Positions 1 to 64,000 of a DNA stretch of 64,000 nucleotides are shown piece after piece; within the stretch, counting starts at the first letter, position 1; every line of letters starts with the position of its first letter. The translations under genes were made by a program, and so were the position numbers. Origin of the DNA: Bacteroidales bacterium (lineage in GTDB: Bacteria > Bacteroidota > Bacteroidia > Bacteroidales > UBA6680); NCBI GenBank assembly GCA_025210735.1, contig JAOARD010000007.1, positions 62,001-126,000 on the forward strand, in the 5' to 3' direction. The notes beneath the pieces were generated by a model. It had not been told where the DNA came from. It did no database searches and was given only the letters and a program-made list of their open reading frames with translations.

Positions 1-196
1 GATCAGAGTATTTTCCTGCAATATTTATTATCTCGGCTTGTTCTTTGGTAAACACTCCACCTTTAATTGCAGATGTATTAATCTGCTCAGAGATATTATA
101 AAAGCTCTGCGACTCTTTTATAGTTATCAATACTGGTAAAACAATCAATCCAAAGCGCCTGTGCTCAGATACAGTTAAAGCAAATTCCGTTCTCAT
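1..196 (-). CDS. Unknown protein, 5' part only (gene runs off the window)
   Basis: An open frame on the minus strand starts at an ATG at 194-196 and is still open at base 1, giving the first 65 residues. The protein begins MRTEFALTVSEHRRFGLIVL and continues without a stop. No signal peptide, membrane segment or recognisable motif is visible in this piece, and I do not recognise the family. The coding call rests only on an uninterrupted frame with a good start and Bacteroidota-like codon use. Confidence 0.45.
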   Translation of the reverse strand, partial: MRTEFALTVSEHRRFGLIVLPVLITIKESQSFYNISEQINTSAIKGGVFTKEQAEIINIAGKYSD

Positions 197-538
197 ATTT
201 ACACACTTCTTCTTACAGCAATACAAACAAATCTGTTAAAACTAATTCAGAAAGATACAACTATCTGACATTTAAATACCAATTATCAAGTTTTGTATTA
301 GCCCGATTTCGCTAATTAAAGGGGTTAAATGTAATCACTTTTTTTGTCCCGGTAACAGAAGCCAAACTATACTTATCAAAATGTTATAAACAGTTAAACA
401 AGATTTACAACAGACAAACAAATGGTTATTTATACCTATTCTATTTAAAGTGTAACAATATTTTATAATACAATATATATCAATAACTTTAGAAAATTAA
501 CAAAGTATATAGTATTTCATTTTTTAATAATTCATTTG

Positions 539-573
539 TATACCTCAATATGTTTATTACCTTTAGAGGTATA
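539..573. repeat. Inverted repeat TATACCTC/GAGGTATA
   Basis: Two perfect 8-bp arms, TATACCTC at 539-546 and GAGGTATA at 566-573, are separated by 19 bp. It could be an operator or a small hairpin. It lies in the gene-free stretch, next to a second, larger inverted repeat. Confidence 0.4.
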
Positions 574-606
574 AATAATCATGACTATAACCAAAATTCA
601 AATAGC

Positions 607-682
607 AGATGAATAGACCATGCTAAATATTATACAGACCCACATTATACTAATAATTTCAAAATCATGGTCTGTTTCATCT
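607..682. repeat. Large imperfect inverted repeat
   Basis: The left arm AGATGAATAGACCATG (607-622) pairs with the right arm CATGGTCTGTTTCATCT (666-682), with one mismatch and one extra base. The 43-bp spacer is AT-rich and open in no long frame. As RNA this would be a long hairpin. No transposase is nearby, so a decayed mobile element is only one possibility. Confidence 0.45.
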
Positions 683-699
683 GTAATATAACTAATTAA

Positions 700-951
700 A
701 TGAAGAGAATATTTAGATTCATATTACTAATTTCATTGTCGATACCCCACTGTGTGCGGAGACTATAGAAGATAGTATGTCTGATATTAATCAGAGTAAA
801 GGAACTCTTTATAGTATATTCTCTAATAATGTGAATGTATAAAAAGCATCATTAGAGAAAACAATATACTATATCAAAATATATACTGATGGCAAATACA
901 ACTATTCTTTATTAAGAATAGAGTATAGCAAACACACTACTAAACCTAAAG
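700..951 (+). pseudogene. Decayed short gene for an exported protein
   Basis: An ATG at 700 opens a typical signal-peptide stretch, MKRIFRFILLISLSI, which stops at a TAG after 23 codons. In another frame, starting near 753, the reading continues as CAETIEDSMSDINQSKG and onward. It meets an in-frame TAA at 840-842, then runs open again up to the terminator at 952. One frameshift near 745-753 plus one nonsense codon explain this pattern. No intact homologue is visible in the window and the original function cannot be told. Confidence 0.4.
810..873. repeat. Imperfect inverted repeat inside the decayed gene
   Basis: The segment 810-831 (TATAGTATATTCTCTAATAA followed by TG) is matched, with a few mismatches and a small insertion, by the reverse complement of 847-873. 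The arms are about 22 and 27 nt, with a 15-nt loop. It overlaps the broken reading frame at 700-951, which argues that this stretch is no longer under protein-level selection. Confidence 0.4.
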
Positions 952-981
952 AAGACTGCCTGGGAAGACAGTCTTTTTTTT
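952..981 (+). terminator. Rho-independent terminator
   Basis: Stem AAGACTG (952-958) with CAGTCTT (969-975) and a 10-nt loop, followed by a T run. It would end transcription of the decayed gene at 700-951, and it insulates the alkylsulfatase-like gene downstream. Confidence 0.7.
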
Positions 982-1142
982 ATTTTTGTTTCCGTAATAA
1001 ATAGATTATTACTAACTTAAATACAACTAAACAATAAACCATTATATAGTCCATTCAAAATACTTCACCAGAACAGTATTTTATACCCCGGTAGTAATAT
1101 GCACTTTAAAAAGTTAATATTATTAATTAAAGGTGAATTACA

Positions 1143-3317
1143 ATGAAAAGGACAAACCACAACAACGGAGATCACTTTGATCCTAAAGGAAAACAACCCA
1201 CAGAACATACTATAAAGAAATGGCAGAATGCCAAACATACAATGGCATTTGAAGACAAACAGGACTTTATTGAGATGAAAAAAGGTTTCATTAAAGCACC
1301 TGATTACAGAGTAATAAAGGATGCAAATGGCAAAGTTGTCTGGGATATGGAACAGTATGAGTTTCTATTCAATATAAAAGAGTATAAAAGCATACATCCC
1401 TCATTACAAAGACAAGCTATGCTAAATATGAATTACGGATTATATGAGGTTGCAAAAGATAATATATATCAGGTAAGAGGTTTTGATCTTGCAAATATCA
1501 CATTTATAAAAGGTAAAACCGGATGGATAGTATTTGATCCTCTTACATGCACTGAAACAGCAAAAGCTGCTTATGAGCTTTTTAAAGAAGCTTTAATAGA
1601 GATGGGTAAAATTGATGATGCCAATAGAAAAGTTAAAGCTGTTATATACTCCCACTCACATGCCGATCATTTTGGTGGAGTAAAGGGTGTTATTACACCT
1701 GAAGACGCTAAGAATGGTAATGTTGAGGTTATTGCTCCAAAAGGATTTCTTGAACATGCTATTTCAGAAAATGTTCATGCAGGAAATGCTATGAGCCGTC
1801 GTATGTTTATGCAGTATGGTTTAATGCTTGATGCTCACCCATGCGGACATGTAGATCAGGCAATTGGTAAAAATACAGCTACAGGAGAATTAGGACTTAT
1901 TGAACCAAACGTAGAGATAGTTGATGACTACGAAACAAGAGACGTTGATGGCATAGAGATGATATTCCAAAATACACCGGGCACAGAAGCTCCTGCAGAA
2001 ATGAATACATACATACCTCACCTAAAAGCGTTCTGGGCTGCAGAAAACATTGTGGCCACAATACACAACATATACACATTAAGAGGTGCACTAGTAAGAG
2101 ATGCACTATTATGGTCAAAAAAGATTAACGAAGCGCTGTATGAATTCGGACAAAAATCAAACGTGATGTTTACAGCACACTCATGGCCACGCTGGACAAC
2201 CAGAAGGATACAGGAGGTTATGAAAGATCAACGAGATATGTATGCAAATCTTAATAATGGTGTACTTCATCTGGCAAACAAGGGTGTAACAATTAATGAA
2301 ATACATAATGAATACAAAATACCCGAAACTCTGGAGGATAAATGGCATACAAGAAGCTACCATGGTTCTGTAAAACACAACAGCAGAGCTGTAATCAACA
2401 GATATCTGGGATACTGGGATGCCAATCCGGCTACACTTATTCCGCTTTCGCCATATGAAACTGCCCCACTATATGTAGATATGATGGGTGGCTCTACCCC
2501 TATTATATACAAAGCAAAAGAGTTATACAGAGACGGACAATACCTTATGGCTGTTGAGATTCTAAATAAACTTGCATATGCAAGACCTGAAAATCAAGAA
2601 GCAAAAGATCTTCTGGCAGATTGTTATGAGCAGATAGGATATCAGCAAGAGAGTACAAGTTTACGTAACAGTTTCCTTGCCGGTGCAAACGAACTCAGAA
2701 ACAGGGTACCAAAACTTGCTGCATTAAAGAAATCAGGACTAGATATGGTAGATTCTATGACAACAGAGTTATGGCTTGAGTATATAGGAATAAAAGTAGA
2801 TAATAATAAAGCTAAAGGATTAAAATTTATTATAAATCTAACAACCGAAGAAGAATATCCTCCGGGATTGACAGATGAACTTAACATTAAAGTAGAGTCA
2901 CTTGTTGCTGAAATGAGCAACTCTACATTCACTGTAATAAATGGTTACCAACACAATGAGTGTGACCTTAAGCTTGTGGTAAAACGTAAAGATATTGTAG
3001 AGGTAATGAAAGGAGAAACCACAATGACCGAACTGATAGAGGATTGTAAAGCAGAAGCAACTGTAAATCCTGAATCAGAATACGACGACCCTATTGATAT
3101 AATAAACGATCTGGAATCTACACTTGTCAACTTCAGATTAGGATTTGAGATTCTTCCGGGTACAAAGGCATTCCCTAATATAGAAGAGGTTAATCAAACA
3201 AAACCTCTACAGGTTGATATACCTTCTGTTTTGGGAAGTCTTCAGGTATTAAGAAATGACATAAGCACTAACATAAAAGAGTCCGAGACAGCTGTTAACC
3301 ACAATATATTGAATTAA
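1143..3317 (+). CDS. Alkylsulfatase-like metallo-beta-lactamase-fold hydrolase
   Basis: A 724-residue protein of the alkyl/aryl-sulfatase (SdsA1/BDS1-like) branch of the metallo-beta-lactamase superfamily, which hydrolyses alkyl sulfate esters with two zinc ions. The binuclear site is readable: SHSHADH at residues 170-176 (His171, His173, Asp175, His176), Glu301 in the AAEN motif, and His346 in TAHSWPRW. After the catalytic domain come a helical dimerisation region (about 400-520) and an SCP2-like C-terminal domain (about 580-700), the family's usual order. No signal peptide is visible, so it is probably cytoplasmic, whereas several characterised members are exported. It is monocistronic. A weak AGGTGA lies 8 nt before the ATG. 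Confidence 0.85.
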   Translation: MKRTNHNNGDHFDPKGKQPTEHTIKKWQNAKHTMAFEDKQDFIEMKKGFIKAPDYRVIKDANGKVVWDMEQYEFLFNIKEYKSIHPSLQRQAMLNMNYGLYEVAKDNIYQVRGFDLANITFIKGKTGWIVFDPLTCTETAKAAYELFKEALIEMGKIDDANRKVKAVIYSHSHADHFGGVKGVITPEDAKNGNVEVIAPKGFLEHAISENVHAGNAMSRRMFMQYGLMLDAHPCGHVDQAIGKNTATGELGLIEPNVEIVDDYETRDVDGIEMIFQNTPGTEAPAEMNTYIPHLKAFWAAENIVATIHNIYTLRGALVRDALLWSKKINEALYEFGQKSNVMFTAHSWPRWTTRRIQEVMKDQRDMYANLNNGVLHLANKGVTINEIHNEYKIPETLEDKWHTRSYHGSVKHNSRAVINRYLGYWDANPATLIPLSPYETAPLYVDMMGGSTPIIYKAKELYRDGQYLMAVEILNKLAYARPENQEAKDLLADCYEQIGYQQESTSLRNSFLAGANELRNRVPKLAALKKSGLDMVDSMTTELWLEYIGIKVDNNKAKGLKFIINLTTEEEYPPGLTDELNIKVESLVAEMSNSTFTVINGYQHNECDLKLVVKRKDIVEVMKGETTMTELIEDCKAEATVNPESEYDDPIDIINDLESTLVNFRLGFEILPGTKAFPNIEEVNQTKPLQVDIPSVLGSLQVLRNDISTNIKESETAVNHNILN

Positions 3318-3326
3318 TCACCCAAT

Positions 3327-3351
3327 GGGCTGTATATACACTATACAGCCC
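3327..3351 (+). terminator. Strong hairpin after the alkylsulfatase-like gene
   Basis: Perfect 10-bp stem GGGCTGTATA (3327-3336) / TATACAGCCC (3342-3351) with a 5-nt loop, starting 10 nt after the stop codon. Only a short, poor T tract follows, so it is either a weak intrinsic terminator or a 3'-end-stabilising hairpin. Confidence 0.6.
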
Positions 3352-3547
3352 TTAACCATTATACCTCTTTACATCACAAAAATATCCATACGTCTCTTTT
3401 GGTGAAATACAGAAACATAGATTAAAAATACTACATTGATCCAACTTCAATACACTGTATAATTTTTAACAAAAAATCACAATATAAAACCATTATAAAT
3501 AATCATCACAACACTGAATACCAACAATATAGATCATCACCAAAAAG

Positions 3548-3564
3548 TGTCATAAAAAATGACA
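3548..3564. promoter_or_regulatory. Palindromic operator candidate TGTCAT-A5-ATGACA
   Basis: Perfect 6-bp arms TGTCAT/ATGACA are separated by five A residues. The symmetry extends outward to AAAA and TTTT on either side with one mismatched pair, about 27 bp in all. It lies about 78 bp before the ATG at 3642, where a transcription factor controlling the NuoE/NuoF/fusion operon would bind. The regulator family is not known from sequence alone. Confidence 0.5.
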
Positions 3565-3641
3565 GTTTTGATATAAAACTCCAATAAAATATATTCATAC
3601 TGTATTATTAAGATATTAGTTTACAATCAAATTAACTGTTT

Positions 3642-4163
3642 ATGCGCATCGAAAGAATTGACCATTGTAAAAGGAATATTACAAGTGATACCAATATAGA
3701 TCTTACACTACTAAATGATCTTATTGAGAAATATCAGAATAAGAGAGGAGCAGCAATATCGTTGCTGCAAGGGGCACAGAAAATATATGGATATATCCCA
3801 ACCGAAGCCTTTGAATACATCTCAGAAAAAAGCAACATTGAGGAGAGCATACTATATGGTGTAGCAACATTTTATACTCAGTTCAGATTAAACCCGGTAG
3901 GAAAAAATATTGTAAAAATTTGCCATGGCACAGCATGTCATGTTCAGAATGCTACAGATATTACCGATGCTCTGAAAGATGAACTAAGTGTGAATGATGG
4001 GGAAACCACCGATGACGGAGTATTTACCCTTGAATCAGTTGCCTGTCTTGGATGCTGCTCTCTTGCACCGGTTATGATGATTGGTGAAGAGACGTACGGA
4101 AATCTAACTACAGATCAGGCAAGGAAAATAATTAAACAGATCAGGAAAAACGAACAACAATAA
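3642..4163 (+). CDS. NuoE-like [2Fe-2S] thioredoxin-fold subunit (StnC/HydC type)
   Basis: A 173-residue protein of the 24-kDa NuoE family. It has an N-terminal helical bundle and a C-terminal thioredoxin-like domain that binds one [2Fe-2S] cluster. The ligands are visible as CHGTAC (near residue 90) and ACLGCCSLAP (near residue 130). In bifurcating hydrogenases and Sporomusa-type transhydrogenases this subunit passes electrons beside the NuoF-like flavoprotein, and the NuoF-like gene follows after 6 nt. It is the first gene of a four-gene operon and one of three NuoE paralogues in the window. Start: the ATG that gives the full helical N-terminus. Confidence 0.88.
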   Translation: MRIERIDHCKRNITSDTNIDLTLLNDLIEKYQNKRGAAISLLQGAQKIYGYIPTEAFEYISEKSNIEESILYGVATFYTQFRLNPVGKNIVKICHGTACHVQNATDITDALKDELSVNDGETTDDGVFTLESVACLGCCSLAPVMMIGEETYGNLTTDQARKIIKQIRKNEQQ

Positions 4164-4169
4164 TATACT

Positions 4170-5945
4170 ATGGATAAAACAGTAATTGTAGGACTCGGAA
4201 GCTGCGGAGTAGCAGCAGGAGCAAACAAAGTATATAGTTGGTTAGAGAAGAATGTAACCGAAACAGACAACAAATATACCCTAAAAAAGACCAGTTGTAT
4301 CGGAATGTGTTACAGAGAACCTCTTATTGAGGTTATAGACAACGGAAAGAGCTACATATACGGAGATATGACTCCGGAAAGAACTGAACAACTCATAAAC
4401 AAACATATAATAAACAATAGTCCTGTCAAAGAGTGGATTGTAGCAACAAAAGAGCACGATGCTCCGGAGAACTATTTTCTGGATCTTCAGCAAAAAATTG
4501 TAACCGGAAACTGCGGAGCAATTGATCCGGAAATAATAGAGGAATACGAAGCAAAAGGTGGGTACAGAGCTATAAAGAAGATAGCCGAAAACAGTATATC
4601 ATCAGCTGATGTTATACAAGAGGTTATTGATTCCGGTTTAAGAGGACGCGGAGGAGGAGGTTTCTCTACAGGAACCAAATGGCGGTTTGCAGCAGGATAC
4701 GAATCTGACAATAAATATATTATATGCAATGCTGACGAAGGCGATCCGGGTGCTTTTATGGACAGAAGTCTTCTTGAAGGTGATCCACACGCCGTATTAG
4801 AAGGTATGATAATTGGAGCATATGCAATAGGCGCAAACAGAGGTGTTATATATTGCAGAGCAGAGTATCCTCTTGCTATTAAAAGACTTAACATAGCTAT
4901 AAATCAAGCACGCGAAAAAGGATATCTGGGAAACAGTGTAGCAGGAATAAACGGATTTAACTTTGATCTGTATGTAAAAGAGGGTGCCGGAGCATTTGTA
5001 TGTGGCGAAGAGACTGCTCTTATTGCATCAATTGAAGGTCAAAGAGGAATGCCGAGAAAACGACCTCCTTTCCCGGCTGAATCAGGTTTATGGGAGAGCC
5101 CTACCAATATAAATAACGTAGAGACATGGGCTAATATTCCGGTAATTGTGCGTAACGGAGCCAAAGAGTACGCCAAACTAGGAACAGATAAAAGTAAAGG
5201 AACAAAGGTATTTGCCCTGACAGGAAAAATAAAAAATGGTGGTTTGGTTGAGGTTCCTATGGGAATATCTATAAACGACATAATATACAAACTGGGCGGA
5301 GGAATACAGTACGACAAGAAGTTCAAAGGCGTACAGTTAGGTGGACCTTCAGGAGGATGTATACCAGCTCATCTTGGCGAAACATTAATTGATTACGACT
5401 CTGTTAATAAAACAGGTGCTATAATGGGCTCGGGAGGAATGGTTATAATGGACGAATCTACATGTATGGTAGATGTTGCCAGATTTTTTCTCGACTTCAC
5501 ATATAAAGAGAGCTGTGGTAAATGCACATTCTGTAGAGTAGGAACAAAAAGAATGCTTGAGATTCTGGAACGAATTACTGAGGGCGAAGGCGAAGAAGGT
5601 GATATAGAGAAACTGGTTGAACTTGGCGAACAGATAAAAGAGTCGAGTTTGTGCGGACTTGGACAGACTGCACCAAATCCGGTTCTGTCAACAATACGAT
5701 TCTTCAGAGACGAATATGAAGCTCATATAAAATCTAAGAAATGTCCGGCAAAATCGTGTAAAAAACTCATAACATATAAGGTAGATAAAGAGAAGTGTAT
5801 AGGCTGTACTGTATGTTCACGAAACTGTCCGGTGAACGCGATAGATGGAGACAGAAAAGAGATACACTTTATTAGACAAGAGGACTGTATAAAGTGTGGT
5901 GTATGTTATAGTAGATGTAAGTTTGACGCTATTGAACTACTGTAG
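4170..5945 (+). CDS. NuoF-like NADH-binding flavoprotein (StnA/HydB type)
   Basis: A 591-residue protein of the long NuoF type found in HydB and bifurcating enzymes. Domains in order: an N-terminal thioredoxin-like [2Fe-2S] domain (GSCG near residue 12 and CIGMC near 48); the FMN/NADH domain with GLRGRGGGGF (about 155-165) and CNADEGDPGAF (about 186-196); the [4Fe-4S] site ESCGKCTFC (about 448); and a C-terminal two-cluster ferredoxin domain (CIGCTVC near 544, CIKCGVC near 573). The role is NADH oxidation or NAD+ reduction at FMN. It sits between the NuoE-like gene and the large fusion gene, and is probably the NAD(H) end of the complex. Confidence 0.9.
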   Translation: MDKTVIVGLGSCGVAAGANKVYSWLEKNVTETDNKYTLKKTSCIGMCYREPLIEVIDNGKSYIYGDMTPERTEQLINKHIINNSPVKEWIVATKEHDAPENYFLDLQQKIVTGNCGAIDPEIIEEYEAKGGYRAIKKIAENSISSADVIQEVIDSGLRGRGGGGFSTGTKWRFAAGYESDNKYIICNADEGDPGAFMDRSLLEGDPHAVLEGMIIGAYAIGANRGVIYCRAEYPLAIKRLNIAINQAREKGYLGNSVAGINGFNFDLYVKEGAGAFVCGEETALIASIEGQRGMPRKRPPFPAESGLWESPTNINNVETWANIPVIVRNGAKEYAKLGTDKSKGTKVFALTGKIKNGGLVEVPMGISINDIIYKLGGGIQYDKKFKGVQLGGPSGGCIPAHLGETLIDYDSVNKTGAIMGSGGMVIMDESTCMVDVARFFLDFTYKESCGKCTFCRVGTKRMLEILERITEGEGEEGDIEKLVELGEQIKESSLCGLGQTAPNPVLSTIRFFRDEYEAHIKSKKCPAKSCKKLITYKVDKEKCIGCTVCSRNCPVNAIDGDRKEIHFIRQEDCIKCGVCYSRCKFDAIELL

Positions 5946-5971
5946 TTTAATGATTAAAAACCAAGAAGAAA

Positions 5972-8900
5972 ATGCAAGAAAATACTCCTATAAATATAAC
6001 TATTGACGGCGAACAGATAGTTGCCTCAAAACATGAGACTATACTTGATGTGGCAAATCGTATGGGAAAAAAGATCCCCACCCTGTGCCACGATCCCAGA
6101 CTCAAACCATTCTCATCGTGCTTTGTATGTGTTGTTGAGGTAGAAGGAACAAACAACCTTCAGCCATCGTGCTCTACAAAGGTTACTGATGGCATGGTTA
6201 TACAAACCAATAACGACAAAGTAAGAGCGTCACGTAAAACAGCATTAGACCTGTTGCAAAGTAATCACTATGCAGATTGTACCGCTCCGTGCAAACAGAC
6301 ATGCCCTGCCGGAGTTGATGTTCAGGGATACATCTCGCTTATGGAGAAGGGACTCTACAAAGAGGCTGTTGCGCTTATAAAAGAGGTTAACCCTCTGCCT
6401 GCAATATGCGGACGAGTATGTGTAAGACCATGCGAGGTAGCATGCAGAAGAAACCTTATGGACGAAGGGGCTCCTGTAGGTATTGATTACCTGAAGCGAT
6501 ATGCATCAGATGTAGACCTTGACTCAAACAACAGTTATAAACCGGAGGTAAAACCTTCAACCGGAAAACGCGTTGCTGTAATTGGTGCTGGTCCCGGAGG
6601 TCTGTCAGCAGCATACTTTCTTCAACAAGAAGGCCATCAGGTAGATATATTTGAATCTAAACCATATGGTGGCGGCTGGTTACGGTACGGTATTCCGGAA
6701 TACAGATTACCAAACAATCTGCTTGACAAAGAGATAGAAAAGATTACAGAACTTGGTACAAACATATTCTTTAACAAAACACTTGGTGATAATCTGTCAT
6801 ATAAAGATATAAAAGCAAACTACCACTCTACAATACTTACAATTGGATCGCAAAGAGGTACACTGCTGGGAACAACAGGTGAAGATGCCGAAAATGTATA
6901 CTCAGGTGTTGATTTTCTTAGAAATATGGAGGTTACCGGAAAACCGGCAGACTTTACAGGCAAAACAGTTGTAGTAGTTGGTGGAGGAAATACGGCAATG
7001 GACTGCTGCAGAACAGCCCAACGATGCGGTGCTGAAAAAACATATGTGGTATACAGAAGAACTGAGGCCGAAATGCCTGCAAACCCAATAGAGATACACG
7101 AATCAAAAATAGAGGGTGTAGAGTATCTGTTTCTTACAAATCCTGTTGAGGTAAATAAAGACGATAATGGAAAGCTAAAATCGTTAACACTTATAAAAAT
7201 GGAGCTTGGCGAACCGGATGCTTCCGGAAGAAGAAGACCCGTTCCGGTTGATGGTTCTGAGTATGAACTTCAGGCTGATTATGTTCTGGCTGCAATAGGA
7301 CAAAAAACTGACATTAACTTCCTTAACGATATTAACAGTAATACCGATCATGGCGAATTAAAAGCTAACAGATGGGGTGATATTGATGCCGATTCAAAAA
7401 CACTTGAAACAGATATTAAAGGTGTGTTTGCTGCCGGCGATGGTGTAACTGGTCCTGCAACAATTATTGAAGCTATTGCACAGGCAGGTATCGCTGCACA
7501 TAGCTGTAATCAGTTCCTCAATAATCAAAAAATAACACCAAAAACAAAAGAGTTCTTAAGCAAAAAAGAGAACTTTAAAAATAACCTTAAAACAGATGTT
7601 ATTGGCAGATATGCCAGACGTAACAGATACGAAATGCCTGTACTACCGGCAAACGACAGAATAAACTTTAAAGAGGTTGAACTGGGATACACTGATGAAA
7701 ACAGAGTAAAAGATGAGACTCACAGATGTTTGGAGTGCGGATGTACAGAGGTATTTGATTGCAATCTTAAAGACTACTCAACTGAATATGGTGCCGATCA
7801 GAACAGATTTAAAGGCGATTTTGTAGAGAAACCTATCGATTTTTCTCACTCGTTTATAGAGATTAACAACAACAAATGTATACTATGTAGCAGATGTGTG
7901 AGAATATGCTCTGAGGTAGTTGGAGCTGATGCTCTGGGGCTTATTGAGAGAGGATTCACAACATATGTTGCTCCAAGTATGGGCAAATCTCTTAACGATA
8001 CAAACTGCGAAAGCTGCGGCATGTGTATATCAACATGTCCTACAGGAGCAATAACGGAGAATGTTACATTTAAACCCGGTCCTGTAAAACCAGAAATATC
8101 AAAGAGTATCTGTATGTTCTGCTCTGTAGGTTGCAGTATAGAGTTACATCACAACGGAGGATTTGTAACAAAATCTAAAGGTGCAAAAGGATTAATAAAC
8201 AGCGATACTAATCTGTGTAAATATGGTAAGTTTGGATACCGACTGATAAACAGCGGATCAAGAATAACCAAACCCCTTATAAAAGAGAATGGCACCTATA
8301 AACCAATATCATTTGAAAAAGCATTTGAATTAATTGCAGACAGAATAAAGAATACAACACCAGACTCAATGGCATTCTTTGCCGGTGCAGGTCTTACAAA
8401 CGAGGATATGTACCTTATACAAAAACTTGCCAGAGCAGGTGCCAATACAAACAATATTGCCAGTTTTAGCTATATTGATAAAAACAGTGCTTACAAAAGT
8501 AACTACAGACTGAACACACCATTTGAACAACTTCCACATACCAGCAACATATACGTTCTTGGTATTGATCTTACAGAAGAGAGTGGTACTGTTGGTTTTC
8601 TGGTAAACAGAGCACGAAATAACGGCAGTATCATCTCTGCTCTAAACAGAGATATATCTGAAAAATTTGCGCGTAAAACAGACGAATTTATTAAGATAGA
8701 GTCATATTATCACTTTATAAAAGCAGCAAACCATTATCTGTTAAGTTCAAACAAGCAAAATAGCCTGTTTATAGACGACAGAACAACAGGTTTTAACAAA
8801 TACAAAGAGAAGCTGCTAAAAGAGGATTTCAACCATATATCGGCACTGTCTGGTGTTGATACAGATACAATACAGAGATTTGCAGAGGAGTACAATAAGA

Positions 8901-9673
8901 GTCAGCATGCTGTAATTATATTTGCTGAGAATAGTACCGATTCAGCAACATCTGCTGAGATACAAAATCTTGCAATAATTACCGGAAAGGCCGGAAAAAG
9001 AGCAAGTGGTTTAATAGCACTGAAACCTCTCTGTAACTCACAAGGGGTATTCGATATGGGTATTGATCAGAGATATGGGGTTGCACAAAGAGATATTACA
9101 GACAGAACATTTACAGATATAATGAAATCTGTCTGGAAACTGAGTACTTTCCCTGAATACTCAGATACCAAAACTATAGCCGAAAAGCTGGATGAGAATA
9201 CAATTAAAACCATGTTTATATTTGGCGAAGATCCAATAGGTTGTAGTAACGACAAAGACAGAACAGATAAATGGTTTAATAATTCCGACTTTGTATTGGT
9301 ACAAGACTTCTTTATGAGCGAGACCGCTTTTAAAGCAGATCTTATACTTCCGGCAACATTCCCATACGAAACAGGAGGTAGTTACACTAACTCTCAGAAA
9401 ATAGTACAACAATTTGATAAGTCAATTACATCAGGAACAGATGTACCTTCGTGGAGACAGATATCAGAAATTACAGCACTGCTGGGAGGAGATAAAATAT
9501 TGTCTGTTGACGATATCAGATTAGAGATGTTCTCATTCCTTGTAACAAATGAGCCTGATAAAATTGCATTCACATCTGAAACATATACCGATGATGACTG
9601 TTTATTCAGTTACGGCTGTAGTACTCTTAACAGAGAGATGAGTAGCTACTTTAAAAACCGACTAAAACATTAA
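5972..9673 (+). CDS. Large fusion: NuoG-type 2Fe-2S + GltD/NfnB-type FAD-NADPH + degenerate FDH-like domain
   Basis: A 1233-residue multidomain protein. Domains in order: a plant-type [2Fe-2S] domain (Cys39, Cys50, Cys53, Cys67); a cysteine-rich linker; a GltD/NfnB-type module with FAD site VIGAGPGG (about 203-210), NADPH site VVGGGNTAMD (about 335-344) and the C-terminal FAD motif GVFAAGDGVTGPATIIEA; [4Fe-4S] ferredoxin motifs (CILCSRC, CESCGMC); and a molybdopterin-oxidoreductase-like domain with its own [4Fe-4S] site (Cys714, Cys717, Cys721, Cys749). In the last domain the position of the formate-dehydrogenase Sec/Cys-His pair reads Asp836-Lys837, so formate chemistry is unlikely. With the NuoE/NuoF-like partners it resembles Sporomusa-type (Stn) electron-bifurcating transhydrogenases, which connect NADH, NADPH and ferredoxin. 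A purine-rich ribosome site (AAGAAG) precedes the ATG. Confidence 0.85.
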   Translation: MQENTPINITIDGEQIVASKHETILDVANRMGKKIPTLCHDPRLKPFSSCFVCVVEVEGTNNLQPSCSTKVTDGMVIQTNNDKVRASRKTALDLLQSNHYADCTAPCKQTCPAGVDVQGYISLMEKGLYKEAVALIKEVNPLPAICGRVCVRPCEVACRRNLMDEGAPVGIDYLKRYASDVDLDSNNSYKPEVKPSTGKRVAVIGAGPGGLSAAYFLQQEGHQVDIFESKPYGGGWLRYGIPEYRLPNNLLDKEIEKITELGTNIFFNKTLGDNLSYKDIKANYHSTILTIGSQRGTLLGTTGEDAENVYSGVDFLRNMEVTGKPADFTGKTVVVVGGGNTAMDCCRTAQRCGAEKTYVVYRRTEAEMPANPIEIHESKIEGVEYLFLTNPVEVNKDDNGKLKSLTLIKMELGEPDASGRRRPVPVDGSEYELQADYVLAAIGQKTDINFLNDINSNTDHGELKANRWGDIDADSKTLETDIKGVFAAGDGVTGPATIIEAIAQAGIAAHSCNQFLNNQKITPKTKEFLSKKENFKNNLKTDVIGRYARRNRYEMPVLPANDRINFKEVELGYTDENRVKDETHRCLECGCTEVFDCNLKDYSTEYGADQNRFKGDFVEKPIDFSHSFIEINNNKCILCSRCVRICSEVVGADALGLIERGFTTYVAPSMGKSLNDTNCESCGMCISTCPTGAITENVTFKPGPVKPEISKSICMFCSVGCSIELHHNGGFVTKSKGAKGLINSDTNLCKYGKFGYRLINSGSRITKPLIKENGTYKPISFEKAFELIADRIKNTTPDSMAFFAGAGLTNEDMYLIQKLARAGANTNNIASFSYIDKNSAYKSNYRLNTPFEQLPHTSNIYVLGIDLTEESGTVGFLVNRARNNGSIISALNRDISEKFARKTDEFIKIESYYHFIKAANHYLLSSNKQNSLFIDDRTTGFNKYKEKLLKEDFNHISALSGVDTDTIQRFAEEYNKSQHAVIIFAENSTDSATSAEIQNLAIITGKAGKRASGLIALKPLCNSQGVFDMGIDQRYGVAQRDITDRTFTDIMKSVWKLSTFPEYSDTKTIAEKLDENTIKTMFIFGEDPIGCSNDKDRTDKWFNNSDFVLVQDFFMSETAFKADLILPATFPYETGGSYTNSQKIVQQFDKSITSGTDVPSWRQISEITALLGGDKILSVDDIRLEMFSFLVTNEPDKIAFTSETYTDDDCLFSYGCSTLNREMSSYFKNRLKH

Positions 9674-9675
9674 TT

Positions 9676-10659
9676 ATGGAGAAGGACTTACGAACAACCT
9701 ATATGGGGTTAGATTTAAAGAACCCGATAATAGCAGGATCTACCGGACTTACAGGTGATATAGAGAACCTTAAAAACCTTGAGGAAGAGGGTGTAGCTGC
9801 GGTAGTTCTTAAATCGATATTTGAAGAGGAGATATTTCTTGAACATGAAGCATTACTGAATCAGGACGATCCGTTTGGATCAAAAAGAGAACAGCTTGAT
9901 TATATGGACATGCAGATAAGAAAAGAGAATATCAACAAGTATGTAAACCTTATAAAACAGGCTAAAAAAGAGCTGTCTATTCCTGTTATTGCAAGCATAA
10001 ACTGTGCATATACCACAGGGTGGTTGTCATTCTCTAAAAAACTTGAGATTGCCGGAGCCGATGCTATTGAGCTCAATATGTTCTTCTCTCCTTCTGATAT
10101 AAAACGTAATTCAGCAGATATTGAGAAACTATATTTTGATGTTATAAACAGAGTTGGATCATCTGTTACTATACCAATATCGTTAAAGATATCATACCAC
10201 TTTACAGCACTCGGAAATACAATTATGAAACTATCTGAGTCAGGCATTAAAGGAATGGTTCTCTTCAACAGGTTCTTTAGTCCCGATATTGATATTGATA
10301 CAATGAGCGTTAAACCATCGTTCGTTCTGTCTGATCCGTCAGAGATTGGAAAATCGTTAAGATGGGTAGCACTATTCTCTGAAAGAGCCGGATGCGATAT
10401 TTGCGCCTCAACAGGAATACACTCAGGCGATGCGGTAATAAAACAACTACTTGCAGGAGCTAAAGCAGTTCAGGTAGCATCCGCGTTATACGATAAAAGA
10501 AGTGGCATAGTTAAAGATATGCTGAGTAAAATTGAAAACTGGATGACCAGTAAATCGTTTACATCAATTGACGATTTCAGAGGACGCCTTGCCGTAAAAA
10601 AAGATGATGACCCTGCACTCTACGAACGATCACAATTCATGAAATACTATACAAAATAG
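9676..10659 (+). CDS. Dihydroorotate-dehydrogenase-like FMN protein
   Basis: A 327-residue TIM-barrel flavoprotein of the dihydroorotate dehydrogenase-like family. The N-terminal YMGLDLKNPIIAGSTGLTG, the PISLKIS strand-lysine motif and the C-terminal phosphate-binding STGIHSGDAVIKQLLAGA fit the fold. It starts 2 nt after the fusion gene, so it is translationally coupled. This subfamily is usually not the pyrimidine-biosynthesis enzyme. In dihydropyrimidine dehydrogenase (PreT/PreA) a GltD-like module feeds a similar barrel; here the GltD-like module is in the preceding gene, so a functional link is plausible but unproven. Substrate unknown. Confidence 0.8.
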   Translation: MEKDLRTTYMGLDLKNPIIAGSTGLTGDIENLKNLEEEGVAAVVLKSIFEEEIFLEHEALLNQDDPFGSKREQLDYMDMQIRKENINKYVNLIKQAKKELSIPVIASINCAYTTGWLSFSKKLEIAGADAIELNMFFSPSDIKRNSADIEKLYFDVINRVGSSVTIPISLKISYHFTALGNTIMKLSESGIKGMVLFNRFFSPDIDIDTMSVKPSFVLSDPSEIGKSLRWVALFSERAGCDICASTGIHSGDAVIKQLLAGAKAVQVASALYDKRSGIVKDMLSKIENWMTSKSFTSIDDFRGRLAVKKDDDPALYERSQFMKYYTK

Positions 10660-10681
10660 ATATTGTATTTATATCCTATAA

Positions 10682-10721
10682 AAACAGACCCCGAATGTTT
10701 TATCTCATTCGGGGTCTGTTT
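10682..10721. terminator. Bidirectional Rho-independent terminator
   Basis: A 16-bp perfect stem, AAACAGACCCCGAATG (10682-10697) / CATTCGGGGTCTGTTT (10706-10721), with an 8-nt loop. It lies between the convergent redox operon (+) and the MuiA-like gene (-), with A/T runs on both sides, so it serves both. Confidence 0.9.
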
Positions 10722-10736
10722 GTAACAGGCTATATT

Positions 10737-12617
10737 TTAGTCTATATAGAGTTTTTTACCTCTTGGATACTTTACAGTATACTTTATTATAACCTTTTTT
10801 GTCTGTTTTGGTTTCAGGTGTAGTTTCCACTTAAGTTCACCACTATCTTCATCTATAGTAGCACCTGAGTGCTCCTCTAACTTAACCTTAATATCTGAAT
10901 CTGATGATACCGGGTATTGATCATACAGATCAAGATCTACAGCATACGATTTATTGTTTTTTATAGTAATCTCCCAGGCACGCTTCACTTTCTTATATGA
11001 ACTAGTAAAGCTTTTTTCTGTATATTTTTTTATACTCTCTCGTTTAACAACAATATCAGGATCACGACCAACAGATATATTCATTGTATCACTTGTTGTA
11101 CCCATATCAAGATGAGTATCGCCCATATATGTTCCTTTAAGATACAGCTTTGCCAAACCATCAGACAGATTGTATTTACTGTAGTTTGTAAGCCCTGCCA
11201 TAAGGTATGTATCTGACGATAGCTTTGGTACAGCTGAGTAGGTGTATGTAACATCAACAGGGTACTCTACCATCTGCACATCATATGGTTTATCATCAGA
11301 TGGTATTGAGTATGGTGTATCTATTGAGAACTCTACAGATGTCTGCCCTTTATTAATCTCCATTGGTATATTATAGACAGGCTTCTCTCTCTTTTTAGGT
11401 TTATTAGATTTAAATAAAGATTTACTTTTAACACCATAAGCAACAACAACAACCTCATCCAGTGATATATTTTCCGGATTTAGTACAATATTAATTACTC
11501 TACTGTTCAGCCAAACTTCATTACTTCTATATCCCATTGCACTAAACACAAGTTTATCGGCACCTTCAGGAACGTTTATTGTATATTTACCATCAATATC
11601 TGTAGCCACACCAAGATTGGTTCCCTTTATTACTACATTTGCCCCGGGAATCCCCAAACCATCTTCTGAAGAAGTTACTCTTCCGGATATTTGACGAAAA
11701 ACCCTGACACCATTATCTGAACTATTTATACTTCCTATACCTCTAATCTGTACTCTGTCATATGATTTAGACATAATATATGGCCTTAATGTCGGTAAAT
11801 CTTTATTCTTTTGAGGATTCCCTGTTGACAGAATCATCTTTACATTACTCCAGTCCTCACCTGAACTCTGTTTAACCTTTGCTTTATACATTAATTTCAG
11901 CAACGATTGACTATTTTCAGTACGAATATCATATTCAGGACTCCATGAAGCATCATTAACCATATAGGTTACATCAAGTTTTGCTTTAATATCTTGTTTT
12001 ACAGATACTGTTATATCTATTCTTGAAGTAACCTCCTTACTCTTATGATTAAGTTCTTTTAACTGTTTATCAAAAACAGATAATCTATTAATAAGTGTTA
12101 TTATTCTTTTTGCCAGTTTATCTTTTTCATTGCTTATATCTGTCAACTGTTTTCTATAATAATCTGCAGCTATTTTGAATTCTTCAGTAGTCAAACCATT
12201 TTTCCCTCCAACTGCCCTGTTTGTCATTAATAGGTTTTTCTCCTTATTCAATACTTCTACAAGATTATTGAGTAATTTTATACTATCGTTAACTATCACT
12301 CTTTTTGCTGACAATTTATTAGTATTACTGTTAAATATATCTTTTGAAAAATATGATAGTTCAGATGTCACTGACAGAATAGTTATACCATTTGATGCAG
12401 AGACCTGAATATTATCTTTCTTTATATCTTTTGGAAGATTATTAATTGTAAGTATATAACTCCCATTTTTCAAGTTTGTCTTTACGCTACGCGTTACAGC
12501 GGCTCCTCTTTTGTAAACAGTAACTTTTGTTACTTTACTTTTTACAATTTTCTCTTTTTGTGCAAATATTAGTGATGGCATCAGTAATATCAGCACCATA
12601 TATAAAAATCTGTTCAT
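10737..12617 (-). CDS. MuiA-family protein (DUF4140/DUF4139) with inserted carboxypeptidase-regulatory domain
   Basis: A 626-residue exported protein: signal peptide (1-19, MNRFLYMVLILLMPSLIFA), DUF4140-like N-terminal domain (about 25-125), a charged coiled-coil stretch (about 130-200), and a DUF4139 beta-rich domain. That last domain is interrupted at about residues 308-395 by a carboxypeptidase-D-regulatory-like domain. The insert (ISGRVTSSEDGLGIPGANV through VDEVVVVAYG-like residues 386-394) is the same module found before the plug of SusC-type TonB receptors. Mucoidy-inhibitor MuiA-like proteins have no defined biochemical role. The next gene is an insert-free paralogue 25 bp away. Confidence 0.8.
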   Translation of the reverse strand: MNRFLYMVLILLMPSLIFAQKEKIVKSKVTKVTVYKRGAAVTRSVKTNLKNGSYILTINNLPKDIKKDNIQVSASNGITILSVTSELSYFSKDIFNSNTNKLSAKRVIVNDSIKLLNNLVEVLNKEKNLLMTNRAVGGKNGLTTEEFKIAADYYRKQLTDISNEKDKLAKRIITLINRLSVFDKQLKELNHKSKEVTSRIDITVSVKQDIKAKLDVTYMVNDASWSPEYDIRTENSQSLLKLMYKAKVKQSSGEDWSNVKMILSTGNPQKNKDLPTLRPYIMSKSYDRVQIRGIGSINSSDNGVRVFRQISGRVTSSEDGLGIPGANVVIKGTNLGVATDIDGKYTINVPEGADKLVFSAMGYRSNEVWLNSRVINIVLNPENISLDEVVVVAYGVKSKSLFKSNKPKKREKPVYNIPMEINKGQTSVEFSIDTPYSIPSDDKPYDVQMVEYPVDVTYTYSAVPKLSSDTYLMAGLTNYSKYNLSDGLAKLYLKGTYMGDTHLDMGTTSDTMNISVGRDPDIVVKRESIKKYTEKSFTSSYKKVKRAWEITIKNNKSYAVDLDLYDQYPVSSDSDIKVKLEEHSGATIDEDSGELKWKLHLKPKQTKKVIIKYTVKYPRGKKLYID

Positions 12618-12642
12618 AAATATGCTATTACATTACTAATAT

Positions 12643-14160
12643 CTATCTAACCACTACATTTGAGTATTTAGGGTACTTAACAATATATTTAAATACAACA
12701 GTTTTTTTCTCTCGTGGTTTAAGCTTTATCTTCCATTTAAGTTCACCTGTATCTTTATTAACTACAGCTCCTCCATCTTCAGTTAAGTCTACCTTTATAT
12801 CACTTGTTCTTGATACCGGATATTGATCAGTAAGATCTATCTCAACAGGCACTTTTTTATTACTCTTAATTGTTATTTCCCAGGCTCGCTGATCTTTTCT
12901 ATAAGATCCGGCAAAACTCTTTGAGGTATATTCCTTAATACTTTCACGCTTAATAATTATATCTCTGTCATATCCTAACGATACAGATAGAGTATCATTT
13001 GTTGTAAACATATCAAGATATGTATCTCCCTGATATGTATCTTTAAGGAATAATTTTGCATTACCACTCAACAGATTAAAATCTGTGTAATCAGCAATAC
13101 GAGCCATAAGGAATACTGATGACGATAATTTTGGTACTGCTGAATACCTGTAACTTGTTGGTATTTTATACTTAACCATAGACACATCTCTTACCGCATC
13201 GTCCGTAGTAATTGTATAACGCTGATCTATTCTGAATTCAACAGATGTTTGAGTTTTATCTGTATACTTATCTGATTGCTTTGAATATGACCTATCACTA
13301 TAATTCGAAAAATCCAGATTATAAGGGTCCAGTTCAGGTTTTGTATTACTAGCATACGGATTACCTGTTGACAGTACCAATTTAACATTATTCCAGTCCT
13401 CACCAGTTTTCTGTTTTACCTTAGCATTATAGTATAAATCTACAGGTTTGCTTACCTCATTAACACGTATTGAGTAATCTGGTTTCCAGCTTGCATCAGC
13501 CACAATATAACGTAACTCTATTTTTTTACTTACCAGCCTGTCTGCTGAAACCACAACTTTTACAACACCAACAGGTTTATCTATAGGGGTATCATTTTGC
13601 TCAAGATGATTCTCTATTTTATCAAGGTCTCTTTTTATTCTGCCTTTAACTATGTTTAGTTTATATTTCTTTGTCTCAATTTCAGTAAGCCTTGTTCTGT
13701 AAAACAGAGCTGCTCTTTTTAGCTCCTCTATACTAACTCCATTTTCGCCACCAATAGATCTGTTTGCATATATCATATCCTTCTCATCATCGCAAATATC
13801 TATAGTCCCATTAATCAACACCATACTATCAGACAACTCAATACGTCTCTCTTCCAACTTTTTAGTATTTGCATCAATAATCTTTCCTGTCAGATAATCA
13901 ATACTCTTTGTTACAGACAGAATCGTCAAGCCCTTTGATGCTTTTACTTGAATATTATCTGCATTAATCTTATGTGTAAGGTCATCAAACACCAGAGTGG
14001 TTTTTCCTTTACCTACAGTTACATTAGCAGTTCGGGTTATCTGTGCTCCTTCACGGTATACTGTAACCGATGATATCTTACTCTTTACCTTTTTCTCGTT
14101 TTTTGCATAAACAGTTAGTGTTGCCACTATAGCAACAGTTAGCATTAATAATCTTCGCAT
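12643..14160 (-). CDS. MuiA-family protein (DUF4140/DUF4139)
   Basis: A 505-residue exported protein: signal peptide 1-19 (MRRLLMLTVAIVATLTVYA), DUF4140-like N-terminus with KISSVTVYREGAQITR, a coiled-coil segment (about 90-190), and a C-terminal DUF4139 domain. It is clearly paralogous to the protein downstream: the shared motifs AVPKLSS, GDTYLDM/GDTHLDM, IIKRESIK and RAWEITIK occur in the same order. It lacks the regulatory-domain insert. The two genes form a tandem duplicate, probably one transcription unit. Cellular role unknown; the location is periplasmic or outer-membrane associated. Confidence 0.78.
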   Translation of the reverse strand: MRRLLMLTVAIVATLTVYAKNEKKVKSKISSVTVYREGAQITRTANVTVGKGKTTLVFDDLTHKINADNIQVKASKGLTILSVTKSIDYLTGKIIDANTKKLEERRIELSDSMVLINGTIDICDDEKDMIYANRSIGGENGVSIEELKRAALFYRTRLTEIETKKYKLNIVKGRIKRDLDKIENHLEQNDTPIDKPVGVVKVVVSADRLVSKKIELRYIVADASWKPDYSIRVNEVSKPVDLYYNAKVKQKTGEDWNNVKLVLSTGNPYASNTKPELDPYNLDFSNYSDRSYSKQSDKYTDKTQTSVEFRIDQRYTITTDDAVRDVSMVKYKIPTSYRYSAVPKLSSSVFLMARIADYTDFNLLSGNAKLFLKDTYQGDTYLDMFTTNDTLSVSLGYDRDIIIKRESIKEYTSKSFAGSYRKDQRAWEITIKSNKKVPVEIDLTDQYPVSRTSDIKVDLTEDGGAVVNKDTGELKWKIKLKPREKKTVVFKYIVKYPKYSNVVVR

Positions 14161-14200
14161 ATAATTTAGTTTTATGTTTAGTCAATTTAAAAGAAAGCAG

Positions 14201-14587
14201 TTATAATCTAAACTCATGTTTACAGTTGCTGCATATACATTTGGCCTTTATGTTACCCATTGGTATAAAAGATATAGCAGAAAGCATTACAAATAATAGT
14301 GTTTTAAATACATTACGTCCCAAACCAAATTTAATATTGTCAGATCCGCATTCTGTACATAGTACTTTTTCGTTGGCATCCGATTCTATAACTTCTTTAG
14401 CTTTCTGTAAATCTTGTTGCGATACTACTATCTGAACTCCTGCACCAAACATATTGTTATAGTGAGGCATTATGGTTGTGCTATTCTCATTTGTTGTAAA
14501 AGCATAAACACCCTCATTCTTTAATCTTCCAACAATAAGGTTTGCTTCAACAACATCGTTACATGTAGTAAGAGTTACTGTTTTCAT
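14201..14587 (-). CDS. DUF2007-domain protein with zinc ribbon
   Basis: A 128-residue protein. Residues 1-70 form a DUF2007 (putative signal-transducing) fold: MKTVTLTTCNDVVEANLIVG, then a typical GAGVQIVVSQQDLQKAKEVI ending. A CTECGSDNI knuckle follows near residue 77, then a short hydrophobic segment (about 93-110), then a second CICSNC knuckle. The two knuckles probably form one zinc ribbon. The exact role of this family is not known. It is followed after 40 bp by the MuiA-like genes in the same direction. Confidence 0.72.
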   Translation of the reverse strand: MKTVTLTTCNDVVEANLIVGRLKNEGVYAFTTNENSTTIMPHYNNMFGAGVQIVVSQQDLQKAKEVIESDANEKVLCTECGSDNIKFGLGRNVFKTLLFVMLSAISFIPMGNIKAKCICSNCKHEFRL

Positions 14588-14683
14588 AAATGTTCTATTA
14601 TGATACTTTAAACAAGATGCCTAAGGTATTAAATATATTGTTATATAAAACATCTATAAAACCAATATAATCGTTTAATTACA

Positions 14684-15100
14684 TTACTTCTCATACTTAT
14701 GTATATATCCGTCAAAGTTTTCTTCGGTCAGATACATAGTATTGCCTTCGAAACGGTAAGTATAACGCATAGGAATTATTGATTTGCCGGATGATGATCT
14801 AAAGTTTATTATAAGCAGATCTTTTGTTGAACCAGTAATAGCACTCTCTTCCGTTCTGAAATAGTAGTCTGTATTTTGGATAGTTGTTCCGTTCTCAACA
14901 AACTTAAACCCATAATCGTCATCGAATATAAATTTTTTTATTTTACCCGTATTATCTGGTGTATAGCTTACAGAACCACCATAGGTTATTTTCCAATCCC
15001 ACTCTCCTACTATCTTCTTTTTAAGTTCCTCATTCTTCTCACAACTACAAAGAGTTACAAACAGTATTACTACAGATAAAACAGATATTATATTCCTCAT
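14684..15100 (-). CDS. Lipocalin-like lipoprotein
   Basis: A 138-residue predicted lipoprotein with lipobox LCSC and acylated Cys20, followed by a charged EKNEE linker. The mature part, KIVGEWDWKITYGG then alternating beta-strands, reads like the small lipocalin-like beta-barrel lipoproteins common in Bacteroidota. No catalytic residues are apparent. It probably sits in the outer membrane facing the periplasm. Ligand and role are unknown. Confidence 0.7.
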   Translation of the reverse strand: MRNIISVLSVVILFVTLCSCEKNEELKKKIVGEWDWKITYGGSVSYTPDNTGKIKKFIFDDDYGFKFVENGTTIQNTDYYFRTEESAITGSTKDLLIINFRSSSGKSIIPMRYTYRFEGNTMYLTEENFDGYIHKYEK

Positions 15101-15206
15101 GGTCTATTCAATTTTACTAACCTATCTAAATTTCTTTATTTAATTTAACAAAATATGTGCTGAAAATCAACTTATTCATTGAACAATCATATTGTTATTA
15201 ACTGTT

Positions 15207-17123
15207 TTAGTCAATAATCTTCATCTCCGTTCTTCTATTTTCCATTCTTCCCTCTTCTGTATTATTATCTGCTATAGGTTTTTCTGCTCCATATCCTTTA
15301 CTTATAATACGATCAGAACCAATTCCTTTATCAGTTATATACCTTTTAACTACCTCAGCACGATTATTAGAAAGTTCCATATTCTCTGCCTTAACTCCTG
15401 TGTTATCAGTATGTCCGCTTATCTCTATCTTTACTGTGCCATTAAGATTCATGAAATCAACAATCTTGTTAAGTTCAACAAATGATTCTTCCTTAAGGGT
15501 GTATGAGTCTATATCAAACAGTATATTCTTAAGTATTACAGATGCATCTTTCTCTATAGGTAACAAATGAACTGTTTTCTTATAATCTTCAATACTGCTA
15601 TCTACAGGGGTTATATTATCTGAGTAGAACAAATACCCTCTCTTATTTACATTTATAGCGTACTGCTTATTATTTATTACAGGAAACAGAAACTCTCCTG
15701 TAACAGAATCTGATATACCAACATAAACAGGTTCTGCATTATCAAGTCTGAATACCTCTATACCAGCTTCAAGAGGCATTGCTGTTTTTTTATCAATCAC
15801 AACTCCTCCAAAATACGATGATGCCAGCGGTCTTATGTCTTGTGGTAATTCAAATGTATATATATCTCGTCTGTTTCCTCGTCCTATATCTGTTGCAAAG
15901 TATGCCTTGTTTCCACTTGTATTTACTATAAAACCCTCTTCATCTTTATTTGTATTTATAGGATAACCCAGATTTTTAATGTCAGACCATATTGTATCAC
16001 TTTTACGTTTCACTCTGAATATATCACGCCCTCCCATTCCTGTGTGTCCGTCTGACGAGAAATATAAGGTCTCCCCATCCGGATGTATAAATGGTGCTGA
16101 TTCATCAAACGGTGTATTAACCTTTGGACCCAGATTAACAGGTGCGCTCCACTCTCCATTATTGTCTTTATGCGATACATATATATCAGAACCACCGTAA
16201 CCGCTTTTCCTGTGACTCACAAAATACAGTGTCCTTCCATCAGCCGAAACTGTTGGCTGAGCCTCCCAACGGTAACTGTTTACAGGACTCCCAATGTTAA
16301 CTGGTGCACTCCACTCATCTCCTGTAAGCACAGATTCATATATATCGCAACGTCCTCTACCATCGGCTCTGTTACAAGCTGTAAAATACATTGTTCTACC
16401 ATCAGAGGTCAGAGTTTGTGCTCCTTCATTAAGATCCGTATTTACATTCTCACTAAGCGATATTGCCTCAGAAAATTTATTTATCACAACAGAATCTGTA
16501 TATACAAAGTTTTCATCGCATATTACTCTGCTATTATCATCCTTAAAACATATTTTTCTTGTAACTATCAGCTTCGATTCATCTGCATTAAGCGATGGCC
16601 AATACTCATCGTGTTCTGAGTTTATATATCTCACCTTTACAGGTTTGTAATCAACAGGGTTCTCTATCGCATTAATAGCAAAATTACAGTTAGATATAAA
16701 CCTGTCTGCTTCATTCAGATACTCTTTAACCAATCCTCCACTATTTTTATAACCACTAAAGTACCGTAATGCATCGTTATAATCGGGAATAGCAAAAGCT
16801 AATCTTCCTGCCTGCATAAAAGCTTCAGGAAAATATAGAGAATCTGTCTCTATTGCTTTTTTATAATATACAAGAGCATTCTCTTTATTGTCTATATCGT
16901 TGTATATCTCGGCCAGAACAATAGTTACAACAACATTCTTTGGTCTTTTTTTATGATATTTTTGCAATAATTTAAGGCATTCTCCAATATCACCGGAGTT
17001 CTTAAATCCGTATGCTTTACTTATTATCTCCTCTACCTTTTTTGTTCTGTAAACATCCTGTCCTGTTACTTGTATTGATGTTACAAGAAGTATAAATATT
17101 AGTAGCTGTCTTACTATTTTCAC
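15207..17123 (-). CDS. PorE-like protein: TPR, PD40 beta-propeller, CRD and OmpA domain
   Basis: A 638-residue exported protein starting at a GTG; the signal peptide MKIVRQLLIFILLVTSIQVTG supports this start. Domains in order: TPR-like helices (about 30-140); WD40/PD40-type beta-propeller repeats (about 165-430, with RTMYFTA, RTLYFVS, ETLYFSS and KAYFATD strands); a carboxypeptidase-regulatory-like domain (about 440-510); and a C-terminal OmpA peptidoglycan-binding domain (about 525-638) with EISGHTDNTG and NNRAEVVKRY. This order is that of PorE, a type IX secretion/gliding-associated protein. Other OmpA-family proteins share it, so a T9SS role is inference; no other T9SS gene is in the window. 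Confidence 0.78.
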   Translation of the reverse strand: MKIVRQLLIFILLVTSIQVTGQDVYRTKKVEEIISKAYGFKNSGDIGECLKLLQKYHKKRPKNVVVTIVLAEIYNDIDNKENALVYYKKAIETDSLYFPEAFMQAGRLAFAIPDYNDALRYFSGYKNSGGLVKEYLNEADRFISNCNFAINAIENPVDYKPVKVRYINSEHDEYWPSLNADESKLIVTRKICFKDDNSRVICDENFVYTDSVVINKFSEAISLSENVNTDLNEGAQTLTSDGRTMYFTACNRADGRGRCDIYESVLTGDEWSAPVNIGSPVNSYRWEAQPTVSADGRTLYFVSHRKSGYGGSDIYVSHKDNNGEWSAPVNLGPKVNTPFDESAPFIHPDGETLYFSSDGHTGMGGRDIFRVKRKSDTIWSDIKNLGYPINTNKDEEGFIVNTSGNKAYFATDIGRGNRRDIYTFELPQDIRPLASSYFGGVVIDKKTAMPLEAGIEVFRLDNAEPVYVGISDSVTGEFLFPVINNKQYAINVNKRGYLFYSDNITPVDSSIEDYKKTVHLLPIEKDASVILKNILFDIDSYTLKEESFVELNKIVDFMNLNGTVKIEISGHTDNTGVKAENMELSNNRAEVVKRYITDKGIGSDRIISKGYGAEKPIADNNTEEGRMENRRTEMKIID

Positions 17124-17264
17124 GTATTCTGTTTTTATTTATTTGGCAAAAACAGGTTCAATACAGATACTCAACTCTATTTCTGCTTATGGCAATGTTC
17201 GTTGTTATATGATATAAATAGTGTATGTAATCACATTATAAGCACACACTATTTATACGTTTAT

Positions 17265-19052
17265 TTATCTTTTTGAGAAAAGCAGAGGGAAGTCTCTGTC
17301 CCAACCATTCTCTACCCAGCCGGCTGGTATAGCCTTCCAGTTATTACTATTCTCAAATGTAATAACACCTTTATCTTTAATATACTCTATCATATAGTAT
17401 CTTATATCATGATCACTATACCATACTGTACGCTTCTCAACCTCTTTTGAAGATAATCCTGCACCATTCAGAAGATGTCCTCCTCCTCCATTTGCTCTGT
17501 ATGAGTTAACTGCAACTTTATACTTCTTATCCAGCATAAACTTATCTCCATTACTCATAGATTTTATAGTAATTCTCTCTCCAGGTTCTTTTCTTACATC
17601 AACCGTATATATTATTCCCTCAGCTGAATCGAAGTTATAAAATGCTCCTGCCAGTTTAAAAGCATTAATAGATTTATTATACTCTATATTCCCCTGACTA
17701 TCGCTCTTTAGTAACATCAGGTGATCTTTTGAGCTTTGCATTGTGTTAAACCATGCTTCATATGAGTATTCCAGATAGTTTTTTATCTCTTCTCCGGTAA
17801 GCTCTATTGCAGTAAGCATATTTTCAAAACGGTACAGTTTAAACAGATCCGAAACAAGTATATCACCCTTGGCAATCTCTGTTTTATAGCTCAAAGGCGC
17901 AGCAAATGATATATCAGCTTTAGATGTCTCTAATTGTACTTTATGCAAAAAGCTCATAAACTCAGATGCTCCATAGTAAGCCGGAAGCGATGATATTGAT
18001 TTTGAACACTCTCCAACCTTTGTATTACAATACTCTATAATCTCCTTGTGTTTATAATCAAATGTATTTATAAATGCTGTATCAGGCTCAATATTCTTCA
18101 TAGAAACAATTTCGCCATTGATCTCAACATCATACTCTCCTGTTTCCTGACTCTTAACAAACGATATTTTTGCAACTCCAACATTTCTTGCTGAACTTCC
18201 CGGATCAACAATCCAAACATCATCTCCGTTTGTATCATCTATTTTCTTGGCCAAAACATCGTGATCGTGTCCTATAAAAACCACATCGAACCCGGGAACA
18301 TTTTCAGCTACCAACAACGATGCATTCTCATTTTTAGCATCATATGTATTTGCACCTCCATATGTTGCATCATGTCCTGCATGAAACAATCCTACAATAA
18401 AATCAGGCTTCTCTTCTTTCTTTATTATATCAACCCATTTTTTTGCCGTAGAAACCATATCATCAAATCGCATTCCTTCCCACTTTGTTTCAGGCAGCCA
18501 TTTTGGAATACCCGGAGTAGTAAGACCCAAAACAGCTATTTTATAACCATACCGCTTTACAACTGTATATGGTTTAAAATATGGTTTCTCATTCTTCACA
18601 GATACTACATTTGCGCCAAGCATAGGCATATTCAGGCTCTCCATAAAGTTATCATAAACCCTGTGTCCTCCTTCAATATCGTGGTTACCAACAGTTACGG
18701 CATCATACTTCATATAGTTAAACATTGCTGCTGCAATGTGGTTATCAGGATTATTTATATTATCGTAATATACAATTGGTTGCCCCTGAAGCACATCACC
18801 ATTATCTAATAATATAACCTTACTGTCTTTCTCGCCACGTAACTTATTTACATATGCACTTACATGAGCCAAAGAGCCTTTTGTTGGCTTCTGCTTAATA
18901 TAGTTGTATGGCATAAATGACCCATGCACATCGCTTGTTTCTACTATATATATATTAAAGGCATCCGGTTTCGCTGTTCCTGAACAAGAAACTATCAATG
19001 CAACTGTTACTATCAGTAAAACACCTTTAACAAATCTGAATAATCTGCTCAT
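17265..19052 (-). CDS. 5'-nucleotidase-family lipoprotein (calcineurin-like phosphoesterase)
   Basis: A 595-residue lipoprotein (lipobox IVSC, Cys23). The N-terminal metallophosphatase domain carries the family motifs VETSDVHGSF (near residue 35), LLDNGDVLQG, TVGNHDIEGG and IGHDHD. The C-terminal 5_nucleotid_C domain contains the substrate motif NSYRANGGGGHLL. It probably dephosphorylates nucleotides or 2',3'-cyclic nucleotides outside the cytoplasmic membrane to salvage nucleosides and phosphate. It is a single gene, divergent from the GH3 fusion gene. Confidence 0.85.
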   Translation of the reverse strand: MSRLFRFVKGVLLIVTVALIVSCSGTAKPDAFNIYIVETSDVHGSFMPYNYIKQKPTKGSLAHVSAYVNKLRGEKDSKVILLDNGDVLQGQPIVYYDNINNPDNHIAAAMFNYMKYDAVTVGNHDIEGGHRVYDNFMESLNMPMLGANVVSVKNEKPYFKPYTVVKRYGYKIAVLGLTTPGIPKWLPETKWEGMRFDDMVSTAKKWVDIIKKEEKPDFIVGLFHAGHDATYGGANTYDAKNENASLLVAENVPGFDVVFIGHDHDVLAKKIDDTNGDDVWIVDPGSSARNVGVAKISFVKSQETGEYDVEINGEIVSMKNIEPDTAFINTFDYKHKEIIEYCNTKVGECSKSISSLPAYYGASEFMSFLHKVQLETSKADISFAAPLSYKTEIAKGDILVSDLFKLYRFENMLTAIELTGEEIKNYLEYSYEAWFNTMQSSKDHLMLLKSDSQGNIEYNKSINAFKLAGAFYNFDSAEGIIYTVDVRKEPGERITIKSMSNGDKFMLDKKYKVAVNSYRANGGGGHLLNGAGLSSKEVEKRTVWYSDHDIRYYMIEYIKDKGVITFENSNNWKAIPAGWVENGWDRDFPLLFSKR

Positions 19053-19289
19053 AACATTATATTTTATATTCCTTTCTAATAGAGAATCATATTAAATAAC
19101 ATCAATACTGATTATGCTGTACTGTTGAGATTCATCCTAAAATTACTATTTTTATCGACATATTTAATCAGTACTTATAAATAATTGTTGAAAGATTAAT
19201 TCCTTGCAACAATGTGTTCGTTAAAACATTCTTTATTAGTAGGATTTTTGTTTTTATATACGTAAATTTTATACAATAAAATATTTCAG

Positions 19290-22200
19290 ATGAAGAGGCT
19301 AGCGCTATTTACAATTATCGTTTTTACAAGTTCAGTTATTTTTTCGCAGGAAAAGAGTTTTTCTCTTAAAGAAACGCCTCAATCAAAAAGATGGGTAGAC
19401 TCAGTATTTAACCAAATGTCTCTTGATCAGAAGATAGGTCAACTTTTTATGGTTGCCGCATACTCAAATAAAGATAAAGCACATTCTGCTTTTTTATCAA
19501 GATTAATATCAAAAAACCATATTGGAGGATTGATATTCTTTAAAGGAGATCCTATTAAACAGGCTGAGATGACAAATAAGTTTCAGCGTATATCTAAACT
19601 ACCTCTGTTTATTGCTATTGACGGAGAGTGGGGATTGGCAATGCGTTTAAAAAACACTCCTAAATATCCAAGACAGTTAACTCTTGGTGCTATAAGAGAT
19701 AACCGTATGATATACAGAATGGGAAACGATATTGCCGATCAGTGCAACAGAATGGGTATTCACATTAATTTTGCACCTGTTGTTGATATAAATACCAATC
19801 CGGACAACCCTGTAATAAATAGCCGATCGTTTGGAGAAAACAAATATAATGTAGCTTTTAAAGGTTTATCATATGCATTAGGTCTGCAAGACAGAGGTGT
19901 TATTGCAACCGCAAAACACTTTCCGGGTCATGGCGATACCAATACCGATTCGCACAAAACATTGCCTGTTATATCACACAACAGATCAAGACTAGATTCT
20001 ATTGAGTTATATCCTTTCAAAACCCTGTTTAATTCAGGTGTTGAAGGTGTAATGGTGGCTCACCTGAATATTCCTGCACTTGATAATACAAGTAAAAACG
20101 CTTCTACACTTTCAAAGAAGGTGGTTACCGATCTTCTTCAAACAGAGCTGAATTTCAAAGGACTCATCTTTACCGATGCTCTTAATATGAAAGGTGTAAG
20201 CAGTTATCACAAACCCGGAGGGCTTGAGGTTATGGCTCTGCAGGCAGGCAACGATGTTCTTCTTTTTCCGGAAGATGTACCAAGAGCTTTAAACGCTATA
20301 AAATCAGCACTAAAAAGGAAGAAACTGAGTAAGAGCGATGTATTCAGAAAGGTTAAAAAGATATTGCTTGCCAAATACAATACCGGAAATACTGAAAGAA
20401 AAACTATAGAGATAAACAGTCTTGATAAAGACCTAAACAAACCGGAGTATACTGCTCTTATAAGCGAACTGTATGAAAACGCTGTAACTGTACTAAAGAA
20501 CAGTGGCGATATCCTTCCTATAAAAGATATATCTGAAAGACGCATAGCAACACTTGCTATTGGACGAGAAAAAGCCGGTACATTTCAACATATGATTAAC
20601 CTGTATTCTGAGATAGATCATATCTATATAAAAGATATTAAAGATACAGCAGAGGTAGCTGCTGCATTAAAAAAAGCATATAGCTACGATCTTGTAATAT
20701 GTTCCGTTCACAATACAAGTCAGAGCGCATACAAAAAGTTTAATATTAAGCCTGAAATCGGGAATATTATCAGACAATTATCTGAAGGCCCAAGAGTAAT
20801 TGTTGATCTTTTTGGCAATCCATACGGATTAAAATATTTGGGTGATATCTCAAAAGTTGATGGTCTGATTGTATCATATGAAGATAATGATATGGCAGAG
20901 GATGCTGCGGCGCAGGTTATATTTGGAGGTAAAGAGGCTACAGGAATATTGCCAGTTACAACCTCTGATTATAAAGAAGGCGAAGGGATAATTACAGAAA
21001 AGATAAGACTGGGATATAGTGAGCCAAAAAACTGCGGTATAATTGCAGATAGCCTTGCCAGAATTGATTCACTTGTATTAAGAGCTATTGAGAACAGAGG
21101 AATGCCGGGTTGTCAGATTATTGCTGCTATAAAAGGTAATGTTTTTCTGAACAAAACATACGGATACCACACCTATAAAAAAAAAAGAGAGGTTAAGGTA
21201 ACCGATCTGTATGATATAGCTTCAATAACCAAGGTTACAGCAACTATTCCCTCGTTAATGAAGCTATATGACGACCGTAAATTCTGGATTGACCGTGACC
21301 TTGAATTTTATCTACCAGAACTACATGAAAGCAATAAGGCTGATCTGAATCTTAGAGATATTCTTACTCATCAATCAGGTTTAAAACCATGGATCAATTT
21401 CTATCTAAGATCTATGGAGCCTTTAAATGAGAATGAGAAGCTTATATCAAACAAGCTGTCTGATACATATCCTCTAAAGACATGGAAGAATATGTATATG
21501 AACAGGAATTACACTTTCAAAGATGGATATTTTGTTCACGAAAAGAGCAATGAGTTCTCTATAGAGGTAGCACCGGGTGTGTATGCAAGCAACTCAATTA
21601 TTGATACATTATATAGTATTATTAATGAGTCTGATCTTCTAAAGAAAAAAAGATACAAGTACAGCGATCTTGGTTACTATTATCTTAAACAGATAACAGA
21701 GAGGTTATCAAATAAATCCATTGATAATCTTACATATGATTACTATTACAAACCTCTTGGAGCAAAACGTTTAACATACAATCCTCTAAACAGTTTTAGC
21801 AAATCGGAGATTGTACCTACAGAGAACGATATTATATACCGCCGAAACCTTCTTCATGGTTATGTGCATGATCCGGGAGCAGCACTTATGGGTGGTGTAG
21901 CAGGTCATGCAGGTCTGTTCTCTAACGCCAACGATCTTGCAAAATATGCTCAGATGCTCCTTAATAAAGGTAAATATGGCGGTAAAAAATATCTTCATAA
22001 AAACACTGTTTCGCTCTTTACCCAATATCAATTTCTTGAGAATGATAATCGTCGTGCATTAGGTTTTGATAAACCAAATCCTATAGACAGAAGTAAAGGA
22101 CCAACATGCGAATCTGCCACAACTTTAAGTTTCGGACACTCCGGTTTTACCGGATGCCTTATGTGGATTGACCCTGTTTATGACCTTGTTTATATTTTCC

Positions 22201-22307
22201 TGTCAAACAGGGTGCATCCTGACCAGTACAACACCTTAATAATCAAAGAGAATCTTCGCACAGATATACAGCAAATCGTATATAATTCAATTGACAAAAA
22301 CTGGTAA
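19290..22307 (+). CDS. GH3 beta-N-acetylhexosaminidase (NagZ-like) fused to a serine beta-lactamase-like domain
   Basis: A 1005-residue exported enzyme with signal peptide MKRLALFTIIVFTSSVIFS. Residues about 35-580 are a GH3 domain: NagZ signature KHFPGHGDTNTDSHK (209-223, with the His of the catalytic Asp-His pair) and likely nucleophile Asp296 in FTDALNMKG. Residues about 595-1000 form a class-C beta-lactamase/penicillin-binding-like domain with SITK (Ser645-Lys648) and YSD (791-793). The pair suggests processing of peptidoglycan muropeptides: sugar cleavage plus a peptidase or esterase activity. This fusion recurs in Bacteroidota. It is a single gene with a terminator downstream. Confidence 0.86.
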   Translation: MKRLALFTIIVFTSSVIFSQEKSFSLKETPQSKRWVDSVFNQMSLDQKIGQLFMVAAYSNKDKAHSAFLSRLISKNHIGGLIFFKGDPIKQAEMTNKFQRISKLPLFIAIDGEWGLAMRLKNTPKYPRQLTLGAIRDNRMIYRMGNDIADQCNRMGIHINFAPVVDINTNPDNPVINSRSFGENKYNVAFKGLSYALGLQDRGVIATAKHFPGHGDTNTDSHKTLPVISHNRSRLDSIELYPFKTLFNSGVEGVMVAHLNIPALDNTSKNASTLSKKVVTDLLQTELNFKGLIFTDALNMKGVSSYHKPGGLEVMALQAGNDVLLFPEDVPRALNAIKSALKRKKLSKSDVFRKVKKILLAKYNTGNTERKTIEINSLDKDLNKPEYTALISELYENAVTVLKNSGDILPIKDISERRIATLAIGREKAGTFQHMINLYSEIDHIYIKDIKDTAEVAAALKKAYSYDLVICSVHNTSQSAYKKFNIKPEIGNIIRQLSEGPRVIVDLFGNPYGLKYLGDISKVDGLIVSYEDNDMAEDAAAQVIFGGKEATGILPVTTSDYKEGEGIITEKIRLGYSEPKNCGIIADSLARIDSLVLRAIENRGMPGCQIIAAIKGNVFLNKTYGYHTYKKKREVKVTDLYDIASITKVTATIPSLMKLYDDRKFWIDRDLEFYLPELHESNKADLNLRDILTHQSGLKPWINFYLRSMEPLNENEKLISNKLSDTYPLKTWKNMYMNRNYTFKDGYFVHEKSNEFSIEVAPGVYASNSIIDTLYSIINESDLLKKKRYKYSDLGYYYLKQITERLSNKSIDNLTYDYYYKPLGAKRLTYNPLNSFSKSEIVPTENDIIYRRNLLHGYVHDPGAALMGGVAGHAGLFSNANDLAKYAQMLLNKGKYGGKKYLHKNTVSLFTQYQFLENDNRRALGFDKPNPIDRSKGPTCESATTLSFGHSGFTGCLMWIDPVYDLVYIFLSNRVHPDQYNTLIIKENLRTDIQQIVYNSIDKNW

Positions 22308-22408
22308 ATCAAAAGTAAATTAAGTATATTAGATATAAATCATAAGTTTTACTTTGAAAAAATCAATAAATCATAAGCAGAAAAAGATATTATAAAACAA
22401 TGTTTAAT

Positions 22409-22437
22409 AACAAGTTCTCAGAACTCGTTTTTTTTTC
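22409..22437 (+). terminator. Rho-independent terminator
   Basis: Stem AACAAGTTC (22409-22417) / GAACTCGTT (22421-22429) with one G-T-type mismatch and a 3-nt loop, followed by a run of T. It ends the GH3 fusion transcript. Confidence 0.8.
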
Positions 22438-22468
22438 GTTTTATATAAGTTATTTACCGCAACATTAA

Positions 22469-22476
22469 TAATTTTG
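22469..22476 (+). promoter_or_regulatory. -7 box of the propionate-pathway operon
   Basis: TAATTTTG matches the Bacteroidota -7 consensus TAnnTTTG. It lies 30 nt before the ATG of the epimerase gene at 22507 and just after the upstream terminator, where the operon promoter is expected. The -33 element is not clear. Confidence 0.55.
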
Positions 22477-22506
22477 CAGCGAGATTATAAAATACATACA
22501 TATATC

Positions 22507-22917
22507 ATGAATCCAACACATATCGAACACATCGGCATTGCCGTTAAAAGTTTAGAGGAATCAATTCCTTACTACGAAAACATTTTAGGTTTAAAGTGCT
22601 ACAACATTGAAGAAGTTAAAGATCAGAAGGTAAAGACTGCTTTCTTTAAAGTTGGAGATACTAAAATTGAGCTTCTTGAGTCAACAGATCCAGAAGGACC
22701 TATTGGAAAATTCATTGAGAAGAAGGGCGAAGGAATTCATCACCTTGCTTTTGCAGTTAAAGATATTGATGAGAAACTAGCAGAGGCAGAGTCAAAAGGT
22801 GTTCGTTTAATTGACAAGACGAGCAGACAAGGAGCAGAAGGATTAAACATTGGTTTCCTTCATCCAAAATCAACATTTGGCGTATTAACTGAATTATGTG
22901 AAGACAAAAACAAATAA
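22507..22917 (+). CDS. mce: Methylmalonyl-CoA epimerase
   Basis: A 136-residue glyoxalase/vicinal-oxygen-chelate protein that interconverts (R)- and (S)-methylmalonyl-CoA. The paired modules are visible: [20 protein letters not shown] with the first metal His, and [18 protein letters not shown] with the second, ending in [14 protein letters not shown] with the catalytic/metal glutamate. I chose the ATG at 22507, which gives the family's normal length; upstream codons are only a TTG overlapping the promoter box. It is the first gene of the mce-mmd operon, fitting succinate-to-propionate fermentation. Confidence 0.93.
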
Positions 22918-22940
22918 TAGAATTTCACAATACAAATCCG

Positions 22941-24500
22941 ATGAGCAACCAAGACAAAATTAAAGAGTTAATTGAACTAAGAGCGAAAGCTAAATTAGGT
23001 GGAGGAGAGAAACGTATTGAATCACAACACAAGAAGGGTAAATTTACTGCCCGCGAGCGCATCGATATGCTACTTGATGAGGGTAGTTTCGAGGAGTTCG
23101 ACATGTTTGTGACACACCGTTGTACCAACTTTGGAATGGAGAAAGAGCAATATCTTGGCGACGGAGTAGTTACCGGAACGGGTACTATTGATGGTCGTGT
23201 AGTATATGTTTTTTCACAAGACTTCACAGTATTCGGAGGATCATTATCTGAAACTTTTGCACAGAAGATATGCAAGGTTATGGATATGGCAATGAAAATG
23301 GGTGCTCCGATAATCGGAATTAATGATAGTGGTGGAGCGCGTATTCAGGAAGGTGTTAACTCACTTGCAGGATATGCAGAGATATTTGAGCGTAACATTC
23401 TTGCATCGGGTGTTATTCCACAAATATCAGCAATTTTTGGACCATGTGCCGGAGGTGCTGTATACTCGCCAGCACTAACTGACTTTATCCTTATGACTGA
23501 TAAATCCAGTTACATGTTTGTAACAGGTCCTAAGGTTGTAAAAACAGTTACAGGAGAGGATATTACTACAGAAGATTTAGGAGGAGCAAATGTTCACGCA
23601 TCTAAATCAGGTGTTGCTCATTTCTTATGTGATGATGAGGAGGAAGGTATACTTCTTATCAGAAAGCTTATTTCATACCTGCCTCAAAACAACCTTGAGG
23701 AGGCTCCTATTACTGAGTGTAATGATCCGATAGAGCGTATTGATGAAGCTCTTAACAATATTATTCCTGAGAATCCGAATCAACCATACGATGTAAAAGA
23801 TGTGATTTACAGTATTGTTGATAATAGTGAGTTCTTAGAGATACACAGAAACTATGCTAAAAATATTATCATCGGTTTTGCAAAACTAAACGGTATGTCA
23901 GTTGGTATAGTTGCTAACCAGCCAAATTTCCTTGCGGGTGTTCTTGATATTGAATCAAGTAGAAAAGCTGCAAGATTTGTTCGTTTCTGTGACTCATTTA
24001 ATATACCATTATTAACACTTGTTGATGTACCGGGATTCTTACCAGGAAGTACACAAGAGTACGGCGGTATTATTATTCACGGTGCCAAACTTATGTTTGC
24101 ATACGGAGAAGCTACTGTACCAAAAGTTACAGTTACACTACGTAAATCATACGGTGGTGCACATGATGTAATGAGCTCTAAGCAACTACGTGGAGATGTT
24201 AACTACGCTTGGCCAACAGCAGAGATTGCAGTAATGGGTGCAGCAGGTGCTATTGAGGTACTTGAAGGGCGTAAACTTAAGAGCATTGAAGATCCTGAAG
24301 AGAAAGCAAAATATATTGCAGAAAAAGAAGAGGAGTACAAAAAGCAGTTTGCAAATCCTTACAACGCTGCAAAATATGGATACATTGATGATGTTATTGA
24401 GCCTATGAATACTCGATTCAGAATAATCAGAGCATTCCAGACTCTTGCTACTAAAAAGGATACTTTACCTCCAAAGAAGCATAGTAATATTCCATTATAA
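22941..24500 (+). CDS. mmdA: Methylmalonyl-CoA decarboxylase carboxyltransferase subunit
   Basis: A 519-residue acyl-CoA carboxyltransferase of the MmdA/PccB family. It moves the carboxyl of methylmalonyl-CoA to the biotin of the small carrier subunit. The two crotonase-like halves are visible: N-terminal [21 protein letters not shown] with GGARIQEGV, and C-terminal [18 protein letters not shown] with the acyl-CoA glycine-rich loops. Length and motifs are full. The neighbours (OadG-like, biotin carrier, sodium-pump beta) show it belongs to a membrane-bound sodium-pumping decarboxylase rather than to a propionyl-CoA carboxylase. Confidence 0.92.
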
Positions 24501-24522
24501 GAACTTAAAAAAACAGTAAATA

Positions 24523-24876
24523 ATGAGTACTTTATTAAATGCAATAGGTTCTGAAGGTATTACAATCTCAATTGTAGGTATTTTTATTGTCTTTGCAGCA
24601 CTTTTTACTTTGTCGTTTATCTTTAACACTATTCCAAAGATTATCAACTACAAAGCCCGTAAAGAGCAACGCAAAAAAGACAAAGCAGTTGTGGTAGAGG
24701 ATGATCTGACTATTGATGGTGATACTAATGCCGCAATAGCAATGGCTCTTCATATGTATTTCAGTGATCAACACGACGATGAGAGTGGCATTATTACAAT
24801 TGAGAGAAGTGCCAAAAAATACTCTCCGTGGAGTTCTAAGATTTACAGTATGAACTCATATTTTAATAAAAAGTAA
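24523..24876 (+). CDS. OadG/MmdD-like small membrane subunit
   Basis: A 117-residue protein with one N-terminal transmembrane helix (about 14-40, ITISIVGIFIVFAALFTLSF) and a charged cytoplasmic tail with an AIAMALHMYFSD motif. The tail resembles the OadG/MmdD gamma/delta subunit that helps assemble sodium-pump decarboxylases and tethers the carboxyltransferase to the membrane. Its place between the carboxyltransferase and biotin-carrier genes is the standard one. Confidence 0.82.
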   Translation: MSTLLNAIGSEGITISIVGIFIVFAALFTLSFIFNTIPKIINYKARKEQRKKDKAVVVEDDLTIDGDTNAAIAMALHMYFSDQHDDESGIITIERSAKKYSPWSSKIYSMNSYFNKK

Positions 24877-24906
24877 GTTAACTAACAGGTAGTTAAAAAT
24901 ATAAAA

Positions 24907-25332
24907 ATGAAAAAGTTCGATTTTACCATAAAGGGTAACAAATACGAAGTTGAGATATCATCATTTGAGAACAACATTGCAGAGATTGAGGTAAACGGAA
25001 CTCACTACTCTGTTGAGGTACACCAAGAGGTTAAAAAATCTAAAACCCCTACATTGGTAAGACCAGAAGTTGTTAACAAGAGAACTGAGAGTAAGATTAA
25101 AAAATCTGTTGGTGGAGTATCATTTGCCGTTAAAGCTCCGCTACCTGGTACAATATTATCTGTATCTGTTAATGTTGGTGATTCTGTTAAACGCGGACAA
25201 GAGCTAATGATAATGGAAGCTATGAAGATGGAGAATAAGGTTCTTGCTGAAAAAGACGGAACTATTAAATCTATTAAGGTAAATACAGGTGATGCAGTAC
25301 TGCAGAACGATGTACTAATCGAAATGGAATAG
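24907..25332 (+). CDS. Biotin carrier subunit of the decarboxylase
   Basis: A 141-residue biotin carrier protein. The N-terminal 65 residues are a small domain that docks to the carboxyltransferase, followed by a flexible Lys/Val-rich linker. The C-terminal biotinyl domain (about 72-141) carries the biotinylation motif EAMKMEN with Lys107. It shuttles the carboxyl group from the carboxyltransferase to the membrane beta subunit. It corresponds to MmdC. It overlaps no neighbour and precedes the beta subunit by 13 nt. Confidence 0.92.
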   Translation: MKKFDFTIKGNKYEVEISSFENNIAEIEVNGTHYSVEVHQEVKKSKTPTLVRPEVVNKRTESKIKKSVGGVSFAVKAPLPGTILSVSVNVGDSVKRGQELMIMEAMKMENKVLAEKDGTIKSIKVNTGDAVLQNDVLIEME

Positions 25333-25345
25333 AAAACAGATAGAG

Positions 25346-26884
25346 ATGAAGAAGATCTTATTAACAATATTAAGTACACTTATACTGATTGGGTCTGCAT
25401 TTGCAACAGGCAATGATATAGAGAAGACTCTTACATCAGGTAAATGGCTTAATAAATCAGACGGATATAAAGTAAGTGCTAAATCGGAAACAACTGTTGA
25501 GAGATATAAGGCACTGAAGTTCCGTGATAACTTCAAGTTTGAGCTGGATTCTGTAAAGAAGAAATATGTAGGTGAGTGGTCTGTAAATAATGGCGTTGCC
25601 GTACTTAAATTTACAGATAACCGCATTGCTGATAAATATATTTCTGTTACTGCTGATGGCAATATTGAGACAGATGGTTTTATATACGAAAACAGCTCTG
25701 ATGCATGGGCTGGTATTGTAAACTTCTTTGAGTTCTCAGGATTTGCAAACGTACATGGTGGTAACTTAGTTATGATATTAGTTGGTCTGTTTTTCATATT
25801 CCTAGCTATTAAATATGATTACGAGCCACTACTTCTTATCCCAATTGGTACAGGTATACTATTGGGTAATATTCCGTTCTTTCAGGCAGAAGGATTTAAC
25901 CTTCAGTTAGGTATTTATGAAGAGGGTAGTGTACTGAATTACCTGTATTTTGGAGTTACGGCCGGGGTATATCCTCCGCTTATCTTCCTTGGTATTGGTG
26001 CTATGACAGACTTCTCGTCACTTATATCTAATCCAAAATTAATGCTTCTTGGTGCAGCTGCACAGGTAGGTATATTCCTTACTTTTATAGGAGCTCTTTG
26101 GTTAGGTTTTGCTGCGCCTGAGGCTGGTGCTATTGGTATTATTGGTGGTGCAGATGGTCCTACGGCTATCTTCCTGTCATCAAAACTTGCTAATGGTATG
26201 AATATTTTGGCAGATGGATCTACTGTTAAAAACCTTATTGGTCCTATTGCTATTGCTGCGTACTCATACATGGCTCTTGTTCCGGTAATACAGCCACCTA
26301 TCATGCGTCTGCTTATTACAAAGAAAGAGAGATTGATTAAAATGAAGCCACCTAGAGCGGTTTCTAAACTAGAGAAGATATTATTCCCAATAATCGGACT
26401 TCTAATGACAGCATTCCTGTCTCCTAGTTCACTTCCTCTATTAGGAATGTTATTCTTTGGTAATATACTTAAAGAATCAGGTGTTACTAAGCGTTTGGCT
26501 GACACAGCAAGAAACTCGCTTATTGATATTGTAACAATATTGTTAGGAATTACTGTAGGAGCTTCTACACAAGCTGACGTATTCCTTACTCCTGACTCAC
26601 TTAAGATATTCGGTCTTGGAGCAGCATCGTTCGTAATAGCTACAGCAGGAGGTCTTCTGTTTGCTAAGTTTATGAACCTGTTCTTAAGAGGCGATAATAA
26701 GCTTAATCCGCTTATTGGAGCAGCCGGTGTATCTGCTGTACCAGATTCAGCTCGTGTAGTGCAGGCAGAGGGTCTTAAATCAGATCCATCAAACCACCTG
26801 CTGATGCATGCTATGGCACCAAACGTTTCTGGTGTTATTGGTTCTGCTGTTGCAGCGGGTATATTGTTAAGTTTCTTAATGTAA
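25346..26884 (+). CDS. Sodium-pumping decarboxylase beta subunit with extra N-terminal exported domain
   Basis: A 512-residue protein. From about residue 135 it is a normal OadB/MmdB membrane subunit, which decarboxylates carboxybiotin while exporting Na+; Asp270 in GGADGPTAIF is the family's essential aspartate and many hydrophobic helices follow. The first ~130 residues are unusual: a signal peptide (MKKILLTILSTLILIGSAFA) and a lipocalin-like stretch (LTSGKWLNKSDGYKVSAKSE to VTADGNIETDG). They would lie outside the membrane. OadB homologues are usually about 375-435 residues. The frame is continuous. Last gene of the operon. Confidence 0.88.
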   Translation: MKKILLTILSTLILIGSAFATGNDIEKTLTSGKWLNKSDGYKVSAKSETTVERYKALKFRDNFKFELDSVKKKYVGEWSVNNGVAVLKFTDNRIADKYISVTADGNIETDGFIYENSSDAWAGIVNFFEFSGFANVHGGNLVMILVGLFFIFLAIKYDYEPLLLIPIGTGILLGNIPFFQAEGFNLQLGIYEEGSVLNYLYFGVTAGVYPPLIFLGIGAMTDFSSLISNPKLMLLGAAAQVGIFLTFIGALWLGFAAPEAGAIGIIGGADGPTAIFLSSKLANGMNILADGSTVKNLIGPIAIAAYSYMALVPVIQPPIMRLLITKKERLIKMKPPRAVSKLEKILFPIIGLLMTAFLSPSSLPLLGMLFFGNILKESGVTKRLADTARNSLIDIVTILLGITVGASTQADVFLTPDSLKIFGLGAASFVIATAGGLLFAKFMNLFLRGDNKLNPLIGAAGVSAVPDSARVVQAEGLKSDPSNHLLMHAMAPNVSGVIGSAVAAGILLSFLM

Positions 26885-26911
26885 GAAAACCATTTAATAT
26901 ATATTAATTAA

Positions 26912-26940
26912 AACAGTACCATCAGGTACTGTTTTTTTTT
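26912..26940 (+). terminator. Rho-independent terminator of the mce-mmd operon
   Basis: Perfect stem AACAGTACC (26912-26920) / GGTACTGTT (26925-26933) with a 4-nt loop, followed by nine T. Confidence 0.9.
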
Positions 26941-27011
26941 ATATTTACAGTATGATGATACTGACACTAGTAAATCTTCTAATAACTATATACAATAAAC
27001 AGTATTGATAA

Positions 27012-27398
27012 ATGAGAAAAGTAACAATATTATTTACAGCAATAATAGTTATTGTTTTTCTGAATGGCTGTCAGAAGACAGATTACACTGAATTAAATCT
27101 TAAACCTGAACTTAAGGTTAATACAGAACATGTTATTGCAAAAGACAAGAGTATAAAACTGGATATAGATATATCTACTCCTTACTATGTAAAAGAGAGT
27201 GTTAAATCTTTAATTGTTAAACAATTTAAAGGTTCAGATGAAATTAACTCAAAAACAACAGCCATAAACAGCAAATGGTATAAGGGTACTGTTGAACTTG
27301 AGGCTACAAATGAAGCTCACAAATATGATATTTCAATCAAAATGATTGACACAAAACTTGATACAACCACACTAAAACTGGCAATTGAAACTAAATAA
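27012..27398 (+). CDS. Small lipoprotein of unknown function
   Basis: A 128-residue predicted lipoprotein with lipobox LNGC and Cys20. The mature part is rich in Lys, Thr and alternating beta-strand residues and reads like one Ig-like or lipocalin-sized beta domain. No catalytic motif is visible and I do not recognise the family. It starts a three-gene unit; the next gene begins 11 nt after its stop. Confidence 0.62.
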   Translation: MRKVTILFTAIIVIVFLNGCQKTDYTELNLKPELKVNTEHVIAKDKSIKLDIDISTPYYVKESVKSLIVKQFKGSDEINSKTTAINSKWYKGTVELEATNEAHKYDISIKMIDTKLDTTTLKLAIETK

Positions 27399-27409
27399 TC
27401 AAACTAAAT

Positions 27410-28237
27410 ATGACTACAGAAAACACAAAGAAAACAGAAGAGATTGATTTAGGAGAACTTCTTCTCAGACTTTATGGCTTTATAAGAAGAAATATCTTAA
27501 TATATGGTGCTGCAATTATTATAGGAGGAATTGTAGGATACCTGATCCCTAAAACCACAGCTGTTACTTACTCAACAAAAGCTATTGCAAGTATAAAGTC
27601 TATTGATCCTAATATTGCAAAATCAATTATTGATCAGTTCTCTGATTTTATATCGCTTGAAAAGGATTATTTTGATAGTAATAAAGAGACAATTGGCAAC
27701 ATAAGTAAATTAATTGCTGAAGTTGAATATAAAGATGAAAAGGTATCTTCAGGCACACAAGGTGATGCTTTTTTAAATATTACTGTTAATACAACAATTC
27801 CTGTAGACAGAGAAGTTCTTAAAAACAGTATCATTGATTTCTTTATGCAGAATCCTTTTATTATGGAGGAGTCTGAGATATTCAAAAGACAATCGCCTGA
27901 ACTTATAAATAAGTATGAAGAAGAGATAGCTAAAATAGAACTTCTACAAAAAGAGAGTAAAACTCATAAACGCAATCAGCAAGTTGTAATAGAAAATAAT
28001 AGCAAAAGTCTGAACGAGACAATAATTCAGCTGTTCACTGCAAAACAGTCTATTGAAAAACAAGTAGAGCTGTTTGAACCTGTAAGATTTGTTACTGATT
28101 TTGGTCCGTTTATCTCATCCAAAACTAAAGGTGTAAAGTATGCTATGATGTTTGCTGCACTGCTATTTGCCTTTACATTCTTTACAACTATTATTATATC
28201 ATTAAACAGAAAGATGAAAGCTAAAAATATTAAGTAA
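27410..28237 (+). CDS. Wzz-like two-helix membrane protein
   Basis: A 275-residue protein with two transmembrane helices, near 30-48 (ILIYGAAIIIGGIVGYLIP) and near 243-265. They enclose a periplasmic domain with a coiled-coil segment (about 165-225). This is the topology of polysaccharide co-polymerases such as Wzz/GumC-type chain-length regulators, but no tyrosine-kinase domain follows and no glycan genes are nearby. The assignment is therefore structural only. Confidence 0.6.
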   Translation: MTTENTKKTEEIDLGELLLRLYGFIRRNILIYGAAIIIGGIVGYLIPKTTAVTYSTKAIASIKSIDPNIAKSIIDQFSDFISLEKDYFDSNKETIGNISKLIAEVEYKDEKVSSGTQGDAFLNITVNTTIPVDREVLKNSIIDFFMQNPFIMEESEIFKRQSPELINKYEEEIAKIELLQKESKTHKRNQQVVIENNSKSLNETIIQLFTAKQSIEKQVELFEPVRFVTDFGPFISSKTKGVKYAMMFAALLFAFTFFTTIIISLNRKMKAKNIK

Positions 28238-28239
28238 TC

Positions 28240-28761
28240 ATGATTAGTTATATTAGTATTCTACTATTTACAGTACCTATTGTTGTTCTTGGTACTGTAA
28301 TGATAATTATTATTAGGTTATTCCTGAAAAATGAGAGAGAGAACAGACGTTTAAATACAATTGTTGAGGATAGAAAGATAGCTCTTCCGTTAAAATTTCA
28401 AGCATATGAGAGGCTTGCAATGTTTCTGGAGAGAATTACACCAGAAAACCTTTTAATGCGTATTAATAAGCCAGGAATTAACGCCAGAGAGCTTCAGCAA
28501 CGATGTATTATAAACATAAAAAAAGAGTTTGATCACAATCTATCGCAACAGGTATATGTATCAGTTGACACCTGGTTACATATAAAATCAGCTAAGAATA
28601 AGATAGAGAAGCTGATAAATGAAGTTGGCAGTGAACTAACTCCAAAAGATAATGGAATGAAGTTCTCTACAGAGCTATTAAGTACATATCTTAAAAACCC
28701 GGAAGATCCGGTTGAAAGTGCGAAAAGAATGCTGATAAAAGAGGCTAATACAATGTATTAA
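28240..28761 (+). CDS. DUF7935-type membrane-anchored protein
   Basis: A 173-residue protein with an N-terminal transmembrane helix (about 4-26) and a charged cytoplasmic domain with the stretch LPLKFQAYERLAMFLERITP, typical of a Bacteroidota-restricted family (DUF7935, as I recall it). Function unknown. The start lies 2 nt after the preceding stop, so it is translationally coupled to the Wzz-like gene, which supports a shared envelope role. Confidence 0.65.
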   Translation: MISYISILLFTVPIVVLGTVMIIIIRLFLKNERENRRLNTIVEDRKIALPLKFQAYERLAMFLERITPENLLMRINKPGINARELQQRCIINIKKEFDHNLSQQVYVSVDTWLHIKSAKNKIEKLINEVGSELTPKDNGMKFSTELLSTYLKNPEDPVESAKRMLIKEANTMY

Positions 28762-28781
28762 TCCTATAAAAAAATAGTTTT

Positions 28782-28819
28782 AAAAAAATAAGGTATCCAG
28801 ATCGGATACCTTATTTTTT
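28782..28819. terminator. Bidirectional Rho-independent terminator
   Basis: Perfect 13-bp stem AAATAAGGTATCC (28786-28798) / GGATACCTTATTT (28804-28816) with flanking A and T runs. It separates the convergent DUF7935 unit (+) and the hydrogenase operon (-). Confidence 0.9.
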
Positions 28820-28837
28820 ATCTTTCAGGAGATATTA

Positions 28838-29329
28838 CTACTCCATTTCTTCGTACTCTTCAATAATCTTACGAACTTCATCAGGAGATACTCTACCATA
28901 AGTCTTCTCGCCTACCATTACAACTGGTGCAAGACCACATGCTCCAACACAACGCAGACAACTTATTGAGAATTTTCCATCTTCTGAAGTTTCTCCTACC
29001 TCAAGCTTAAGGATACGCTTAAACTCATCAAGAACTTTCTCTGCACCTCTAACATAACATGCAGTACCAGTACAGATAGAGATAGGATATCTTCCTTTAG
29101 GTTTCATTGTAAAGAACGAGTAGAACGTTACAACACCATAAACCTTAGCAACCGGTATATTAAGCTCTTCAGCAACAACCTCCTGTACCTCAGCTGGTAG
29201 ATACCCAAAGATACTTTGTGCTTTATGAAGAACGTTAATTAACTCTCCCGGATCGTTATTGAATGACTTACAAACCTCTTTTAAGGTTTCCAGGTCTTTC
29301 TTCTTTAATTCTATTTTATATCCAGACAT
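28838..29329 (-). CDS. hndA: NuoE-like subunit of Hnd-type [FeFe] hydrogenase
   Basis: A 163-residue NuoE-family [2Fe-2S] protein: helical N-terminus (SIFGYLPAEVQEVVAEELNI) and a thioredoxin-like domain with ligands CTGTAC (near residue 88) and CLRCVGAC (near 126). It is the last gene of the four-gene operon 33376-28838 and corresponds to HndA/HydC. Together with the NuoF-like subunit it forms the NAD(P)-linked diaphorase half of the hydrogenase. The terminator 19 nt after its stop closes the operon. Confidence 0.9.
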   Translation of the reverse strand: MSGYKIELKKKDLETLKEVCKSFNNDPGELINVLHKAQSIFGYLPAEVQEVVAEELNIPVAKVYGVVTFYSFFTMKPKGRYPISICTGTACYVRGAEKVLDEFKRILKLEVGETSEDGKFSISCLRCVGACGLAPVVMVGEKTYGRVSPDEVRKIIEEYEEME

Positions 29330-29366
29330 AATAATTTCTTTAAATCAAAAATTGAAATACACTTAA

Positions 29367-31148
29367 TTAATCCTCTTTAACACGAATCTCAGGCTTCTTA
29401 CTATCATAATGTGTATGAAGCAGATGATGTGCTTTATCACTCATAGGCTCACCTAAAAAGTTCTTATACAATTCTTGTATATGAGGATTTTCGTGAGATT
29501 TACGTATAGCTTTTCCTTTATCTTCGCGATAAAGAGCCTCTGCACGTTTCTTAAGGATTGTTGAATCGCCATGGTGTAATGGCTGACCACCACCACCAAT
29601 ACATCCACCAGGACATGCCATAATCTCAATTGCATGGAACTCAGACTTTCCTGATCTTATATCCTCAAGAAGTTTACGAGCATTACCAAGACCGTGAGCA
29701 ATACCAATATTCAATTTAAGACCATCAAAATCAACTTCAGCCTTACGGATACCTTCTAAACCACGTAGTTGTTCAAAGTCAACCTTCTCTAATGTTTTAC
29801 CAGTATGTACTTCGTAAGCAGTACGTGTTGCTGCCTCAATTACACCTCCTGTAACACCAAAGATAACTCCCGCACCAGTTGACTCTCCCATAGGAGAATC
29901 AAAATCTTCTTTAGGAAGAGTGTTGATATCCATGTTAGACTGTTTAATAAGGTGTGCTAACTCTCTTGTAGTTATCGCAAAGTCAACATCCGGATTTCCG
30001 TTTGTAGCAAACTCATCGCGCTCTGACTCATATTTCTTAGCAACACATGGCATTATAGAAACAACTACAAGATCTTCTCTCTTTACAGATATCTTATCAG
30101 CAAAGTATGTCTTAGCAATAGCTCCAAACATCTGCTGTGGAGAACGTGCTGTTGAAGGAATCTCTAACATATCAGGAAACTGTGCCTCAAAGAAGTTAAC
30201 CCAACCCGGACAACATGAAGTAAGTATTGGTAACTTAACCTCTTTATCACCAGCAAGGAACTTATTAAGACGTCCTAATAGCTCAGTACCTTCCTCCATA
30301 ATAGTAAGGTCAGCAGCAAAGTCAGTATCAAATACATAATCAAATCCTAATCTGCGTAGTGCAGCAGCCATCTGACCTGTAACAAGTGTTCCTGCTTCCA
30401 TACCAAACTCCTCACCAAGTGCAGCACGTACTGCAGGAGCAGTTTGTACAACAACTTTTTTGTTAGGGTCAGCAAGTGCACGAATAACGTTTGGTGTGTT
30501 ATCAACCTCAGTAAGCGCTCCTGTAGGACAAACTGCAACACACTGTCCGCAATATGTACAAGTAGACTTCTGAAGATCCATCTCAAATGCAGGAGCAACA
30601 ACAGCATCAAAACCTCTGTTTATTGCAAAAAGAGCTCCTACAGTCTGTACGTCGTTACACATAGTCTCACAACGACGACACATAACACACTTATCCATTT
30701 CGCGGATAATTGATGGAGAGTAATCTACTTTATAAGTAGACATCTCTGCATTATCCTGATATGGGATCTCTCTCACACCAAGCTTAACAGCCAAATCCTG
30801 AAGCTCACAATGTCCTGACTTAGCACATGTTAAACAATCTTTTGGGTGATCTGATAATATAAACTCAAGTACAGTTCTGCGGGCATTAATTACACGCATA
30901 CTGCTTGTTCTTACAACCATACCTTCATCTACATTTGTAGAACATGAAGGAGCAAGGTTACGACGTCCCTCTACTTCAACAACACAAATACGACAGCCAC
31001 CCGGCTTGTTCTCGATATTCATGTTATGAAGATCCATATAACATAAAACAGGGATATCTATACCTAATTTTTTTGCAGCCTTATAGATCGTAGTTCCTTT
31101 TTCTACTTCAACTTGTTGGCCATCTATCGTTAATTTTACTAAACTCAT
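29367..31148 (-). CDS. hndD: [FeFe] hydrogenase catalytic subunit, NAD(P)-linked (HndD/HydA type)
   Basis: A 593-residue [FeFe] hydrogenase. Order: an N-terminal plant-type [2Fe-2S] domain; a His-ligated [4Fe-4S] site (HPKDCLTCAKSGHC); a two-cluster ferredoxin domain (CVMCRRC, CTYCGQC); the H-cluster domain; and the C-terminal small-subunit-like tail (SHENPHIQELYKNFLGEP). All three H-cluster signatures are canonical: TSCCPGW (310-316), MPCVAKKYE (from 366, Cys368), and MACPGGC with Cys512 and Cys516. It reversibly makes or oxidises H2 with electrons from the NuoF/NuoE half, likely with ferredoxin, in the cytoplasm. Gene spacing of 18 bp to its upstream neighbour supports a single operon. Confidence 0.94.
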   Translation of the reverse strand: MSLVKLTIDGQQVEVEKGTTIYKAAKKLGIDIPVLCYMDLHNMNIENKPGGCRICVVEVEGRRNLAPSCSTNVDEGMVVRTSSMRVINARRTVLEFILSDHPKDCLTCAKSGHCELQDLAVKLGVREIPYQDNAEMSTYKVDYSPSIIREMDKCVMCRRCETMCNDVQTVGALFAINRGFDAVVAPAFEMDLQKSTCTYCGQCVAVCPTGALTEVDNTPNVIRALADPNKKVVVQTAPAVRAALGEEFGMEAGTLVTGQMAAALRRLGFDYVFDTDFAADLTIMEEGTELLGRLNKFLAGDKEVKLPILTSCCPGWVNFFEAQFPDMLEIPSTARSPQQMFGAIAKTYFADKISVKREDLVVVSIMPCVAKKYESERDEFATNGNPDVDFAITTRELAHLIKQSNMDINTLPKEDFDSPMGESTGAGVIFGVTGGVIEAATRTAYEVHTGKTLEKVDFEQLRGLEGIRKAEVDFDGLKLNIGIAHGLGNARKLLEDIRSGKSEFHAIEIMACPGGCIGGGGQPLHHGDSTILKKRAEALYREDKGKAIRKSHENPHIQELYKNFLGEPMSDKAHHLLHTHYDSKKPEIRVKED

Positions 31149-31166
31149 TCTTGATAACCCTCCAGA

Positions 31167-32960
31167 TTATTTAATGAAAATTGCGTTAAACTTACACTTC
31201 TCAATACAAGCACCACACTTAATACATGTAGTTGTATCGATAATATGAGGTTGCTTTCTCTCTCCCGAGATTGAACCTACAGGACATACTCGCGCACACG
31301 CTGTACAACCAACACAGTTCTCTGCTTCAATCACATACTGCATTAGATCTTTACACACCCCTGCTCTACACTTCTTGTCCTCTACGTGCTCTATATACTC
31401 GTCGTAGAAGTTCTTAATTGTAGATAGTACAGGGTTTGGAGAAGTCTGTCCAAGTCCACAAAGTGAAGTATCTTTAATCACTGTACACATATTCTGTAGC
31501 ATCTCAATATCTTCTTTAGTTCCATTTCCTAAAGAGATTTTATCAAGAGTCTCATACAGACGCTTGTTTCCGATTCTACATGGTGCACACTTACCACATG
31601 ATTCCTCAACAGTAAACTCAAGGTAGAATTTAGCAACAGAAACCATACAGTCGTCTTCATCCATTACAATCATACCACCTGATCCCATCATAGATCCAGC
31701 TGCAGTAAGAGTATCAAAGTCGATAGGAGTATCAAGGTGTTCTTCAGTTAAACATCCTCCTGAAGGACCTCCTGTCTGAACAGCCTTAAATTTCTTACCA
31801 TCTTTAATTCCACCACCAATTTCAAAAATAACCTCACGTAGGGTGATTCCCATAGGAACCTCAATAAGTCCTACGTTGTTAATCTTTCCTGCAAGAGCAA
31901 ATACTTTTGTACCCGTTGATTTCTCAGTACCAATCTTACTAAAGAATTCAGCTCCTTTGTTAATAATTACAGGAATATTAGCGTAAGTCTCAACGTTGTT
32001 TACGTTTGTTGGTTTTCCTTTGTAACCAGACTCAGCCGGGAATGGAGGTTTTACTGTAGGCTCACCACGCTCTCCCTCCATAGAGTGAATAAGCGAAGTC
32101 TCCTCACCACAAACAAATGCACCAGCACCATAACGAAGTTCAATATCAAAATCGAATCCAGAACCCATTATGTCTTTACCTAACATACCAAACTCTCTTG
32201 CCTGATCAATAGCAATCTTAAGACGCTCAATTGCAAGAGGGTACTCAGCACGAATATAGATAAGACCTACTGTTGCACCAATAGAGTATCCGCAAATAGC
32301 CATTGCCTCAAGAACTGAGTGTGGATCTCCCTCAAGGATAGAACGATCCATGAATGCTCCCGGATCTCCCTCATCGGCATTACAAACAACATATTTCTGA
32401 TCAGCATCGTTTTTGCTAGCAATCTCCCACTTTAATCCTGTTGGGAAACCTCCACCTCCACGACCGCGAAGACCAGATTTCTTTATTTCATCAATAACCT
32501 GAGCAGGTGTATACTCTGTTACACTCTTACCAAGTGCAGCGTAACCATCACGAGCAAAATACTCATGTATGTTCTCCGGATCAATAAATCCACAGTTACG
32601 TAAAGCTAAACGAATCTGCTTCTTATAGAATCCCATGTGTTTAGAGTCAGATACAATCTCCTCTTTCTTAGGATCTTTATAAAGCAAACGCTCTACTTTT
32701 CTACCCTTAATAATGTGCTCGTCAATAATCTCTTTTGTATCTTCAGGCGTTACCTGAGTATAGAAAGTGTTATCAGGCATGATTTTTACAATCGGACCTT
32801 TTTCACAAAATCCGAAACATCCTGTAGGAACAACTTGTACATCTTCTGAAAGTTGTTTCTCATCTAACTCTTTCTTTAAGTTCTCAACTATAGTATCGCT
32901 CGCAGAAGCTCTACAGCCGGTACCGGCACATACCAGCATATGCATTTTATATTTTGCCAT
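31167..32960 (-). CDS. hndC: NuoF-like flavoprotein subunit of Hnd-type hydrogenase
   Basis: A 597-residue long NuoF: N-terminal thioredoxin-like [2Fe-2S] domain (CAGTGC near residue 11, GCFGFC near 48), FMN/NADH domain (GLRGRGGGGFPTG, CNADEGDPGAF), [4Fe-4S] site ESCGKCAPC, and a C-terminal ferredoxin domain (CVGCTAC, CIKCGAC). This complete set is what electron-bifurcating HydB/HndC proteins carry, so the complex may couple NAD(P)H and ferredoxin to H2. It lies between the small HndB-like gene and the catalytic subunit. Confidence 0.93.
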   Translation of the reverse strand: MAKYKMHMLVCAGTGCRASASDTIVENLKKELDEKQLSEDVQVVPTGCFGFCEKGPIVKIMPDNTFYTQVTPEDTKEIIDEHIIKGRKVERLLYKDPKKEEIVSDSKHMGFYKKQIRLALRNCGFIDPENIHEYFARDGYAALGKSVTEYTPAQVIDEIKKSGLRGRGGGGFPTGLKWEIASKNDADQKYVVCNADEGDPGAFMDRSILEGDPHSVLEAMAICGYSIGATVGLIYIRAEYPLAIERLKIAIDQAREFGMLGKDIMGSGFDFDIELRYGAGAFVCGEETSLIHSMEGERGEPTVKPPFPAESGYKGKPTNVNNVETYANIPVIINKGAEFFSKIGTEKSTGTKVFALAGKINNVGLIEVPMGITLREVIFEIGGGIKDGKKFKAVQTGGPSGGCLTEEHLDTPIDFDTLTAAGSMMGSGGMIVMDEDDCMVSVAKFYLEFTVEESCGKCAPCRIGNKRLYETLDKISLGNGTKEDIEMLQNMCTVIKDTSLCGLGQTSPNPVLSTIKNFYDEYIEHVEDKKCRAGVCKDLMQYVIEAENCVGCTACARVCPVGSISGERKQPHIIDTTTCIKCGACIEKCKFNAIFIK

Positions 32961-32977
32961 CCGTAGGTTCCTCCTAA

Positions 32978-33376
32978 TTATTTATCGTCAATAGTTTCGT
33001 AATTCTGTGGGATAATACCATCTACAAGCTCACCATTCTTGATGTACTTCTCAATGATCTCATCTGCTTTTTTCACGTCAACATAACCAAATACTATTGG
33101 TTCCTGACCTGGTAGAATAACCTCAATAGTAGGCTCTGCATAACAGTAACCCATATCTCCGGTTTGAGAAACTACCGCCTCTACATTACGTTTTGGCAAC
33201 TCTTCTGCAAAATAGTTGAATACCTCTTTGGCACCTGATGCGATACCACTAGTAGCCATACCAACTTTTACTTGAACGAGGCTCTCAGGGTTATCTCCCT
33301 TTTCCCTCAAATCAATCTTAGACTTAAGCTCTCCAGAGAGCTTTTTTAAGTCAGCAAGCGATTTAATTTTCGACAT
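32978..33376 (-). CDS. hndB: HndB-like thioredoxin-fold protein, cluster ligands mostly lost
   Basis: A 132-residue protein of the HndB family (small thioredoxin-like [2Fe-2S] proteins encoded first in four-gene hydrogenase operons). The fold motifs are present: SGIASGAKEV and a MGYCYAEPTIEVILPG ending. However, the usual Cys before GIASGA reads Ser, and the GCxGxC pair reads GDMGYC, so only one cysteine remains in the whole protein. A [2Fe-2S] cluster is therefore unlikely unless shared. First gene of the operon, 45 nt after a TAnnTTTG box. Confidence 0.82.
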   Translation of the reverse strand: MSKIKSLADLKKLSGELKSKIDLREKGDNPESLVQVKVGMATSGIASGAKEVFNYFAEELPKRNVEAVVSQTGDMGYCYAEPTIEVILPGQEPIVFGYVDVKKADEIIEKYIKNGELVDGIIPQNYETIDDK

Positions 33377-33420
33377 AATAGTACTATTTTATTTACCTCT
33401 TATTTTTGCTATAAGTAATA

Positions 33421-33428
33421 CAAAATTA
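33421..33428 (-). promoter_or_regulatory. -7 box of the four-gene hydrogenase operon
   Basis: On the minus strand the bases read TAATTTTG, a match to TAnnTTTG, 45 nt before the ATG of the HndB-like gene and close to an AGAGGTAA ribosome-binding site. It is preceded by a 26-bp palindrome at 33441-33466. Confidence 0.6.
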
Positions 33429-33440
33429 ATCTTGTTATTT

Positions 33441-33466
33441 ACATCTATATCATATTATACAGATGT
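33441..33466. promoter_or_regulatory. 26-bp palindromic operator candidate
   Basis: A dyad with outer arms ACATCT/AGATGT and 11 of 13 base pairs symmetric. It sits just upstream of the -7 box of the hydrogenase operon, overlapping the expected -33 region. It is a candidate binding site for a repressor or activator of hydrogenase expression. Confidence 0.45.
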
Positions 33467-33474
33467 TCTTTAGC

Positions 33475-34023
33475 TTATTTTATAATTTGTAATTCTTCTA
33501 AATTGGAGTTGATAAATTCTTTAAGATAAGCCACCACCTCTGGAGAACTAACAGGCACATCTCCAAGGGCTTCCTTTACCTCGCGCGAATCAAACACAAA
33601 CTGGTTATCTGATACGCTGTGCGAGTAGATAAATTCTACGTTTGGAGTACCACATACAAGCATTGATACAACCCCTGCTATATCCCCCATAACAGGTCTG
33701 TCTATGTTATCATGAATAAATCTCACAAGTACGTTTGTTCCTTTTCCCAGCTCCGATTCTATCTTCAGATAACCTCCTGCCTGTTCTGCATTTTGCTTAA
33801 AAAGTGATATCCCTAAACCTACCTTACGTGTTGTGCGTGTTGTATAAAACGGATTTATTACCTGCTTTACGGTCTCTTCAGACATTCCGCGCCCATTATC
33901 GCGAATCTCAATATCGTAGTTATTCTCACTTAAATCTTCGTTAACTATTACCTGAACCAGATTAGCTCCGGCTGATACTGAGTTATGAACAATATCCAAT
34001 ATGTGTAGTGACAACTCTTTCAT
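33475..34023 (-). CDS. Stand-alone HATPase protein of the hydrogenase-sensor cassette
   Basis: A 182-residue cytoplasmic protein. Residues about 1-110 are a GHKL ATPase domain with N box (HILDIVHNSVSAGA), G1 box (IRDNGRGMS) and G2 region (TRKVGLGISL), but there is no dimerisation/phospho-acceptor His domain and no sensor domain. Residues 110-182 form a short extra domain with no clear family. It resembles the ATPase-only kinases found next to [FeFe] hydrogenases in Clostridia and Thermotogae. It ends the six-gene cassette; its start is 3 nt after the PHP gene's stop, so translation is coupled. Confidence 0.78.
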   Translation of the reverse strand: MKELSLHILDIVHNSVSAGANLVQVIVNEDLSENNYDIEIRDNGRGMSEETVKQVINPFYTTRTTRKVGLGISLFKQNAEQAGGYLKIESELGKGTNVLVRFIHDNIDRPVMGDIAGVVSMLVCGTPNVEFIYSHSVSDNQFVFDSREVKEALGDVPVSSPEVVAYLKEFINSNLEELQIIK

Positions 34024-34026
34024 TCT

Positions 34027-34767
34027 CTATCTTACAATTACCTCTCTGCCTTCTTCTCCTCTTAGAGCTTTTGCAATTTCATCAAAGTCTGGTCTCTCAA
34101 TGCTAAACTCTGTATAAACATCACCTATATTTTCAAGATAATGCGAATCAGAACTTCTTACTATAGATTTCTCTGTCAGAATTTTATTATTATTTTTCAG
34201 TTCTTCAAGATCAGCAAATTTCGATACCCCTACAGCATCAAAACTCAAACCTTTTGGAAAAAACCCTAACTGGCTAATTATACTGTTTTTAGTTTTATCT
34301 ATATGTGCAGGAAAAAATATTCCGCCCAACTCCTTAACCTTATCTGCTACTTGTTCTACTGACTGATCAAGTGCTGAAAGTAATAACCTCTCCTCCTCAA
34401 AAACAATATCCTCTTTCCTGTCTACAGCTACCTGATATCCAAAATATTTAGGATCGTTCTTAATATCTGGCAAATGATCGTCAAGATAGTTCTGAAAAAG
34501 ACTAAGCTGTACATTACTTTTAAAGAATGCCAGACAGTGTACCTCTTCAGATGTAGTTACCTCTGCACCACACATAACAAACAGACCTTTTTCTGAAGCC
34601 AGTTCAGCAACAAGGTTACATTGTCTGGTGGTATTATGATCAGTTATGCCAATTATATCAAGTTTTCTCTCTTTTGCTCTGGCAACAATATTTGCAGGAG
34701 TCATATCAAGATCTCCACAGGGCGATAATAAAGTGTGTATATGCATATCTGCTCTGTAGAGTCTCAT
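34027..34767 (-). CDS. PHP-domain phosphoesterase-like protein
   Basis: A 246-residue PHP-superfamily protein. The metal-binding motifs are DMHIHT (7-12), ITDHNT (near residue 41), GAEVTTSEEVH, PAHID and SSDSHYLENIG. Related proteins cleave nucleoside or amino-acid phosphates (e.g. 3',5'-nucleoside bisphosphate) or histidinol phosphate; the substrate here is unknown. It sits between a DRTGG-domain gene (4-nt spacing) and the HATPase gene (3-nt spacing), a neighbourhood that recurs near sensory [FeFe] hydrogenases. It may make or remove a small signalling molecule. Confidence 0.78.
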   Translation of the reverse strand: MRLYRADMHIHTLLSPCGDLDMTPANIVARAKERKLDIIGITDHNTTRQCNLVAELASEKGLFVMCGAEVTTSEEVHCLAFFKSNVQLSLFQNYLDDHLPDIKNDPKYFGYQVAVDRKEDIVFEEERLLLSALDQSVEQVADKVKELGGIFFPAHIDKTKNSIISQLGFFPKGLSFDAVGVSKFADLEELKNNNKILTEKSIVRSSDSHYLENIGDVYTEFSIERPDFDEIAKALRGEEGREVIVR

Positions 34768-34771
34768 TTTT

Positions 34772-35107
34772 TTAGCAATTTAACAGGTTATATATTTGCC
34801 CGGCTATATTGTAGGTTGGTAAGCTAGTACCAAGTACCGGAATACCCTCCTCTTCGCAATGCTCAATTGTGTCCTGATCTGGTTTATGGTTATTAACCAA
34901 AACAACTGCTGACAACTCTTTAAGCGAAGCTATAGCTGCAACATTCTTATGAGTTTGTAATGTTATCCATACCTCACCAGATTTACTGTTCCCCATAACA
35001 TCACTCAACAGGTCAGAAACATATCCTCCCGTTATCTCGTTTTCCAGTCCTTTCTCGCCTGAATAAACGATTAAATCCAACTCATTAACTAAATCGACAA
35101 CTTTCAT
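34772..35107 (-). CDS. DRTGG-domain protein (copy 1)
   Basis: A 111-residue protein made of one DRTGG domain, the fold found in the N-terminus of some phosphotransacetylases and near HPr kinase. The pattern ITGGYVSDLLSDVM followed by WITLQTHKN and VVLVNNHKPD fits the family. It is thought to bind a small ligand or act as a protein-interaction domain. It is paralogous to the DRTGG gene at 37016-37360. Its 5' leader is almost identical to that of serA (see 35108-35203), which suggests separate control inside the cassette. Confidence 0.75.
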   Translation of the reverse strand: MKVVDLVNELDLIVYSGEKGLENEITGGYVSDLLSDVMGNSKSGEVWITLQTHKNVAAIASLKELSAVVLVNNHKPDQDTIEHCEEEGIPVLGTSLPTYNIAGQIYNLLNC

Positions 35108-35203
35108 ATGTCTAAATTTGTTTTTTAAAGGTCATATGGAACTCCGCATTATAATCATCCTCGTGTGTGTGAAAATTCCTTCTCATGCTTCGTTTCATCT
35201 GTT
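35108..35203 (-). promoter_or_regulatory. Conserved leader element, copy A
   Basis: About 95 nt directly before the DRTGG start. It shares, by eye, roughly three quarters of its bases (with small indels) with the serA leader at 49989-50085: ACAGATGAAAC at the start, GAGTTCCAT in the middle, and ACAAATT.AGACATATGAAA across the start codon of the downstream gene. It also encloses an 87-nt reading frame (35112-35198, start at 35198, MKRSMRRN and onward) that ends 4 nt before the DRTGG ATG. The indels relative to copy B break that frame there, so an RNA- or DNA-level function is favoured. Confidence 0.55.
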
Positions 35204-35208
35204 ATTAT

Positions 35209-36567
35209 TTATTTAGGATCTTTATTCAATCTGTTACGCCCCCATATTCTCTCTATTATCCTTATTGCATGTTCAGGACTTAACCTGTGATGCTTCTCCA
35301 TAACCCTCTGCATAAATACACAGTGCGATAGTGTTGCATTCTTTTGTGCAATATCTTCAGCCAAAGCTTTACATGTAGGGGCTCCACATGCTCCGCAATC
35401 AAATCCGGGTAAGAAACTAAGCAGCTTTCTCGATTTTTTCATCTTATCAAGTGCTACCCCCAGATCCTGATCTAAAATAATAGATCGTGCTTTTATCTCT
35501 TTTAGATGATTTACCCCAAGTATATCATCTTTATGTTTCGCCATATCAGCTAAACGTTCCTCTGCCAACGATGAGTCTGCTTTTTCTATACGCTCAGCTC
35601 TTTTTCTTAATCGTTCAATTGTTAAAAAGCGATTTCCGGAAACAAGTATTCCTCCGGCACAGCTCTCATCGCAAGCTCTAAGCTCCAGAAAATCTATTGT
35701 CTCCTCTTCATCGTTCTCAACCATCTCCAGAAACTCAATAACATTTGTTATCCCGTCAACAGCAAGGCTTCTGCCATTCATATAAGGAGCTTCTCCATTT
35801 GTAAGACTCCACAATATACTTTTTGATGATAGTTTGCCCATATCTGATGATATTGCTTCATCAACCTTTTGGTTTGATATGGTACGGTATATACGATCGT
35901 AGATGAAGTTCATGTTTATAACCCCATCTATCTTTGACTCATCCTCTCCTTCAGGACTTTTTACAGCTGCAATTTTTGCGGCACAAGGTGTTACATAAAA
36001 AATCCCAATCTCAGACTCCTTAAATCCCTCCTCCTGTAATTTCTTTTTATAATATACTGCTGTAATATCTGATGGTGGGTTTATGAGAACAAGGTTCTCT
36101 AATAATGAAGGAAAACGTACCTGAATAAGCCTTACTATAGCAGGACAGAATGTTGAAATTAATGGTCCTGATTCCGGTTTAGCTGTATACTCATTATACG
36201 CTTCTGCAACTATATCTACCCCTTGCTCAACTTCAACAACATGGGTAAATCCAAGCTCATACAGTACATTATATATCTGCGATGTTTTTACCTTCTCAGG
36301 AAATTGCCCGATAAGTACTGATGGAACAAGAGCAACACGTGCTTTATATTTAAAAATCGATGCTAAATCGTCATGCTCTACATATATTGCCGAAACAGGA
36401 CAAACCCTGTAGCAATCACCACAATCAACACATCTGTTGCTATTTATATCAGCAGTACCATTCCACACACGAATAGCCTCTGTAGGGCAAACCCTCATAC
36501 AGTGCGAACATCCTATACAAACATCTGCATGAACCTTTAACGCGTGATGAAAATGCTGCTTCTCCAT
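35209..36567 (-). CDS. Sensory-type [FeFe] hydrogenase homologue (HydS-like)
   Basis: A 452-residue protein: N-terminal two-cluster ferredoxin domain (CIGCSHC near residue 18, CVDCGDC near 47), an H-cluster-like domain (about 80-340), and a C-terminal Fe-S domain with Cys391, Cys394, Cys399 and Cys416 (CGACGAPTC type). The cubane ligands are kept: Cys141, Cys195, Cys299, Cys303. The L1 motif reads STFCPAIV, with Phe140 where catalytic enzymes have the proton-relay Cys. The other two are TPCAAK and ACDESCAGG. Such sequences belong to sensory [FeFe] hydrogenases (group C type). It probably reads H2 or redox state and signals through the neighbouring HATPase/DRTGG/PHP proteins. Confidence 0.85.
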   Translation of the reverse strand: MEKQHFHHALKVHADVCIGCSHCMRVCPTEAIRVWNGTADINSNRCVDCGDCYRVCPVSAIYVEHDDLASIFKYKARVALVPSVLIGQFPEKVKTSQIYNVLYELGFTHVVEVEQGVDIVAEAYNEYTAKPESGPLISTFCPAIVRLIQVRFPSLLENLVLINPPSDITAVYYKKKLQEEGFKESEIGIFYVTPCAAKIAAVKSPEGEDESKIDGVINMNFIYDRIYRTISNQKVDEAISSDMGKLSSKSILWSLTNGEAPYMNGRSLAVDGITNVIEFLEMVENDEEETIDFLELRACDESCAGGILVSGNRFLTIERLRKRAERIEKADSSLAEERLADMAKHKDDILGVNHLKEIKARSIILDQDLGVALDKMKKSRKLLSFLPGFDCGACGAPTCKALAEDIAQKNATLSHCVFMQRVMEKHHRLSPEHAIRIIERIWGRNRLNKDPK

Positions 36568-36572
36568 AAAAT

Positions 36573-36983
36573 CTATAAATTAACAATAATCTCTACTTCG
36601 GTGCCCACTCCCACTGTCGATTTAATATTCAGCTCATCAACATTCTTTTTTATGTTTGGCAATCCCATACCAGCACCAAAACCCATCTCTCTGACTTTTT
36701 GTGATGCTGTTGAGTATCCTACCTCCATAGCTCTGTCGATATCAGGAATACCAGGACCTTCATCCTTTAACAGAATATTTATACGTCCTGTATCAATATC
36801 AACTGTAATGTTACCTTTATATGCATGAGCCACAATATTAACCTCTGCCTCATAAAGCGCAACAACTATCCTTTTAATTATTTTCTGATCTATATTTAGA
36901 GCTTTAAGGTTTTTCTTTACCTGACTCGATGCCTTACCTGCATTAGAAAAATCTCCGCCCTCAACCTTATAGTCAAACTTCAT
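36573..36983 (-). CDS. Anti-sigma-factor-like HATPase (RsbT/SpoIIAB type)
   Basis: A 136-residue single-domain GHKL ATPase of the anti-sigma regulatory kinase type. N box ALYEAEVNIVAHAY, G1 box DEGPGIPDI and G2 box GFGAGMGLPNI are intact. I chose the ATG at 36983 (MKFDYKVEGG); an upstream TTG adds two residues only. The stop is 5 nt before the HydS-like gene, so the two are co-translated. In Clostridia similar ATPases sit with hydrogenase-like sensors, and an RsbT-type partner switch is plausible. No STAS-domain antagonist is seen in the window. Confidence 0.8.
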   Translation of the reverse strand: MKFDYKVEGGDFSNAGKASSQVKKNLKALNIDQKIIKRIVVALYEAEVNIVAHAYKGNITVDIDTGRINILLKDEGPGIPDIDRAMEVGYSTASQKVREMGFGAGMGLPNIKKNVDELNIKSTVGVGTEVEIIVNL

Positions 36984-37015
36984 ATTCAATTCTTTCTCAC
37001 AAAACCAATCTGTTA

Positions 37016-37360
37016 TTAGTAGATAGGTTTTAATCCGTTTTTATACAATTCACCAATAGCTCTGAACATTGATAACGGCGATTCCAACACAACCATCCCG
37101 TTATCAGATGCAAGTTCAAGCATCTCTGGCGTTACTCTTTTATTTCTGACAAATAGTATATACTTTATATCAGACATCTCAGCAGTTCTTATACTCTGAA
37201 GATTTGTTAATCCTGTAATAAGAACAAGATCGTCAGTCTCAATCGTAAGAACATCACTCATCAAGTCAGAGGCAAAACCAAATTCCACCTCTTCATTAAG
37301 GCTCTCCTCTCCCACACAAACCTTGGCGGTTACGCACTCTACGATATCCTTAATTTTCAT
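37016..37360 (-). CDS. DRTGG-domain protein (copy 2)
   Basis: A 114-residue DRTGG-domain protein, paralogous to the one at 34772-35107 (same length, EFGFASDLMSDVL versus TGGYVSDLLSDVM). It is the first gene of the sensory cassette, downstream of the terminator of the three-gene hydrogenase operon. The ligand is unknown. Two DRTGG proteins in one cassette suggest they form a hetero-oligomer or sense separate signals. Confidence 0.75.
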   Translation of the reverse strand: MKIKDIVECVTAKVCVGEESLNEEVEFGFASDLMSDVLTIETDDLVLITGLTNLQSIRTAEMSDIKYILFVRNKRVTPEMLELASDNGMVVLESPLSMFRAIGELYKNGLKPIY

Positions 37361-37532
37361 CTGTCTTTTATATTATCTAATGTATAAATATCACACAAAC
37401 GTATCACAATACAAAGCATACTGCTAATAAAGTGTCCTAAAACTATGCAAATATAGTAATTTCTGTTATTCAATTAACACTGTTATCAGCATAACAAATA
37501 CAGAAACATGTTAATATAGAATGAATCTACAC

Positions 37533-37560
37533 AAAAAAGGGAGCCTGCAACCAGACTCCC
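37533..37560 (-). terminator. Rho-independent terminator of the three-gene hydrogenase operon
   Basis: On the minus strand, stem GGGAGTCTG / CAGGCTCCC (37539-37547 with 37552-37560, one mismatch) is followed by a T run (A run 37533-37538 on the plus strand). Confidence 0.85.
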
Positions 37561-37582
37561 ATTATAAAACTTATAGCAAAAT

Positions 37583-39370
37583 TTAGTACCTATTACGTTT
37601 TCTATAGTGAGTATGCAATAGTTCGTGTGATTTATGCCCCAGAGGCTCTTTTAAGTAATCATTATACAAGGTTATTATCTCTGGATTTTCATGAGACTTT
37701 CTCAATGGCATTCCCATATCCTCATCGTAGATAGCTTTTGTACGTTTACGTCTGATCTCAGCATTAGTTGGTATAGGCTGACCACCTCCACCAATACATC
37801 CACCAGGACATGCCATAATCTCAATAAAGTGGTATGGTGATTCTCCCTTGGCTATCTGATCCATTATCTTTCTTGCATTTATCAGACCATGCGCTACAGC
37901 AACTCGTAACTCAACTCCCTCTAAGAAATCCCATTCAGGTAAACATCCGTTTATTCTTATAGATGCCTCTTTTATACCCTCTTCTCCTCTTACAGCTGTA
38001 ATATTCAGGTTCTCAAACGGAACATCTCTGCCAGTAATAACCTCATAAGCTGTACGCAACGCTGCCTCCATAACTCCACCAGTAGCACCAAAAATAACTC
38101 CGGCTCCTGTTGACTCACCCATTATACTGTCGTATTTAGATTCGTCAAGATCAAGGAAGTTCAAACCAGCTTGCTTTATCATATGCCCTAACTCACGTGT
38201 TGTAAGGCCAGCATCAACGTCTCTGTAGTTACTACTGTTCATCTCAGCTCTGTTTGCCTCATATTTTTTAGCCGCACAAGGCATTATTGCAACAGATACA
38301 ATATTTTCAGGGTTAACACCTGTTTTATCTGCATAATATGTCTTTGCTAATGCCCCAAACATCTGTTGTGGCGATTTACATGTAGACAAGTGTCCTAAAT
38401 GATCAGGATACATATGCTCTATAAATTTAACCCAACCCGGCGAACAAGATGTGATCATAGGTAAATCAACAGTTGTATCGCCCTCTTTTACAACTTTTTT
38501 AAGACGAGATAGCAACTCATTACCCTCTTCAACAATAGTTAAGTCTGCAGAGAAGTCTGTATCAAGAACTGAGTCTATACCCATCTTTTTCATTGCAGTA
38601 ACCATCTTTCCGGTAACACGTGTTCCAACAGGATAACCTAACATCTCTCCCAATCCTACACGTACAGAAGGTGCTGTATTCATAACAACATGTTTCTCCG
38701 GGTCACCAATAGCATCCCATATCTCATTATAGTATCTGCGTTCTGTAAGAGCTCCTGTAGGACAGCGGTTAACACACTGACCACAATTAACACATACAAC
38801 CTCATTTAATGGCAGGTCAAGGAACGTTGATATCTTCATATCTTTTCCTTTATGTGCAACACTTATAGCATTTACTCCTTGTAATTCAGCACATGTACGT
38901 ACGCAACGTTGACATCTAATACATTTCTTATCGTCCTTCTCAATAGACCATGAAGATTTGTCAACCTCCAGATCATCTTTCAGCACACTTAAAAACATAT
39001 CGTTATCAACATTATACTCAGCAGCTAATGTTTGTAACTCACAGTTTGTACTTCTGTAACATGTTGTACACTGTGTACTATGCTCCGATACTAACAGAGA
39101 GATTATATCTCTGCGTGAACGTCTTACCATTGCACTGTTTGTTCTCACAACCATACCATCTTGTGCAGGATAAGCACATGATGCCTGAAGGTTACGCATT
39201 CCTTCAACCTCAACAACACATACTCTACAGTTTCCGGCTACACAAAGATCTTCATGATGGCAAAGCGTAGGGATCTTAACATTTACTTTTTTAGCAGCAT
39301 CAAGAATAGATTGCCCTTCATCAACAGCAACCTTAATTCCATCTATCGTAAGATTTATCTTATTATTCAT
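37583..39370 (-). CDS. hydA: [FeFe] hydrogenase catalytic subunit of HydABC type, with altered L1 motif
   Basis: A 595-residue [FeFe] hydrogenase with the same domain order as the other copy: N-terminal [2Fe-2S]; a [4Fe-4S] site (STQCTTCYRSTNCEL); two ferredoxin clusters (CIRCQRC, CVNCGQC); H-cluster domain; C-terminal tail. L2 is MPCAAKKYE and L3 MACPGGCIGGGGQP, but L1 reads TSCSPGW (307-313): Ser310 stands where the cubane-ligating second Cys of TSCCPGW is expected. I recall this variant in other trimeric hydrogenases, so it may be a family trait. The rest looks fully functional. It lies downstream of its NuoF and NuoE partners. Confidence 0.9.
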   Translation of the reverse strand: MNNKINLTIDGIKVAVDEGQSILDAAKKVNVKIPTLCHHEDLCVAGNCRVCVVEVEGMRNLQASCAYPAQDGMVVRTNSAMVRRSRRDIISLLVSEHSTQCTTCYRSTNCELQTLAAEYNVDNDMFLSVLKDDLEVDKSSWSIEKDDKKCIRCQRCVRTCAELQGVNAISVAHKGKDMKISTFLDLPLNEVVCVNCGQCVNRCPTGALTERRYYNEIWDAIGDPEKHVVMNTAPSVRVGLGEMLGYPVGTRVTGKMVTAMKKMGIDSVLDTDFSADLTIVEEGNELLSRLKKVVKEGDTTVDLPMITSCSPGWVKFIEHMYPDHLGHLSTCKSPQQMFGALAKTYYADKTGVNPENIVSVAIMPCAAKKYEANRAEMNSSNYRDVDAGLTTRELGHMIKQAGLNFLDLDESKYDSIMGESTGAGVIFGATGGVMEAALRTAYEVITGRDVPFENLNITAVRGEEGIKEASIRINGCLPEWDFLEGVELRVAVAHGLINARKIMDQIAKGESPYHFIEIMACPGGCIGGGGQPIPTNAEIRRKRTKAIYDEDMGMPLRKSHENPEIITLYNDYLKEPLGHKSHELLHTHYRKRNRY

Positions 39371-39387
39371 TTCTGTTAATTTTTAGA

Positions 39388-40551
39388 TTAATAGATCATC
39401 TCCTCACGGAAATTATTTACTATTGATGAAAACGAGTTTGCAACAGATTGTCCTAAACCACATTTTGATGTTATCTTCATTGTTTCTGACAATTGCAGCA
39501 ATGTCTCAAGATATTCTGAACTCTTTTCACCACTCTTAACGGCTTTTATTCCTTTAAGTAGTTGCTGACAACCAACTCTGCATGGCGTACACTGTCCGCA
39601 AGACTCCTCTTCAAAGAAATCAAGATAGTTAAACAATACATTATACATTGATCTTGAACTATTAAAGATCATCATTGATCCTCCTGTAGGAACACCTTCA
39701 AAACCAATTACAGTATCCTTAAATTTCTTTCTAGGAACACAGAATCCTGATGCCCCACCTACCTGTACAGATTTTGTATCACCATCGCCAAACTCTTCAA
39801 CAAAATCTTCAAGTGACATACCAAGCTCTAACTCATATATTCCGGGTATTGGTGTATCTCCTGATATCGAAAATACTTTAGATCCTCTTGAATCTTTTGT
39901 ACCTAACTCCTTAAACTGTTTTGGTCCTACATGGCATATCATATAAGCATAAACCAATGTTTCAACATTATTAATTACAGTTGGCTTACTCATATAACCA
40001 GATACAGTAGGGTAAGGAGGTTTATTTCTTGGCTCTCCTCTTTTTCCTTCCATACTCTGGAATAGCGCAGATTCCTCTCCACATATATATGCTCCACTAC
40101 CCATAAATATCTCTATTCTGAATTCCACACCAAGATCATCAAGAATTTTATGGAACTCTACCAACTCTTTTTCAAGTTGATCTTTAAGATAAAGGTACTC
40201 ACCACGTAGGTATAAGAAACCTTGTTTTGCACCAATAACTCGTCCAACAACTGCCATACCGCCAAATACCTTCTGTGGCACTCTTGATAGTATCTCTCTA
40301 TCTTTGAATGTACCAGGTTCTCCTTCGTCGGCATTACAAATAATGAATTTTTCAGGCTCTTCCTGTTCAGCTGTGAACTTCCACTTAAGTCCTGTAGGAA
40401 AACCGGCACCACCTCTTCCTTTCAGTCCCGATTCTAATATATCGTTTACTATATCTTTATTCTCTTTGGCAAAAGTCTTTTTCAATACCTCCTGAGGATC
40501 ACTTTTCTTACTGAATATTAGATCAACTCGTTTCAAATTATTATCTGACAT
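39388..40551 (-). CDS. hydB: Short NuoF-like subunit of HydABC-type hydrogenase
   Basis: A 387-residue NuoF-like flavoprotein with FMN/NADH motifs GLKGRGGAGFPTG and CNADEGEPGTF, and the [4Fe-4S] site ESCGQCTPC. Unlike the other two NuoF copies in the window it has neither the N-terminal thioredoxin-like domain nor the C-terminal two-cluster ferredoxin domain. The frame is open further upstream, but the ATG at 40551 (MSDNNLKRV) avoids overlap with the NuoE gene and gives the normal short-NuoF start. It probably passes electrons between NAD(H) and the hydrogenase. Missing the extra Fe-S domains, it may not bifurcate in the HydB way. Confidence 0.88.
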   Translation of the reverse strand: MSDNNLKRVDLIFSKKSDPQEVLKKTFAKENKDIVNDILESGLKGRGGAGFPTGLKWKFTAEQEEPEKFIICNADEGEPGTFKDREILSRVPQKVFGGMAVVGRVIGAKQGFLYLRGEYLYLKDQLEKELVEFHKILDDLGVEFRIEIFMGSGAYICGEESALFQSMEGKRGEPRNKPPYPTVSGYMSKPTVINNVETLVYAYMICHVGPKQFKELGTKDSRGSKVFSISGDTPIPGIYELELGMSLEDFVEEFGDGDTKSVQVGGASGFCVPRKKFKDTVIGFEGVPTGGSMMIFNSSRSMYNVLFNYLDFFEEESCGQCTPCRVGCQQLLKGIKAVKSGEKSSEYLETLLQLSETMKITSKCGLGQSVANSFSSIVNNFREEMIY

Positions 40552-40573
40552 AAGATTAATTTTAAGGTTTTTA

Positions 40574-41041
40574 CTACTGTTTTCTGATATATTCTGCCAA
40601 TATCTCGCGTGCTTTGTCCGGAGTAAGCTCTGTGTAAGGGGTATCATTTATAAGCATCACAGGTCCTTTATGACACCATCCCAGGCAGTTTGTGCTTAAA
40701 AGTGAGAACTTCTTATCTTGTGTTGTCTCACCTAATTTAATCTTAAGGGTATCCTCAATAGCTTTTACTATTGGTTTCTTACCTTTCATATCGCAGGTAA
40801 TAGTTTTACATATCCTGATAACATATTTTCCTCTTGGTACTGTATCAAGGAAAGAGTAGAATGATGCTGTTCCAAATACATCTGCTGATGAAATATCAAG
40901 TTGCCTTGCTACCTCTACCATAGCTTCATCTGAAAGATAGCGCTCCTTAGCTACCACACCTTGTAATATAGGAAGCAGACTTTCTCGTTGTCTCCCATAC
41001 TTATCGGCAAGTTCATTAATAAGATTTTTAAGTTCTAACAT
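40574..41041 (-). CDS. hydC: NuoE-like subunit of HydABC-type hydrogenase
   Basis: A 155-residue NuoE-family [2Fe-2S] protein. The ligands are CKTITC (near residue 88) and NCLGWCHKGP (near 122). It is the first gene of the three-gene NuoE-NuoF-HydA operon. The NuoF start lies 22 nt after its stop. It is the third NuoE paralogue of the window and the most divergent around the Fe-S site (KTIT instead of TGTA/HGTA). Confidence 0.9.
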   Translation of the reverse strand: MLELKNLINELADKYGRQRESLLPILQGVVAKERYLSDEAMVEVARQLDISSADVFGTASFYSFLDTVPRGKYVIRICKTITCDMKGKKPIVKAIEDTLKIKLGETTQDKKFSLLSTNCLGWCHKGPVMLINDTPYTELTPDKAREILAEYIRKQ

Positions 41042-41170
41042 AGTTTCGGTTTTAATTGTTATTTAATTAACACTGTTAGTTTTGTTCTCAGATTTTACCT
41101 CTATATATCTGATTTACATTATCAAATTACTGAATAGCACTTTCTATTACTATGATATTTTCATGCTTTT

Positions 41171-41190
41171 TATATGATTTTTGTCATATA
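41171..41190. promoter_or_regulatory. CRP/FNR-like operator candidate (TATATGA-N6-TCATATA)
   Basis: Seven-base arms TATATGA (41171-41177) and TCATATA (41184-41190) with a 6-bp spacer, the layout of CRP/FNR-family sites. It lies 130 bp upstream of the three-gene hydrogenase operon. A second site with the same layout (TTATGA-N6-TCATAA) lies upstream of the Gate-domain gene at 61343-61360. Confidence 0.4.
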
Positions 41191-41194
41191 TTAC

Positions 41195-41213
41195 ATTTTG
41201 TTAGTAACAAAAT
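41195..41213. promoter_or_regulatory. Perfect 19-bp palindrome
   Basis: ATTTTGTTA-G-TAACAAAAT, 9-bp arms around a single central base. It sits between the hydrogenase operon start (41041) and the S46-peptidase terminator, next to the CRP/FNR-like site. It may be an operator for hydrogenase expression; its sequence recalls Rex-type sites (TTGTTAA...TTAACAA) but the spacing differs. Confidence 0.45.
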
Positions 41214-41221
41214 ACAGACAC

Positions 41222-41248
41222 AAAAAAAACCGCTCAAACGAGCGGTTT
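41222..41248 (-). terminator. Rho-independent terminator of the S46 peptidase operon
   Basis: On the minus strand, stem AACCGCTC / GAGCGGTT (41240-41247 with 41228-41235) and a 4-nt loop are followed by eight T. It ends the operon that finishes with the S46 peptidase. Confidence 0.9.
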
Positions 41249-41273
41249 ATAAGGCTTATACTAAAAGTGTTAT

Positions 41274-43427
41274 CTATTTAACAATTTCCATCTCCTCTAT
41301 AAGATGTTTAGCTCCGGCAAACTTATCTATTATAAATAGAGCATAGCGTATATCAAGTGTAATATTCCTGCACTGCGTAGGATCATACATAATATCGCTC
41401 ATAGTACCTTCCCAACATCTGTCAAAGTTTACTCCTATAAGATGCCCTTCTGAGTTAAATACCGGACTACCTGAATTACCTCCAGAAGTATGATTTGTTG
41501 CAACAAATGCAACCGGAACTGTACCTTTATTTGCGTACTGACCATAATCTTTATTCTTAAACAGGTCTTTTAATTTATCCGGCACATCATAGTCATAAAT
41601 TTCAGGATTGTCTTTTGCTATAATTCCATCAAGTGTTGAGTAGTACTCATACTCAATAGCATCTTTTGGCGAGTATCCTTTTATTTTTCCGTATGCAACA
41701 CGCATTGTAAAGTTTGCATCAGGGAACAGAGTCTTATCAGACTGCATCTTCATAAGACCTCGCATATATTTTCTGTATAATTTATCCAGTGATGCATCAA
41801 GTGTTTTATAATCAGTTTTTACTTTATCTGAATGTACAAGATTAAAATCTATATATACATTATATATAGGGTCGTTTTTAATCTCGTCAAACTTACCTTC
41901 AGCTAATGATGCCATTATTCTATCCATCTTACCTTTGTTGACAAAAATAGATTTACTGTATAGAATCTTCGAAAATTCCATAAAGTCTCCGTTATACTTT
42001 GTATCAACTGTTTTAAAGAACTCTGGATAGAATTCCGGTGCAAGATCGTTCTTGTATGCTTTCATCATCTCTACAAATACAAGCTGATCTATTGGCAGGT
42101 AATAATCTTTAAAGTAACTCTTAACTTTATCATTTAGCTTTTCAGCCTTCTCTTTTTTCTCTTTATCTGAATATGTATCATACTTAAGAACATAGTCGTT
42201 AAATCTGCCTGCAAGACCTACTGCCTCTGAAGCCATTGCAGCCTCTCTGTAATAATCGTATGCTAAAGAGAGATTATGTATTTTACTATACTGCTCTTTG
42301 AATCCGTCAAGAACATTTCCGTACTCAGTTTTTAGCTGAGAGTTTGTATTAAACCAGTTCTTAAATCTGTGTTCCTGTTTTTCCTTAACATTAACAGCAT
42401 CTAATCTGTTAAGACCTCTTATAATACCTTTCCACTTTTTCCATGCATTAGCAACACGTGCATATTTTGATGAATACTGGATTCTTACTTTATCGCTCTT
42501 ATCCATCTCATCTCTCATAATGTCAAGTCGTGTTGTTCTCAGAGCAATTTTATGAGGCAGAAGTGTGTTTATCATAAAATCAACGTCCTTTGAGTAAAGA
42601 TACTCCTCTGTACTTCCTGGATATCCCATTACAAATGTAAAATCATCTTCCTGAATACCTTTTAACGATATTTTAAATGATTTCTTTGGTACATAAGGAA
42701 CATTATCAGGCGAGTATGCAGCTGGTTTATTATCCTTATCTGCATATATTCTGAACAGACTAAAATCTCCGGTATGGCGTGGCCACATCCAGTTATCTGT
42801 ATCGCCACCAAACTTACCTATTGACGAAGGTGGTGCTCCAACAAGTCTTACATCTGTAAACTCTTCGTAAACAAAAAGGTAATAGTCGTTACCATAATAC
42901 AGAGGTTTAACTACAGCTATATACTCATTACCTTTAGTAGCTTTTGCAACAATACGTTTCTTATTCTTAGCAATAACCTTCTGTCTCTGCTCTTCAGTAG
43001 CATTGCTCTTAACTCCTTTAAGAACCTGCTTTGTTACATCGTCAATACGTACCAGAAACTTTACAGATAAACCCGGTGTAGGTAACTCCTCTTTTCTGTT
43101 CATTGCCCAATATCCGTTTGTAAGATAATCGTGCTCAACAGATGAGTGATACTGTATTGCTCCATATCCGCAATGGTGATTAGTCATTATAAGTCCCTCT
43201 TTACTTATAAGTTCGCCAGTACACCCACGACCAAATATCACAATTCCGTCTTTCATACTTGCCTGATTGATATTGTAAATATCATCTGCAGAAAGCTTAA
43301 GACCTTTTTGCTGCATGTCTTTTATGTTGAGTTTTCCTAATAACGACGGAAGCCACATTCCCTCATCTGCCATTATTGTTGTAATCATTGAGATACTCAA
43401 CAAAATTGTAATTACAGTTTTTCTCAT
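41274..43427 (-). CDS. S46 dipeptidyl-peptidase, DPP11-like (Asp/Glu-specific)
   Basis: A 717-residue exported serine exopeptidase of family S46, found mainly in Bacteroidota that ferment peptides. Signal peptide MRKTVITILLSISMITTIMA. The catalytic His lies in TNHHCGY (82-88) and the Ser in GGNSGSP (Ser652). Arg670 in GVNFDRCWEG matches the Arg (673 in the Porphyromonas enzyme) that gives DPP11 its preference for Asp/Glu at P1; DPP7 has Gly there. The residue match is by eye. It releases dipeptides in the periplasm. Last gene of a five-gene unit. Confidence 0.85.
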   Translation of the reverse strand: MRKTVITILLSISMITTIMADEGMWLPSLLGKLNIKDMQQKGLKLSADDIYNINQASMKDGIVIFGRGCTGELISKEGLIMTNHHCGYGAIQYHSSVEHDYLTNGYWAMNRKEELPTPGLSVKFLVRIDDVTKQVLKGVKSNATEEQRQKVIAKNKKRIVAKATKGNEYIAVVKPLYYGNDYYLFVYEEFTDVRLVGAPPSSIGKFGGDTDNWMWPRHTGDFSLFRIYADKDNKPAAYSPDNVPYVPKKSFKISLKGIQEDDFTFVMGYPGSTEEYLYSKDVDFMINTLLPHKIALRTTRLDIMRDEMDKSDKVRIQYSSKYARVANAWKKWKGIIRGLNRLDAVNVKEKQEHRFKNWFNTNSQLKTEYGNVLDGFKEQYSKIHNLSLAYDYYREAAMASEAVGLAGRFNDYVLKYDTYSDKEKKEKAEKLNDKVKSYFKDYYLPIDQLVFVEMMKAYKNDLAPEFYPEFFKTVDTKYNGDFMEFSKILYSKSIFVNKGKMDRIMASLAEGKFDEIKNDPIYNVYIDFNLVHSDKVKTDYKTLDASLDKLYRKYMRGLMKMQSDKTLFPDANFTMRVAYGKIKGYSPKDAIEYEYYSTLDGIIAKDNPEIYDYDVPDKLKDLFKNKDYGQYANKGTVPVAFVATNHTSGGNSGSPVFNSEGHLIGVNFDRCWEGTMSDIMYDPTQCRNITLDIRYALFIIDKFAGAKHLIEEMEIVK

Positions 43428-43458
43428 TATTTATCGTTTTTAGTTGTAATCTAATATA

Positions 43459-44049
43459 TTATGCTCCAACAAATTTAATTAATTCAGTATATAGTTGTTG
43501 AACTGGCAAGCCCATTACATTAAAATAAGAGCCCTCTATTTTCTCTACACCAACAGCTCCAATCCACTCCTGAATACCATACGCTCCGGCTTTATCATAA
43601 GGCTTATATTCATCAACATAGTACTCTATTTCTGAATTGGTAAGTTCTCTGAAAAACACATTTGTTGTAGATAAAAATCCCTTTTGTTTTCCTTCTGCTC
43701 TTAAATATACTCCTGTATGCACCTGATGATTTCTGCCCGACAAAGATTTTATCATTCTTATAGCATCTTCTCTGTTCTCAGGTTTCCCTAATACATTTCC
43801 ATCTATTGCTACAACCGTATCTGAGGTTATTAATATATCTCTGTCTGACAACTCTCCAAAATTATCAGATTTACATTCTGCCAGAAACAGAGGCACCTTC
43901 TCAGCACTCATATCATCCGGAAAAACCTCATCAAACTCAGGTCCGCACTTTACATTAAAAGTAAGACCTACTAGTTTTAACAACTCCTTTCTGCGAGGCG
44001 ATTGTGATGCCAGAACAATATTGTATTCTGACAATAAACTACTTATCAT
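43459..44049 (-). CDS. Maf-like nucleotide pyrophosphatase
   Basis: A 196-residue Maf-family protein that hydrolyses non-canonical or modified nucleoside triphosphates. Motifs: LASQSPRRKELL (N-terminal substrate loop), ITSDTVVAIDG, and GAYGIQEWIGAVGVEKIEGSYFNVMGLP. Length is full. It overlaps the upstream prenyltransferase gene by 4 bp (ATGA), so translation is coupled. Members act on dTTP/UTP/CTP-type or m7GTP-type substrates; the subtype is not decided here. Confidence 0.88.
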   Translation of the reverse strand: MISSLLSEYNIVLASQSPRRKELLKLVGLTFNVKCGPEFDEVFPDDMSAEKVPLFLAECKSDNFGELSDRDILITSDTVVAIDGNVLGKPENREDAIRMIKSLSGRNHQVHTGVYLRAEGKQKGFLSTTNVFFRELTNSEIEYYVDEYKPYDKAGAYGIQEWIGAVGVEKIEGSYFNVMGLPVQQLYTELIKFVGA

Positions 44050-45008
44050 ATGTTTATATTATTAAAATAGGCGAAAAACAGAGAAAAAATTACTCCATTA
44101 AACATTATTATTTTTGTCAGCAGGTTTAGTTTTAGGTAGTCTGACGATTTTGTTGCTTTTATAAGTTTATACAATAAAATAACCAACGGAGCTATTACAA
44201 ATATTACAACATAAATCAGCGAAAGTTTATATGTATCAGTCGCAAATTGTAAATATGGCAATAGGTAAATCAGGAATATTATAACTATTGTTGACAGTAC
44301 AGACAGAAGTATTTTTGTACTCTTATAACCTGCCACTACCGGAAGAGTTTTACGCAGTAGTTGCTTATCTCCATCAACACCGCTACTATCTTTTATTATC
44401 TCTCTTATAAAGCTTACAGTAAATGCAAAAAAAGCAAATATGAATATCCAGTAAAACAGTCGGTAATCATTAAAATTCATTACCCAATCTACTAATCCTT
44501 TATGAGGATATATTGCCTTAATATCAAATACCCATACCAAAACAGGAACTGATCCGGTTAATAATGCTACAAACGTATTGCCTATAAGTGTTCTGGGTTT
44601 AAAAAACGATGAATAGAACCACAATACTGCGGTTGATAATATAAATATTACAGAGTAATAAGGCTTTCCTATTGCAAATGATACTAAAACACCAAAAACA
44701 ATTCCAACTGTATTCAGCACCCAGTTCATAAATATTACTTTGCGTCTGTTAATAAACTTACCCACCAAAACTCTGGATGGGCGGTTTATCATATCTGCTC
44801 TGGTATCAAAGTAATCGTTTATAACATAACCGGCAGCGGTAATAGCAACCATTGCCAGCACCAAAAAGGCAAAGTTCAGGTGCGACAATTGTGGGGTTAA
44901 AGACAGTTTATTAAGGATTGGAAACAATATACAATAGCGCATTGCTATCATTGTAAAACCAATCATAATTACATTAGGCCACCTTATTAATCTGTACAGT
45001 TTATTCAT
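44046..45008 (-). CDS. UbiA-family prenyltransferase
   Basis: A 320-residue integral membrane protein with about eight to nine hydrophobic helices and the Asp-rich motif NDYFDTRAD typical of the UbiA superfamily. It belongs to the Bacteroidota group often called geranylgeranylglycerol-phosphate geranylgeranyltransferase-like; the true prenyl acceptor is unknown. The start is the ATG at 45008, which forms a TAATG overlap with the stop of the phosphatase gene; an in-frame GTG 9 nt upstream is less likely. It is part of a tight operon with KdsC-like and Maf genes. Confidence 0.8.
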   Translation of the reverse strand: MNKLYRLIRWPNVIMIGFTMIAMRYCILFPILNKLSLTPQLSHLNFAFLVLAMVAITAAGYVINDYFDTRADMINRPSRVLVGKFINRRKVIFMNWVLNTVGIVFGVLVSFAIGKPYYSVIFILSTAVLWFYSSFFKPRTLIGNTFVALLTGSVPVLVWVFDIKAIYPHKGLVDWVMNFNDYRLFYWIFIFAFFAFTVSFIREIIKDSSGVDGDKQLLRKTLPVVAGYKSTKILLSVLSTIVIIFLIYLLPYLQFATDTYKLSLIYVVIFVIAPLVILLYKLIKATKSSDYLKLNLLTKIIMFNGVIFSLFFAYFNNINI

Positions 45009-45526
45009 TACAGCCACTCATCTTCATTAAACCAATCGTCATTTAATCTCAGTACCTGCTCTATTACATCTCTAACACACCCCTCGCCACCTTTCAGGTG
45101 CGAAATATATCTGGCACACTGCTTTATCTCAGTAACAGCATCTTCAGGGCATGTTGCAAGTCCGACTTTTTTCATAACAGGATAATCTGGTATATCATCT
45201 CCCATATACAATATATCCTGATAGTTAAGATTATATTTATCTATAAAGTCGTTCAGGTCGTCAAGTTTATTCTTTGATGCAAGATATACGTCATTTACAC
45301 CAATTCCTTCTAACCTCATTCTCACTGTAAATGATTTACCTCCTGATATAATAGCTATTGGATAGCCTTTTTTTATTGCATGAGCAATTGCAAAACCATC
45401 TCTCATACTTGATGCTCTAAGAAGCTCTCCTGTAGGATGTATAAGAACCTCTGCATTAGTAAATACTCCATCATAATCAAAAGCAAACGCTTTTATCTTA
45501 CGTAAATCTTCTTTGAAATTAGCCAT
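45008..45526 (-). CDS. KdsC-like HAD phosphatase
   Basis: A 172-residue HAD hydrolase of the KdsC type (3-deoxy-D-manno-octulosonate 8-phosphate phosphatase family). Motif 1 is FDYDGVFT, motif 2 IISGG, and motif 4 GDDIPDYPVMK. KDO phosphatase is likely in an organism with lipopolysaccharide, but the family also acts on other sugar phosphates. It overlaps the prenyltransferase gene by 1 bp (TAATG). Confidence 0.82.
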   Translation of the reverse strand: MANFKEDLRKIKAFAFDYDGVFTNAEVLIHPTGELLRASSMRDGFAIAHAIKKGYPIAIISGGKSFTVRMRLEGIGVNDVYLASKNKLDDLNDFIDKYNLNYQDILYMGDDIPDYPVMKKVGLATCPEDAVTEIKQCARYISHLKGGEGCVRDVIEQVLRLNDDWFNEDEWL

Positions 45527-45536
45527 ATTATAATTT

Positions 45537-46307
45537 TTACTTTTTATATCTATAAATACTATTCGTCATAAATTTATAAATATCACGAAGATTTTCTTTT
45601 CCTTCCAGCATTTTTAAATGCTTTTCTATAACATCTTTATCATTACGTACTGCTGGTCCTGTTTGTGCATCAACCGGCGATAGTTTATCTATCTTCTCAA
45701 CAGTCTCGTTTATAAGTGGTTTTATGATATCAATACTTAATCCTGCACTATTCAGAATTGAGTCTGCAATAGCAAACATATGATTTGTGAAGTTACACGC
45801 AAATACTGCCGATATATGCAACAACATTCTTTCTCTGCTATCTGCTACAGTAACCTTTTGAGTAACAGATTGTGCCAAATTTTGTATTGTATCCAGAACA
45901 GTATTATCTGATGCCTCTATAAAAAAAGGAACACTATTCATCTCAACACTCTTTTTAACAGAGAATGTTTGTAAAGGATACAATACACCACACCTCTTTA
46001 TATTATCTGTAAGAATATCTATACCAACACTTCCGGAGGTATGCATAACAATACCTTTTTCTTCTTTTAACTCCCGAGAAACTTCAGATATGGCATCATC
46101 TGAAACCGATACTATATATATATCAGGTTGTTTGTCAGAGACAATAGTATCTGACACTTCTGCGTTTATTTTGTTTGCCAGTATTCTGGCATTTGCTTTT
46201 GTTCTGCTATATACCGATACAATTTCATGTCCGGCTTTATGCAACGCCAACGACAGATGTGTTGCAACATTTCCAGACCCTATTATTGATATTTTATATT
46301 CAGACAT
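45537..46307 (-). CDS. DUF2520 Rossmann-fold protein
   Basis: A 256-residue protein with an N-terminal NAD(P)-type Rossmann domain (ISIIGSGNVATHL) and a C-terminal DUF2520 helical domain (ERMLLHISAVFACNFTNHMFA) like those of NADP oxidoreductases. The substrate is unknown. It is the first gene of the five-gene operon DUF2520-KdsC-UbiA-Maf-S46 peptidase. A TATTTTTG box lies 17-24 nt upstream. Confidence 0.78.
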   Translation of the reverse strand: MSEYKISIIGSGNVATHLSLALHKAGHEIVSVYSRTKANARILANKINAEVSDTIVSDKQPDIYIVSVSDDAISEVSRELKEEKGIVMHTSGSVGIDILTDNIKRCGVLYPLQTFSVKKSVEMNSVPFFIEASDNTVLDTIQNLAQSVTQKVTVADSRERMLLHISAVFACNFTNHMFAIADSILNSAGLSIDIIKPLINETVEKIDKLSPVDAQTGPAVRNDKDVIEKHLKMLEGKENLRDIYKFMTNSIYRYKK

Positions 46308-46323
46308 ATACTACGTTTTAACA

Positions 46324-46331
46324 CAAAAATA
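46324..46331 (-). promoter_or_regulatory. -7 box of the DUF2520 operon
   Basis: On the minus strand the bases read TATTTTTG (TAnnTTTG), 17-24 nt before the ATG at 46307. A -33 element is not clear. Confidence 0.4.
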
Positions 46332-46359
46332 TAATATTTATAGCTGAGAATATGATATT

Positions 46360-47712
46360 CTAAAGGGTGTCGACAGGAATTACAATTTTAAACAGTGTAC
46401 CCATATTAACAACAGACTCAACATCAATCTTTCCGCCAAGTTTGTCTATATAAAATTTTGTTACAGTAAGCCCTACTCCAACCCCCGGACTGTTCTCATC
46501 AATCTTATAGAATGGATCAAAAATCTTATCAATGCACGATTTGTCAATACCTTTACCCGTATCTTCAATATAAAATACAAGCGATTTTCTTACATTGTCA
46601 TACCCGGCTGTAAAGGTTATGTTACCTGAAGCCGTGAATTTTATTGAGTTCTCAATAATGTTTTTAATGGCTTTAATAAGTTTTGCATCATCAGTTTTTA
46701 TCCTGATACCATCTGCATTAAAATTATATCTAAGGTTTACCTTACTATTCTTATAATCTGAAAACTCACTCTTTACTCCTTCAAGTAATGTATTTAAATC
46801 TATCTCATTATATACAAAAGATAGTGCATCTGCATCAACCTTTGATATCTCCATAATATTAGATATCAGATCGGTTAGTTTTTTACTGCTATCATTCACT
46901 ATATCTGTATATCGTGCCCTTACTTCTTTATCATTCTCTTTTGCAACCAGATTTGTAAAACCAACTATTGCATTAAGAGGCGTTCTTATCTCATGACTCA
47001 TATTGGCTATAAAAGAACTCTTTAATCGTTCAGACTCTTCAATCTTCTTTTTTTGATCCTCTAACCTGTTACGTTCATGTTTAAGTGTCAAAGACAACTG
47101 ATGCTCCGCTATATAACTCTTCTCTAATCCTTTTATAAGAAGCCAGACAAAATACAGTTCGAATATATTGATAGAGAAAAAGTTAACACATAATATAACA
47201 TAATAGCTGATATCCTTAGTAAACAAAAAGCTATATTCACTTTCTCCTCTGATATTTAACGATATTAAACTTACGCATACCAGTACATTAACAAAAAAAC
47301 AGATTAATCCATATCTTATTCCGTCAATTAACAGTGCTATAAGAGATACTCCCATTAACAAAAACAATCCAGACTCTATACTCTCATTAATAAAGAAGAT
47401 ACTTAAGACATAAAATGTAACTATGAGGAGATGCTTTTTAAGGTTTATATTCATTCTGCGCAACAGAAGTAACAACCAGAATTCCAAAACTATAATCAAC
47501 TCAACAATAATCAGAGTATGTTTACCCTGTATATACAAAAATATAGTGCTTGGTACTACACTAAAGATTGCCAGTGCAGATAAAAAAGCAAGTGAGGTTA
47601 AGAACAGTTTATTCTTAAGCTGCGCTGTTATAGACTCTCCGCCAATCTTAACATTGCGATAGTAGTCATCAACAAATTCTGTAAAAAATCTAATTATATT
47701 CAAGTAACACAA
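46360..47712 (-). CDS. Membrane sensor histidine kinase
   Basis: A 450-residue histidine kinase. The N-terminal ~180 residues hold about six transmembrane helices with no known sensor domain. Then follow a coiled-coil, a HisKA domain with MSHEIRTPLNAIVGFTNL (His240) and a HATPase with DTGKGIDKSC and GVGVGLTVTKFY. No receiver domain is attached and no response regulator is nearby. No ATG gives a full N-terminus: the start is a TTG at 47712, or a second TTG three codons further. The start region overlaps a 20-bp palindrome. Confidence 0.85.
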   Translation of the reverse strand: MCYLNIIRFFTEFVDDYYRNVKIGGESITAQLKNKLFLTSLAFLSALAIFSVVPSTIFLYIQGKHTLIIVELIIVLEFWLLLLLRRMNINLKKHLLIVTFYVLSIFFINESIESGLFLLMGVSLIALLIDGIRYGLICFFVNVLVCVSLISLNIRGESEYSFLFTKDISYYVILCVNFFSINIFELYFVWLLIKGLEKSYIAEHQLSLTLKHERNRLEDQKKKIEESERLKSSFIANMSHEIRTPLNAIVGFTNLVAKENDKEVRARYTDIVNDSSKKLTDLISNIMEISKVDADALSFVYNEIDLNTLLEGVKSEFSDYKNSKVNLRYNFNADGIRIKTDDAKLIKAIKNIIENSIKFTASGNITFTAGYDNVRKSLVFYIEDTGKGIDKSCIDKIFDPFYKIDENSPGVGVGLTVTKFYIDKLGGKIDVESVVNMGTLFKIVIPVDTL

Positions 47713-47722
47713 TTTTGTTACT
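47703..47722. promoter_or_regulatory. 20-bp palindrome at the histidine-kinase start
   Basis: AGTAACACAATTTTGTTACT, nine of ten pairs symmetric. It covers the proposed TTG start of the histidine-kinase gene and lies 6 bp from the DUF1015 terminator. It could be an operator for the kinase or an mRNA hairpin that controls its translation. Confidence 0.35.
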
Positions 47723-47728
47723 CAAGAT

Positions 47729-47757
47729 AAAAAAAAACCCGCAAAAAAGCGGGTTTT
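47729..47757 (-). terminator. Rho-independent terminator of the serA-DUF1015 unit
   Basis: Perfect 9-bp stem AAAACCCGC (47734-47742) / GCGGGTTTT (47749-47757); on the minus strand it is followed by a long T run. It ends the serA-DUF1015 transcript just before the histidine-kinase gene. Confidence 0.9.
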
Positions 47758-47782
47758 AATATCATATTTCTAGAACAAATAA

Positions 47783-49036
47783 TTAGTCTAGTTTGTGAAT
47801 TGCTAATCCAGAACGTAGTTTTGGCTCAAACCAGGTTGTCTTTGGAGGCATGATATTTCCTGTATCAGCAATATCTATTAATTGCTGCATAGATACCGGA
47901 TAAAGCGCAAAAGCAACAGCCATTTCGCCATTGTCTACTCTACGCTTAAGTTCTCCAAGACCTCTGATTCCACCAACAAAGTCAATACGCTTTGAAGTAC
48001 GAAGATCATCTATGCCAAGAATGTTATCAAGTACATGGTTAGAAAGAACTGTTACGTCAAGTACTCCAATTGGATCATTGTCATCATAAGTACCCTCTTT
48101 AGCAGTCATTTTGTACCACTTACCATCAAGATACATGCTGAATTCGTGAAGTTTTGCAGGAGTATAGATATCCTCACCCATGCACTCAACAGCAAATTTA
48201 TCTTCAATCTTAGCAACAAGCTCCTCTTTAGATAAACCGTTAAGATCTTTTACCACACGGTTGTAGTCAATAATCTTAAGTTGATTATCCGGGAAGTGTA
48301 CAGCCATAAAGTAGTTGTACTCCTCATCGCCTGTATGATTTGGGTTTTGAGATTTTTTCTCAAGACCAATACGTGCTGCTGCTGCAGTACGGTGATGACC
48401 ATCTGCAACATATGTAGCAGGAACTTTAGTAGCAAATAGCTCTTCAAGTCTCTTATTTGTATCAGCATCGTTTACAGGCCAGAAGTGGTGACCAAAACCA
48501 TCCTCTGCAACAAAGTCGTAATCAGCTTTGTTATTCTTAACGATATCCTCTACTATAGCATCAATCTCTGGTACAGCTTTGTATGAGAAGAATACAGGCT
48601 CAATATTAGCATTCAGGTAACGAGTAAGAATCATACGATCCTCTTCCTTATCCGGACGAGTTAACTCATGCTTCTTAATTACACCTGTATTATAATCCTC
48701 GCAAGCTGCGTTCGCTACAATACCGTACTGAGTACGTCCGTCCATTGTTTGAGCGTAGATGTAGAACTTAGCTTCACCATCCTGAACTAACCAACCCTTA
48801 TCCTGAGCTGTTTTAAAGTTTTCAACAGACTTATTATAAACCTCTTCTGAGTGAATATCTGTTCCTGCAGGACAATCAATCTCTGCTCTTGTAACATGTA
48901 GTAGCGAACACTCTTTTCCTTCAGCCATCTTAGCTGCCTCTTCGCTATTCATTACGTCATATGGAAGACAAGCAAGATCTTTCGCAACCTCTTGGCTTGC
49001 AGGACGTAATCCTTTAAATGGTTTTACTATAGCCAT
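47783..49036 (-). CDS. DUF1015 family protein
   Basis: A 417-residue DUF1015 protein, full length, with the typical MAIVKPFKGLRPA start and the KHELTRPDKEEDRM and ADGHHRTAAAARI motifs. It is usually encoded beside serA/serC in Bacteroidota and Clostridia, which suggests a role around serine or phosphoserine metabolism, possibly as a kinase. The biochemical activity is not assigned from sequence. The start is 31 nt after serA. Confidence 0.85.
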   Translation of the reverse strand: MAIVKPFKGLRPASQEVAKDLACLPYDVMNSEEAAKMAEGKECSLLHVTRAEIDCPAGTDIHSEEVYNKSVENFKTAQDKGWLVQDGEAKFYIYAQTMDGRTQYGIVANAACEDYNTGVIKKHELTRPDKEEDRMILTRYLNANIEPVFFSYKAVPEIDAIVEDIVKNNKADYDFVAEDGFGHHFWPVNDADTNKRLEELFATKVPATYVADGHHRTAAAARIGLEKKSQNPNHTGDEEYNYFMAVHFPDNQLKIIDYNRVVKDLNGLSKEELVAKIEDKFAVECMGEDIYTPAKLHEFSMYLDGKWYKMTAKEGTYDDNDPIGVLDVTVLSNHVLDNILGIDDLRTSKRIDFVGGIRGLGELKRRVDNGEMAVAFALYPVSMQQLIDIADTGNIMPPKTTWFEPKLRSGLAIHKLD

Positions 49037-49067
49037 CGTTTATAAATGATTATATATTAATAATTGT

Positions 49068-49988
49068 TTATTTATTTACTCTGAAAGTTTCGTCGCCATT
49101 AGCAAGGAACTTAACAATCTGGTTTGCTGCTGCAACACCTGCATTGATGTTAGCCTCAGAAGTCTGAGCACCCATCTTTTTAGGTGTAAAGAAATATCTA
49201 CCAGCAAACTTTGCTGCAAACTCATCTGCATTGTTTGGTGCAATATCAGACAGGTACATGAAGTCATCTCTTGTATCCATTAGTCTGATCATATCCTCCT
49301 CGTTAATTACCTCTTTACGAGCTGTGTTAACAAGTGTTGCTCCTTTTGGCATCTTATTCAACAGGTCAAAGTTAATTGATCCTTTTGTTTTATCGTTTGC
49401 AGGAATATGAAGAGAGATATACTGACATGTTGAGTAAAGTTCCTCTACTGAACCAAGAACAGTAACTCCATCATTCTCAATAACAGCTTTATCTACAAAC
49501 GGATCAAATGCAAATACTTCCATTCCGAATCCTTTTGCAATAATTCCTACATAACGTCCAACATTTCCGTATGCATGAATACCAATTTTCTTACCTCTTA
49601 GCTCGCTACCAGCTTTACCATTAAACTCGTTACGTGCCATAAATACCATCATTCCAAGAGCTAACTCAGCAACAGCATTTGAGTTCTGACCAGGAGTATT
49701 CATAGCAACAATGTTACGAGCTGAACAAGCTGCAAGATCAAGATTATCGTAACCTGCACCTGCACGTACAACAATCTTAAGGTTTTTAGCAGCATCAACT
49801 ACATCTTGAGTAACCTTATCTGAACGTACTATTAAAGCGTCAGCATCAGCAACAGCATCTAACAACTGTTGTTTCTCAGTGTACTTCTCTAGTAATGCAA
49901 ATTCATTACCCGATTTCTCAGCAACCTCTTTTATAAGCTCTACAGCAGCCGGTGCAAAAGGTTTTTCTGTTGCAACTAATATTTTCAT
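49068..49988 (-). CDS. serA: D-3-phosphoglycerate dehydrogenase
   Basis: A 306-residue NAD-dependent D-isomer 2-hydroxyacid dehydrogenase of the short SerA type, which oxidises 3-phosphoglycerate in the first step of serine biosynthesis. The motifs VVRAGAGYDNLD, the NAD-binding GIHAYGNVGRYVG and the catalytic arginine in VNTARKEV are present. There is no C-terminal ACT domain. I chose the ATG at 49988 (MKILVATEK), because a longer upstream reading frame is only the shared leader element. It pairs with serC (50403-51476) and DUF1015 in the same direction. Confidence 0.9.
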   Translation of the reverse strand: MKILVATEKPFAPAAVELIKEVAEKSGNEFALLEKYTEKQQLLDAVADADALIVRSDKVTQDVVDAAKNLKIVVRAGAGYDNLDLAACSARNIVAMNTPGQNSNAVAELALGMMVFMARNEFNGKAGSELRGKKIGIHAYGNVGRYVGIIAKGFGMEVFAFDPFVDKAVIENDGVTVLGSVEELYSTCQYISLHIPANDKTKGSINFDLLNKMPKGATLVNTARKEVINEEDMIRLMDTRDDFMYLSDIAPNNADEFAAKFAGRYFFTPKKMGAQTSEANINAGVAAANQIVKFLANGDETFRVNK

Positions 49989-50085
49989 ATGTCTTAATTT
50001 GTTTTTTTTAATGTCACATGGAACTCGCATTTTAGGCATTCTCATTTGTGAGAAAATCCTTTGTTAATGCTTAGTTTCATCTGTC
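49989..50085 (-). promoter_or_regulatory. Conserved leader element, copy B, upstream of serA
   Basis: A ~95-nt 5' leader nearly identical in layout to the one before the DRTGG gene (35108-35203). It starts with ACAGATGAAAC and ends with TAAGACATATG at the serA start codon. It contains the perfect hairpin TTCTCA-CAAA-TGAGAA (50039-50054); copy A can form a similar stem with G-U pairs. It also contains an 87-nt frame starting at 50080 that is stopped at codon 13, so a conserved peptide is unlikely. Confidence 0.55.
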
Positions 50086-50259
50086 ATAATTGTTTTAAAG
50101 TTTTGTCAGATTGTCAAACATGTTTAAACAACACATATTAACTTATATCCGACAGTTACTATATTTTTGTTTATCAACAAACTACAAGGCTATCAACATA
50201 AAATAGCGATATAAATATATTGCTGATATTTTATTCCCCCAAAAATAATGTAATCCTAT

Positions 50260-50320
50260 AAAAAAGAGGCAGTTTTTCCGATGATTTTACAAAAAACATC
50301 AGTAAACTACCTCTATAATA
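50260..50320 (-). terminator. Two-part hairpin terminator after serC
   Basis: On the minus strand AGAGGTAGTTT...AAAACTGCCTCT forms an outer stem (50265-50314) with an inner GATG/CATC stem, followed by a T run. It separates serC from serA although they run in the same direction. Confidence 0.75.
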
Positions 50321-50402
50321 TTTTTTATAAGTCAGTTCTTATAACCAACTTTAGAAAACTATATATATAGCAAAAGGCGGTCATAAGATTTAATACTACT
50401 TA

Positions 50403-51476
50403 TTATGCATTAGCTTTTTCAAACTCTCTCATGCAGTCAACAAGTGCCTGAATGCTCTCTTTTGGCATAGCATTGTAAGTAGAAGCACGGAATCCACCAA
50501 CTGAACGGTGTCCTTTAATTCCACTCATTCCTTTTGATGTAGCAAATGCTAAGAAATCCTTCTCAAGCTCAGCATACTTCTCTTCCATTACAAAACAGAT
50601 ATTCATTAAAGAACGATCTTCAACATTCTTTACAGTACACTTGAAAAGTGGGTTACGATCAATTTCATCGTAAAGAACAGCTGCTTTCTCCTCGTTTAGC
50701 TTCTGCATCTCTGCAAGACCACCTTTTCCTTTAAGCCACTTCAATGTTTGAAGAGCAGCAAATACAGGAAGTACAGGAGGTGTGTTAAACATTGTATCAG
50801 CATCTACATGAGTCTTATACTTCATCATTGTAGGAATCTCACGCTGTACAGAGTTTAAGAACTCATCTTTAATGATAACAAAAGTAACTCCCGATGGAGC
50901 AAGGTTCTTCTGTGCACCACCATAAATCATTGCATACTTTGAAACATCTACAGGACGACTAAAGATATCAGATGACATATCTGCGATCAATGGTACCGGA
51001 GAGTCCATATCTTCCTTAATCTCTGTTCCGTAGATTGTATTGTTTGTAGTAATATGGAAATAATCTGCATCTGCAGGAATTTCATATCCTTTTGGTATGT
51101 AGTTGTATGTAGCCTCTTTTGATGATGCAACCTCAACAACCTCACCAAAGAAGTTAGCCTCTTTCTGAGCTTTGTTTGCCCAAACACCTGTGTTAAGGTA
51201 AGCCGCTTTCTTGTTAAGGAAGTTATAAGCAATCATTAAAAACTGAGTACTTGCTCCACCACCTAAGAATAGAACTGAGTATCCTTCAGGGATATTAAGC
51301 AACTCTTTAAAAAGAGCTTTAGCCTCGTCAAACATTGCAACACACTCTTTTGAACGGTGCGATACTTCCATTACCGAAAGACCTGTACCAGCAAAGTTCT
51401 GGATACCTTTTGTTGTCTCTTCAATTGTAAATTGAGGCAGGATTGAAGGACCTGCAGAAAAATTATGAGTTTTCAT
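50403..51476 (-). CDS. serC: Phosphoserine aminotransferase
   Basis: A 357-residue PLP-dependent class V aminotransferase that makes phosphoserine from 3-phosphohydroxypyruvate. The start [16 protein letters not shown] is the family signature. The PLP-lysine motif [14 protein letters not shown] (Lys near residue 191) and the C-terminal [18 protein letters not shown] phosphate-binding motif are intact. Full length. It is the upstream gene of the serine pathway set here. Confidence 0.95.
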
Positions 51477-51541
51477 AACCTATTGAATTTAAACTAATTC
51501 TATAATTAATATAATTACTTAGCAAAATTGATAATTAAAAT

Positions 51542-51549
51542 CAAATATA
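51542..51549 (-). promoter_or_regulatory. -7 box of serC
   Basis: On the minus strand the bases read TATATTTG (TAnnTTTG), 66 nt before the serC ATG. The -33 element is weak. Confidence 0.4.
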
Positions 51550-51580
51550 CGCATATTTACGAATATGATTTTCAACATAT

Positions 51581-52318
51581 TTACACATTTTTTTGCATCT
51601 CATTAAACAACACAAGCGTATTACCTGACAAAACAGGTACACTATTAGTATAATCTACATTAAAACAGTGTTCAAAAACATCATCTAACCCAAAACTCTT
51701 TAATCTTTTAAGTTGCGATACCTTTTTTGCATAGTCTATAAGATTATCCTTTGCCAAAAGCCACAAATCTTCTGAGGCTTTTGCTGAGTCGTCATCTGCA
51801 ACATAACCTTTGCTCTTTAGTATATTTGTAAGAGCTCCGGCAAACAGTGTATCTTCTATATTAAACTTACCTTTCCATCCGGCACAAAGTACTATAACAT
51901 TATCATTGTTAAGCGAAGCAGCTTCTGCAATAGCCGCCACATTTAAGAATGATCCTATAAGAACCTGTTTTGCATTGTTTGCCATATCAATACATCGTGT
52001 TCCGTTTGTTGTACTATATACAATAGTTGACTCAGTAACCCTATCTTTGGTAAAGTTAAATGGCGAATTTCCAAAATCTGCAAAATCAAGTACAGATCCA
52101 TCACGTTCTGCTGCAACAACGTAGCCTTTAGCTTTATACTCTTTAGCCTCATCAACAGAAGCTACAGGTATAAGGCTTTGCGCACCGTTTGCAAACGCAG
52201 TACATATTGCTGTTGTAGCCCTCAGTACATCTACCACCACCACAACACTGCTGTTGTTCTGATAATATTTGTAAAGATCAGGCGATAAAACAACTTCAAT
52301 TTTTGGACTTATACTCAT
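51581..52318 (-). CDS. comB: 2-phosphosulfolactate phosphatase family protein
   Basis: A 245-residue protein of the ComB family, which in methanogens dephosphorylates 2-phosphosulfolactate in coenzyme M synthesis. Motifs: VVVVDVLRATTAICTAFANGA, YSTTNGTRCI and VIVLCAGWKGKFNIEDTLFAG. Bacteria outside coenzyme-M makers, including Bacteroidota, also carry the family, so the true substrate here is open. A single gene between serC and gcvT. Confidence 0.82.
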   Translation of the reverse strand: MSISPKIEVVLSPDLYKYYQNNSSVVVVVDVLRATTAICTAFANGAQSLIPVASVDEAKEYKAKGYVVAAERDGSVLDFADFGNSPFNFTKDRVTESTIVYSTTNGTRCIDMANNAKQVLIGSFLNVAAIAEAASLNNDNVIVLCAGWKGKFNIEDTLFAGALTNILKSKGYVADDDSAKASEDLWLLAKDNLIDYAKKVSQLKRLKSFGLDDVFEHCFNVDYTNSVPVLSGNTLVLFNEMQKNV

Positions 52319-52464
52319 TATTATTTTTAGATTACGGGCTGCGAAGATAGTAACTTTGATACTATTTATTAAGAAACTCCATAAAATTTATTCTCGATTT
52401 TTAAGATAAAGTATTCTGGTAAAAGCTTTGCTAAATAATATAAGGTAAAGAAGCTATCTTATAT

Positions 52465-52491
52465 AAAAAAAGCCGGGACTACACCCGGCTT
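52465..52491 (-). terminator. Rho-independent terminator of gcvT
   Basis: Perfect stem AAGCCGGG (52470-52477) / CCCGGCTT (52484-52491) with a 6-nt loop; on the minus strand it is followed by a T run. Confidence 0.9.
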
Positions 52492-52517
52492 AATATATTA
52501 TAATATAAGTACTGTAA

Positions 52518-53621
52518 TTAGTCTTTATATATTGGTAGTGTTACAACCTCTGCTTTAAGAGTTTTGTTTCTTACCTGAATAAATATCTCAGTACCAGCTT
52601 TCCAGAAACCTTTGTTTAGGTAAGCCATACCAATACCCTGCTTCATCATTGGCGACATTGTACCAGAAGTAACCTCTCCAATCTCGTTACCTTCAGCATC
52701 AACTACCTTATAGTGCTGACGTGGAATTCCTCTGTCAACCATTACAAATCCTTTAAGACGCTGTGGTACACCATTTGCTTTCTGATCTTCCCAGATCTCA
52801 CGATCTATAAAGTTGTTACCCTCTACAAATTTTGTGATCCATCCAAGACCTGCCTGAATAGCTGATGTCTCATCGTTAATATCGTTTCCGTAAAGACAGA
52901 AACCTTTCTCAAGACGTAGTGTATCACGTGCAGCAAGACCTATTGGTTGAATACCAAACTCCTCACCAGCTTCAAATACAGCCTTCCAAAGTTTATCAGC
53001 ATCTTCATTTGCAACATATATCTCACATCCACCAGAACCAGTGTATCCTGTTGTTGAGAAGATAGCGTTCTCGATACCTGCAATATTCAACTTCTTAAAA
53101 GTGTAATACTCCATATCCTCAACAGGCTGATCAACTATTTTTTGCATTGCCTTAAGAGCTAATGGTCCCTGAACAGCAAGCTGAGCAATCTCATCAGAAG
53201 CATTGTAAAGCTCTTTTCCAACTTCCATTCCCATCTCTTCAGCAAGCTTAGACATCCAAGCCCAGTCTTTATCTATATTAGCAGCATTTACAACTAATAA
53301 ATAAGTCTCAGAATCTATTCTGTATACTAACAAGTCATCTACAATACCACCTTTTCCGTTCGGAAAACAAGAGTACTGTACTTTTCCGTCTGTAAGAGCA
53401 GCTACATCATTTGATGTTGCACGCTGAACCAAATCAAATGCTTTTGGTCCTTTTACCCAAAACTCACCCATGTGAGAAACATCAAAAACACCAACTTTAG
53501 TACGAACATTAATATGCTCCTCATTAATACCTTTGTACTCAATTGGCATGTTATAACCAGCAAATGGAACCATCTTAGCTCCCAGCTCCTCATGAAATTT
53601 TGTAAACGCTGTTTGTTTCAT
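52518..53621 (-). CDS. gcvT: Aminomethyltransferase, T-protein of the glycine cleavage system
   Basis: A 367-residue GcvT that transfers the methylene group from the lipoyl H-protein to tetrahydrofolate. MVPFAGYNMPIEYKGI, FDVSHMGEFWVKGP with the conserved Asp, the TGYTGSGGCEIYV motif and RLEKGFCLYGNDI are all present. The P- and H-protein genes are not in the window. Full length. It is monocistronic, with its own terminator. Confidence 0.94.
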   Translation of the reverse strand: MKQTAFTKFHEELGAKMVPFAGYNMPIEYKGINEEHINVRTKVGVFDVSHMGEFWVKGPKAFDLVQRATSNDVAALTDGKVQYSCFPNGKGGIVDDLLVYRIDSETYLLVVNAANIDKDWAWMSKLAEEMGMEVGKELYNASDEIAQLAVQGPLALKAMQKIVDQPVEDMEYYTFKKLNIAGIENAIFSTTGYTGSGGCEIYVANEDADKLWKAVFEAGEEFGIQPIGLAARDTLRLEKGFCLYGNDINDETSAIQAGLGWITKFVEGNNFIDREIWEDQKANGVPQRLKGFVMVDRGIPRQHYKVVDAEGNEIGEVTSGTMSPMMKQGIGMAYLNKGFWKAGTEIFIQVRNKTLKAEVVTLPIYKD

Positions 53622-53924
53622 CGTGTATATTCGTTTTAAGATTCTGATGTTATCATACAGTTCAGATATTGCAAAGGTTACAAAATCAGTATATCAAACA
53701 TCAAAAAAATCAAATAATATTTTAAAAAGTAAATTCTTCGCAAATGTAATATTTTTTATTACACACAGATACTCTATGGTAACCGTTGTGAATAGTAAAC
53801 ATCAATTCGTTAAAAGAAAAACAACATTATGGTGTAAATGTTATATTATTATATCAAAAAATGAGCAAACACTGGTAAAATAAAAAAAAAGTGTTGTATC
53901 TTAAATTTTCAAACAAACCATATC
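53622..53924. other. Intergenic region between gcvT and the Hpt gene
   Basis: 303 bp between divergent genes. It holds the palindrome 53745-53763. Upstream of gcvT there is a near-match to the -7 consensus (TAACCTTTG, one base too long). A short plus-strand open frame here has no ribosome site and no recognisable features; I do not consider it a gene. Confidence 0.6.
53745..53763. promoter_or_regulatory. 19-bp palindrome TGTAATA-T5-TATTACA
   Basis: Perfect 7-bp arms around five T, in the divergent promoter region of gcvT and the Hpt gene. It is a candidate operator. Confidence 0.35.
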
Positions 53925-54281
53925 ATGAACAACACATACAAATACATTAATTTAGAGTACCTTATGGAGCTATCAGATGGTTCCAAAGAATTTATTGAGG
54001 ATATGATAAATATCTTTATTGAACAGGTTCCGGAATTCTCAACAAATATGAACTCTTTTTATACAGACAATAAATGGGAGGAGCTATCAAAGCTTGCTCA
54101 CAAAGCAAAATCGTCTGTTGCAGTTATGGGAATGAGTAAACTTGCCGACGAACTTAAGTCGCTTGAACTTATGGCTAAAAAAGATGAGTCAACTGAAAAT
54201 TGCAAAGCTATTATCGACAAATTTATTGTAGAGTGCAACGGTGCTGTTACCGAATTAGAAACTCTTATAAAGGAACCTTAA
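53925..54281 (+). CDS. Orphan Hpt-domain phosphotransfer protein
   Basis: A 118-residue four-helix Hpt protein with phospho-acceptor His59 in KLAHKAKSSVAVMGM. It lacks any other domain. It would relay a phosphate between a hybrid kinase and a response regulator; neither is adjacent, and the nearest kinase (46360-47712) has no receiver domain, so its partners lie elsewhere in the genome. It is followed by a bidirectional terminator. Confidence 0.85.
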   Translation: MNNTYKYINLEYLMELSDGSKEFIEDMINIFIEQVPEFSTNMNSFYTDNKWEELSKLAHKAKSSVAVMGMSKLADELKSLELMAKKDESTENCKAIIDKFIVECNGAVTELETLIKEP

Positions 54282-54304
54282 ATCAGACTATTATTATGTA
54301 TAGA

Positions 54305-54343
54305 AAAACAGCCTCGTAACTTAATAAGCTACGAGGCTGTTTT
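54305..54343. terminator. Bidirectional Rho-independent terminator
   Basis: 14-bp stem AAAACAGCCTCGTA (54305-54318) / TACGAGGCTGTTTT (54330-54343) with an 11-nt loop, between the convergent Hpt (+) and S9 peptidase (-) genes. Confidence 0.92.
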
Positions 54344-54363
54344 GTTTTATACTGTATCAATCT

Positions 54364-56922
54364 CTATAAATTCTTTTCAGGATACATCTCGTCCCATAGT
54401 TGTGACTGATTCTTTAACTCTTTATTAAACCAGCTAATTATTGTATAGTGCCACTCAACCCTCTTTTTAAAGTCAAGTACCCAATGATCCTCTCCGTTAA
54501 TTAAAACCATCTCTGCTTTCTTACCAAGAAGCTTAAGAGCCATATAGTGTTGTAAACTCTCGCCTACAGGTACATTAGTATCAGATGTTCCGTGCAGAAG
54601 TAGTATTGAGTTCTGCATCTTATCAGCATTAAACAGCGGGCTGTTATCTACATAAAGCTCACGGTTATTCCACGGATATGATCCTCTTGAAGCTCCTGCA
54701 CTATATGTATACCCCCAGTTTCCTTCGCCCCAGTAACTTGATATTGAACTAATACCGGCATGCGATATAGCAGTTTTAAATATATCTGTTCTGGTCTGAA
54801 GTGTCATTGTTGTAAATCCACCATAAGATGCTCCCATACATCCTACATTATCGGCATCAGCAGCAGGATGAGCTTTAAGAAAAGCCTTTGTTCCGTCAAT
54901 AATATCATCAATAGCCTCTTTACCCCATCCGTTTACATGAAGCGCAGCAAAGTTCTGACCAAATCCGGTTGATCCGCTTGGTTGTAATACATAAACCATG
55001 TATCCGTTTGCAGCCCAGATATTCTTTGGATATCTTCCGCCAAAACTTCTGTCAACAGGTGATGTTCCTCCATAGTAATATACTATTACCGGATATTTCT
55101 TAGAAGCATCATAGCCAACAGGATAGTATACTCTTCCAGTAATTGTTGTTCCTTGTTTATTTACAAAATCCCACTTATCTGTTTTACCAAAGGTCATTTG
55201 AGAGAACATATCAGTTTCTGTGTCTGATATAAGTGTATTTGTTCCTCTCTTAGTATCCATAAGGTACAACCTGTTAGGTGTAGTAATGCTTGTTCCGCTA
55301 TACAGTACGTATGGTTTTGCCTTTGCAAAGCTTGCTCTGCGTACACACTCAACCTCTGTGTTCAGAGTTTTATACTCACCACTCTTAACCGAGTAACTGT
55401 ACATACGTACAAAATCTTTATCCGCAGCATACAGACCAATAGTATTGTTGTTAATCCAATCTGCTGATTTCACCGATGGATTAAAATCTTTAGATATCGG
55501 ATTTACATCACCTGTATTCAGATTGTATATATAAATCTGCTGATCGTAACTATTTGGTATTAATCCCGGTTTAAGATTCATTCCTGTCTTACCAAATGTT
55601 TCTGACGATCCTTGTACCAGCAAATTCTCTCCATTTGGTGAATAACTACAGTAACCTCCATAGTTTTTATCCTTCCATATTATCTTAAGCTCATTGGTAT
55701 TCAGGTTTAACTCATAAAGGTTCTGCTTACTAAAAGGCACCTCTGTAAAATCATCGTACGATGTAGAGAAGATAATACGGTCTCCGGCAGGATGAATATC
55801 ATGTAATGACGATGACAAATTACCATATGTAAGTTGTATTGTTGATCCTGAATTTACATCCAGTTTATACAGGTACGATCTGTTTCTGTATCCTTTTAGT
55901 CTGTCCTCCGGATTATAAACCCTCTTAAGGTCGCCAATTTTGTCAGCTTTTTTAGATACTGTATATATTACAAAATCTTCAGTAGGCGACCACGAACAGT
56001 AGTAAAGATCTTTTATACCCTCTGCAACCATAGTCTCTTTAAGCGAAGCAACATCGTAAACAAACAGGTTATTTGCACCTTTAAAGCTAACTATATAACT
56101 AAGTTTGTCTGACTTAGGCAGCCACTGCATGTTTCTTAGTTTTGAATCACGGAACAGAGCTACTCTTTTTCTCGACTTAACCTCTACTATTTCTGTATAC
56201 TTTGTAGATTTACCATTGGTTGCATCTACTGTTGAGTGGTTAATTAACATATATTTTCCTGACCATGACAGCGATGCTCCACCAATCTTATTCCCTCCTA
56301 TCTCAGAAAGTACATCAATTGTTCTCTTAGGGTTAACAGAGAACAATACTTTGCTGTTGCTATAGTCTTTATCAGCTGTATATATCGGCATAAATTTAAG
56401 AGACTCGTTCTTTGGCACTAGTACCTTAAATGTTAATCTGTGTTTTCCTGTATACAGATTAAGAGCTATTGATTTATCTGATTTACCAACCGCTTTTTTA
56501 CTTGATTTCATCACATTATCAAGATAAAAATCGAACATAGCATTAGTTGTTACCTTCAATTTCCCTTTTGTATACCTGTCTACATTTATAAATGCTGTAA
56601 CCATCACAAGGTTATACTTATCTGATTTTCCGAACAGAACACTATCAGCTGTAATGCTTTTAGTTTCCCACTCGTAACTTTTACCAAGGATATTTACACC
56701 TAATCCGGCATATGGCCACTCATTTGTGAACGGAACATATAACGATTTAAGCAGATCGTAATCAGAATAGGCTTTCTGATCAACACTCTTTACAGAGTTA
56801 AACACAGGTTTATGTACACTCTTACCTCCGGCTACCAGCCAGTTGTCAACCTTTATCTCTTCTGCAAATACCGATACTGTAACGATAAGAGCAGACAGAA
56901 ACAATAAGTAAAATCGTTTCAT
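54364..56922 (-). CDS. S9-family prolyl-oligopeptidase-like peptidase
   Basis: An 852-residue exported serine peptidase (signal peptide MKRFYLLFLSALIVTVSVFA). The N-terminal half has a galactose-binding-like region and a DPP-IV-type beta-propeller (about 200-560). The C-terminal alpha/beta-hydrolase domain carries the triad Ser699 (GASYGGF), Asp781 (HGTSDTNVP) and His813 (GEDHWV). It probably removes dipeptides or small peptides from proteins in the periplasm, together with the DPP11-like S46 enzyme. A single gene. Confidence 0.88.
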   Translation of the reverse strand: MKRFYLLFLSALIVTVSVFAEEIKVDNWLVAGGKSVHKPVFNSVKSVDQKAYSDYDLLKSLYVPFTNEWPYAGLGVNILGKSYEWETKSITADSVLFGKSDKYNLVMVTAFINVDRYTKGKLKVTTNAMFDFYLDNVMKSSKKAVGKSDKSIALNLYTGKHRLTFKVLVPKNESLKFMPIYTADKDYSNSKVLFSVNPKRTIDVLSEIGGNKIGGASLSWSGKYMLINHSTVDATNGKSTKYTEIVEVKSRKRVALFRDSKLRNMQWLPKSDKLSYIVSFKGANNLFVYDVASLKETMVAEGIKDLYYCSWSPTEDFVIYTVSKKADKIGDLKRVYNPEDRLKGYRNRSYLYKLDVNSGSTIQLTYGNLSSSLHDIHPAGDRIIFSTSYDDFTEVPFSKQNLYELNLNTNELKIIWKDKNYGGYCSYSPNGENLLVQGSSETFGKTGMNLKPGLIPNSYDQQIYIYNLNTGDVNPISKDFNPSVKSADWINNNTIGLYAADKDFVRMYSYSVKSGEYKTLNTEVECVRRASFAKAKPYVLYSGTSITTPNRLYLMDTKRGTNTLISDTETDMFSQMTFGKTDKWDFVNKQGTTITGRVYYPVGYDASKKYPVIVYYYGGTSPVDRSFGGRYPKNIWAANGYMVYVLQPSGSTGFGQNFAALHVNGWGKEAIDDIIDGTKAFLKAHPAADADNVGCMGASYGGFTTMTLQTRTDIFKTAISHAGISSISSYWGEGNWGYTYSAGASRGSYPWNNRELYVDNSPLFNADKMQNSILLLHGTSDTNVPVGESLQHYMALKLLGKKAEMVLINGEDHWVLDFKKRVEWHYTIISWFNKELKNQSQLWDEMYPEKNL

Positions 56923-57053
56923 AGTTATATTCTATTTGTTATTTGTGTAAATAGTTAATACCTGCTTTGCCTTTAATGCAAAACAGCAAGAAAGATAAAT
57001 ATTTAGATTTACGTTACCTTAACAATTAATGGATAAAATGGTGCGATAAGTCA

Positions 57054-57085
57054 TAAAAAAGCCGGACACACATAAGGTATCCGGC
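57054..57085 (-). terminator. Rho-independent terminator of the SUFU gene
   Basis: Stem GCCGGA (57061-57066) / TCCGGC (57080-57085), flanked by an A run at 57054-57060 that gives a T run on the minus strand. Confidence 0.8.
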
Positions 57086-57120
57086 ATATCTGAATTATGA
57101 CTTTAAAATCTGCTTAATTA

Positions 57121-57852
57121 CTAAAATATTCCAAAGCGTTTACTCTTTTTTACAGTATTAGGTCTGTTAATATCAAGAATCTCCGTCATCTCAATCTCAT
57201 CAAATCCATCAAACAAAGCCTCAACCCCCTCTTTCATTTTAAGATCCATTTCCTCTTTATAAAGTGGGTATAGAGCAAAGAAGTTAATAGTCTTATTTTC
57301 CAGTTTTAGTTCGCTAAACTCTTCACCCAATGCAAGTGGAGGAAGTAGTAACATACAACATAATTTTGTATCCGGGGTAAAAGGTAATGCAGGATCACCA
57401 TTCGGGATAGTATGTCCCCACCACAGCCATGTACTATACTCATGCGGAAAGCGTGCCAATTGTTTTAACCAACGTAGCGGCCAGTAGTTCTCCTCTTTTT
57501 CAAACTCCTCTTCTGATAACTTCCACTCTGGTGGCAGACAGATACACAACTCAGCATGTGTTGCATCCTCTGCTCCTTCAGGTGCATTCATCGGAATATC
57601 ACTCATACCTGATGTAACAAGCGTATGAAAAGGTCTCTCCTCTGTTGCTTTAACCCAATACAGGTCTAAATGAATTTTATCTGATACCAACTCATGAAAA
57701 ACCATCTCAACCTTACCTATATGCTTCTCTATATGATCTGCAATCTCCTCTGTTGAAGCCTCACCTGATGGTGCCTGAAACCCCTTTGGTTCAACATCAT
57801 CGTATCGGTATATTCTTGCACCCGACTCTGATTTCTCTTTATCTTCTGACAT
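57121..57852 (-). CDS. Suppressor-of-fused (SUFU) domain protein
   Basis: A 243-residue cytoplasmic protein with a SUFU-like domain from about residue 35: HIEKHIGKVEMVFHELVSDK, a FHTLVTSGMSDIPMN turn, PPEWKLSEEEF and TKLCCMLLLPP. Bacterial SUFU proteins are often immunity-like or of unknown role. No toxin gene is next to it. A TACCTTTG promoter box (57883-57890) lies 31 nt upstream of the ATG, so it is a single transcription unit. Confidence 0.82.
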   Translation of the reverse strand: MSEDKEKSESGARIYRYDDVEPKGFQAPSGEASTEEIADHIEKHIGKVEMVFHELVSDKIHLDLYWVKATEERPFHTLVTSGMSDIPMNAPEGAEDATHAELCICLPPEWKLSEEEFEKEENYWPLRWLKQLARFPHEYSTWLWWGHTIPNGDPALPFTPDTKLCCMLLLPPLALGEEFSELKLENKTINFFALYPLYKEEMDLKMKEGVEALFDGFDEIEMTEILDINRPNTVKKSKRFGIF

Positions 57853-57882
57853 ATTAGTTTATGGTTAAAATTTGATAAAGAT

Positions 57883-57890
57883 CAAAGGTA
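57883..57890 (-). promoter_or_regulatory. -7 box of the SUFU gene
   Basis: On the minus strand the bases read TACCTTTG (TAnnTTTG), 31 nt before the ATG at 57852. Confidence 0.5.
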
Positions 57891-57919
57891 ATATTTAACA
57901 GTAACAAACTACATGTTAT

Positions 57920-58519
57920 CTATAAAATACTATTAATTTTAATTTTGCTCAGCTTTTCCAACTCTAAATCTTTGTTTATTGCAGACAATTGTGGTCTGAC
58001 CTGACAAATATATTTACGATCTTTTGAGAAATAGTTTAGCTCATTGTCAAGTTTAACAAATTGTGCCTGAAAAATAGCTGCGCCAACAGTAATATTAACA
58101 GGTATCTTATTTGCATTTACAAGCTCCAGAGATATACAGCCGCAATACCCAGGTTGTACTATTGTTGATAAAGAAAGTCCAAGTTTTGCATACGAACTCC
58201 TTACCGACACCTGCACCATTATATCTGGCGGCAATTTTATATACTCAAGTGTTGTTGATAGTATTGTCTGGTTTGGGTGAAGTAAAAATGTATCGCCAAG
58301 AGATCTTCTGGTATCCTGAAAGAAAAGTGAGTTTGGGGTATCTTTACCGTCATGCGAGGCATCTATAAAAGCTCTTCTTCCTTGTATAGAAACAAGAAAA
58401 TCATAACCTAATCTTAAATCAATCCCAACTTCCCCTATTTGAGATCTGTCTAACAAAGGTCTTATAACCAACTTTTTATTATCAATTAAATTCTCTAAGC
58501 CGCTCTTAGTCAAAAACAT
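57920..58519 (-). CDS. dCTP-deaminase-like protein
   Basis: A 199-residue trimeric dUTPase-fold protein of the dCTP deaminase type. VGIDLRLGYDF and the serine-rich RSSYAKLG motif (about 107-114) match Dcd, and catalytic Glu132 in SLELVN is kept. Lys112 stands where Dcd enzymes have Arg. The ATG at 58519 (MFLTKSGLENLI) overlaps the stop of the HExxH gene as TAATG; the GTG 12 nt upstream is a less likely start. It would deaminate dCTP or a modified cytidine. The neighbours suggest an accessory role rather than routine dUMP supply. Third gene of a coupled operon. Confidence 0.8.
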   Translation of the reverse strand: MFLTKSGLENLIDNKKLVIRPLLDRSQIGEVGIDLRLGYDFLVSIQGRRAFIDASHDGKDTPNSLFFQDTRRSLGDTFLLHPNQTILSTTLEYIKLPPDIMVQVSVRSSYAKLGLSLSTIVQPGYCGCISLELVNANKIPVNITVGAAIFQAQFVKLDNELNYFSKDRKYICQVRPQLSAINKDLELEKLSKIKINSIL

Positions 58520-59619
58520 TACATTTGCCACTGTTTATTAACAATATAGTTACCTATTGATTTCTCTATCAAACTATTAATTATAAGATATAACTTATTA
58601 GAAGTAAGGTCAAACTCAATATTATTATATTCTACTATCTCCTCTCTTTTTTCCAGAAAAGCCTCCCATCCTTTTGTATATATAGCATGTAATTCACTCT
58701 CCGTTGATGCTTCAATAGGAATTAATTTTTCAAGATCATTTACTTTTATCTGAGAATATCTGATAGAAATATCCCTTTTAGATATTCTTTTAATCACATT
58801 TTTCAGTGTTGATACAAATTCACTATTACCTGATAAGAAATCATTCACCATTTCAACTCTAACATTTGTTGATGGGTGACTCTCTGAATAATTATCAGAA
58901 GCTTCAAGATCAATATACTTAAGGTATTTACCACTTGTTGTTCCAATATACTGTGCTGCAAATATATCGGCAAAATACTCCATCACATAATTTCTATGTA
59001 TTTCTGTTAATTTACCTTTATCAATCCTTGAGAAATGAGGAAAATACTTGTCTCCAGATATTAGTCCGCTATAAATAACAGATTCACTTATCTTATAATT
59101 AATATCTATAAAGTGTCCTATTTCATGATAAAGAACAACATTAGAAAGATAATCACGCGACAAGTACTGTGGAAGATTTATTTGTATTAATCTGTAGTTA
59201 GTTTCCAGATTGTATTTTGATTTGATTATATCAAAATATCTCTCTTTAGATGCAATATTAATGCTATAGCAATGCATGTCTTTTCTTAAAGATGTAACAA
59301 TGATATAAGTATCAAAATTATCTAACCAATCTTTCAATACACACTCAAGACTATATATCAATTCAAATGGTATTGCGTTTGCTGTACTACTATCTATAAA
59401 ATCAATATTATCAAAAAAGAAATCCATAATCTGCTTATACAGCTGTATATCTCCACCATAATTGGACGATATAATATCATCTTCAAGCTTATTATACAGT
59501 TCGCTCAAAAAATCATTTACATATACTTTAAGCTTAACTCCTATATACGGATTATTGCGGGTTTTATTCCATGCTTTACTTAACTGTGCAAAATGAAGTT
59601 CAAGAAGTTTTGATTCCAT
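58519..59619 (-). CDS. M48-like zinc metallopeptidase-fold protein (HExxH)
   Basis: A 366-residue protein, mostly helical and very AT-rich. The zinc-peptidase signature is complete: HEIGH (165-169) with catalytic Glu166, the downstream EYFAD motif (Glu214, Ala217, Asp218) as third ligand, and an SHPSTNVR motif near residue 248 as in M48-type gluzincins. No signal peptide or transmembrane helix is visible, so it is probably cytoplasmic. It does not match any named family I recognise. The TAATG overlaps with both neighbours show strict translational coupling. Confidence 0.75.
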   Translation of the reverse strand: MESKLLELHFAQLSKAWNKTRNNPYIGVKLKVYVNDFLSELYNKLEDDIISSNYGGDIQLYKQIMDFFFDNIDFIDSSTANAIPFELIYSLECVLKDWLDNFDTYIIVTSLRKDMHCYSINIASKERYFDIIKSKYNLETNYRLIQINLPQYLSRDYLSNVVLYHEIGHFIDINYKISESVIYSGLISGDKYFPHFSRIDKGKLTEIHRNYVMEYFADIFAAQYIGTTSGKYLKYIDLEASDNYSESHPSTNVRVEMVNDFLSGNSEFVSTLKNVIKRISKRDISIRYSQIKVNDLEKLIPIEASTESELHAIYTKGWEAFLEKREEIVEYNNIEFDLTSNKLYLIINSLIEKSIGNYIVNKQWQM

Positions 59620-59915
59620 TAGTAATCACATTCAAGATACAACTCCTTCTCCAGAACCTCTTTTATTTCAAGGTAATCGTTATGACTATATTCCGTTTTT
59701 TTTGAAATAATAGAACCTGCATTTTCTTTAAGAAAAACTATAATATCAAAATCATCTCTACTTATTGTATAATAATCCTTTACGTTAAAAATCAAATCTC
59801 TTGTTTCATCTAAGATTTCATCAACCAGAGATTTAAACGTTGGGTTCTTTTCAACAACACTATTAAGTAACATTAAAAATGTATCGTATCTATTATCAGG
59901 CATTGATGCAAACAT
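59619..59915 (-). CDS. Small protein of unknown function, first of the HExxH operon
   Basis: A 98-residue acidic, helix-rich protein with no known motif. It begins at an ATG at 59915; a second ATG four codons later is possible. Its stop overlaps the start of the HExxH gene by one base (TAATG). A TATATTTG box lies 36-43 nt upstream. It might be a regulator, an inhibitor or the sensor part of the three-gene system. Confidence 0.6.
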   Translation of the reverse strand: MFASMPDNRYDTFLMLLNSVVEKNPTFKSLVDEILDETRDLIFNVKDYYTISRDDFDIIVFLKENAGSIISKKTEYSHNDYLEIKEVLEKELYLECDY

Positions 59916-59950
59916 AACAAGTACTTAATTTTGATTCAGTTTATTGCTTA

Positions 59951-59958
59951 CAAATATA
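59951..59958 (-). promoter_or_regulatory. -7 box of the HExxH operon
   Basis: On the minus strand the bases read TATATTTG (TAnnTTTG), 36 nt before the ATG at 59915. No other box is evident between the terminator at 59992 and the gene. Confidence 0.45.
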
Positions 59959-59991
59959 TATTAAATATAAAACATAATATGTTAATTCAAA

Positions 59992-60024
59992 AAAAGCCGG
60001 ATGATAATATTTCATCCGGCTTTT
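59992..60024. terminator. Rho-independent terminator of the Gate-domain gene
   Basis: Perfect 12-bp stem AAAAGCCGGATG (59992-60003) / CATCCGGCTTTT (60013-60024) with a 9-nt loop and A/T runs. It ends the minus-strand Gate-domain gene and isolates the HExxH operon. Confidence 0.9.
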
Positions 60025-60046
60025 GATATATAATTGTTAGTATGTA

Positions 60047-61231
60047 TTATCCTGCAAAAATCATAAATAGTTTATATGAATAGTTTGCTACAACTCCGGC
60101 AACAACACCACCTAAAGTATGCGATAGTAAAGCTTTTGATGTAAGCTTACGGAAACCTAACGAGTCAAGCATAGCTGTATGTGTACTCAGGTAACCACTC
60201 CAACACATTCCCATTGCTGTAAATACCGCAATAACATTACCATTTATAAGTCCCTCGCTAACAAACGATTTTACAAGCGACATTGCTGCACCAACCGCTC
60301 CTAACGATGTAATAGGGAATGCTACAAGTTCAGGATGCTCAAAACCAAACAGATATTTAAAGAACCAATCTATATATCCGGCAAGCTTTGGTATAATAGG
60401 AACCCCTTCATAAGCTACTCCTTGATATCCTGCTGCAGGATCTTTTACACCAAATGTAAGCATCATAACAGCTGTACTAATAATAAGTACTCCCGGAATA
60501 ATTGCTAAACCAAGGTTTACACCTGACTTACCACCATCCAGTATAGAATTCAGGAAACGCATAAATACACCACCTTCTGACTTAAATGATAATACCTGTT
60601 CCTGCTCCTGTGGTGGAACGGCCATCTCTTCGCCAATCTCTTTACGAATAAGACGCTGCATTAAACGTGTTGATACCACTGCTCCAATAGCTGCACCAAA
60701 CAAACCTATCATTGCAGCACTGAAATAACCGAAACTTGCCATAAATGCAAGAACAATAAGTCCCATTCCGAATGCAGTACCAAAGTTTGTAAGTGATATT
60801 AACTGATACTTCTTAAAGTATCCGCTATAACCTTTATCGTGCGACAAACTAATAATAGCAGGGTTATCAGAGAAGAATGTCATAAGTGCAGCAAGTGCAG
60901 CAACTCCCGGAAGATTAAACAGCGGTTTCATCAATGGGCGAAGTAACACCTCTAACAGACGAACAACTCCAAACTCAATAAACAACTTACTCAAAGCTCC
61001 TGACAATACAGTAATACCCATTATAAAGAATACTGTATTCATTAGCAAATCCCATGCTGTATACATTATTGTATTAAGCATATTGGTAACCCCCATCTGT
61101 GTACCCAGATAGGTAAAGAATCCTATAAACAGTGCAAGAAAGATAATTCCCTCGTAACTACGGTTACGGATAAACTTCTCGCGCTGTGTCTTCAGGCGTT
61201 CAAATCTAATAACACTTTTATTAGCTCTCAT
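60047..61231 (-). CDS. Nucleoside-recognition (Gate) domain membrane protein
   Basis: A 394-residue integral membrane protein with about nine helices, of the Gate-domain (nucleoside-recognition, YjiH/spore-maturation-like) family. The TFFSDNPAIISLSHDKGY loop and the GVLIISTAVMMLTFGV stretch are typical. It probably transports nucleosides or related molecules; the substrate is unknown. The first ~25 residues are cytoplasmic and very basic. A CRP/FNR-like site (61343-61360) lies 112 bp upstream. Confidence 0.75.
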   Translation of the reverse strand: MRANKSVIRFERLKTQREKFIRNRSYEGIIFLALFIGFFTYLGTQMGVTNMLNTIMYTAWDLLMNTVFFIMGITVLSGALSKLFIEFGVVRLLEVLLRPLMKPLFNLPGVAALAALMTFFSDNPAIISLSHDKGYSGYFKKYQLISLTNFGTAFGMGLIVLAFMASFGYFSAAMIGLFGAAIGAVVSTRLMQRLIRKEIGEEMAVPPQEQEQVLSFKSEGGVFMRFLNSILDGGKSGVNLGLAIIPGVLIISTAVMMLTFGVKDPAAGYQGVAYEGVPIIPKLAGYIDWFFKYLFGFEHPELVAFPITSLGAVGAAMSLVKSFVSEGLINGNVIAVFTAMGMCWSGYLSTHTAMLDSLGFRKLTSKALLSHTLGGVVAGVVANYSYKLFMIFAG

Positions 61232-61342
61232 CGTCTAAACATTAATTACATTTAACAGGTCTCTTATAAGACTTTTATCGCCGCAAATATCGTAAGTTTT
61301 TGCATTCGGCAATGCTATCAGAAAAAAGAGGATATTTCATTT

Positions 61343-61360
61343 TTATGATGATTGTCATAA
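61343..61360. promoter_or_regulatory. CRP/FNR-like operator candidate (TTATGA-N6-TCATAA)
   Basis: Perfect 6-bp arms with a 6-bp spacer, the same layout as the site upstream of the three-gene hydrogenase operon (41171-41190). Lies between the divergent Gate-domain and HIT genes. Confidence 0.4.
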
Positions 61361-61571
61361 TTTAATAATTTACTTTTTACTAAAAAACGAGCCCACACAA
61401 CACAATACTCCTGATTAGCAAAATATTAATCAATAAAAGCCACATCCAGTACATTTAACTTAACACATATATTATTAACATAATTAATATTCACGGCTGT
61501 TTATTTAACATATTTTTACAGCATAAAAATAGATATATGGGTATAATCTGCATTTTTACACCATTGATTTA

Positions 61572-61579
61572 TATTTTTG
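61572..61579 (+). promoter_or_regulatory. -7 box of the HIT gene
   Basis: TATTTTTG (TAnnTTTG), 19 nt before the ATG at 61598. Confidence 0.45.
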
Positions 61580-61597
61580 TTTAACGAAAAGCATCAG

Positions 61598-62080
61598 ATG
61601 ATAAACCGATATATTATGAGTAGACCATGCCCTTTCTGTAGTGCTGTAGATAATGATTTATGGTTTTGTGAATCCGAAAATTTTGTTGCTATATATAATA
61701 TTGCACCTATATTGCCGGGGCACTCTATGATAATACCCAAAAACCACTACAGCAATGTACTTGATATGGATAACGATAAGCTTGCTGAGATGATGGTATT
61801 TAGCAGAGAGGTTATAGATATTCTTACAATTGCCTTTAAAGCTGAATCATTTAACTGGACAATACAGGATGGCGAACCAGCAGGACAAACTGTTGATCAT
61901 GTTCATATGCATATTATACCACGAACAGAAGACGATCTGTCCGATCCCAGCGACTGGTATCCTATTTTACAGAAAAGCACAACAGAGAATATTGACAGTT
62001 CATTAAGAGCAAAATTTAATAATCAGGAGTATCAGAACATAACCAATCATCTTAAAGCTATTGGGAAAAGAAAATCTTAG
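61598..62080 (+). CDS. HIT-family nucleotide hydrolase/transferase
   Basis: A histidine-triad protein of about 160 residues (from the ATG at 61598; the ATG at 61616, MSRPCPFC, is an equally good start). The N-terminal CPFC zinc knuckle, the ILPGHSMIIPKNHYSN loop and the triad DHVHMHIIPR (HxHxH) define the family. It probably hydrolyses dinucleotide polyphosphates or adenosine phosphoramidate-type compounds. Monocistronic. Confidence 0.88.
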   Translation: MINRYIMSRPCPFCSAVDNDLWFCESENFVAIYNIAPILPGHSMIIPKNHYSNVLDMDNDKLAEMMVFSREVIDILTIAFKAESFNWTIQDGEPAGQTVDHVHMHIIPRTEDDLSDPSDWYPILQKSTTENIDSSLRAKFNNQEYQNITNHLKAIGKRKS

Positions 62081-62104
62081 CAACATATCTCAATAAGAGA
62101 GTAT

Positions 62105-62172
62105 ACCTTGTGTATCATACCATATTGTTTGTTTTCGTCTGAGTTATAATATCATATGTATGTACACAAGGT
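62105..62172 (+). terminator. Long-range inverted repeat after the HIT gene
   Basis: Perfect 10-bp arms ACCTTGTGTA (62105-62114) and TACACAAGGT (62163-62172), 48 bp apart, followed by TTTT. It lies 25 nt after the HIT stop and may work as a terminator for the plus strand. Confidence 0.45.
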
Positions 62173-62181
62173 TTTAATTAA

Positions 62182-62445
62182 CTAATATCCAATATTAATA
62201 AATGGCGATGCTCTTGCACCTATCCTGTTCCACAATCCTATCTGAATCCCTGTTGCTCTGTCCGTTATATTCAGTATTGATATCTGAACACCAACAAAAC
62301 AGTTGCTTCGGTTAGCTATTAATGTTACAAACAGCCCTTTACCATAACTGATATCTGAAAACATAAGCCGCTGTACTATTTTAATAACAAATACTGATAG
62401 TGTTGAACAGAATATTAAGTACTCTGTAATTTTTAAATATCTCAT
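62182..62445 (-). CDS. Short LA_2272-type repeat protein
   Basis: An 87-residue protein from the ATG at 62445 (MRYLKITEYLIFC). A hydrophobic N-terminal segment (about 5-25) is followed by a GVQISILN / TGIQIGLWN pattern, the same GxQxGxxN repeat as in the 371-residue neighbour. It starts 17 nt after the neighbour's stop, so the two are probably co-transcribed. It could be a truncated relative. Function unknown. Confidence 0.55.
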   Translation of the reverse strand: MRYLKITEYLIFCSTLSVFVIKIVQRLMFSDISYGKGLFVTLIANRSNCFVGVQISILNITDRATGIQIGLWNRIGARASPFINIGY

Positions 62446-62461
62446 TGCTTGCAATAAAACA

Positions 62462-63577
62462 TTAAAGTGTAACAGATAGTCCCAGATTAAAGCCTATCCA
62501 TACAGATGTTTCTGTTCTGTTATTATCGTATCGGTATATTGTATATGGTACATCAATGGTTCCGAAATCGGCTCCGTTCTTTACATCTGTTACATACACA
62601 TTTACAGCCGGTCCTGCAAACAGAGACATACCATGCCCGATATTGTAGTTGTAATTAATGCTAAGACGATTTAATAAGTTCAGCTCATCCCATGTATCAT
62701 TATGTACAATATTATTTGCTACAGCCTCAACTGATATTCCATGATTACCCTTTATAGTATGCAGACTACCAAAACCATATCCGTAAACTATATCACTATC
62801 ATCGCCTGTGTAACCAACATTAAAAATGGTATAGAATTTCTCAACTCCCATCTTGTAACTGAAGTTACCATATACAACCTCATTTGCACTGATACTAAAG
62901 TTGTAATACCCGTTATTTACAATACTAATAAGTCCTACAGGTATACCATTGTCTGAGTTATTTACAATATTTACAACCCCTAACTGAAAACCTTTCAGCC
63001 TGTTTGCCTGATTCACTACACCAATCTGTGCTCCCTTTACATCTCCTAATGCAACATTCACAACCCCAAGTTGCATTCCGTTTACCGATCCCGGTGTAAA
63101 GTTTACAGATCCAGACAGAGCCAAGCCTATTATTGAGTCTGTAGCAATATTAGCAACACCTGCAACAGATATACCTCTGTTACTTCTGCTCATATTCAGT
63201 ACACCAGATAACTGTAGTCCGATAACATCGCCTGTTGATACATTACATACTCCACCTAACAGAGCACCTTTAGCACTACCTGTGTTTACATTAAAAACAC
63301 CTCCTATCTGCATGCCTGTTACATCACCGCTATTATAGTTTCCTACACCACCCAGTTCAAATCCGTTAACACCACCATTAACACCCCAGAGCATATTAAA
63401 CGATAATCTGTTTGAATAACCGGCAGAACCAATACCGTTTGTTCCTAAAGGATACATAAAACTCACCTGAGCAGGTCGCTCTGTTTTATTACTCTCTGAC
63501 TGACCAAAAATGTTAGCCGATATAAATGTTGCAAATAGAGTTATTGCAATTACCCTTGTTATAATTCCTGTTTTCAT
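62462..63577 (-). CDS. Exported LA_2272-like surface-repeat protein with C-terminal beta-barrel
   Basis: A 371-residue exported protein with signal peptide MKTGIITRVIAITLFATFISANIFG. From about residue 70 to 215 it holds roughly eight to nine repeats of 14-24 residues with a G.Q.G.VN pattern (GLQLSGVLN, GMQLGVVN, GAQIGVVN, GFQLGVVN). A beta-rich segment to the C-terminus (LFAGPAVNVYV, SVWIGFNLGLSV) ends like an outer-membrane strand. The repeats match the LA_2272-type surface repeat. The role is unknown; it is probably cell-surface. A partial paralogue of its C-terminus lies at the window edge. Confidence 0.75.
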   Translation of the reverse strand: MKTGIITRVIAITLFATFISANIFGQSESNKTERPAQVSFMYPLGTNGIGSAGYSNRLSFNMLWGVNGGVNGFELGGVGNYNSGDVTGMQIGGVFNVNTGSAKGALLGGVCNVSTGDVIGLQLSGVLNMSRSNRGISVAGVANIATDSIIGLALSGSVNFTPGSVNGMQLGVVNVALGDVKGAQIGVVNQANRLKGFQLGVVNIVNNSDNGIPVGLISIVNNGYYNFSISANEVVYGNFSYKMGVEKFYTIFNVGYTGDDSDIVYGYGFGSLHTIKGNHGISVEAVANNIVHNDTWDELNLLNRLSINYNYNIGHGMSLFAGPAVNVYVTDVKNGADFGTIDVPYTIYRYDNNRTETSVWIGFNLGLSVTL

Positions 63578-63718
63578 CTGTTTTGAATGTTTTCTGTTAT
63601 TATATTTTAACTTTTACACACTCAAGACAACTGTAAACAGACTTACCCTTACTCTGATTTAATTTTTTTTGATTTTTTTAATAACTTTTCTATCTAAGTC
63701 CTATATTTCAAGCATTTA

Positions 63719-64000
63719 TCAGAATCTAAATCCAACATTCCAACCTATCCAAACAATATCTTTACTATCAGATATTGCATCTTTTATATGTTTATTGCCT
63801 CTGTATATATCGTCACCAATACTACCATCCTCTAAAGAGTTCTTTTTATTAGGCAATATCAGATTAAATGATGGCCCGGTTGTAAATGTTAAACTCTTGT
63901 AGATTTTATAGTTCAGCCCTATCTGAAACCGGTACAGATTTCCTGCAAATATTCCGTTTGTAAGCTCTCTGCCTAATACAGCAGAACTTATGACTTCAGC
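63719..64000 (-). CDS. Outer-membrane protein, C-terminal part only (gene runs off the window)
   Basis: A minus-strand frame that is open at base 64000 ends at TGA 63719-63721. The 93 visible residues are amphipathic beta strands: LYRFQIGLNYKIYKSLTFTT, GPSFNLILP, and a final strand WIGWNVGFRF ending in Phe. The C-terminus resembles that of the repeat protein at 62462-63577 (GPAVNVYV and WIGFNLGLSV), so the genes are probably paralogues. Length and N-terminus are unknown. Confidence 0.65.
   Translation of the reverse strand, partial: AEVISSAVLGRELTNGIFAGNLYRFQIGLNYKIYKSLTFTTGPSFNLILPNKKNSLEDGSIGDDIYRGNKHIKDAISDSKDIVWIGWNVGFRF

Follow-up and report, generated by a model that had tools for sequence, protein, structure and literature searches.

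The locus examined here raises the question of what six co-oriented genes do when they lie between two complete hydrogenase operons. We analysed it within a window of 64,000 nucleotides, the whole stretch of DNA under study. The preliminary description placed six same-direction genes at 33475-37360, and all six were found there as minus-strand ORFs, with HydABC genes on both sides. Along the direction of transcription, the order was D1, the RsbT/SpoIIAB-like ATPase, HydS, D2, the PHP protein and the GHKL ATPase:

37583-41041, minus strand: upstream hydrogenase operon, HydC2, HydB2 and HydA2 (ORFs, Pfam, NCBIfam)
37539-37560, minus strand: terminator-like hairpin in the gap that separates the cassette from the upstream hydrogenase operon (argued from its position)
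37016-37360, minus strand: D1, DRTGG-domain protein, 114 aa, cassette gene 1 (ORF and Pfam)
36573-36989, minus strand: RsbT/SpoIIAB-like serine-kinase-type ATPase, 138 aa from TTG (Pfam HATPase_c_2)
35209-36567, minus strand: HydS, putative sensory [FeFe] hydrogenase of group D type, 452 aa, without a PAS domain (Pfam, alignment)
34772-35107, minus strand: D2, second DRTGG-domain protein, 111 aa (Pfam, alignment)
34027-34767, minus strand: PHP-domain phosphoesterase, 246 aa (Pfam, alignment)
33475-34023, minus strand: GHKL ATPase without a HisKA domain, 182 aa (Pfam, alignment)
28838-33376, minus strand: downstream hydrogenase operon, [2Fe-2S] ferredoxin-like protein (32978-33376), HydB (31167-32960), HydA (29367-31148) and HydC (28838-29329)

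The two flanking HydA proteins scored 867.6 and 908.6 bits against NCBIfam NF040763 (NADH-dependent [FeFe] hydrogenase, cut-off 765), and each was accompanied by HydB and HydC. In the neighbourhoods of relatives, the cassette junctions had medians of 5, 3, 2, 2 and -4 nt in gene order, and the distance from HydA2 to D1 was always at least 155 nt. Given these tight junctions, the wider gap and the terminator-like hairpin within it, the cassette is its own transcription unit. The hairpin scan showed no overall enrichment of terminator-like sites, a sigma-70-type promoter scan remained at chance level, and an Rfam search returned no RNA element. The gap between the cassette and the downstream hydrogenase had a median of 81 nt and measured 98 nt in the window, where it contained neither a same-strand terminator-like hairpin nor a Rex-like box with at most one mismatch. 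Transcription of the cassette probably runs on into the downstream hydrogenase genes.

The Pfam layout of HydS comprised two N-terminal 4Fe-4S sites, the Fe_hyd_lg_C domain and a C-terminal FeS domain, with no PAS match. The H-cluster cysteines 141, 195, 299 and 303 were invariant in 61 sequences; cysteines 391, 394, 399 and 416, which form the C-terminal Cx2Cx4Cx16C motif, were invariant as well. Alignment with the window's own HydA placed Phe140 at the position of the proton-relay Cys, and the same 61 sequences had Phe (57) or Tyr (4) there, which bears out the earlier proposal of a HydS-like hydrogenase without its proton relay. By domain layout and residues, HydS would be a group-D-like putative sensory [FeFe] hydrogenase. 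A 97% identical HydS is encoded on contig DKJY01000137.1 of Bacteroidales bacterium UBA6680. HydG is present in the genome studied here, and an H-cluster on HydS is therefore possible.

D1 and D2 are paralogues. D2 matched the Pfam DRTGG model above the curated cut-off (8e-7) and D1 slightly below it (4e-5); for D1, the FASDLMSDVL and LITGL motifs were conserved in 59 aligned sequences. The AlphaFold model of D1 was poor (pLDDT 46). For D2, the eight best structure matches of a low-confidence model (pLDDT 60) were HPr kinase and DRTGG proteins, each individually non-significant. The RsbT/SpoIIAB-like ATPase (hereafter RsbT) matched HATPase_c_2 (3e-12) and, below the cut-off, TIGR01925; its close homologues use an ATG start that gives 136 aa, versus 138 aa from TTG. 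Its Glu47 and Asn51 aligned with Glu46 and Asn50 of SpoIIAB structures, which we take to be the catalytic base and the Mg ligand, respectively. Both residues were invariant in the homologues, and RsbT is on this basis a putatively competent kinase. The PHP protein matched Pfam PHP and PHP_C, with the metal-ligand residues conserved in the alignment, and models of a nucleoside bisphosphate phosphatase and of RNase matched below cut-off. The last gene gave HATPase_c-type Pfam matches only, and Pfam detected no HisKA dimerisation/phosphoacceptor domain in it. Thus, of the duplication of DRTGG and ATPase genes assumed earlier, the DRTGG half holds, whereas the two ATPases belong to different subfamilies (SpoIIAB/RsbT-like and histidine-kinase-type). 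No cassette protein showed a STAS domain in the Pfam scan; a STAS partner, a sigma factor and a DNA-binding protein are all missing from the cassette.

Co-occurrence across Bacteroidota had been named beforehand as the observation on which a signalling role would stand or fall, and it was strong. Whole-genome searches of 295 Bacteroidales genomes found HydS in 84, the PHP gene in 86 and both in 81 (Fisher p = 3e-62), and HydA in 83 of the 84 genomes with HydS versus 100 of the 211 without it (p = 3e-20); the genomes were treated as independent, and both significances are accordingly overstated. A scan of close relatives' contigs with one HydS sequence gave two loci only. The same block was kept in 60 neighbourhoods, with D1-RsbT-HydS almost always contiguous and D2-PHP-HATPase usually next. 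A nearly identical block was present in a member of the Bacillota, Subdoligranulum (L105).

The block consists of two separable three-gene modules. In some genomes, D2-PHP-HATPase was located apart (L137 to L143) from D1-RsbT-HydS (L059, L080, L082, L092, L093, L142), with both modules remaining in the genome. In two genomes (L097 and L098), D1 was fused to RsbT as one protein, which is the best evidence we have for joint action of the two. The idea of two parallel branches is thus in part sustained, by the modules and the DRTGG paralogues; the different subfamilies of the ATPases speak against it.

HydS itself was absent from some cassettes. Four cassettes (G427, G539, G483 and G542) retained D1, RsbT, D2, PHP and the ATPase in order, with HydS missing between RsbT and D2, and genome searches did not find HydS elsewhere in these four. 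Fd-HydB-HydA-HydC followed in three of them; in G427, the contig ends after the ATPase. At L136 and L132, almost no sequence remained at the HydS position. Sister genomes with HydS were found in two of the three families that have HydS-less cassettes.

A second departure was observed in another order of Bacteroidota, in which 14 of 98 genomes encoded HydS. Fully readable neighbourhoods had the arrangement HdrC-HdrB-(FAD protein)-cassette-HydC-Fd-HydB-HdrA-MvhD-[NiFe] small-[NiFe] large. HydS was the sole Fe_hyd_lg_C protein in all 14 HydS genomes, HydG was found in none of the 11 genomes searched, and HydF did not exceed the cut-off in any of the three tested. As the only [FeFe]-type protein in genomes where HydG was not found, HydS of this order is probably without a complete H-cluster. 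Furthermore, Cys20 of an N-terminal cluster was replaced in 12 of the 12 sequences compared. In TamHydS, the active site could not be installed in a mutant named C20A, at a possibly equivalent position (PMC13104023). A control weakened the equation of missing HydG with a missing H-cluster: in family f3 (G348, G597, G679), HydA and HydS were present and neither HydG nor HydF was found, so that absence in a search is not proof. In genome G180, not listed in this order, a similar operon occurred alongside another [FeFe] protein besides HydS, and the search for HydG was again negative. Taken with the four cassettes that have no HydS, an order that keeps HydS without HydG or any other [FeFe] enzyme argues against HydS as an indispensable H2 sensor.

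The recurrent partner of the cassette was HydB/HydC. These subunits accompanied [FeFe] HydA in Bacteroidales, [NiFe] VhuA/VhuG-like proteins with HdrA/MvhD at 11 loci of other lineages, and a NuoG-like subunit at L097 and L098. The enzyme common to all hydrogenase-linked settings is HydBC, and no particular hydrogenase. In several relatives, including Parabacteroides distasonis with its six-gene block, no hydrogenase lay within about 10 kb of the cassette, and its target may therefore be encoded elsewhere.

As for transcription, we scored the Rex-like palindrome TTGTKAW-N4-WTMACAA with a cut-off of at most one mismatch; one of the sites below exceeds this limit and is given for its position. 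The motif scan placed four sites:

37480-37497, no strand assigned: Rex-like box CTGTTATCAGCATAACAA, 5' of D1, one mismatch
37463-37480, no strand assigned: second Rex-like box, two mismatches, 17 bp from the first, forming a tandem operator-like arrangement
41056-41073, no strand assigned: Rex-like box just 5' of HydC2, one mismatch
41267-41284, no strand assigned: further Rex-like box, one mismatch, 226 nt 5' of HydC2, overlapping the end of the preceding gene

The three boxes with at most one mismatch were the only ones in the 64-kb window (0.1 expected, stricter pattern), and all lay 5' of the cassette or of the upstream hydrogenase operon. Among relatives, such boxes occurred 5' of D1 in 32 of 79 regions (0.5 expected; none in the other 47), 5' of HydC2 in 14 of 18 (0 expected) and 5' of Fd in 5 of 32 (0.05 expected); they were nearly confined to these classes. 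The 17-bp tandem spacing recurred 5' of D1 in 21 cases, and some sites fitted a relaxed Rex-type pattern fully. CRP/FNR-type and FNR-type boxes, also considered 5' of D1, did not show an enrichment comparable to that of the Rex-type box. Outside the window, the Rex-like box is uncommon in this genome: about 0.72 Mb contained 11 (7.7 expected). Two of these were perfect, and one of the two preceded the HydG operon of this genome, lying 5' of hydG and of a gene in front of it that we take to be TM1266-like. A rex gene lay between HydA2 and D1 at L066 and L136 and adjoined the locus at L091; none was seen in the window and the about 0.72 Mb read of this 5.6-Mb genome. As reported for Caldicellulosiruptor, binding assays detected Rex 5' of the [FeFe] hydrogenase and of hydG, which supports repression (PMC6391272). 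Rex is likely to be the protein that binds the boxes found here and, as a reader of NADH/NAD+, most likely sets the transcription of the cassette, the upstream hydrogenase operon and the HydG operon. Control of the transcription of both hydrogenase operons by the cassette, for which the preliminary description proposed transcripts as the read-out, is not supported: with no DNA-binding, sigma or STAS partner encoded in it, the Rex-like boxes provide the simpler transcriptional link. Since Rex would explain transcription and the cassette contains no transcription factor, the cassette most plausibly acts on proteins.

We propose that the six genes are transcribed together and make up a single signalling unit, which accompanies redox enzymes that contain HydBC and are linked to NAD(H). 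The repressor Rex would read NADH/NAD+ and set transcription, and the cassette proteins would act after translation. HydS would take electrons from H2, from a low-potential carrier or from both onto its iron-sulfur clusters and change shape. The change would then pass to D1-RsbT, in which a DRTGG domain would carry the serine-kinase-type ATPase, and this unit would phosphorylate or reversibly bind a partner, either a HydBC-type subunit or D2. Together with D2 and the second ATPase, the PHP phosphoesterase would reverse or gate the state of that partner, and HydBC enzyme activity would be tuned to the redox load. The relay, the other protein-protein steps, the target of phosphorylation and the sign of the response are predicted. 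We give this combination, in which Rex sets transcription and a kinase/phosphatase redox switch with HydS as one input acts at the protein level on HydBC-type enzymes, just short of an even chance. The cassette probably monitors hydrogen or electron pressure by means of an iron-sulfur sensor, together with a pair of switch proteins driven by ATP. It may not always be a hydrogen sensor, as suggested by the relatives without HydS or without tools for H-cluster maturation. A broader form, which would make the cassette a redox switch for bifurcating enzymes of the HydBC type in general, with no need for HydS to sense H2, draws on the [NiFe]-Hdr order, which would run on iron-sulfur clusters alone, and on the Bacteroidales without HydS; we consider it a serious possibility, on balance doubtful.

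In a classical H2 sensor, HydS would detect H2 at its H-cluster and switch the transcription of both hydrogenase operons by RsbT-like partner switching, the partner being a sigma or STAS protein that is not linked to the cassette. Group C and D enzymes are proposed H2 sensors (PMC8163306, PMC13104023), HydG was over the cut-off in 70 of the 81 Bacteroidales HydS genomes searched, and in Ruminococcus albus and Monoglobus the HydS operons, which are group C-like, encode a SpoIIE-type phosphatase that fits a phospho-switch logic. However, the block has no DNA-binding or sigma-binding partner, the Rex-like boxes already explain shared transcription, and the HydS-less cassettes and the HydS of the [NiFe]-linked order count against such a sensor; we regard it as unlikely.

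A small-molecule branch, in which the DRTGG domains bind a nucleotide signal, PHP hydrolyses it, the ATPases respond and HydS is one input only, appears quite improbable to us. CBS-DRTGG pyrophosphatases are a precedent for a nucleotide signal at DRTGG domains. The D2 match to DRTGG/HPr kinase, the nucleoside bisphosphate phosphatase and RNase models among the below-cut-off relatives of PHP, and the persistence of the five-gene set without HydS are in line with such a signal, but the block encodes no nucleotide synthase, the D2 model is of low confidence, and ligand binding by stand-alone DRTGG proteins is putative. Lastly, it is distinctly unlikely that the two GHKL ATPases, the PHP enzyme and the DRTGG proteins serve in the assembly or repair of HydBC complexes, with HydS as an electron-transfer helper: the cassette does accompany HydBC-type complexes regardless of the catalytic subunit, and a Subdoligranulum GHKL ATPase gene sits within a HydC-HydB-HydA operon, yet about 100 HydA-positive genomes have no HydS and most of them no PHP gene either, so HydABC is evidently built without the cassette, which also disfavours HydS as a HydABC assembly factor.

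A fixed set of partners can now be named for group D-type HydS, together with a natural kinase-DRTGG fusion. The sensor-less genomes, the genomes in which the sensor probably has no H2-binding centre and the predicted Rex layer above the cassette can be named as well, and H2 control in Bacteroidales bears on gut and biogas fermentation. We found no description of the six-gene set in the open-access literature searched, and other papers could hold more; to this extent, the signal route was rightly called undescribed. Signal transmission by group D sensory hydrogenases is a stated open question in the TamHydS papers (PMC8163306, PMC13104023). In Clostridium thermocellum, phosphatases, kinases or PAS sensors were noted 5' of bifurcating hydrogenases (PMC3492117).

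The closest known counterpart is TamHydS, the group D (M2e) enzyme of Thermoanaerobacter mathranii (PMC8163306, PMC13104023). Both proteins lack a PAS domain and have two N-terminal 4Fe-4S sites, an H-domain without the relay Cys and a C-terminal Cx2Cx4Cx16C motif, a layout reported for group D enzymes (PMC8163306), and both are linked to a bifurcating hydrogenase and an ATPase gene, the latter being a neighbour of the TamHydS gene (PMC8163306). They differ at the relay position, which is Phe140 in the Bacteroidales HydS. TmHydS of Thermotoga maritima, from group C (PMC10055695), shares the sensory-type H-domain and a C-terminal 4Fe-4S site, but group C carries the PAS domain that HydS does not have. 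The group C-like operons of Ruminococcus and Monoglobus likewise contain a phospho-signalling gene; theirs encodes the SpoIIE-type phosphatase, whereas the cassette encodes a SpoIIAB/RsbT-type kinase and a PHP enzyme instead. RsbT shares with the serine kinases SpoIIAB, RsbW and RsbT the HATPase_c_2 fold and the catalytic Glu and Asn at matching positions. In contrast to those systems, the cassette encodes no STAS substrate or sigma factor, and the link of its RsbT is to a DRTGG domain, in some genomes as a fusion. Finally, the Rex regulon of Clostridia, e.g. Caldicellulosiruptor bescii (PMC6391272), also has Rex-type palindromes 5' of the bifurcating hydrogenase and hydG, here with a TM1266-like gene before hydG. 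The arrangement described here differs in its occurrence in Bacteroidales, in the tandem boxes at 17-bp spacing and in a sensory cassette within the predicted regulon.

The catalytic subunit of the upstream hydrogenase operon, HydA2 (window 37583-39370), carried the motif TSCSPGW, whereas its counterpart in the downstream operon, HydA, had TSCCPGW; a serine therefore occupies the position of one H-cluster cysteine in HydA2. Both forms were frequent among relatives (23 vs 27).

Eight [FeFe]-hydrogenase-type proteins were encoded in the window's genome (G000; contigs C23, C24 and C73). On another of its contigs (C74; locus L155:6475-8396), a perfect Rex-like box, the palindrome enriched upstream of D1 and the hydrogenase operons, was located 5′ of an 82-aa gene, which we take to be TM1266-like, followed by the maturase gene hydG. 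In the genomes of family f3 (G348, G597 and G679; loci L099 and L118-L121), HydA and the putative sensory hydrogenase HydS were accompanied by another [FeFe] protein. In these three near-complete genomes, the profile search found neither of the H-cluster maturases HydG and HydF.

The cassette of one close relative contained an additional 257-aa ORF with a signal-like start between D2 and the PHP phosphoesterase gene (L010:11766-12536). In Parabacteroides distasonis, the complete cassette was found on a plasmid-labelled record (NZ_OY725779.1; L108), which is probably chromosomal, since it also carries gyrA.

A few kb upstream of the [NiFe]-linked cassette, i.e., the one inside a [NiFe]-Hdr-HydBC operon, genome G338 had genes for a STAS protein and a SpoIIE phosphatase, together with a weak RsbT-like match (L101:1044-3537). 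A SpoIIE-type phosphatase gene also followed those of other HydS-type proteins, in Monoglobus (L109) and on Ruminococcus albus pRUMAL01 (L107), with rex and adhE just upstream of the HydS-type locus in R. albus.
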